Positions 1 through 32,495 of a stretch of DNA of 32,495 bases are shown piece by piece. The stretch's first letter is position 1. Every line of letters starts with the position of its first letter. The notes under the pieces were generated by a model, which was not told the DNA's origin, made no database searches, and was given only the letters and a program-made list of their open reading frames with translations. Made by a program: the position numbers and the translations under genes. The stretch is from contig JAJYRZ010000006.1 in NCBI GenBank assembly GCA_021793835.1, positions 1 to 32,495 of the forward strand. The letters are read 5' to 3'. The stretch is from Actinomycetes bacterium (lineage in GTDB: Bacteria; Actinomycetota; Actinomycetes; Mycobacteriales; Mycobacteriaceae).

Positions 1-86
1 ACCGACCCGCTGATGCAACTACCCGCCTGACCACCTACGAAGGACCACAACCAGTTACACCACTACCCGGGACTTGACCAGGCCAG
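1..86 (+). mobile_element. possible right end of an IS256-family insertion sequence (transposase 3' end plus terminal region)
   Basis: Open frame from the window edge ending at TGA 28-30, followed by 'accagttacaccactacccgggacttgacc', which resembles IS256-family termini from memory; the neighbouring AbiEii reading frame ends exactly here. Not verified by search. Confidence 0.4.
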
Positions 87-734
87 GTCGATGGGTAAGG
101 ACGTGGCGATCAGGAGAAGGTCCACAAGGTCTCGGTAGCGACCCGACGCAGTACCGGCCGGGCCGTGGACCTCGTACATCGCGCAGAGCTTGTCCGCGAT
201 CTGGTCGGATAGAGGATAGAGCAGTGCACTGGTCTCGGGAGTGAAGTCATCGGTGTCGACCAACCGGGGGATCGGGTGACGCTCCACCTGCCCGACGAGT
301 CCGCGCCGGCTTTCGACGATATCGATGGCGAACGAGTCGAACCTACGGCCCCCGAGTAGAGCGGTCACCGTGACGGTGGATCCCTTTCCGCCGGCAAGTG
401 AACGGGGCGGACCGACGTCGAAGCGGAAGTGGTCGAGATGGTGATCGCGCACGGTACGGCGCAACTGCTCGATGGGGTCGTCGGCAGCGGCGCCAGCGAC
501 CATCAGGTCGATGTCCTTGCTGTGGCGGGACCGGGGGAGGCGGACCATCATCCCGATCCCGCCTTTGAGAATCCATCCATCCGGGTCGGCGTCGAACACG
601 CGCGTGAGGAATCGACTCATCACAAACTGGCGACGTACTCGGTTGACGTTCTGTCCGGTGGCTTTTGCTCGTTCGCCGAGCCGGTCGGTCAGGCTTCTCT
701 GCACCGCTCCAGGGGAGCGTGCCGGGGTGGTCAT
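63..734 (-). CDS. nucleotidyltransferase, AbiEii/AbiGii toxin family (type IV TA toxin), apparently C-terminally shortened
   Basis: 223 aa; 'LKGGIGMMVRLPRSRHSKDIDLMV' nucleotidyltransferase motif and 'YRDLVDLLLIA' motif typical of AbiEii; start overlaps stop of the upstream AbiEi-like gene. Confidence 0.82.
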   Translation of the reverse strand: MTTPARSPGAVQRSLTDRLGERAKATGQNVNRVRRQFVMSRFLTRVFDADPDGWILKGGIGMMVRLPRSRHSKDIDLMVAGAAADDPIEQLRRTVRDHHLDHFRFDVGPPRSLAGGKGSTVTVTALLGGRRFDSFAIDIVESRRGLVGQVERHPIPRLVDTDDFTPETSALLYPLSDQIADKLCAMYEVHGPAGTASGRYRDLVDLLLIATSLPIDLAWSSPG

Positions 735-1729
735 CGAGACGATTCCTTCCCCTGCGTCGCCCAGGCGGACATCAATTTGAGAACCTCCGAATTCGATTGG
801 ATCGCCGAGGCGGCTTTCATCATTTCCTGGAAAGACTCCGGGGGAGGCAGCTGACTCGCTACGGAGGCCATTACTCGTTGCACTGCTTCCAGCTCGCGGT
901 CGGTGGGTGGCAAGTTGGCTGATACAGCAGCGGCGATTTGGTTCATGGAAGCGGTGAGCTGGGGACTGTAGGCGACCTTGGAGGTGATGGAACGAGCGAT
1001 TTCCTTCATATGCTCGGACATGTACAGGTCAGGGGAGGCCGCCCGCCGGGCAATGTCTGCCATGGCCAGAGTGCTGGATGGAACGCCTGCCTCCTGGATG
1101 AGCGCGTCCAGAAACCCCTGTCCGTCGAGAACGCGGTGGCCATAAGAGAACGCGTGTGGCGCGAGGGCTGAGGCTGCGCCATTGACGGAAGCGAGGTCAC
1201 GGGTCAGAGCGTCGCGAACAACCGTGGCGAGGTGGCCGGAGTCTGTGCCGGCAGTAGCGAGATCAGCGATGGTGCGTACGGCGGTGGTCACGGGTAGACC
1301 CTCGATGACCTGCCAGTCGTCACGATTGAGCGAGCCACGGCGGATGGTGATGTCGGGGATGGATAGCCGGTGTCGACGCAGTGCGGTGATCTCGACGGTG
1401 TCGGCATCGAGATCACCGAGCTGATGCATGCGTGCAGCGGTTCGGTGTGAGAGAACCCCAGTAGGCACGTCGTCGTCGAGGCGCTCCCACATCAGCCGCG
1501 CAGGATCCAGGGCCAGCCACGCCACCCGTTCGTGATGGTATTCGTCGTGGGGAAGACGGGCGAGACGATAGATGCCGTGATGGAGCCGCTCTAGGTAGCC
1601 CGTATCGGCCATACGTTTGAGCTGCTGCGGGGTCACGTCCGCGGCGATACGGGCCTGTCGGCTGGTGACCAGGCCCCACTGCTCTGAGGCGAGACCGGTA
1701 ATCCTCACGTCGGGACCGTCATCACTCAT
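731..1729 (-). CDS. AbiEi-type antitoxin / transcriptional regulator (type IV TA antitoxin domain) with C-terminal extension
   Basis: 332 aa; N-terminal winged-helix 'GLVTSRQARIAADVTPQQLKRMADTGYLERLHHGIYRLA' and AbiEi core 'LSHRTAARMHQLGDL...EGLPVTTAVRTIADLA'; 4-nt overlap with AbiEii-like gene. Confidence 0.83.
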   Translation of the reverse strand: MSDDGPDVRITGLASEQWGLVTSRQARIAADVTPQQLKRMADTGYLERLHHGIYRLARLPHDEYHHERVAWLALDPARLMWERLDDDVPTGVLSHRTAARMHQLGDLDADTVEITALRRHRLSIPDITIRRGSLNRDDWQVIEGLPVTTAVRTIADLATAGTDSGHLATVVRDALTRDLASVNGAASALAPHAFSYGHRVLDGQGFLDALIQEAGVPSSTLAMADIARRAASPDLYMSEHMKEIARSITSKVAYSPQLTASMNQIAAAVSANLPPTDRELEAVQRVMASVASQLPPPESFQEMMKAASAIQSNSEVLKLMSAWATQGKESSR

Positions 1730-1880
1730 GGCACGATAATATCAACCAAGTGTAATTATTGCGCCATGAAAGGTAAGGGTCGATGCGGAAAGCTGCGGCA
1801 GGCCCTGCTCGGATCTGTGCGCGCAGGAGATCGCCAGCTCCGTGGACGAGCGGCGCCTCCGATGCCGGTGAACCTCGAAT

Positions 1881-1919
1881 CATCACGGCGCGTGGCGCTC
1901 AGCACCACGCGCCGTGATG
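1881..1919 (-). terminator. hairpin downstream of mgtE
   Basis: Perfect 15-bp inverted repeat catcacggcgcgtgg / ccacgcgccgtgatg with 9-nt loop, 25 nt after the mgtE stop. Confidence 0.7.
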
Positions 1920-1943
1920 GTGTTCGGTCGGTCCGAACGCCGC

Positions 1944-3305
1944 TTACAACAGGATCTGCGAGGCGATGAAGAAGTAGATCAGCACGCCGACGCCGTCACA
2001 GATGCTGGTGATCAGCGGGGCCGAGGCGCTCGCCGGGTCGAGGTTGAACTTGGTCAACAGGAACGGCAGCGACATGCCGATCACCGAGCCGACGATGACG
2101 ATCAGCACCATCGACAGCGACACCACCAGGGCGACCTGACCGCCGCCGCGGGCCAGGCCCAGAAGCGACACGGCCACCGCCATCGACAGGCCCAGCAGCA
2201 CCGAGACGGTCAGCTCCTTGCCCAGCAGCCTGCCCCAGTCCCGCATGCGCACGTCCCCGGTGGCCAGGGCGCGCACCATCAGCGTCGCGGACTGCGAACC
2301 GGCGTTGCCGCCGGAGTCGATGAGCAGCGGCAGGAAGAACACCAGCGAGACCACCGAGGCGATCAGGTCCTCGTAACGGGCGATGCCGGCGCCGGAGAAG
2401 ATGTTGCCGAACACCAGCACCACCAGCCAGACCACCCGCGAGCGGTACAGGGCCCAGATGCCGGCGTCGCGCAGCGACATGGTGAGCCCACCGGCCGCAC
2501 CCATGCGGCGGAAGTCCTCGGTGGTCTCCGCGGCCTGGACGTCGGCGACCTGCTCACCGGTGACCACCCCGACCAGGCGGCCCCGGTCGACCACGGGGAT
2601 CGAGGCGAAGCTGTTCTCGGTGAACACCGAGATCAACGTCTCCTGGTCGGCGTCGGCCTGGACGACGGTCACGTCGTCACCGGCCAGATCGCGCAGGGGG
2701 GTGTCGGGCGGGCTGAGCATCAGTTCGCGCAGGCTGAGCACCCCGACCAGTTCGCCGTCGGGGCCGGTCAGGTGCACGTAGCGCGCCGACTCGGTGGTCG
2801 GCCCCGTCCCGCGCACGATGTCCACGGCCTGGTGGGCGGACGCGGTGGCCGGCAGCGACAGGATCGACGGGGTCATGTTCGCCCCGATCGACTCGGCCGG
2901 ATAGTGCAGCAACTGCAGCAGGCCGTCCCGGCGCTGCGGTTCGATCGCCTCGAGGATCGGTTCGGAACGCTCGTCCATCGCGCGCAGGATCCAGGAGGCG
3001 ATCGACAGCGACAGCGGGCTGAGCGCCTCGGCCGCGGTCTCCGGGTCGAGGCGGCCCAGGATGCGGGCCGCGGCGTCGGAGCGCACGGCGGTGAGCAGGT
3101 CGGCGGTCTCTTCGGCGCTGTGGGCTGCGACCAGTTCGCGGGTCTGCTCGCGGGTGAGCTCCAAGACCTGCTCGGAGCGGTTGTCGCGGCCGTCGACTTC
3201 GGTGCGCCAGGTGGCCAGGTCGGCGGCCGGATCGGACTCCAGGCGCTCGGCCAGGGTGGGGACATTGCCGAGGACGGCCAGGGTTTCGGGCTCGTTGCGG
3301 TACAC
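1944..3305 (-). CDS. mgtE: magnesium transporter MgtE
   Basis: N-domain, CBS pair ('VVQADADQETLISVFTENSFASIPVVDRGRLVGVVT') and C-terminal TM domain ('IDSGGNAGSQSATLMVRALATGDV'); GTG start at 3305 preceded by AAAGGAA. ORF track start at 3410 is too long. Confidence 0.93.
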   Translation of the reverse strand: MYRNEPETLAVLGNVPTLAERLESDPAADLATWRTEVDGRDNRSEQVLELTREQTRELVAAHSAEETADLLTAVRSDAAARILGRLDPETAAEALSPLSLSIASWILRAMDERSEPILEAIEPQRRDGLLQLLHYPAESIGANMTPSILSLPATASAHQAVDIVRGTGPTTESARYVHLTGPDGELVGVLSLRELMLSPPDTPLRDLAGDDVTVVQADADQETLISVFTENSFASIPVVDRGRLVGVVTGEQVADVQAAETTEDFRRMGAAGGLTMSLRDAGIWALYRSRVVWLVVLVFGNIFSGAGIARYEDLIASVVSLVFFLPLLIDSGGNAGSQSATLMVRALATGDVRMRDWGRLLGKELTVSVLLGLSMAVAVSLLGLARGGGQVALVVSLSMVLIVIVGSVIGMSLPFLLTKFNLDPASASAPLITSICDGVGVLIYFFIASQILL

Positions 3306-3540
3306 GGGTGTTCCTTTCGGGAACGGTGCGCAGACCGCCACCACATATGCCCACCTGCACGGATCCGGCCCGTCTAGGGGACGGAGATCCGGGGGAGTCC
3401 GGCCGCGCATGTCGCCAGGCGGCCGGACGCCCGGGCCGCGTCGCCTACCGGCGGCGCAGCGGAGAGAAGGTGGGCAGGCGTGGTCACCGCCTGCGCAGAG
3501 AAGGAAGGCCGCAGCACATGACCGGTGCGGCCGGGGATAC

Positions 3541-3627
3541 GTCTACGAGGTCGGGGCGACAGGGCACGACAGTGCGGCGCCGCCCATGGATCGCCGACTT
3601 CGACCCTCCATGTCGCCACCTCCTACG
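3541..3627 (-). promoter_or_regulatory. candidate structured mgtE leader RNA (three-way junction)
   Basis: On the minus strand GGCGACA(3617-3611)/TGTCGCC(3561-3555) and GAGGT(3622-3618)/ACCTC(3551-3547) close two arms: TGGA(3610-3607)/TCCA(3590-3587) and GGGC(3585-3582)/GCCC(3565-3562). Confidence 0.45.
3543..3611 (-). CDS. candidate 22-aa leader peptide MEGRSRRSMGGAALSCPVAPTS
   Basis: ATG at 3611 with ideal AGGAGG Shine-Dalgarno 7 nt upstream, in-frame TAG at 3545-3543, coincident with the structured leader of mgtE. Confidence 0.4.
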   Translation of the reverse strand: MEGRSRRSMGGAALSCPVAPTS

Positions 3628-3969
3628 CGCCGCGCCCGGACCGGCCGGACGATGACCGTGAATCTTCGGCCGCTGCGAAGGGCCGGTGAGCACCGGGCCG
3701 TTCGCACCAATCTCACATCCTAGCCCACAGACCCGCCCATCCGCAGCGCGCCGCGGCCGCGAGATGAGGGTGGCGGGACGAGTGGGCACCGGGGCGGGTC
3801 CGAGGGTGGGCATGGCACGGAAAGGTTCGACGCATACCCCTCCACCTGTTGGACGTTCGTCTCTGCCACCTGGGGTTTCGACCGCTGACCGGGGTGATCA
3901 GGGAGGTGTAACAAGTCGTACGGATGTGCGGATGTATGTCGTGACACACATCGACAGCGAGGTTGTGAG

Positions 3970-6039
3970 ATGACAGCAGGGGAGAACCGGGCCGCACGGC
4001 GCGCCCGAGAGCGCGGCGCCGGTCGCCGGGCGCGGACCGGCCTGGTCGCCGTCGCCACGGCCGCCAGCATGGGCGTGGCCATGGCCGGCGGCATCGGGGT
4101 GGCGAGCGCCGACTCGCCGCTCAGCGGCCTGGACGGGCTCGGCGGACTCGATGGCATCACCGATCTGCTCGACAACGAGATGATCACTGACTTCATCGAG
4201 ATCTGCGACGACCCGGACGGTTCGACCCCGGTGCCCGAGGACGGCGACGAGGTCTACGCGGTCGTCGACTGCAGCCAGTCGACCGGTACGGGCATCGCCG
4301 TGGTGCTGCCGGAATCGGTGGAGGTGGGTATCGCCGGCGAGAAGATGGATCCCATCTCCATTCCGCTGTACGGCGAGAACAACCTGGTCGAACTGGCCAG
4401 CCGGTTCGAGAATGCGGTTCTGGGAGTGCCAGGAAGCCGAAGCTACAAGTCCTATGCCGAAGTACAGCGTGACGCGGCGCTGCCGGTGGAGATGATCACC
4501 GAAGAATACTGCAGTGGTGTCGTCCTCTTCGGTAGGTGTGTGGGGGGTAGTTGGAAGACCCGCACGTTGGATAAGAACCTCAAAAAGCGTACCGAGGCAC
4601 TGAAGATCGCCGAGTACTTCACCGGCTACCGGTACGACTACTCCGAACCGATCGACCTGCCCGGTCTGGACGATCCGCGCGGCACGGCCACGGTCGCCGG
4701 ACCCGGCATCCAGCTCGCACTCGCGATGGGTGGCGGCAACGCCTATGCCGAGACGGCCCACGAGCTCGGTGCGGCGCTGGCCGGGGCGAGCGGTGGGCGC
4801 GATTCGTCCGCCTACTCCTTCATCGGCCTGGCCAGTGCGCTCAACGCCGACACCGATGAGCTCGAGCTGACCTGGTTCGGTCAGGAACTGAACTTCGACA
4901 AGCTCAAGTCCAACTGGATCGTCGATCTCCTCGGTGGGGACAACGTCAAGCAGCTGGACGAGATCGAGAACCTCGAGATCCCCGCGCTGAAGGAGGTCTC
5001 CTGCTTCGGCATGTACACCACCGCCACCGCGGAGGACCTCGGTGAGTGCACGAACGTCTTCGGCACCTTCGACTACTACAAGGACCTGCGGCCGGCCAAG
5101 GACGGCGAGAGCAGGCAGACCCGGTACGGCCTGACCGATCTGACCTCGCTGTTCTTCGGGCCCGACGCGCTGCTCAAGCAGATCGACGGCTCGGCCGAGG
5201 AGACCCCGTTCCTGGACGGGCTGATGGACGCGCTCACCGATGAGGACGTGCGTCTGAAGTTCGCCAACGACTTCCTGCGGCTGACCCGCGACGTGCGCAG
5301 CGAGGTCGTCATGGTCCCCGAGCTGGACGAAGACGGTGAGCCGGTCCTCGAAGACGGCGAACCGGTGCTGGTCCCCGAGTTGGACGAGGACGGCAACGAG
5401 GTCCTGCGCCAGGTCACCGCGACCTTCCTGACCAGTGACTACGGTCTGGTCGAGCCGGTCGCCATCGACTGGATGGGCTACCGGATGGTGCTGTTCCCGG
5501 CCGTGGAGGTCAACGGCGAGCAGCGGCCCAACCTGCTGTCGCTGCCGCAGATCGAGAAGATCCTCGACGGCGAGACCGACGAAGACGGCGAGGACGAGGA
5601 CGGCCAGGGCAGCACCTCGCGCAGCTCCGGCCTGGGCGGCCTGCTGCCCACGGTGAGCCTGGTGTCGGTGCAGAACCCGTTCGGGCTCGGCACCCTGACC
5701 CTGGACAAGCCCTTCGATCTCAAGCACACCTGGGACGAGTTCCGGAAGACCGTCACCATCGGTGACGACCTCGAGCAGGCCGGTGACCTGATCGGCGACC
5801 TGACCGGATCGTCCGAGACCGAGGAGCCGGATGATCCCGAGGTGCCTGAGACGCAGAAGAAGGCGAGCTCGAGCACCGAGGGCGACGACGACACCGGCAG
5901 CACGGGTGAGAACGCGTCCAAGGGCGGCGACGACGACAGCGAGTCCGACAAGGGCTCCGACGATTCGTCCGAGAAGAGCACCACGCCCGAGGATCAGGAA
6001 CCTGAGGACGACGAGTCCGACGAGGACGAGGCCGCGTAA
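3970..6039 (+). CDS. secreted/cell-envelope protein with acidic low-complexity C-terminus
   Basis: 689 aa; twin-Arg rich N-terminus then hydrophobic 'GLVAVATAASMGVAMAGGIGVASA' signal-like segment; C-terminal D/E/S-rich tail; no recognised catalytic domain. Confidence 0.75.
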   Translation: MTAGENRAARRARERGAGRRARTGLVAVATAASMGVAMAGGIGVASADSPLSGLDGLGGLDGITDLLDNEMITDFIEICDDPDGSTPVPEDGDEVYAVVDCSQSTGTGIAVVLPESVEVGIAGEKMDPISIPLYGENNLVELASRFENAVLGVPGSRSYKSYAEVQRDAALPVEMITEEYCSGVVLFGRCVGGSWKTRTLDKNLKKRTEALKIAEYFTGYRYDYSEPIDLPGLDDPRGTATVAGPGIQLALAMGGGNAYAETAHELGAALAGASGGRDSSAYSFIGLASALNADTDELELTWFGQELNFDKLKSNWIVDLLGGDNVKQLDEIENLEIPALKEVSCFGMYTTATAEDLGECTNVFGTFDYYKDLRPAKDGESRQTRYGLTDLTSLFFGPDALLKQIDGSAEETPFLDGLMDALTDEDVRLKFANDFLRLTRDVRSEVVMVPELDEDGEPVLEDGEPVLVPELDEDGNEVLRQVTATFLTSDYGLVEPVAIDWMGYRMVLFPAVEVNGEQRPNLLSLPQIEKILDGETDEDGEDEDGQGSTSRSSGLGGLLPTVSLVSVQNPFGLGTLTLDKPFDLKHTWDEFRKTVTIGDDLEQAGDLIGDLTGSSETEEPDDPEVPETQKKASSSTEGDDDTGSTGENASKGGDDDSESDKGSDDSSEKSTTPEDQEPEDDESDEDEAA

Positions 6040-6088
6040 GCGCGCCGAGGCCCGGCCGGCCAGGCCGGTGCCGGTGATCGAGTGAGAG

Positions 6089-6125
6089 CCGCGGGGGCGG
6101 ATCCGAGACGGATCCGCCCCCGCGG
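6089..6125 (+). terminator. strong hairpin between secreted protein and uspA
   Basis: Perfect 17-bp inverted repeat ccgcgggggcggatccg / cggatccgcccccgcgg, 3-nt loop. Confidence 0.8.
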
Positions 6126-6245
6126 TGTGTCTGGAGTGGGCCGGTCGATCACGGCCGTGGGAGTCTGGCCGGACGCATATAGTCGGCAGATGAGGATGCC
6201 CGTGGTCCAGGCGGCCGATCGCCCGGACCGGTGAGAGGAGCGACC

Positions 6246-7124
6246 GTGGCCGAAAACAAGCCGGTGATCGTGGGAACGGACGGTTCCGATCATGCCGAGC
6301 GTGCGATCCGTTGGGCCGCGCGCTACGCGGCCCGGCACGAGCGCACCCTGCTGATCGCGATCGCGGTGAGCACCCCGCTGATCGTGTCCGGCATGGACGA
6401 GAAGCACCGCCAGGAGATCGTCGACGATCTGTCCGAGCACGCCGACGTGATCCTGAACGAGGGCGTGGCGGTGGCCCGCCAGGTCGCCCCGCAGCTGTCG
6501 ATGCAGACCGAGATCCGGCTCGAGCCGACCTCGCAGGCGATGATGAACCTGGCCGAGGAGGCCGAAGTGCTCGTCGTCGGTGCGCGCGGTCTCGGCGCGG
6601 TGGGCACCGCGGTGCTCGGCTCGGTCTCCGGCCAGCTGGCCGCGCACGCCCCCTGCCCGGTGGTGATCATCCCCGGGGCGGAGGTCGATCCGTCGGGGGC
6701 CGTCGACGGGCCCGTCGTGGTCGGCGTGGACGCCTCGAACAACAGCGGCGCGGCGGTGCTGGCGGCCGCGATCGAAGCGCTGAGCCTGCAGGTGCCGCTC
6801 ACCGCCGTGCACGCCTACGGGCACGAGCCGGCGGTGCGCCTGCCGGCGCGTGCCTCGCGCCGCACGGTCGACGAGCACGACGTCGCCGAGCAGGTGCTCA
6901 CCGAGCAGCTCGCCGAGGTGCGCAGCACCTATCCGGAACTGCCGGTCGAGCGCGCGGTGGTCGCCGAACGGCCCGCGGCCTCGGTGATCGACCGGTCGGC
7001 CGGTGCGCAGCTGGTGGTCGTCGGTTCGCGCGGGCGCGGCGGCTTCGCCTCGCTGCTGCTCGGATCGACTAGCGCCAAGGTGCTGCGCGAGGCCAAGTGT
7101 CCGGTCATGGTGGTGCGTCCCTGA
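6246..7124 (+). CDS. universal stress protein (two Usp domains)
   Basis: 'PVIVGTDGSDHAERAIRWAARYA' and 'GSRGRGGFASLLLGSTSAKVL' Usp ATP-binding motifs; GTG start with GAGGAG SD. Confidence 0.93.
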   Translation: MAENKPVIVGTDGSDHAERAIRWAARYAARHERTLLIAIAVSTPLIVSGMDEKHRQEIVDDLSEHADVILNEGVAVARQVAPQLSMQTEIRLEPTSQAMMNLAEEAEVLVVGARGLGAVGTAVLGSVSGQLAAHAPCPVVIIPGAEVDPSGAVDGPVVVGVDASNNSGAAVLAAAIEALSLQVPLTAVHAYGHEPAVRLPARASRRTVDEHDVAEQVLTEQLAEVRSTYPELPVERAVVAERPAASVIDRSAGAQLVVVGSRGRGGFASLLLGSTSAKVLREAKCPVMVVRP

Positions 7125-7219
7125 CCGGGGATGGACCACACTGGAAGTGTCGATAAGTAAACCAACGTCGGGCGTGGACGCGGAGCATCGCCGCCGCGGA
7201 GTCCGGTGGGAGGAGAGTC

Positions 7220-8095
7220 ATGGTTGACCGCACACCCGTAGTGGTGGGCACGGACGGGTCCGCACATGCGGCGAGCGCGGTGGAGTGGGCCGCCGGCTAT
7301 GCGGCCCGCCGTGGCGCCGAACTGCTGATCGTCACCGCGGCCGCCGCACCGGGCCTGCGCGGAGCCGTCGGGCCGTCGATGCAGACGGCGGTGACCGCCG
7401 AGCTGAACGTGCAGGGCGAGTCCGTGGTCGCCGAGGCGGCCGCGATCGCCGAGAAGGCGGCCCCGGGCCTAAAGATCCGTACCGAGGTGCACGTCGGACA
7501 CTCGGCGACCGAGATGATGATGACCGTCGCGAAGAGCGCGGGTGTGCTGGTCGTCGGTGCCCGCGGGCGCGGCGCGGTGGCCTCGGCGGTGCTCGGCTCG
7601 GTGTCGAGCCAGATCGCCTCGCACGCCCCCTGCCCGGTCGTGGTGGTGCCCGGCGACGAGGATCCGCGGGCCGCGACCGGCCCGGTCGTGGTCGGTGTGG
7701 ACGATTCGGCCAACAGCGTGCCGGCGCTCAAGCGCGCGGCCGCCGAGGCCGATGCGGCCGGTGCGACGCTGCTGGCGGTGCACGCCTGGCTCGACGACGC
7801 GGTCGCCTCGTATCCGGTGATCAACACCAGCCGGGACTTCAAGGAGAAGGAGGTGGCCGCGGCCGTGCTCGGTGAGCACGTGGCCGGGCTGGCCACCGAC
7901 TACCCGGATCTGGTCGTCGAACAGCGCGTGGTGGTCGACGACTCCGCGCAGGCGCTGATCAAGCGGTCCGTCGGTGCGCAGCTGGTGGTCGTCGGTTCGC
8001 GCGGGCGCGGCGGCTTCGCCTCGCTGCTGCTCGGCTCGACCAGCGCCAAGGTGCTGCGCCACGCACACTGCCCGGTGATGATCGTGCGCAGCTGA
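7220..8095 (+). CDS. universal stress protein (two Usp domains), paralog of preceding gene
   Basis: 'PVVVGTDGSAHAASAVEWAAGYA', 'GSRGRGGFASLLLGSTSAKVL'; GGAGGAG SD. Confidence 0.93.
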   Translation: MVDRTPVVVGTDGSAHAASAVEWAAGYAARRGAELLIVTAAAAPGLRGAVGPSMQTAVTAELNVQGESVVAEAAAIAEKAAPGLKIRTEVHVGHSATEMMMTVAKSAGVLVVGARGRGAVASAVLGSVSSQIASHAPCPVVVVPGDEDPRAATGPVVVGVDDSANSVPALKRAAAEADAAGATLLAVHAWLDDAVASYPVINTSRDFKEKEVAAAVLGEHVAGLATDYPDLVVEQRVVVDDSAQALIKRSVGAQLVVVGSRGRGGFASLLLGSTSAKVLRHAHCPVMIVRS

Positions 8096-8120
8096 GCGCG
8101 CGACACCGCACGACGAAAAC

Positions 8121-8163
8121 GCGGCGCCGGCCGGAAAGAACCACTCTTTCCGGCTGGCGCCGC
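8121..8163. terminator. bidirectional hairpin between convergent usp and ribBA
   Basis: 19-bp inverted repeat gcggcgccggccggaaaga / tctttccggctggcgccgc (one G-T wobble), 5-nt loop. Confidence 0.8.
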
Positions 8164-8212
8164 GCTGTTGCAGGGATGCCGCGCACGGGCCCCGGGGGCG
8201 GGGCTGTGCCGG

Positions 8213-9397
8213 TCAGGCGGTGGCGGTGCCGCCGACCGGATCGGCGGTGAGCGTGGTCTGCGCCGAGACCGCGATGCCGTGGGTGGTCAGCGCGTCGATG
8301 ACCGCGCCCGTGCGCTGCTCGTCGTCGGAGGGGCCGAACAGCAGTCGCGCGGACTGCACACCCAGGTCCGCCAGGATGCGGGCGGCGACCGGCAGATCGT
8401 CGGCCGACGGGTGCCGCAGGTAGACCAGCACCCCGCGCTCGGCGTGATCGATCTCCTCGAGCCCGGCACCCAGATCACGGCCGCACCCGCACTGCAGGGA
8501 CCGGAAGGTGTCGCCCTCGGCGCACTCGGAGTGGATGCGCACCGGCACCTCGGTGCCGGCCGGATCCCCGGAGACCAGGGCCACGTGCTCGGCCCCGCCG
8601 ACCACGGCGGTGTAGCCGTGGGCGCGGAACACCCCGTGCGAGGTGGGCACGCGGGCGGCCGGGCCGCGCTCGACCAGGTGGTCGTTGTGCCGGCGCCAGG
8701 CGATCAGGTCGGCGATGGTGATGATCGCCAGCTCGTGCTCGGCGGCGAAGCGGCGCAGCTCGTCGGTGCGCGCCATCACCAGCGGATCGTCCTCGCTGAC
8801 GATCTCGCAGATCACCCCGGCCGGGCGCAGACCGGCCAGCCGGGCAAGGTCGACCGCGGCCTCGGTGTGCCCGTCGCGCTCGAGCACCCCGCCGTCGCGG
8901 GCCCGCAGCGGCACCACATGCCCGGGGCGGGTGAAGTCGGCGGGGCGGGTGCGCGGATCGGCGAGCAGCCGGCAGGTGCGTGCCCGGTCGGCGGCCGAGA
9001 TGCCGGTCGTGCCGCCCTCGCGGGCGTCGACGGTGACGGTGTAGGCGGTGCCGTGCTTGTCCTGGTTCTCGCTCGCCATCGGCGGCAGGCCCAGGCGGTC
9101 GCATTCGGCGCCGGTCAGCGGCGCACACACGAAACCGGAACTGTGCCGGACGAGGAAGGCCATCAGTTCGGGGGTGGCCTTCTCGGCGGCGAAGATCAGA
9201 TCGCCCTCGTTCTCCCGGTCCTCGTCGTCGAGCACCACGACCATGCGTCCGGCCGCGATCTCGGCCAGAGCGGTGTCGATGGAGTCGAAACCCGCGGTGG
9301 GTTCGACGGGCACGGCGGCGACGACCGGGCCGGTGGCCGGCACATCGTCGGCCTCGACCAGCACCGGTCCGACCAGACCCTCATGCGTGGATGTCAT
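8213..9397 (-). CDS. ribBA: bifunctional 3,4-dihydroxy-2-butanone-4-phosphate synthase / GTP cyclohydrolase II
   Basis: '[40 protein letters not shown]' (RibB) and '[21 protein letters not shown]' (RibA zinc site); preceded by an FMN riboswitch. Confidence 0.95.
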
Positions 9398-9478
9398 CTT
9401 CGCCCCACTTCCTCGCGCATTTCAAACGGCGCTCGGGGACGGGCGGCGCGCGGCGGCTTCCGATACCGCAGCGGTGTC

Positions 9479-9629
9479 GTTCTCTTTCATCCGGACTGTG
9501 ACCGTCGGCTCCGGGATCGCACCGGAATCTGCTTGTCCCCTCCGAAAAGTCGGAGGGCGCTCGCGGGCTCATGCGACCCGTAAGGGCCGCCATCACCGCC
9601 GGTGGGGAATCGCACCCCGCCCCGAGAAC
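9479..9629 (-). ncRNA. FMN riboswitch (RFN element) upstream of ribBA
   Basis: Minus strand reads GTTCTCGGGGCGGGGTGCGATTCCCCACCGGCGGT...GAGCCCGCGAGCGCCCTCCGACTTTTCGGAGGGGACAAGCAGATTCCGGTGCGATCCCGGAGCCGACGGTCACAGTCCGGATGAAAGAGAAC, matching the RFN consensus closely. Confidence 0.97.
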
Positions 9630-9733
9630 TTCCTGTCATCGACGGTACCACGCAGTCGGCAGACGACTCCGCCGGCTTCCGGGCGACGGAAACCGGCAGG
9701 TCATCCCCGGCGCTCACGGCCGGGCGGGGCGGA

Positions 9734-10516
9734 TCAGAGGCGCTGCCACTCGAACTTGTTGGCGTAGGCGAAGCGGTAGTAGTCGCCGTGTTTGAACTTC
9801 GCCGCGGCCGGCTCGTCGACCAGCACGGTGACGTGCGGATGCAGCTGGACCACCGAGGCCGGCAGGCTCGCCGACACCGGCCCTTCCACCGCGGCCGCGA
9901 TCGCATCGGCCTTGTGCGCGCCGAAGGCCAGCAGGATCAGATGGCGGGAGTCGAGCACGGTGCCCAGGCCCTGGGTGATGCAGTGCACCGGCACCTCGTC
10001 GAGCGAGGAGAAGAACCGGGCGTTGTCCCGCCGGGTCGATTCGGCGAGCGTCTTGACCCGGGTGCGGCTGGCCAGCGAGGAACCCGGCTCGTTGAAGCCG
10101 ATGTGCCCGTCGGTGCCGATGCCCAGGATCTGCACATCGATCCCGCCCGCATCGGCGATCGCCGCCTCGTACTGCGCGGCCGCGGTCGACAGCCCGTCCA
10201 GCCCGCCCGGCGGCAGCATCACCTGCGCGGGCACCAGGCCCATCGGCTCGATGAACTCCCGGCGCAGCACCTCGGCGTAGCTCTCCGGGTGCCCGTCGGG
10301 CAGCCCGACGTACTCGTCGAGGGCGAACGCCTTGAGGTTCTTGAGCCAGTCCTGCCCGGCCGCCCGACGCACCATCGCGTGATAGGTCGAGGTGGGGGTG
10401 GAGCCGGTGGCCAGCCCCAGCACGGGCTCGGGCTCGTCGATCAGGCGCCGCAGAATCGCTTCGGCGGCCAGTTCCCCGGCGACCTGGTCGTCGGGGACGA
10501 TGACGATCTCGGCCAC
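9734..10516 (-). CDS. nagB: glucosamine-6-phosphate deaminase
   Basis: 'VLGLATGSTPTSTYHAMVRRA', 'FALDEYVGLPDGHPESYAEVLRREFIEPMG', 'GIGTDGHIGFNEPGSSLASRTRVKTL'; GTG start 10516 with TGAGGAG SD. Confidence 0.96.
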   Translation of the reverse strand: MAEIVIVPDDQVAGELAAEAILRRLIDEPEPVLGLATGSTPTSTYHAMVRRAAGQDWLKNLKAFALDEYVGLPDGHPESYAEVLRREFIEPMGLVPAQVMLPPGGLDGLSTAAAQYEAAIADAGGIDVQILGIGTDGHIGFNEPGSSLASRTRVKTLAESTRRDNARFFSSLDEVPVHCITQGLGTVLDSRHLILLAFGAHKADAIAAAVEGPVSASLPASVVQLHPHVTVLVDEPAAAKFKHGDYYRFAYANKFEWQRL

Positions 10517-10625
10517 AACCCGTCTCCTCACATCCGCATCGATCGGGCAGATGGCCCGCTTTCCGCGCTGTCGAGTTTAAGCGGTGCCCGCCCCGAAGCA
10601 CGACAGCGACCCGGCCGGAGACGGT

Positions 10626-12062
10626 CTACTCCTCGGCCGGGGCGGCCTCCTCCTCCTGCTCGAGCACCGGGTCGGTGTCGTGCTCGTCCACCGGTTCGCC
10701 CGGGATCACGGTGCCGCGGATCGACATCCCGGCCGTCTCGCGCAGGAACCGGACCGACACCAGACCGATCAGGCAGGCCGCCATGACATAGACCGCGGGG
10801 AACAGCTCGAACCCGGTCGCATCGATCACCGCGTCGTTGACCAGCGGCGCGGTGCCGCCGAAGATCGCGGTGGAGACGTTGTAGCCGATCGCGAAGCCCG
10901 CGTAGCGCACATGGGTGGGGAACATCGCCGGGAACGTCGCCGAGATCGTGGCCAGCTGCGGCAGATAGAAAAGACCCAGCACCGCGAAGCCCAGCAGCGC
11001 CCAGCCGAAGCCCTGACCCATCAGCCAGTACATCGGCACCGCGAGGACGAACAACCCGATCAACGACCAGCGCCACATCGGTTTCCGTCCCGCGGAGTCC
11101 GACCAGCGGCCGAAGAACGGGATGGCCGCGATCATCGCCAGCTCGCCGAGCAGCAGCACGACCGAGGCGGCCTTGGTCGACAGCCCGAGCGAGGACTTCA
11201 GATACGTCGGCTGATAGGTCAGCAGCGTGTAGTTGACGATGTTGAGCGAGACCACCATCCCGGACATCACCAGGATGGGCCGCCAGTAGTTGACCAGCAG
11301 ATCCTTCAGCCCGCCCAGGATCGACTCCTGGGCCTGGCCGGCGTCGTCGACCTCGGTGAACACCGGGGAGTCCTCGAGCTGCGAACGCAGGAACAGCCCG
11401 ACCGCGCCCAACGGCAGGGCGAGCAGGAACGGGATGCGCCAGCCCCAGTCGTGCATGGACTGCTCGCTCATCAACAGCTGGCACAGCAGCACCACCGCGG
11501 TGCCGCCGGCGAATCCGGCGAGCGTGCCGAACTCCAGGAAGCTGCCGTAGCGCCCGCGCCGGGAGTCGGGGGAGTACTCGGCCATGAACGTGGCCGCCCC
11601 GCCGTATTCGCCGCCGGTGGAGAAGCCCTGCACCACGCGCAGCGCGATCAGCAGGATCGGTGCGGCGATGCCGATGGTGGCGTGCGAGGGGATCAGACCG
11701 ATCAGCGCGGTGGCCACCGACATCAGGATGATCGTGGTGGCCAGCACGGCCTTGCGGCCCAGCCGGTCGCCGATCGGTCCCCAGATGAACCCGCCCAGCG
11801 GACGGAGCACGAAGGAGATCGCGAAGCCGAGCATGGTGCCGATCGAGCCGAGATCGCCCGGGAAGAACGCGTCGGTCAGATAGACCGCGGTGGTGGCGTA
11901 GACGCCGTAGTCGAACCACTCTGTGGCGTTGCCGATCGCCGAACCGGAGATCGCCTTGCGCAATACGCTGCGGCCCTCCGCGGTGCGCGAGTCGGGCAGA
12001 GCGGTGTCGCCGGCGGGTTCCGGGGGCTGGGCCGGATCGTCCGCATCGGTGGTCGTGGGCAC
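10626..12062 (-). CDS. MFS transporter, metabolite:H+ symporter (MHS) type
   Basis: 478 aa; 'GNATEWFDYGVYATTAVYL', 'GFIWGPIGDRLGRKAVL', 'RVVQGFSTGGEYGGAATFMAEYSP'; AGGAGG SD, GTG start. Confidence 0.92.
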   Translation of the reverse strand: MPTTTDADDPAQPPEPAGDTALPDSRTAEGRSVLRKAISGSAIGNATEWFDYGVYATTAVYLTDAFFPGDLGSIGTMLGFAISFVLRPLGGFIWGPIGDRLGRKAVLATTIILMSVATALIGLIPSHATIGIAAPILLIALRVVQGFSTGGEYGGAATFMAEYSPDSRRGRYGSFLEFGTLAGFAGGTAVVLLCQLLMSEQSMHDWGWRIPFLLALPLGAVGLFLRSQLEDSPVFTEVDDAGQAQESILGGLKDLLVNYWRPILVMSGMVVSLNIVNYTLLTYQPTYLKSSLGLSTKAASVVLLLGELAMIAAIPFFGRWSDSAGRKPMWRWSLIGLFVLAVPMYWLMGQGFGWALLGFAVLGLFYLPQLATISATFPAMFPTHVRYAGFAIGYNVSTAIFGGTAPLVNDAVIDATGFELFPAVYVMAACLIGLVSVRFLRETAGMSIRGTVIPGEPVDEHDTDPVLEQEEEAAPAEE

Positions 12063-12291
12063 GGGTCCTCCTGGGGCGGGTCGATGTCGATCCGTCCCTC
12101 CCGCTCACCGCGCCGCCGAAGCGCTCGGGCTCAGCCCGCTGACCGCCCCGGCGGGTCACAGCGGGGGTGGGACGAGCCGACCGACCGCGTTGACGCCTGT
12201 TGTGCGAAGAGGTCCCACCCTGCCACGGACCGCTGACGATCGCAGCCCGAATCGGTCGTCACGGGGCCGGCCGGGGCCGCCGGTGCGCCGG

Positions 12292-14337
12292 TCACACCAG
12301 GTCTCGGGGCACCGACAGGTCCCAGCTGTCGGCGAAGACGCGGTGCCGTCCGCGCCCGGGCCGGGTCTGATACGCGTCGATCTGGGCGCTGATCATGAGC
12401 TCGTCGGCGGTGGAGGAGAGCACCGTGGCCGTGGCGACCTCGATGTCGTGATCGTCGAAGGCGATCGTGCGGCGGGTGCGGGTCTCGCCGCGCACCGAGG
12501 TCACGTCGCCGGCGCGGAAGCTGAACCACTCGGTGGTCGCCTTGCCGAGGGTGGTGCCGGTCTCCTCGATCGTCTCGGTTCCGTGGTCGTCGACGATCTC
12601 CAGCCCGGTCACCCCGGTGGCCAGGTCGCGGGTGGTGCGCCAGTGATGCGCGCCGGGATCGACCGGGGTCAGCGCGAGCGGTGCGGCGGCCGCGGGCGGG
12701 TCGAGGGGCCGCAGCGCGGCGTCCTCGGCGTCGCGGCGCGGGCGCACCGGCAGGGTCAGCGCCGAGGTGCCGGTGTACACGGTCACGGTCGCCGGCTCGG
12801 GCGCCGGCCACGCCAGCGGGAAGTAGGAGCTGGAGATCGACAGCCGGACCCGGTGCCCGGCCGGGAAGGCCTGCGCGATGCCGTTGAGCGGCAGCCGCAC
12901 CCGGTACCGCCGCCCCGGCTCGAGCGGGGTCGGATGGGCGTCGGAGTCCCGATGGGTCAGGTTGAGCAGGCCGTAGGTCACCCGCGTGGCCTGCCCGTCG
13001 GGGGCCACGTCCGAGATGCGTGCGGCGACCATCGCCACCGGCCGATCGGCGGACACGTCGAGCTCGAGGTGGGGCAGCCCGAGGATCTGCATCTCCTCGG
13101 CCAGCGGATCGGTCTCGAACACCAGGGCCCCGCCGTCCTCGTCGCGTTGGTCGCCCGGCAGATCGGGGGTGGCGGCGTAGGACGCCCATTTGCCGCCGGA
13201 CATGCCCACGCTCAGCGGCGAATGCACATCGAGCGGTCGCGGATTGACCTCGGCCGGGTCGACGTGTTCGTCCAGGGTGTGCCGGGTCAGGGTGTATCGC
13301 AGCGGTGCGGTGTGCGGGCTCGGCCAGCCCGGTTCGCCCACCCACCGGCCGGGCCGCTCGTCGTAGGACGGGTTCGGCGGCACCGAATCCTGCATCCACG
13401 CGCGCAGCATCGGCTCGTCCATCACCCCGGTGTCCACGCCCTTGAGCCAGTGGTCGAACCAGCGCACCACCTCCTGCAGGAAACCGATCGCCGGGCCCGG
13501 CACCCCCAGGTGCGGGTATTTGTGTCCCCACGGGCCGATCAGGCCCTTGCGCGGCACGTCGAGGTGTTCGAGGAGACGGAAGATCGCGTTGGTGTAGCCG
13601 TCCGCCCAGCCGCCGACCGCGAGCACGGGGCAGTCGACCGCGGCGTAGTCCTCGTTGACCGAGGCACGCTTCCAGTAGTCGTCGCGGTGCTGGTGCGACA
13701 GCCACTTGTGCACCCACAGCCCCGATCCGCGCAGCCGGTCGAGCCACATGTCCTTCCACCGGTCGCCGACGATGCGCGGATCCGGCGGCAGCGAGTTGAA
13801 CGCGAACATCACCGTCGCCTCCGACAGGTTGTCCGACAGCAGACAGCCGCCCATGTAGTGCATGTTGTCCACGTACAGGTCGTCGGTGGCCGAGGCGGAG
13901 ACGATCGCCTTCAGTGCCGGCGGCCGGCGTGCCGCGACGTGCAGGGCGTTGAACCCGCCCCAGGAGATGCCCATCATCCCCACCGATCCGTCGCACCACG
14001 GCTGCGCGGCCAGCCAGTCGATGACCGCGACCGCATCGTCCTGTTCGGTGGGCAGGTACTCGTCTTCGAGCACCCCGTCGGAGTCGCCGCTGCCGCGCAG
14101 GTCCACCCGCACGCAGGCGTAGCCGTGCCCGGCGATGAACGGATGGTTCAGCGCATCGCGCTGCCGGGTGTCCTCCCGCTTGCGGTAGGGCAGGTACTCC
14201 AGCACCGCCGGCACCGGCTCCTGCTCGGCGTCGACCGGCAGCCAGATGCGGGCGGCCAGCCGACATCCGTCGGGCATGGGGATGAAGACGTTCTCGATCT
14301 CGCGGACGTCGCGGGGGAAGTCCGTCACCGTCTGCAC
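12292..14337 (-). CDS. CocE/NonD family hydrolase (peptidase S15 type)
   Basis: 'IPMPDGCRLAARIWLP', 'MMGISWGGFNALHVAARRPPALKAIVS', C-terminal jelly-roll; GTG start at 14337 with AGGAGG SD. Confidence 0.92.
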   Translation of the reverse strand: MQTVTDFPRDVREIENVFIPMPDGCRLAARIWLPVDAEQEPVPAVLEYLPYRKREDTRQRDALNHPFIAGHGYACVRVDLRGSGDSDGVLEDEYLPTEQDDAVAVIDWLAAQPWCDGSVGMMGISWGGFNALHVAARRPPALKAIVSASATDDLYVDNMHYMGGCLLSDNLSEATVMFAFNSLPPDPRIVGDRWKDMWLDRLRGSGLWVHKWLSHQHRDDYWKRASVNEDYAAVDCPVLAVGGWADGYTNAIFRLLEHLDVPRKGLIGPWGHKYPHLGVPGPAIGFLQEVVRWFDHWLKGVDTGVMDEPMLRAWMQDSVPPNPSYDERPGRWVGEPGWPSPHTAPLRYTLTRHTLDEHVDPAEVNPRPLDVHSPLSVGMSGGKWASYAATPDLPGDQRDEDGGALVFETDPLAEEMQILGLPHLELDVSADRPVAMVAARISDVAPDGQATRVTYGLLNLTHRDSDAHPTPLEPGRRYRVRLPLNGIAQAFPAGHRVRLSISSSYFPLAWPAPEPATVTVYTGTSALTLPVRPRRDAEDAALRPLDPPAAAAPLALTPVDPGAHHWRTTRDLATGVTGLEIVDDHGTETIEETGTTLGKATTEWFSFRAGDVTSVRGETRTRRTIAFDDHDIEVATATVLSSTADELMISAQIDAYQTRPGRGRHRVFADSWDLSVPRDLV

Positions 14338-14422
14338 TGTGCGCCTCCTGATCCTGCGGGCCGGTGGGTCCACCGATCGCCCTACCCGCTGCGGAGGGTC
14401 TTCACACCCGGGGCGTGCCCGG

Positions 14423-15703
14423 TCACTCCTGCGTGACGATGAACGGCAGGAGCCGCTGCACCTCGGCGAAGGCGGCGGCCAGGGCGTCGGTGTCGGCCGC
14501 GCCGAGATACGCCTCGCCCAGGACGTAGCGGTAGGGGTCCTGATTCGGCAGCGCGGAGAGCCGGTCGCCGGGCTCGACGACCGCGGTGAAGACGGTCTCG
14601 GGGAACCTCTCGCGCACCCGGTCGAGGTCGGCGGCGGTGGGCACCGCCTGCACCGTCCCGTCCCGGTCGCGGGTGAGGAAGCATTTGGCGGCGGCCCCGA
14701 ACCGGCCCTGCCGCGCGCCGGGGCGGGGCCGGCGCCCCAGGGCGATGTCGATGGCGAACTCGTGGTTCGACGCGCCGTCGACCTTGCTGAACAGGTCGCT
14801 GTGGGACTGGGAGATCCGGGTGTTGACCTCGATCAGCCACAGCGCGTCGGTGTCCGGATCCCACATGAACTCGGCGTTGAAGCAGCCGTCGTCGAAGCCG
14901 ACGTGGCGCACCAGGTCCTCGGTGATCGCGGTCATCCGCTCCTGCACCCGGGACGGAACGGTCGCGGCCGGGTAGTCGATCCGGTCGAAGCTGGGTCCGT
15001 CGTCCTCCCGGTGCATGTCCACCAGGCCGTGGACGAGGAACTCGCCCCGGAACATCGAGCCCTCCGGGGCGGCCTGCACGCCGCTGATGATCTGTTCGGC
15101 CAGGCAGTGGTTGCCGCCGATCCCGGCGACCTCGGCGGGCAGATCGACCATCGCCAGCGCCTCGTCGAAGGCCTCGCCCACCCGTCCGATCTCCGCCCGG
15201 ATCTCGGTGATCGCCGCCTCGAATCCGGCCCGGTCCTCGATCGCGAAGCCGAGCTGGGAGGAGTGCGACTTGATCGGTTTGATCCAGAACGGGAACTCCA
15301 GATCGATCTGGGCGAGCGGATCGTCGGCGAACGGATCGAAGGCCGCGAACCCGGGCACCACGTCGGGTACGCACTGCTGCTGGGCCAGGCGCGACCAGTA
15401 CTTGTGCTCGAAGGTCAGCACACTGGCCAACGACGGTGCGGCGATGCCGCGCTCGGCGGCCAGCACGGGGGCGAGCACGCTGGTGGGGAAGTCCCAGTGC
15501 GCGATGATCGCATCGACCGTGCCGTCGAAGTCGGCGAGTTGGGTGCGGGCCCGGTCGAGCAGTCCGGTCAGGTCGTAGGTGTCGGCCTCGACGAGGGTGT
15601 GCTCGTCGAGCAGGTCGTGGAAGGTCAGGGACCCGGCGAGCGGGACGGTCTCCAGTTCCTTGCGCTGCCAGTCCGTCAGTCCGAGGACGAATACGTTCTG
15701 CAT
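14423..15703 (-). CDS. ATP-grasp domain protein
   Basis: 426 aa; 'FPFWIKPIKSHSSQLGFAI', 'CLAEQIISG', 'GCFNAEFMWDPDTDALWLIEVNTRISQSHSDLF'; start ATG 15703 (ORF track start too long). Confidence 0.85.
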   Translation of the reverse strand: MQNVFVLGLTDWQRKELETVPLAGSLTFHDLLDEHTLVEADTYDLTGLLDRARTQLADFDGTVDAIIAHWDFPTSVLAPVLAAERGIAAPSLASVLTFEHKYWSRLAQQQCVPDVVPGFAAFDPFADDPLAQIDLEFPFWIKPIKSHSSQLGFAIEDRAGFEAAITEIRAEIGRVGEAFDEALAMVDLPAEVAGIGGNHCLAEQIISGVQAAPEGSMFRGEFLVHGLVDMHREDDGPSFDRIDYPAATVPSRVQERMTAITEDLVRHVGFDDGCFNAEFMWDPDTDALWLIEVNTRISQSHSDLFSKVDGASNHEFAIDIALGRRPRPGARQGRFGAAAKCFLTRDRDGTVQAVPTAADLDRVRERFPETVFTAVVEPGDRLSALPNQDPYRYVLGEAYLGAADTDALAAAFAEVQRLLPFIVTQE

Positions 15704-15807
15704 GGCAGGCGGGTGCCCCGGACCGCGGAGCGGAAACCTTTCGCGCGTGGTGACCCGCCGCCCGATCCGGGCCGCGGCGCGCAGGCGGGGCGGGAGGTCG
15801 GCGGCGG

Positions 15808-16254
15808 TCAGCCCAGCCAGGCGGCGACGAAACCGGCGGTGAGCACGGCGGTGCCGCCGATCTCCCCGACGATCAGCGCCCACATGAACGCGTGCGTGCC
15901 GCGCACCGGGTGGGCGAGCTGGTTGTCGGTGTCCTCGAGCATCCCGTGCACGACGTAGCTGGCGATCGCGGCGAGGAAGAAGCCGACGACCACCAGCACC
16001 GCGACGAGGTTCACCGCGGTCGGCCAGGCGCTGAGCTCGACCAGCACCGCCAGCAGCACGGTGGCGAAGGAGTACATCAGTGCCGCCCGGTGGGCGATGT
16101 CGACGTACGGGTGGGCGTGATGTTCGGGCCGGGTGGCCATCTGGTGGTACTTCCACACCCCCAGGGCCAGCGCCCAGAGGAAGGTCAGCGCGGCGAGCAG
16201 GACGGTGATGCGGGTGTCGACGCCCAGGGCGCCGACCAGTTCGGTGGCGGTCAT
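15808..16254 (-). CDS. small integral membrane protein (about 4 TM)
   Basis: 148 aa with four hydrophobic stretches; no named family recognised. Confidence 0.72.
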   Translation of the reverse strand: MTATELVGALGVDTRITVLLAALTFLWALALGVWKYHQMATRPEHHAHPYVDIAHRAALMYSFATVLLAVLVELSAWPTAVNLVAVLVVVGFFLAAIASYVVHGMLEDTDNQLAHPVRGTHAFMWALIVGEIGGTAVLTAGFVAAWLG

Positions 16255-16276
16255 GGCACCGATGATGCCTGCCGGC

Positions 16277-16621
16277 TCAGCCGCGCAGCCGCTCGAGGTC
16301 CTCGAGCGCCTGCGGGGTCACCGGGTCGACGATGTCGGCGTGGGTGTCGTGGCCGCGGGCGAACTTCTTGACGAACGGGCACACCGGCACCACCCGCAGC
16401 CCTGCGTCCCGGGTATCGGTCAGCGCCTGGTCGACCAGCCGGCCGGCCAGGCCGCGGCCGCCGAAGCGCTCGCCGATCTCGGTGTGGAAGAAGATGCGGC
16501 GGCCGTTGTCGTCGTCCCGGTATTCGGTGAAACCGGCGAGCTCCGGGCCCAGGTGGATCTCGTAGCGCAGCGCCTGCGGGGCGTGGGTGACGGTGGGGGA
16601 GGCTTCGGTGTCGTTGCTCAT
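16277..16621 (-). CDS. GNAT-type N-acetyltransferase (small YjdJ-like)
   Basis: 114 aa; 'GRRIFFHTEIGERFGGRGLAGRLVDQALTDTRDAGLRVVPVCPFVKKF'. Confidence 0.88.
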   Translation of the reverse strand: MSNDTEASPTVTHAPQALRYEIHLGPELAGFTEYRDDDNGRRIFFHTEIGERFGGRGLAGRLVDQALTDTRDAGLRVVPVCPFVKKFARGHDTHADIVDPVTPQALEDLERLRG

Positions 16622-16684
16622 GGCCCCATGGTGCCCGCTCGGCGCGTGAGTCGCCGGATTGATCCGTCTTCGGCCGGCGGCCGA

Positions 16685-16700
16685 TGTTTCACGTGGAACA
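16685..16700. promoter_or_regulatory. parS-like centromere site (ParB binding)
   Basis: TGTTTCACGTGGAACA: one mismatch to the palindromic consensus TGTTTCACGTGAAACA; lies in the intergenic gap 16622-16726. Confidence 0.8.
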
Positions 16701-16726
16701 GTCGCCCGACACCGTGGCCGCGCGGC

Positions 16727-18478
16727 TCAGTCCCGGTCGGACGGGTCCAGGGCGGCGACGATGCGTTCGGTCAGCTCCGGGGTCCAGTCCTCGGGCCGGG
16801 TGATCGCCACCCAGGCGTCGAGGTTCTCGCGCGCCGAGTAGTTGTGGCCATGTCCGCGGGGGACGTCACCGGCGGCGACCAGATCGGCGGCGACCTGCCA
16901 CATGGTGATCACCGGCCGCCACACCATCTTCTCCGACACGTCCGGGGCGCGGGATCCGTCCTGCAGCCAGTCGGGGCTGGCGAAGGCCAGGTTCGGGGAG
17001 AAGAAGGTGATCGCGTCGGAGTTGTGCTGCAGGTAGGCGATCCGGGTCGGCCCCCACGGCCCGTCGGGGGTGTCGAAACCGGTGTCCAGGTTCCGGAAGC
17101 GCACCGTGGCCCCGTCGCCGACCACCGGCTGGAAGGGCGGGGACTGCGGATCGCGCTCGTCCATCAGGCGCGAGTGCAGCGGGTTGACGAACGGCGGGCC
17201 GGACATCAGCGCCCCGTCGATGGGGGAGTTGACGATCTCGATGGAGTTGAGCACCGACTCCACCCCGTAGGAGCCCAGCGACAGCCCGTACAGATACAGC
17301 TCCGGCCGCTGGTCTGCGGGCAGATCCGACCAGTAGGTGTGAATCGCGGAGAACACCGCCTGGGAGGTCTCCTGCACCGCCTCCTGGTCGGCGAGCAGGG
17401 AGATCCAGCTCGGCAGATAGGAGTACTGGACGCCGACCACCGCGGTGTCCCCGCCGTGCAGATATTCCAGCGAGTCGATCGCCGGGGCGTCGAGGAAACC
17501 GGTACCGGTGGTCGTGGCCACCACCAGCACCGATCGGTCGAAGGCGCCGGTGCGCCGGAGCTCGTCGAGCACCAGCCGAGCGCGGGCCTCGACGGTGCCG
17601 GCGGACTTCAGGCCCGCGTAGACGCGGATCGGTTCGACCACCTCCGGCCCGCGTACCTCGGCGAGCTCAGCCGTGGTCGGGCCCTGGGCGACGAACCGCC
17701 GGCCCGTGCGCCCCAGATCGTCCCAGTCGGCCAGCGACTCCGGACCGCCCGAGCGCAGCGTGGAGTCGGGCCGGGTCACCCCGGGCTCGGTGGTGGTGTC
17801 GTTGGCGGAGAAGATCGCGTTCGCCCCGGCGAAGAAACCGTCGACCAGCACACCGGAGACCACGGTGGAGGTGGCCACGACGATGACGGCGATGCCGCCG
17901 ACCATCGCCAGTCGCGGGGGCATGATCTTGTTCAGCCAGCGCGCGAGCAGCCGCAGCAGCCAGCCCACCGCCCGGCCCAGCAGCAGCAGGGCCGCCGCCA
18001 CGCCCGCGGCCACCGCCGCGGTGATCACCCAGTGCCAGGGGCTGACCGGATCCATGTCGAACAGCGCGCGCACATCGTTCTGCCAACCGACCTGCCGCCA
18101 GATCGCGGCCACGGTGGTGCCGATCAGGAACAGGGTCACCACGATCCAGGTGACGAGCTCGGGTCGGCGCCGCCGCGGGATCTGCAGATAGCGCCACAGC
18201 CAGGCCGCAGCGACCCCGAGCGCGTAGCCGATCATCAGCGTGATGCCGGACAGGACGCCCTGCACCGGACCGGAGCGCGGCAGCAGCGAGGGATACAGCG
18301 AGTAGGCGAAGAACAGGGCCGCCACCGCGACCCCCGGGGTGGACAGCCGCCACGGGAAGTGCGGCAGCGTGACCCCGCGCGACTGCGGACGGGCCGGGGC
18401 GTCGGCTGCGTCCGAGGCGGCGACCGTGCCGGACTCGTCCGCGGCGGGCTCTTCGCCGGGCGGGACAGGGGTGGTCAT
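16727..18478 (-). CDS. alpha/beta-hydrolase family membrane protein
   Basis: 583 aa; several N-terminal TM segments, C-terminal 'LYLYGLSLGSYGVESVLNS' nucleophile-elbow-like motif; ATG at 18478. Confidence 0.82.
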   Translation of the reverse strand: MTTPVPPGEEPAADESGTVAASDAADAPARPQSRGVTLPHFPWRLSTPGVAVAALFFAYSLYPSLLPRSGPVQGVLSGITLMIGYALGVAAAWLWRYLQIPRRRRPELVTWIVVTLFLIGTTVAAIWRQVGWQNDVRALFDMDPVSPWHWVITAAVAAGVAAALLLLGRAVGWLLRLLARWLNKIMPPRLAMVGGIAVIVVATSTVVSGVLVDGFFAGANAIFSANDTTTEPGVTRPDSTLRSGGPESLADWDDLGRTGRRFVAQGPTTAELAEVRGPEVVEPIRVYAGLKSAGTVEARARLVLDELRRTGAFDRSVLVVATTTGTGFLDAPAIDSLEYLHGGDTAVVGVQYSYLPSWISLLADQEAVQETSQAVFSAIHTYWSDLPADQRPELYLYGLSLGSYGVESVLNSIEIVNSPIDGALMSGPPFVNPLHSRLMDERDPQSPPFQPVVGDGATVRFRNLDTGFDTPDGPWGPTRIAYLQHNSDAITFFSPNLAFASPDWLQDGSRAPDVSEKMVWRPVITMWQVAADLVAAGDVPRGHGHNYSARENLDAWVAITRPEDWTPELTERIVAALDPSDRD

Positions 18479-18594
18479 CGTCGGGTCCTGACGCTGGGGG
18501 TCGATGCGGCGGCGCCGCGCCACACCGGTGCGGGCCCGTGCCCAGTGTGCGCCGTCGGCCGACCTTCTGCGCGCCGGAGGCCGGCGGCCCGCGA

Positions 18595-19368
18595 CTATTC
18601 GGCCATCGGATTGGGCCCGGCGGCCCGGGTGATCTCGGCCGCGGTGGCCAGTACGAGCTGCGACCAGCGCCGATCGAGACGATCGAGCGGGGCGGTCACC
18701 GAGATCGCCACGGTCGTCGTATGCCCGTCGGAGGTCCGGGCCCGGCCCGCGTGCGCGGCCGCGGCCACGCATCCCACCCCGGCCAGCGCCTCCCCGCGGT
18801 CGTGCGCGATCAGATCGGCGCGCACCTGATCGAGCTGGCGGCCCAGTGCGTCGTGGTCGGTGATCGTGGCCGCGGTGCCCGGGGTCAACACGGCCGGGGC
18901 GGTGCGGGCGAGTTCGGCATCGGACTCGTTGGCCAGCAGCACCTTGCCCAGTGCGGTGCGGTGCGCCGGCCACTGGGTGCCCACCCGGGTGGGCAGTTCG
19001 GCGCCGAACCGTCCGGTGCCCAGGCGCTCCCAGTACATCGCGTCCCAGCCGTCGAGGTAGGCCATGTGCACCACGAAACCGGTGCGCGCATGCAGTTCCT
19101 GCAGCCGGGGATAGGCGATGCGGTGGAACCAGTGGTTGCGCCGGCCCGGGGTGCCGAGCTCGAACAGGCGCACCCCGAGCTCGTAGTTGTCGCCCACGCG
19201 CAGCAGCCACCGCAGCCGCACCATCCGGGTGAGCAACCGGTGCGCCGAGGACCGGGGGATGCCGGTGACCGCGGTGATCTCGGTCAGGGTCAGAAAGCCG
19301 TGCTCGGACAGCGCGGTGAACACCGCTTCGGCGCGGTCGAGCGTCGACGGCGCACCGTCTGCGGCCAT
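18595..19368 (-). CDS. IclR family transcriptional regulator
   Basis: 'LTLTEITAVTGIPRSSAHRLLTRMVRLRWL' HTH and IclR effector domain; ATG 19368 with AGGAGG SD. Confidence 0.92.
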   Translation of the reverse strand: MAADGAPSTLDRAEAVFTALSEHGFLTLTEITAVTGIPRSSAHRLLTRMVRLRWLLRVGDNYELGVRLFELGTPGRRNHWFHRIAYPRLQELHARTGFVVHMAYLDGWDAMYWERLGTGRFGAELPTRVGTQWPAHRTALGKVLLANESDAELARTAPAVLTPGTAATITDHDALGRQLDQVRADLIAHDRGEALAGVGCVAAAAHAGRARTSDGHTTTVAISVTAPLDRLDRRWSQLVLATAAEITRAAGPNPMAE

Positions 19369-19500
19369 GGGGCACCTCCTTCTGCGCGTCACAGCCGCCC
19401 GCGCCCCGGCGGGCACCACCGATCCTGCCCGGGCGCCGGACCGATCGGCAGGGTTCTCCCATCACCCGGGAGAGGGTGTGGACCCCATCGCACAGGACAC

Positions 19501-19512
19501 CATCATGTGATG
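19501..19512. promoter_or_regulatory. palindrome in IclR-kshA intergenic region (candidate operator)
   Basis: CATCA-TG-TGATG perfect inverted repeat; a second repeat TCTCCC(19455-19460)/GGGAGA(19468-19473) is nearby. Confidence 0.35.
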
Positions 19513-19597
19513 TAAGACATACGCACCGCTGGTGCGCCGCCGGCCGGTCGGGCGGACCGACGACTCCGACGGGCCTGGAAGACATGAGGGAGCAACG

Positions 19598-20761
19598 ATG
19601 ACCACCAGTGAGATCGACGGCACCGCCATGGACGAGATCCGCATGATCGACAGCGGTGACGCGCCGACCCGATTCGCCCGCGGCTGGCACCTGATCGGGC
19701 TCGAGCGCGACTTCCGCGACGGCAAGCCCCATCAGGTCAACGCGTTCGGCGGGAAGATGGTGGTCTGGGAGGACACCAAGGGGAACCTGAACGTGATCGA
19801 CTCGTACTGTCGGCACATGGGCGGGGACCTGTCGCAGGGCACGATCAAGGGCGATGAGATCGCGTGCCCGTTCCACGATTGGCGGTGGGGCGGGGACGGC
19901 CGGTGCAAGGACATCCCGTACGCCAAGCGGGTGCCGATGCGGGCGCGGACCCAGAGGTTCCCGACCCTGGTGCGCAACGGGGCGCTGTTCGTGTGGAACG
20001 ACCCCGAGGGCGGTGAGCCGGAGGACTACATCCCCGAGCTCGAGGGTTACGGCACCGACGAGTGGACCGACTGGTCGTGGAACTCGTACCACGTCAAGGG
20101 CTCGAACTGCCGGGAGATCGTCGACAACGTGGTCGACATGGCGCACTTCTTCTACGTGCACTACGCCTTCCCGACCTACTTCAAGAACATCTTCGAAGGC
20201 CCCGTGGCGACCCAGCACATGAACTCCAAGCCGCGCGGGGACATCGAGTCGGGCACCAACTACGACGATCCGGACTCCACGCTGCGCTCGGAGGCCTCCT
20301 ACTACGGGCCGAGCTACATGATCGACTGGCTCTGGTCGCACACCAAGCACGGGGTGATCGAGACCGTGCTGATCAACTGCCACTATCCGGTCACCCCGAC
20401 CGAGTTCGTGCTGCAGTACGGCGCGATCGTCAAAAAGCCCACCGGGATGTCGGACGCCGACGCCGAGGCGATGGCCAAGCAGTTCGCCGACGGGGTGAAG
20501 ATCGGTTTCGAGCAGGACGTGGAGATCTGGAAGAACAAGACCCGGATCGACAACCCGCTGCTGAGCGAGGAGGACGGCCCGGTCTACCAGCTGCGCCGCT
20601 GGTACGAGCAGTTCTACGTCGACCGCGCCGACATCACCGAGGACATGACCGCGCGCTTCGAGTTCGAGGTCGACACCACCAAGGCCAACGAGTACTGGGA
20701 GCGCGAGGTCGCCGAGAACATCGCGCGCATGGCCGACCAGGACGCGCCCGCCGGTTCCTAG
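19598..20761 (+). CDS. kshA: Rieske non-heme iron oxygenase, KshA-like (3-ketosteroid 9-alpha-hydroxylase oxygenase component)
   Basis: 387 aa; Rieske motif 'CRHMGGDLSQGTIKGDEIACPFHDW', 'NVVDMAHFFYVHYAFPTYFKNIFEG' mononuclear iron region; KshA-like throughout. Confidence 0.9.
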   Translation: MTTSEIDGTAMDEIRMIDSGDAPTRFARGWHLIGLERDFRDGKPHQVNAFGGKMVVWEDTKGNLNVIDSYCRHMGGDLSQGTIKGDEIACPFHDWRWGGDGRCKDIPYAKRVPMRARTQRFPTLVRNGALFVWNDPEGGEPEDYIPELEGYGTDEWTDWSWNSYHVKGSNCREIVDNVVDMAHFFYVHYAFPTYFKNIFEGPVATQHMNSKPRGDIESGTNYDDPDSTLRSEASYYGPSYMIDWLWSHTKHGVIETVLINCHYPVTPTEFVLQYGAIVKKPTGMSDADAEAMAKQFADGVKIGFEQDVEIWKNKTRIDNPLLSEEDGPVYQLRRWYEQFYVDRADITEDMTARFEFEVDTTKANEYWEREVAENIARMADQDAPAGS

Positions 20762-20769
20762 CCCCCGCC

Positions 20770-20800
20770 GCGGCCGGCCCCGATGAGCGGGGCCGGCCGC
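20770..20800 (+). terminator. hairpin after kshA-like gene
   Basis: Perfect 12-bp inverted repeat gcggccggcccc / ggggccggccgc, 7-nt loop. Confidence 0.55.
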
Positions 20801-20833
20801 ACCCGAAGACTGACGAAGGGAGCGATCCAGGCC

Positions 20834-21085
20834 ATGCAGTCGATCGCCTGCCACCTGTGCGGCACCGCGGTGTGGGTGGAGAAGTACTCCGAACAGCACA
20901 CCAGCGTGCAATGGCCCGCCGGCGCCCAGCAGCGGTGCACCCGGCTTGCCGAACAGCCCCTGGAGGACGACGTGCCGGTCAACCGGTCGTGTCCGGCGCT
21001 GACGCGCACCATCGAGATGGCCGTCGAGGCCGGAGAGGTGCCGCTGACCCGGCGGATCGAACCGGTGCGCGGCCGGCTCGGCTGA
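20834..21085 (+). CDS. small Cys-containing hypothetical protein (83 aa)
   Basis: 'MQSIACHLCGTAVWVEKYSEQHTSVQW...CTRL...CPAL'; same strand, 73 nt after kshA-like gene. Confidence 0.6.
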   Translation: MQSIACHLCGTAVWVEKYSEQHTSVQWPAGAQQRCTRLAEQPLEDDVPVNRSCPALTRTIEMAVEAGEVPLTRRIEPVRGRLG

Positions 21086-21243
21086 CCGGCGCCTGTGCCG
21101 CCGGCACTCCCGCCAGGCGGGCGCAGCGGCCGGTGCGGCTTCCGCCCGGGGTGCCCGGGCGGTGATACTCGGCGCGGTGCGCCGCACCCGCCGGCCGGGC
21201 GCGGCGGACCGACACCGGAACCTGCAAGGAGGACGACGCCGCG

Positions 21244-22191
21244 ATGACCGCAGCCGAGCAGGAGGTGGCCGAGTTCCTCGCCCGCCTCGACGCCGGATTC
21301 CCCGACGTGACCGCATACCCGGCCGCCGAGGTGCGCCGGATGATCGCCGACCGCCGCGCCCCGCTGACCGGACTGCCCGCGATGGCCGCGGTGACCGACA
21401 CGGTCATCGACGGCCCCGGCGGCGGGCTGCCCCTGCGCATCTACCGTCCCCGCGGCGCGGCGACCCCCGGACCCGCGGTGGTCTTCGCGCACGGCGGCGG
21501 CTTCGTGTTCTGCGACCTGGACACCCACGACGAACTGTGTAGGTCGATGGCCGAGGCCGTCGGGGCGACGGTGGTGTCGGTGGACTACCGGCTCGCCCCC
21601 GAACACCCGGCCCCGGCCGCCCACGAGGACTTCCTGGCCGCCGTCGCCTGGGCGATGGGACCGGGCGGGACCGGACACGACATCGATCCGCACGCGGTGC
21701 TCCTGGCCGGCGACAGCGCCGGCGGGAACCTGGCCGCCACCGCCGCGCTGGCGTTGCGCGGCCGGCCCGGCCCGGCCCCGCGCGGCCAGGTGCTGCTCTA
21801 TCCGGTGATCGACGACGACTTCACCACCGAGTCCTACCGCCGCTTCGGCACCGGGCACTACAACACCGAGGCCGCGATGCGCTGGTACTGGGATCAGTAC
21901 GCGCCCACCGCCGAGCTGCGGGCCGATCCGCAGGTGGTGCCCACCCGGGCGGCCACGCTCGCCGGGGCGGCGCCGGCGGCGGTGTTCACCGCCGAGACCG
22001 ATCCGGTGTGCAGCGCGGCCGACGCCTACGCCCGCAGGCTCGCCGACGACGGGGTGCCGGTCCACCACCACCGGTTCGACGGGCTGTTCCACGGCTTCCT
22101 CACCATCGCCTCGCTCGCGGCCACCGGCCCGGCCCGCGAGCGGGTGTGGGCGGCGATGCGCGCCCTGCTCACCGGCGGTGCGGCCGACTGA
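21244..22191 (+). CDS. alpha/beta hydrolase, hormone-sensitive-lipase type esterase
   Basis: 'VVFAHGGGFVFCDLDTHDELCR' oxyanion motif, 'LLAGDSAGGNLAATAAL' nucleophile, C-terminal 'DGLFHGF'. Confidence 0.93.
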   Translation: MTAAEQEVAEFLARLDAGFPDVTAYPAAEVRRMIADRRAPLTGLPAMAAVTDTVIDGPGGGLPLRIYRPRGAATPGPAVVFAHGGGFVFCDLDTHDELCRSMAEAVGATVVSVDYRLAPEHPAPAAHEDFLAAVAWAMGPGGTGHDIDPHAVLLAGDSAGGNLAATAALALRGRPGPAPRGQVLLYPVIDDDFTTESYRRFGTGHYNTEAAMRWYWDQYAPTAELRADPQVVPTRAATLAGAAPAAVFTAETDPVCSAADAYARRLADDGVPVHHHRFDGLFHGFLTIASLAATGPARERVWAAMRALLTGGAAD

Positions 22192-22194
22192 CCT

Positions 22195-22226
22195 GCCCGG
22201 CCCCGGCCGCCGCATCGGGGCCGGGC
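22195..22226 (+). terminator. hairpin after esterase gene
   Basis: 11-bp inverted repeat gcccggccccg / cggggccgggc, 10-nt loop. Confidence 0.5.
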
Positions 22227-22256
22227 GACCGGGACGGGCTGTTAGCGTGAGCAGCC

Positions 22257-22928
22257 GTGAATGAGCAGCAGGTGGCCACAGGCGACGACCAGGACCCGAC
22301 CGGCGCCCTGCCCGAGCTGCCCGCCACCGCGTGGACGGTGCTCGGCATGCTCTCCTTCGGCGAGGGGCTCAGCGGCTACGACGTCAAGGCGTGGGCCGAC
22401 TGGTCGGTGCACTTCTTCTACTGGAGCCCGTCCTACAGCCAGGTCTACGCCGAGCTGAAGAAACTCGAACGCCACGGCCTGGCCGTCTCCACCGTCGAGC
22501 CGGGGGAGACCCGGCCGCGCCGGGTCTACCGGATCACCGCCGACGGGGCCGAGCAGCTGCGCCGGTGGGCGCGCGAGAGCGAGGTCGACCGGCCGGTGCT
22601 CAAGCACCCGACCCTGCTGCGGTTGTGGCTCGCACACGTCAACGAGCCCGACCGGCTGCGCACGATCCTCACCGCGCACCGCGACCGGATGATCGAGATG
22701 AGCGACGAGGCCGCCGCGCGGGCCCGCGGGGCCGACCGGGAGCCGTCCTGGGCGTTCACCCGACTGTCGCTGCGCTGGTCCGAGCGCCACTACCGGTCCG
22801 AGGCCGAACTGGCCGACTGGCTGCTGGGCGAACTCGACGAGACCGCGGCCGCGTTCGCCCGGGCCGAGACCGATCCGGCGACCGGCCTGCCGATCGCACG
22901 CCGGCCCGGCCGGTGGCGCCGGGACTGA
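22257..22928 (+). CDS. PadR family transcriptional regulator
   Basis: 'TVLGMLSFGEGLSGYDVKAWADWSVHFFYWSPSYSQVYAELKKLERHGLAVS...RRVYRITADGAEQLRRW'. Confidence 0.92.
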   Translation: MNEQQVATGDDQDPTGALPELPATAWTVLGMLSFGEGLSGYDVKAWADWSVHFFYWSPSYSQVYAELKKLERHGLAVSTVEPGETRPRRVYRITADGAEQLRRWARESEVDRPVLKHPTLLRLWLAHVNEPDRLRTILTAHRDRMIEMSDEAAARARGADREPSWAFTRLSLRWSERHYRSEAELADWLLGELDETAAAFARAETDPATGLPIARRPGRWRRD

Positions 22929-23064
22929 CCTGACCGCTCCGGCCCACCCGACATCCCGCTGTGTGAGATCGGCCACCTTTCCCGCCCGCAGATATTACTA
23001 TTAGGCATGTTCCCCGCGCGGTGACGCCGGGGCCGGTACGCCGCTGCGGAGTTGGAGGACCACC

Positions 23065-23817
23065 ATGACCGTCCCGATCGACCAGGCCCCCACCGCGCTG
23101 CTGGACCGGGTGCACACGGTGCTGGGCGCCTTCGAAGACGCGGGTGCACTGACCCTGTCCCAGGTGGTCACCCGCACCGGACTGCCGCGCTCGTCCACCC
23201 ACCGGATCCTCGACCAGCTGGTGCGCCTGCGCTGGATCCACCGCACCGGCCGCGACTACACCCTGGGCCTGCGCCTGCTCGAACTCGGCGTCAGCGCCGT
23301 GCGTCAGGACCGCCTGCACGAGGCCGCGGTACCGGTGATGGCCCGGCTCCACCAGGCCACCCGCGCGGTGGTGCACCTGGGCATCCTCGACGGCGACGAC
23401 GTGATGATCCTGCACCGCGAGGCCGGACCGCTGCGCCTGGCGGTGCCCACCCGGGTCGGCGGACGCTACCCGGCCGTGCGCACCGCGCTCGGCCGGGTGC
23501 TGTTGGCCGGGCGCGACGGACGCCCCGCCGGGGACGGGCCGGGCCTGCCCGTCGTCGCGGCCGCCCGCATCCGCGAGCGCGGCATCGCCCGCACCGTGGT
23601 CGACCGGACCGACGGAGCGGACGGCGCGGCGTGTGTGGCCGTGCCCATCGGTACGGCGGAGACCGCGACCGCCGCGCTGTCACTGTGCCTGCCCGCCCGC
23701 GCGGGCCGACTCGACCCGCGGATGGAGGCCCCGCTGCGCGAGGCCGCCGGCCGGATCCGGCGCGCCCTGGACGCACCGGCGAACCCTGACGCCGCCCGGC
23801 GGGGAGCCGGTCGCTAG
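23065..23817 (+). CDS. IclR family transcriptional regulator
   Basis: 'LTLSQVVTRTGLPRSSTHRILDQLVRLRWI', effector domain 'GGRYPAVRTALGRVLLA'. Confidence 0.9.
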   Translation: MTVPIDQAPTALLDRVHTVLGAFEDAGALTLSQVVTRTGLPRSSTHRILDQLVRLRWIHRTGRDYTLGLRLLELGVSAVRQDRLHEAAVPVMARLHQATRAVVHLGILDGDDVMILHREAGPLRLAVPTRVGGRYPAVRTALGRVLLAGRDGRPAGDGPGLPVVAAARIRERGIARTVVDRTDGADGAACVAVPIGTAETATAALSLCLPARAGRLDPRMEAPLREAAGRIRRALDAPANPDAARRGAGR

Positions 23818-23875
23818 CCTGAGCCCCGACGATGCCCACGGCGCCCGGCCGGGGCGAGGTGAGCGAGGTTCCCCG

Positions 23876-24643
23876 GTGAGCGTGTTCGACGACGAGATCG
23901 CACGGCTGTATGTCCAAGACGGGGTCTCCGACGACCGGATCGACGCCGAGGCCGCACGTTACGGCCCGCTCGCCGAGGACCTACGGGCGCTGATCGATCT
24001 GACCATCCGCTCGCGCGCCGGCGACGACGAGGTCGCAAAGGTGCGCGCGCTGCTCGATCAGGCCCGGAAGGTGCTGGCCGCCGACGCCGAGGACCACCCG
24101 TTCGGGGTGCGCTGGGGCGCCTCGGGGCGGCGCCGCTCCTGGGGCAACGCCGCGGTGGGCCTGCGCAACGCCATCGCCCCGCCCCTGCACATCGAGCACG
24201 ACGAGACCGGCCGGGTGTGGGCCGACTTCTTCCTGCACGCCGGCTACGAGGGCCCGGCCGGGATGACCCACGGCGGGGTGTCCGCGCTGATCCTCGATCA
24301 GATGCTCGGCTCGTGCGCCCAGCTCGGCGGCCATCCGGGCATGACCGGCACCCTGTCGCTGCGCTACCGCCGCCCCGCCCCGCTGGGCCGGCTGCGCGCC
24401 GAGGCGAGGATCGACCGCACCGAAGGGGTCAAGACCTTCGTCGTCGGCACCATCGAAAGCGACGGCCAGGTGTGCGTGGAGGCCGAGGGCGTGTTCATCC
24501 TGCCGCGCTGGGCGCGCGGTACCGAACCCGATGCGCCGACCACCCCTGGCGGGGTGGACGGCACGGACGTGTGGCCGTCGGCCCGCGACGAGGAGACCAT
24601 CGACACCGCCGCCACGCGGCAGGGAGGACCCGACGATGACTGA
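23876..24643 (+). CDS. PaaI/hotdog-fold thioesterase
   Basis: 255 aa; 'HAGYEGPAGMTHGGVSALILDQMLG' hotdog motif; GTG start at 23876. Confidence 0.85.
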   Translation: MSVFDDEIARLYVQDGVSDDRIDAEAARYGPLAEDLRALIDLTIRSRAGDDEVAKVRALLDQARKVLAADAEDHPFGVRWGASGRRRSWGNAAVGLRNAIAPPLHIEHDETGRVWADFFLHAGYEGPAGMTHGGVSALILDQMLGSCAQLGGHPGMTGTLSLRYRRPAPLGRLRAEARIDRTEGVKTFVVGTIESDGQVCVEAEGVFILPRWARGTEPDAPTTPGGVDGTDVWPSARDEETIDTAATRQGGPDDD

Positions 24644-25154
24644 CGCAGGTGCAGGACTGCAGGCCCGGCTCGGCGCCGCCGGGGTGACCCCGGTGCTGGA
24701 CGTCGACGGCGGGGCCGTGGCCGCGCTGCCGGTGCCCGCCGGCTGGGTGGACGTCGGCGCGGAGGTGATGCCCGCCGCCCGCACCGTGCTCGCCGCCGTC
24801 GACCGCTCCCGGGCGGGCTGGTCGCCCAACGCGGTGCTGCTCGACCACCGGCTCTCGGGCCCGGTCGACCCGGCCGCGGTGCTGCCCGGCGCGATCGTCG
24901 ACGCCCGCGCCATGCCCGGCTGGACCACCGAGATCGACCGGATCGACCAGACTCCGGCCGGTGAGCGCGCGCTGGTGCGCGGCACCTACGAGGCGGAGGG
25001 CTTCCTCGCCCGGGTCACCCTCGCCCTGGTGATCGCCGCCGACGGTGAGACCGGCGGACAGCGCCTGGTCCAGCTCACGGTCACCGTGCCCGCGGACGCC
25101 GACGACATGCTCGACGCGGTCGACGAGATGGTCGACGGACTGCGCGTGGACTGA
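24636..25154 (+). CDS. LpqN/LpqT-like domain protein without signal peptide
   Basis: 172 aa; 'LPVPAGWVDVGAEV', 'SPNAVLLDHRLSGPVDPAAVLPGAIVDARAMPGW', 'GTYEAEGFLARVTLALVI' pattern; overlaps preceding stop (ATGACTGA). Confidence 0.6.
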   Translation: MTDAGAGLQARLGAAGVTPVLDVDGGAVAALPVPAGWVDVGAEVMPAARTVLAAVDRSRAGWSPNAVLLDHRLSGPVDPAAVLPGAIVDARAMPGWTTEIDRIDQTPAGERALVRGTYEAEGFLARVTLALVIAADGETGGQRLVQLTVTVPADADDMLDAVDEMVDGLRVD

Positions 25155-25247
25155 CGGCGTCCGCGCCTTCTCGTGTCGCCGCGGACGGCGGGCTGTGCCA
25201 GGCTCACCGGCGGCATCGGACGATATGAGGAGAGGATCACAGTACGT

Positions 25248-26054
25248 ATGAAACGCCTCTGGACAGGTGCGGCGATTGGAGCGGCCGGATTGGCGCTGGC
25301 CGGATGTGGATCCTCCGCGAGCCCGGGAGGGTGGACAGAGACCACCGGGAACGATCATTCTGCCTCCTCGCTGACCGATCAGGCTGCGATAAACGAATCG
25401 ATCGCCGATGCGTTGTCCGGTGGGGATCCCGTCGAGTGCGAGTACCGCGAGAAGGAACTCGCTGGCACATTCCAACTCGGGCCTGGTGACGTTTTCCGGA
25501 TGGACCTCGATCAAGGGCTGAGCACGGTCTATCAGGACTCCGCCGTGCAGGTGTGGACCCGGCAAGACGGAGCCGGTCTCGTTCTGAGCCCCGGGTTCGC
25601 TTTGGAGTTGGGGATTCCCGACATGACTACGCCCGAAGGCATTGAAAGCGAAGGCCTGGAGACCGACCGGTGCCGGCGTCTGGCCGCAGACGAAGCACCG
25701 GATAGCCCCCCGTCTGAGATTCGCTTCACCGCCGTGGAGAGTGAAGGCGATCTGATGACCTGGCTAGCAGACTCGTATGACGACCAGAGTTCGTCGGCGA
25801 TGCTCGATCTGATGATCGACGACGACGCATCTGAGCAGGGGCAGGGGCTGTTCTATCTCGGCCTGGGCACGCTTATGACACTGCCCGAGGCAGAGATTCA
25901 GCGTTACGGCGCGCTGAGCGAAAGTGAGCAGGAACGCTACTGGATGGAACGCAATGCCGGGATGACACCACGTCAGCAGCGTGCCAACATCGACGAGGCG
26001 CTGAACCGACTGCGGCCCGAACACCGACGGTTGGCCGAGCAGGTGGTGGACTAA
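25248..26054 (+). CDS. lipoprotein paralog 1 (long form)
   Basis: Lipobox 'LALAGCGSS'; core 'DPVECEYREKELAGTFQLGPGDVFRMD'; C-terminal 'IDEALNRLRPEHRRLAEQVV'. Confidence 0.85.
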   Translation: MKRLWTGAAIGAAGLALAGCGSSASPGGWTETTGNDHSASSLTDQAAINESIADALSGGDPVECEYREKELAGTFQLGPGDVFRMDLDQGLSTVYQDSAVQVWTRQDGAGLVLSPGFALELGIPDMTTPEGIESEGLETDRCRRLAADEAPDSPPSEIRFTAVESEGDLMTWLADSYDDQSSSAMLDLMIDDDASEQGQGLFYLGLGTLMTLPEAEIQRYGALSESEQERYWMERNAGMTPRQQRANIDEALNRLRPEHRRLAEQVVD

Positions 26055-26166
26055 GTGATCTTGGCCGGGGCACACGGCTCCGCCGCCGCACCCCACCCGC
26101 CCGTGTCGCCGCGGCCGGCGTGCCGTGCCAGGCTCAGCGGCGTCGGCGAGAAGACGGGGGAGCGCG

Positions 26167-26934
26167 GTGCGGATGCGGCGTGGGTGGGCGGCGGCTGCGG
26201 CGACGGCCGTGCTGGTACTGGCCGGATGTGGATCCGGCTCCGGTGAGGTTCCCGCGGCGGACCGGGCGGCGATCGACGCGATGGTCGACGGCGCGCTGGA
26301 CGGCGGGGACTCGGTCGAGTGCCGGTACGAAGACCAGGACCGCACCGGCACCTACATCATCGGCCCGGGCCGGACGCTGCGGGCGAATCTGGATTCGGAC
26401 GTCGGGGTGTGGCAGCGCGAAGACGAGTACCTGATCTGGGACCGCAGGGACGAGACCGGGGTCCGGTTCGGACCGGAGATGGTCGCCCAGTGGGAGATGG
26501 TCGACCTGAGCGGGGCCGACGCCGTCCGGCACGACGGTGAGCTCGGTCCGTGCCGGCCGTTCCACGGCGACCGGACGGATCGGCGGCCGCCCATAAGCGT
26601 CGACCTGACCGACATCGGCTGGGACGGGGAACTGTCCGAGTGGCTGGCCGGCGTCTATGACGATGAGCGCGGCTCCGCACTGTTCGATGTGCTGGTCCCC
26701 GCCCCCCGGAGCCCGGAGGATGCGGGGTTCTACATCTCACTCGGCATGCTGCTGGACCAGCCCGAGGAGGCGGTCGAGGCCGACGGTGACGTAGAGACTT
26801 CTCTTCAGGCCCGGGCGGAGCAGGGGGGCCTGGAGGCGCTGACCGAGGCCGAGCAAAGCGCATACATCGACGAGGTGATCGGCCGCCTGCGACCCGAACA
26901 CCGCCGCGCGGTCGAAGAGATCCTGGCGGACTGA
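26167..26934 (+). CDS. lipoprotein paralog 2 (long form)
   Basis: GTG start; lipobox 'LVLAGCGSG'; core 'DSVECRYEDQDRTGTYIIGPGRTLRANL'; C-terminal 'IDEVIGRLRPEHRRAVEEIL'. Confidence 0.85.
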   Translation: MRMRRGWAAAAATAVLVLAGCGSGSGEVPAADRAAIDAMVDGALDGGDSVECRYEDQDRTGTYIIGPGRTLRANLDSDVGVWQREDEYLIWDRRDETGVRFGPEMVAQWEMVDLSGADAVRHDGELGPCRPFHGDRTDRRPPISVDLTDIGWDGELSEWLAGVYDDERGSALFDVLVPAPRSPEDAGFYISLGMLLDQPEEAVEADGDVETSLQARAEQGGLEALTEAEQSAYIDEVIGRLRPEHRRAVEEILAD

Positions 26935-27066
26935 GCCGGTCGCCGGCCGCGGCACCGCGTCCGTTTTCCGTACCCGCACGCTTTTCCGTGCCGTATCGCG
27001 CGGGTCGGTGGGGCCGAGTGCGTCGACCGTCGCCCGGCGCGGCGCACGGCCGATAGCGTCGAACCC

Positions 27067-28305
27067 ATGGATGCAGTGACAACGTGGGACGTCGTGGTGG
27101 TCGGCGGGGGTTTCGCCGGGGTGGCGGTGGCCGATCGCCTCGGTAAAGCCGGGGTGTCGGTACTGCTGGTCGACCGGGTCGACTATCACCAGTTCAAGCC
27201 GCTGAACTATCAGGTCGCCACCGCTGAACTCGGCGCGGCCGAGGTGGGCCGGCCCCTGCGGGAGATCTTCCGGCGCCGCCGCAGCGTGCAGGTCGCGGTC
27301 GACAAGGCGACCGCGGTCGATGCGGCCACGCGCACCGTCACCCTCGCCTCCGGGGCCCGGTGCGCCGGCCGGGTGCTGGTGGTGGCCACCGGGGCGGAGG
27401 CGAACTTCTTCGGCACCCCCGGCGCCGAACACGCCTTCCCGATGTACACGCTCGCCGACGCGGTGCGGCTGCGCGACCGCATGCGCACGGTGCTGGACCG
27501 GGCCGACCGTCCCGGCCGGCCGCCCGCGGAGCTCAGCGTGGTGGTCGTCGGCGGCGGCCCGACCGGGGTGGAGACCGCCGGCGCGATCGCCGACAACCTG
27601 AACTCGGTCATCGCGCGCACCTACCGGGCCGGGGTCGCCGAGGCGGCGACCGTGCACCTGGCCGACCACGGCACCGAACTGCTCAAACCCTTCTCCGAGA
27701 CCTCGCACCGCTATGCGCGCACCGCCCTGGAATCCGCCGGGGTGCGGCTGCACATGGGGGTGGCCGTGGCCGAGATCGCCGCCGACCGGGTGCGTCTGAG
27801 CGACGACTCGGTGCTGCCGGCCGATGTCACCGTGTGGGCGGGCGGTCTGCAGGGCGGCGACCTGCTCACCGATTCGGGGCTGGAGATCGGCCGGGGCGGA
27901 CGGGTGGCCGTGGCCGACACCCTCGAGGTGCCCGGCCATCCCGGGGTCTACGTGCTCGGCGACCTGGCCGCGATCCCCGACGGCACGGGCGGTGTGCTGC
28001 CGCAGCTCGGTTCGGTGGCCCAGCAGTCCGGGGACTGGGCGGCGAAGAACATCCTCGCCGATCTGCGCGGCGGCGCCCGCACCCCGTTCGTCTACCGTGA
28101 CAAGGGCGTGATGGCGATGATCGGCCGCGGTGCCGCGGTCGCCGAGATCGGTGCCTCGCGCAGACAGCTCACCGGGCGCCTGGCCTTCCTGGCCTGGCTC
28201 GGTGTCCACCTGGCGCTGCTGTCGGGCACGCGGGAGAAGATCTCCGCGGCCGCCACCTGGCTGGTGGATTACGGGGTGCGGCTGCGCACTCGCCGCAGCC
28301 GCTAG
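27067..28305 (+). CDS. NAD(P)/FAD-dependent oxidoreductase, type II NADH dehydrogenase-like
   Basis: 'DVVVVGGGFAGVAVADRLGKAGVSVLLVDRVDYHQFKPLNYQVATAEL', 'VVVVGGGPTGVETAGAIAD', 'YVLGDLAAIPDGTGGVLPQLGSVAQQSG'. Confidence 0.92.
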   Translation: MDAVTTWDVVVVGGGFAGVAVADRLGKAGVSVLLVDRVDYHQFKPLNYQVATAELGAAEVGRPLREIFRRRRSVQVAVDKATAVDAATRTVTLASGARCAGRVLVVATGAEANFFGTPGAEHAFPMYTLADAVRLRDRMRTVLDRADRPGRPPAELSVVVVGGGPTGVETAGAIADNLNSVIARTYRAGVAEAATVHLADHGTELLKPFSETSHRYARTALESAGVRLHMGVAVAEIAADRVRLSDDSVLPADVTVWAGGLQGGDLLTDSGLEIGRGGRVAVADTLEVPGHPGVYVLGDLAAIPDGTGGVLPQLGSVAQQSGDWAAKNILADLRGGARTPFVYRDKGVMAMIGRGAAVAEIGASRRQLTGRLAFLAWLGVHLALLSGTREKISAAATWLVDYGVRLRTRRSR

Positions 28306-28361
28306 ACCGGAACCACCGTCGCCGCCCGTCGCCCGCTCACTCCGAGGAGAACCCCGCACCG

Positions 28362-29195
28362 ATGACCGCACACCCGCCGATCCCCGCCGACCTGGCCCGC
28401 TCCTGGATCCTGGTCCCGCCCATGCACCGTCCGCAGCTCGAGGCCGCCCATGCCTCCGGCGCCGACGTGGTGGTCTACGACCTGGAGGACGGCACCGAGG
28501 CCGACAACAAGAAGACGGCGCGGGCGATCGTCGCCGAGCGGCTGCCCCAGCAGCCCGGCTGGGTGCGGGTCAACCCCGCCGACACCCCCTTCTGGGTCGA
28601 GGACCTGGCGCGGCTGCGCAACTGCGACGGACTGGCCGGTGTGGTGCTGGCCGAGACGGTGTCGGCGGCCGAGATCGACCGCACCGCGGCCGCCCTGGAC
28701 CACCGGGTACCGGTGATCCCGCTGATCGAGTCCGCGGCCGGGCTCGAGGCGATCGCACAGATCGTGCGGGCCCGCGCGACGCTGCGGGTGGCCTTCGGGG
28801 TCAACGACTTCCGCCGTGACACCGGCATCGGCGGCGGGGCACTGGCCCTGGCCTATGTGCGGTCCCAGTTGGTGCTGGCCAGCCACGCCGCCGGCATCGC
28901 CGCCCCCATCGACGGGCCGGCCCCGGCCGAGGCGGCAGGTGACGATCTGGCCGCGGCGGTGACGCTGACCGGGGAGATGGGCATGACCGGCAAGCTCGCC
29001 GTGCACGCCGAACAGGTCGCCGCGATCAACACCCACCTGAGCCCCGACGCCCACGACGTCGCGGCGGCCAAGGAACTCATCGCCCGTCTCGGCGAGGGCG
29101 GCCACAACATCACCGACGGCTCGGATCTGCCGCGTCTGGCCCGGGCCAAGACCCTGCTCGAGCACGCCCACCGCTTCGGCGTCGACGGGGCCTGA
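28362..29195 (+). CDS. HpcH/HpaI aldolase/citrate lyase family protein (CitE-like)
   Basis: 'SWILVPPMHRPQLEAAHASGADVVVYDLEDGTEADNKKTAR', 'VIPLIESAAGLEAI', 'GVNDFRRDTG', 'GKLAVHAEQVAAIN'. Confidence 0.9.
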   Translation: MTAHPPIPADLARSWILVPPMHRPQLEAAHASGADVVVYDLEDGTEADNKKTARAIVAERLPQQPGWVRVNPADTPFWVEDLARLRNCDGLAGVVLAETVSAAEIDRTAAALDHRVPVIPLIESAAGLEAIAQIVRARATLRVAFGVNDFRRDTGIGGGALALAYVRSQLVLASHAAGIAAPIDGPAPAEAAGDDLAAAVTLTGEMGMTGKLAVHAEQVAAINTHLSPDAHDVAAAKELIARLGEGGHNITDGSDLPRLARAKTLLEHAHRFGVDGA

Positions 29196-29402
29196 CCGCC
29201 GCGGGCCCGCTGCTTCGTACCGTCCCGCGCAGGGGCCCGCACCGGGACCCGACCGGACCGTATGCGTGTCGGACATCACACGATGGTGTGCGGCGTGGCG
29301 GGAGCCGTCTTGGGCCCCGGGTGCATCTGATGGTGGGCGACACGGCGGCGTGGGGGCTTTCGCGCCGCGACTTCTCCTGACGCGAAGGGGTTCTACAAGA
29401 CG

Positions 29403-29945
29403 ATGAAGGACATCAAGCCGTGGATGGCCGTCGGTGCGCTGGTCGCGGCCGGCGGGCTGCTGGTCGCCTGCGGGAGCTCGGGCGGGATGACGGACGCCAC
29501 CTCCGATCCGGAGGAGATGGCGGAGCTGGTCGAGCAGGGCCTGGCCGGTGAGGAGACGGTCACGTGCGTGGTCAGCGGGACCGACGAGGGCACGGTCTAC
29601 CTCGCCTCCGAGGAGCAGTTCCGCTTCGACGGCGAGGTCGACGGGGAGTCGCCGTCGATGGTCTCCACCGGTGACGAGGTGTTCATCTGGGTCGACGGCG
29701 AGGACACCGGGGCCAGCCTCTCGGGCGCCGAGGTGCCGCTGTTCCAGGCGATGATGGTCGACGAGATCTTCGGTGAGCTGAGCGCCTCGGACGCCGGCGA
29801 CATCGACGAGTGCGGTGTCTACACCGGCGGCGACGGGGTGTTCTCCAAGCCCGACAAGGTCGATTTTCTGACCATCGAGTCCGATGCGGACTTCGCCGAG
29901 CTCGAGGACTCGGCGCCCAGGCTGGTCGATCTGATGTTCGACTGA
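29403..29945 (+). CDS. lipoprotein paralog 3 (short form)
   Basis: Lipobox 'LLVACGSS'; 'ETVTCVVSGTDEGTVYLASEEQFRFD...DEVFIWVDGEDTG...DECGVYTGGDGVFSKPDKVDFLTIESDADFAELE'. Confidence 0.88.
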   Translation: MKDIKPWMAVGALVAAGGLLVACGSSGGMTDATSDPEEMAELVEQGLAGEETVTCVVSGTDEGTVYLASEEQFRFDGEVDGESPSMVSTGDEVFIWVDGEDTGASLSGAEVPLFQAMMVDEIFGELSASDAGDIDECGVYTGGDGVFSKPDKVDFLTIESDADFAELEDSAPRLVDLMFD

Positions 29946-29952
29946 CCGGCCG

Positions 29953-29978
29953 CCGGCTCCCCCGTGTGGGGGAGCCGG
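29953..29978 (+). terminator. hairpin after lipoprotein paralog 3
   Basis: Perfect 11-bp inverted repeat ccggctccccc / gggggagccgg, 4-nt loop. Confidence 0.7.
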
Positions 29979-30115
29979 TGAACAGATGCGCACGGGCCGG
30001 GGCGGTCGGTGCCGGTGGTATGACCGGTATCGGCCGGCCCCGGCCCGCTTGTGTGGAGAAGGTGCGCGCCCGGGGGGATGATGACGCGGTGGGATTCGAT
30101 GTGAAGGGATCAGCG

Positions 30116-30742
30116 GTGCGCAAGGCCGGGTCGTGGACGGGGGTCGGAGTGATGCTTCTGGCAGCGGCCGTGCTCGCCGCTTGCGGCTCGGGAGACGGAG
30201 CCGCGGGCGGGCAGGCGTCACCCGGGCCCGCCCGGCCCGGTTCGCCGGGCCTGGGCGGTGACCGGCCGACGACGACCACGGCCGCGCCGGTCACCGCCAC
30301 CGAGTCGGCCGAGATGTGGGCGCTGATCGAGCAGGGCCTGTCGGGCGAGGAGACGATCACGTGCGTGGTCAGCGGGGATGACGGCGCCGGCCGGTTCTAC
30401 CTGGCCTCGGACCGGATGTTCCGATTCGACCTCACCGGCGGTAGCGACATCCCCTCGGTCGTGTCCACCGGAACGGACGTGTTCGTCTGGGTCGAGGGCG
30501 AGGACACCGGGATCGGCATTCCGCGGGCCGAGGTGCAGATGTTCCAGGACACGATGATCGAAGAGATCTTCGGTGAGCTGAGCGCCTCGGACACCGGCGA
30601 GATCGACGAGTGCCGGACCTACACCGGGGTCGGTGTGTTCGCACCGCCCCGCGATGTGGGCTTCGTGACCATCGAGTCCGAGGCGGACTTCGCCGAACTG
30701 GAGGAGTCGGCGCCGAACCTGGTCGATCTGATGTTCAGCTGA
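30116..30742 (+). CDS. lipoprotein paralog 4 (short form)
   Basis: GTG start; lipobox 'VLAACGSG'; 'ETITCVVSGDDGAGRFYLASDRMFRFD...DECRTYTGVGVFAPPRDVGFVTIESEADFAELE'. Confidence 0.88.
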   Translation: MRKAGSWTGVGVMLLAAAVLAACGSGDGAAGGQASPGPARPGSPGLGGDRPTTTTAAPVTATESAEMWALIEQGLSGEETITCVVSGDDGAGRFYLASDRMFRFDLTGGSDIPSVVSTGTDVFVWVEGEDTGIGIPRAEVQMFQDTMIEEIFGELSASDTGEIDECRTYTGVGVFAPPRDVGFVTIESEADFAELEESAPNLVDLMFS

Positions 30743-30841
30743 TCGGTCGGGCCCGCGATGGCCGGACACGATCCGCATTCGTCGACTCCGGCTCGGCCGG
30801 GCCGAGACCGGGACGTGGTGATCGAGAGAAAGGGGTATGTG

Positions 30842-31387
30842 GTGGTGACGCGGAAGACGGTGATCGGTGTCGCGGCAGGGATGGCAGCCGGTGCTCTGCT
30901 GGTCGCGTGCGGTTCATCGAGCGAGATGGTGGATGTGGCCACCGATGAGGCGGGGATGCGGGCGCTGATCGAGCAAGGCCTGGCCGGTGAAGAGACGATC
31001 ATGTGCGTCGGCGGCGACGGCGAGGTCGACGGCGAGTTCTACATCGCGGCGCAGGACCGGTTCCGCTTCGACATCGACGAGAACGACTACGCCCCGTCGG
31101 TGCTGTCCGCCGACGACCGGGAGTACGTGTGGGTCCCCGGCGAAGACACCGGGGTCACGACCTCCGGTGCGGGGCGCGAGATGTTCGAGTGGCTCACGGC
31201 CGACCACAAGATCGTGGACCTGGCCTCCTCGGAACTGGACGTGATGGACGAGTGCGGGGTCTACACCGGTGGTGACGAGGTGTTCCAGGCTCCCGACGAG
31301 ATCGACTTCGTCACGGTGGACGCGAGCGCCGACGTGGTCGAGTTGCGGGAATCGTCGCCGCGACTGGTCGAGCTGCTGTTCGGTTAG
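30842..31387 (+). CDS. lipoprotein paralog 5 (short form)
   Basis: One of three consecutive GTG codons; lipobox 'LLVACGSS'; 'ETIMCVGGDGEVDGEFYIAAQDRFRFD...DECGVYTGGDEVFQAPDEIDFVTVDASADVVELR'. Confidence 0.86.
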   Translation: MVTRKTVIGVAAGMAAGALLVACGSSSEMVDVATDEAGMRALIEQGLAGEETIMCVGGDGEVDGEFYIAAQDRFRFDIDENDYAPSVLSADDREYVWVPGEDTGVTTSGAGREMFEWLTADHKIVDLASSELDVMDECGVYTGGDEVFQAPDEIDFVTVDASADVVELRESSPRLVELLFG

Positions 31388-31527
31388 GAACCCGCGCCGG
31401 GGCGGGCTCCGGCCGGGTCGCAGGCGTGGCGGGGCCGTCCCCGCAGCAGGTCACCGCTCTGCGCTTTCGCCGCGTCCCGGTTTCGGGTAGGCCTGGGAGG
31501 CTGCCTATGACGACGAGGAGGAGATCT

Positions 31528-32457
31528 GTGGCGAAGACGATGAAACCGTGGTGGATGCTCGGATCGGTGGTGACCGCCGGCGTGTTGCTGGTCGGTTGCG
31601 GGTCCAGCGACGGGGGAGACTCCGGTGACGACGACACTGCCGCATCGGCCGAGGAACTGATGAACGGTCAGGATCCGGAGCCGGAGGGCGAGTTCGCCGA
31701 CATCATCGCCCAGGGCCTGGACGGCGACGAGGTCGTCGAGTGCGTGGGGGAGGACCCCGGCGCATCGACCATCGCGCACATCGACGGTGAGGACCGCATC
31801 CACTTCGAGACCACCATGGACGACCTGACCGCCTCGACCCTGATCGACGGCGACCAGGTGCACCAGTGGAGCGAGGGCGCCACCGAGGGTCTGACCGCCA
31901 AGGGTGAGCTCGCCGACCAGATCAGCCAGGGCATCGTCATGCAGCTCGGCCAGGCCGGTGCGGTGTTCGACGAGTGCAGCGTCTACGACGGCTCGGACGA
32001 GGTCTTCGACAAGCCCTCCTCGGTCGAGTTCAGCGAGGTGTCCAGCCAGGCCGAGACCCTCGCCTGGTTCGCCCAGCGCTACAAGGACGGCGACGGCGAG
32101 AAGATGCTGCAGGAACAGGCCATGGGCGTGCCGGCTCAGCGGGCGGATCTGCTGATGTCGATCGCCCCGCTGCTGTCGCTCGACGATGACGAGCTGGCCG
32201 AGTTCGCCGAGTTCGACGACGAGGAGATGGCGGAGTACCTGGCCACCCTCGGCGGCGACGACCCGGCCGAGCAGGAGGCCCTGGTCGACCAGGCTTTCGA
32301 CGCTCTGGAGCCGGAGCACCGCGCCGAGCTCGAGGAGTACCTGGCCAGCATGCAGGCCGGCGGCATGGGAGGCATGGAAGGGCTCGAGGGCCTGGAAGGG
32401 CTTGAAGGGCTGGAGGGCCTGGACGGTCAGGGCGGTGCACAGACGCCCGGGAACTGA
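31528..32457 (+). CDS. lipoprotein paralog 6 (long form) with Gly-Leu-Glu repeat tail
   Basis: GTG start with GAGGAG SD; lipobox 'LLVGCGSS'; 'DECSVYDGSDEVFDKPSSVEFSEVSS'; 'LVDQAFDALEPEHRAELEEYL'; (GLE)n C-terminus. Confidence 0.88.
   Translation: MAKTMKPWWMLGSVVTAGVLLVGCGSSDGGDSGDDDTAASAEELMNGQDPEPEGEFADIIAQGLDGDEVVECVGEDPGASTIAHIDGEDRIHFETTMDDLTASTLIDGDQVHQWSEGATEGLTAKGELADQISQGIVMQLGQAGAVFDECSVYDGSDEVFDKPSSVEFSEVSSQAETLAWFAQRYKDGDGEKMLQEQAMGVPAQRADLLMSIAPLLSLDDDELAEFAEFDDEEMAEYLATLGGDDPAEQEALVDQAFDALEPEHRAELEEYLASMQAGGMGGMEGLEGLEGLEGLEGLDGQGGAQTPGN
32371..32424 (+). repeat. 9-nt tandem repeat encoding G-[ML]-[ED] x6
   Basis: ggcatggaa gggctcgag ggcctggaa gggcttgaa gggctggag ggcctggac. Confidence 0.9.
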
Positions 32458-32495
32458 TCCGTCTGCGGTGACCGGCGGGGCGGGGGAGGTCAGAT

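Follow-up and report, generated by a model that had tools for sequence, protein, structure and literature searches.

The window, a stretch of 32,495 bases that makes up the whole of contig C73, contains six lipoprotein genes (Lp1–Lp6). They are duplicates, in tandem or nearly so, belonging to a small lipoprotein family of the genus Tomitella, a relative of the mycobacteria. This family is undescribed and genus-centered, and combines a probable LolA-type fold with a two-cysteine signature. The assembly is fragmented (2.98 Mb in 270 contigs, 81% complete), and the window contig stops 38 bases past Lp6. As the preliminary description had stated, six open reading frames on the same strand each encode an N-terminal signal peptide, in which a basic start and a hydrophobic stretch lead into a lipobox (LAGC, LAGC, LVAC, LAAC, LVAC and LVGC, from Lp1 to Lp6). 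All six thus carry the feature that marks a bacterial lipoprotein processed by Lgt and LspA.

The genes are arranged as two blocks, Lp1–Lp2 and Lp3–Lp6, around an NDH-2-like and a CitE-like gene. The pair does lie inside the array, as described previously, but two blocks flanking it is a more accurate picture than a single interrupted array. The same two genes are adjacent in another Tomitella genome (G001) with no lipoprotein gene there, and for this reason they are probably bystanders. A 35-nt element precedes only Lp1 and Lp2 when the whole genome is searched with up to 3 mismatches. Being common to these two genes, it indicates that the upstream region was carried along in their duplication; by the same token, it provides no common regulon signal across the array.

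Table. Features of the lipoprotein array and their positions in the window.
Feature	Position	Strand	Description
35-nt element, copy 1	25172..25206	+	5′ of Lp1; promoter-like (GTGTCG ... CAGGCT), putative promoter
Lp1 lipoprotein	25248..26054	+	two-Cys core, predicted LolA-like, with C-terminal extension ending LRPEHR
35-nt element, copy 2	26102..26136	+	5′ of Lp2
Lp2 lipoprotein	26173..26934	+	build as Lp1; 33% identity to Lp1
NDH-2-like FAD oxidoreductase	27067..28305	+	PF07992; NDH2_C below cut-off; probable bystander
HpcH/HpaI aldolase / citrate lyase beta-like (CitE-like)	28362..29195	+	PF03328; probable bystander
Lp3 lipoprotein	29403..29945	+	core only; AlphaFold model m63c99d28049b
Lp4 lipoprotein	about 30116..30742	+	core only; Pro/Gly/Thr-rich linker; GTG start, earlier GTG starts possible
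Lp5 lipoprotein	about 30839..31387	+	core only; GTG start, exact start uncertain
Lp6 lipoprotein	31540..32457	+	core with C-terminal extension and GLEGLEG repeat tail; AlphaFold model m4f8cc4ed533d

The six proteins align over one core. After removal of the signal peptides, a profile built from any five of the cores recovers the sixth, with E values of 9e-15 (Lp1), 1e-14 (Lp2), 2e-36 (Lp3), 6e-35 (Lp4), 5e-34 (Lp5) and 2e-16 (Lp6). The corresponding scores of 54–124 bits lie far above the best of 200 shuffles for each comparison (4–13 bits), in agreement with the earlier claim of a mature core shared by six paralogs. A profile trained on other Tomitella species only also matches all six window proteins (E 1e-19 to 2e-4). 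Pairwise core identity falls as low as about 22%, which could be taken to mean that the cluster is a collection of unrelated lipoproteins brought into register by their signal peptides, rather than one family. However, the leave-one-out matches persist without the signal peptides, which refutes that reading, and the two AlphaFold models described below share the same topology; we consider that it has practically no chance of being correct.

Only four positions are invariant across all 14 family cores: a Cys, a Trp, a second Cys and the Pro of an FxxP motif. Three further positions, a Gly, an Arg and a Phe, come close to invariance. The conserved motif proposed previously therefore stands for the Cys, Trp, Cys and Pro residues, but the Cys-Cys spacing is kept only roughly (77–83 residues in the six window proteins, and up to 93 in relatives) and the “VF” of VFxxP is absent from Lp1 and Lp2. 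Exactly three cysteines, the lipobox Cys and the two core Cys, are present in each of the 16 mature proteins examined. The mature proteins are also strongly acidic, with a calculated pI of about 4, a property that says nothing for a role with membrane lipids.

Two builds can be distinguished within the window. Lp3, Lp4 and Lp5 consist of the core only, ending just past it, whereas Lp1, Lp2 and Lp6 have about 90 extra amino acids. This C-terminal extension ends in an L.PEHR or similar motif and is predicted, at low confidence, to be helical; it is carried more loosely by two further copies on contig C193. The GLEGLEG tail of Lp6 is encoded by an 18-nt repeat.

We used AlphaFold to model Lp3, with the six paralogs as the alignment, and made a second run led by Lp6. 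The Lp3 model has a mean pLDDT of 82, with values of about 90 or more across most of the core, and comprises a helix, six strands, an 18-residue helix, two strands and C-terminal helices. The Lp6-led model has the same order of strands and helices, with a pLDDT of about 90 in the core and 50–67 in the extension. Compared with the PDB using Foldseek, the Lp3 model matches LolA at ranks 1–18 (best E 2.6e-3, probability 0.99, TM 0.33–0.40), and LolA, RseB and LolB occupy most of the first 16 ranks for the Lp6 model (probability 0.99, TM by target 0.46–0.47 at best). The matches of both models are nonetheless marginal, with no E below 1e-3, TM of 0.3–0.47 and rmsd of 5–9 Å. The agreement between the two models upholds a common predicted fold across the cluster, and the core is likely a LolA/B-type β-clam, an assignment that falls short of proof because no match passes an E of 0.001. 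A search of the PDB by sequence with the family profiles gave chance matches only (E 0.04 or worse), and a search of viral structures gave no fold match.

Both core cysteines lie in strands of the model, the first after the N-terminal helix and the second after the long helix. Since none of the mature proteins examined has any cysteine other than these two and that of the lipobox, we infer a disulfide between them, Cys55 to Cys137 in the numbering of Lp3, such that the core is likely a disulfide-stapled, LolA-type clam.

All five Tomitella genomes are matched by the core profile, as against none of 246 genomes from 30 other genera in the same family and none of 296 further genomes in a phylum-wide sample, in searches that scored limited candidates per genome, so that very distant copies may escape. 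An order-wide sample of 349 genomes yielded one clear distant relative, a lipoprotein of 195 amino acids from another Mycobacteriales family (L136/L144, genome G572; profile E 8e-6; hhalign 95.5%, E 1.5e-8). This protein has a lipobox, exactly two other cysteines, the order C - YxW - C - FxPP and an SIFQPPKDITF end, all in common with the Tomitella family; it differs in being found as a single copy, in a longer insert after the first Cys and in its locus, and is also uncharacterized. It is a true distant relative. Other order-wide matches (L137–L141, E 0.005–0.05), including L137, which on its correct strand encodes a LolA/RseB-like protein, were set aside, and matches to full-length alignments in other genera (E 1e-4 to 1e-2) were discarded, as these mainly covered the signal peptide. 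Plasmid and phage tblastn searches gave no match, and none was found among viral contigs; a scan of genome contigs with Lp3 returned nothing, and a scan with a relative returned one T. cavernea locus. Within the genomes sampled, the family thus appears almost confined to Tomitella, yet it has relatives. Two-Cys proteins of a similar kind, having YxW and the ending C..W..D.S.FxPP, may also be present in Patescibacteria.

Nine copies are present in the assembly of the window species, compared with one or two in each of the other four Tomitella genomes. In those four genomes the copies always lie between mobA and valS, in the order clpX - fdhD - GNAT - mobA - Lp - valS - folC, with the neighboring genes named by sequence recognition and by blast between loci. 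The window genome has the same arrangement, split over two contigs. Contig C143 carries clpX, fdhD, GNAT and mobA, followed by an Lp copy cut at the contig end, and contig C23 opens with the last part of that gene and continues into valS. Within Lp, the two contigs share 126 identical bases, which gives the mobA-Lp-valS order here too. Because mobA directly precedes valS, with no room for a lipoprotein, in seven of the other genera examined (L112, L114, L116–L120), we place the entry or the origin of the founding gene at the mobA-valS junction, on the stem lineage of Tomitella. Beyond this site, the extra copies in the window species number at least eight at two loci, six in the window and two on C193, and no copies at either locus were found in the other Tomitella genomes. 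In the gene tree, Lp3 groups with Lp4, then Lp5 and Lp6, and Lp1 groups with Lp2. The deep forks are weak, and the tree is compatible with a single or a multiple origin of the window copies. The family also illustrates an envelope gene of narrow distribution that emerged at a single fixed place in the chromosome before multiplying elsewhere.

Selection differs between the two settings. Orthologs at the mobA-valS site have omega values of 0.16–0.27, compared with 0.10–0.11 for valS and 0.27–0.38 for mobA. Among the window paralogs, omega is 0.92 (Lp3/Lp4), 0.83, 0.77 and 0.62 (Lp1/Lp2), and reaches 1.23 (Lp3/Lp6); all these omega values, those of the orthologs included, come from a simple counting method and are inflated by the 86–94% GC at third positions in most of these genes. 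The contrast stands within one genus and one method: the mobA-valS gene is constrained and the additional copies are relaxed or diversifying. The higher omega of the window copies (0.6–1.2 overall) is consistent with duplication and divergence, and the expansion with diversification suggested in the preliminary description is borne out to the extent of relaxed or diversifying change.

The signal sequence suggests that these proteins are exported, cleaved and lipid-anchored at the lipobox Cys. Once anchored, they would sit on the outer face of the plasma membrane, beneath or within the mycolate layer. There, the predicted curved antiparallel sheet with its one lid-like helix, closed by a putative disulfide from the first core strand to the strand after the long helix, would bind an acyl chain, lipid or lipopeptide, and then present the ligand or pass it on in the envelope. 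The fast-diverged window copies would fit specialization on different ligands or partners. We place first this role, in which the anchored proteins bind or carry a hydrophobic ligand, because characterized members of the LolA fold mostly bind lipids or lipoproteins, with the curved sheet providing the cavity (PMC6363788), and we give it an even chance of being right. Mycobacterial LprG, for example, takes up triacylglycerol and moves it from one membrane to another (PMC4709180). However, the fold does not guarantee lipid binding, as VioE is an enzyme and RseB a regulator (PMC6363788), and the scanned neighbors of the family include no partner transporter or acceptor, which counts against a ligand carrier. 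Neither the ancestral locus nor the new loci showed a conserved transporter or regulator as a partner gene, and the term “envelope system” used earlier is not sustained.

Three other functions have to be weighed against hydrophobic-ligand binding. The proteins might be structural or adhesive at the surface and have no ligand role, with the two Cys and the Trp holding a small β fold while copy number drifts. Strong acidity, low-complexity linkers, the repeat tail and near-neutral divergence among the window copies would all suit such proteins, but purifying selection on the mobA-valS copies would not, nor would the conserved topology or a fold class that usually binds ligands; we judge this account unlikely. 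Somewhat more doubtful is the possibility that the array encodes divergent, surface-anchored immunity or decoy lipoproteins that neutralize the secreted toxins of rival strains. Tandem DUF576 lipoproteins (TilA) of Staphylococcus give immunity against the type VII lipase TslA (PMC10730906), and tandem, divergent, lineage-restricted lipoproteins with elevated omega match the reported arrays (PMC10730906, PMC9484751). Yet no toxin, LXG or WXG100 domain is present among the scanned genes near the window array, the C193 pair or the ancestral locus, and the founding copy is kept beside valS in all species under purifying selection.

A role as RseB/MucB-like sensors of envelope lipids or misplaced lipoproteins, regulating a membrane anti-sigma factor or kinase, seems to us improbable. 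It draws on the presence of RseB among the fold matches, on the finding that MucB senses lipids in its cavity (PMC7400510) and on a weak profile match that links the family with a protein from actinobacteria, in turn a weak match to MucB_RseB and LolA_like. When the 349 genomes of the search are allowed for, this sequence link loses significance. In addition, the family lacks the second domain of RseB, and the scanned neighbors of the copies include no gene for a sigma factor, an anti-sigma factor or a two-component system. Returning to hydrophobic-ligand binding, we can extend it to a fuller and more tentative proposal, which is possible though on balance doubtful: a disulfide-stapled, lipid-anchored LolA-fold family that came into, or was born at, the mobA-valS junction at the base of Tomitella reached at least nine copies in one species, where these would shuttle lipids within the envelope, each copy with its own ligand, in a genus with no detected PF07161 carriers. 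The passage of lipids through the periplasm of mycolate-bearing bacteria is understood only in part, with LprG and LppX as the main examples. A separate family, likely of LolA type, with a cysteine pair and absent from Pfam would provide a set of paralogs for comparing ligand specificity.

Searches of Pfam and NCBIfam gave no model covering the family, and no paper on these proteins was found in the literature searched. By sequence, with no match to PF07161, PF03888 or the LolA-type models, the candidate belongs to none of the LolA, LppX/LprAFG and RseB families, which fits its original labeling as undescribed. The LpqN and WKL families of NCBIfam reach about 11 bits, well under their cut-offs of 250 and 105, and match the N-terminal part only; the proteins are not members. 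The LolA/LppX-like fold put forward previously is supported, as a prediction, in its first half, the best structural matches being LolA and LolB, but closeness to LppX and LprG is not: there is no Pfam match to PF07161, hhalign gives a probability of 0.1% against three of its members, and the 50 best fold matches include none of its structures. None of the five Tomitella genomes yielded PF07161; because it is also missing from most of the 13 genomes searched, a replacement of LprG in Tomitella cannot be argued.

Considered against characterized systems, the family most resembles LolA and LolB, the Gram-negative lipoprotein carriers (CATH 2.50.20 β-clam), in its predicted curved antiparallel sheet and lid helix, in core size and as the best PDB fold matches of both models. 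In contrast to LolA, the soluble periplasmic carrier of the Lol pathway, these proteins carry a lipobox and are probably lipid-anchored, have two invariant cysteines, show no Lol context and give no LolA-type Pfam match; sequence similarity is undetectable and TM is only 0.33–0.47. LppX, LprG, LprA and LprF (PF07161) are, like the Tomitella proteins, Mycobacteriales lipoproteins, of what is probably the same fold superfamily; the family differs from them by its smaller core and its two-Cys and Trp signature. RseB and MucB have a LolA-like domain with a lipid-sensing cavity, and RseB appears in both fold searches, but the family has no second domain, no PF03888 match and no anti-sigma partner or sigma factor gene among the scanned neighbors. 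The TilA/DUF576 proteins of Staphylococcus, like those of the window, form a variable tandem lipoprotein array; they belong to a different phylum, and the Tomitella family has no Pfam match and no toxin partner among the scanned neighbors.

The protein of L137 (genome G710), an actinobacterial LolA/RseB-like secreted protein, is matched weakly by the profile of the two-Cys lipoprotein family (E 0.005), and hhalign of the family against it gave 47%; it is a possible sequence bridge from these lipoproteins to the LolA superfamily. On C193, another contig of the window's genome, both family copies flank the DUF6777 lipoprotein, which lies on the strand opposite to theirs. The lipoprotein beside the distant homologue in G572 has no Pfam match, like that homologue itself.

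Features of the window and of loci with other family copies or the distant homologue
Feature	Position	Strand	Match or context
AbiEi/AbiEii-type toxin-antitoxin pair	63-1729	-	PF13338, PF08843
689-aa protein, highly acidic, signal-like N-terminal start	3970-6039	+	
ribBA-like gene	8213-9397	-	downstream of FMN riboswitch
FMN riboswitch	9475-9633	-	RF00050, 94 bits
LpqN-domain protein	24636-25154	+	PF10738, E 6e-21
DUF6777 lipoprotein	L103 9200-10621	+	contig C193
Additional lipoprotein	L144 4576-5115	-	directly adjoins G572 distant homologue

Within the window, the toxin-antitoxin pair sits at the contig end, the acidic protein has zero Pfam matches, and the riboswitch-ribBA arrangement is ordinary. 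The LpqN-domain gene ends ∼93 bases upstream of Lp1, the first of the six paralogous lipoproteins, and its product carries neither lipobox nor signal peptide. The LpqN family is known as mycobacterial lipoproteins; this member looks like a cytoplasmic form.
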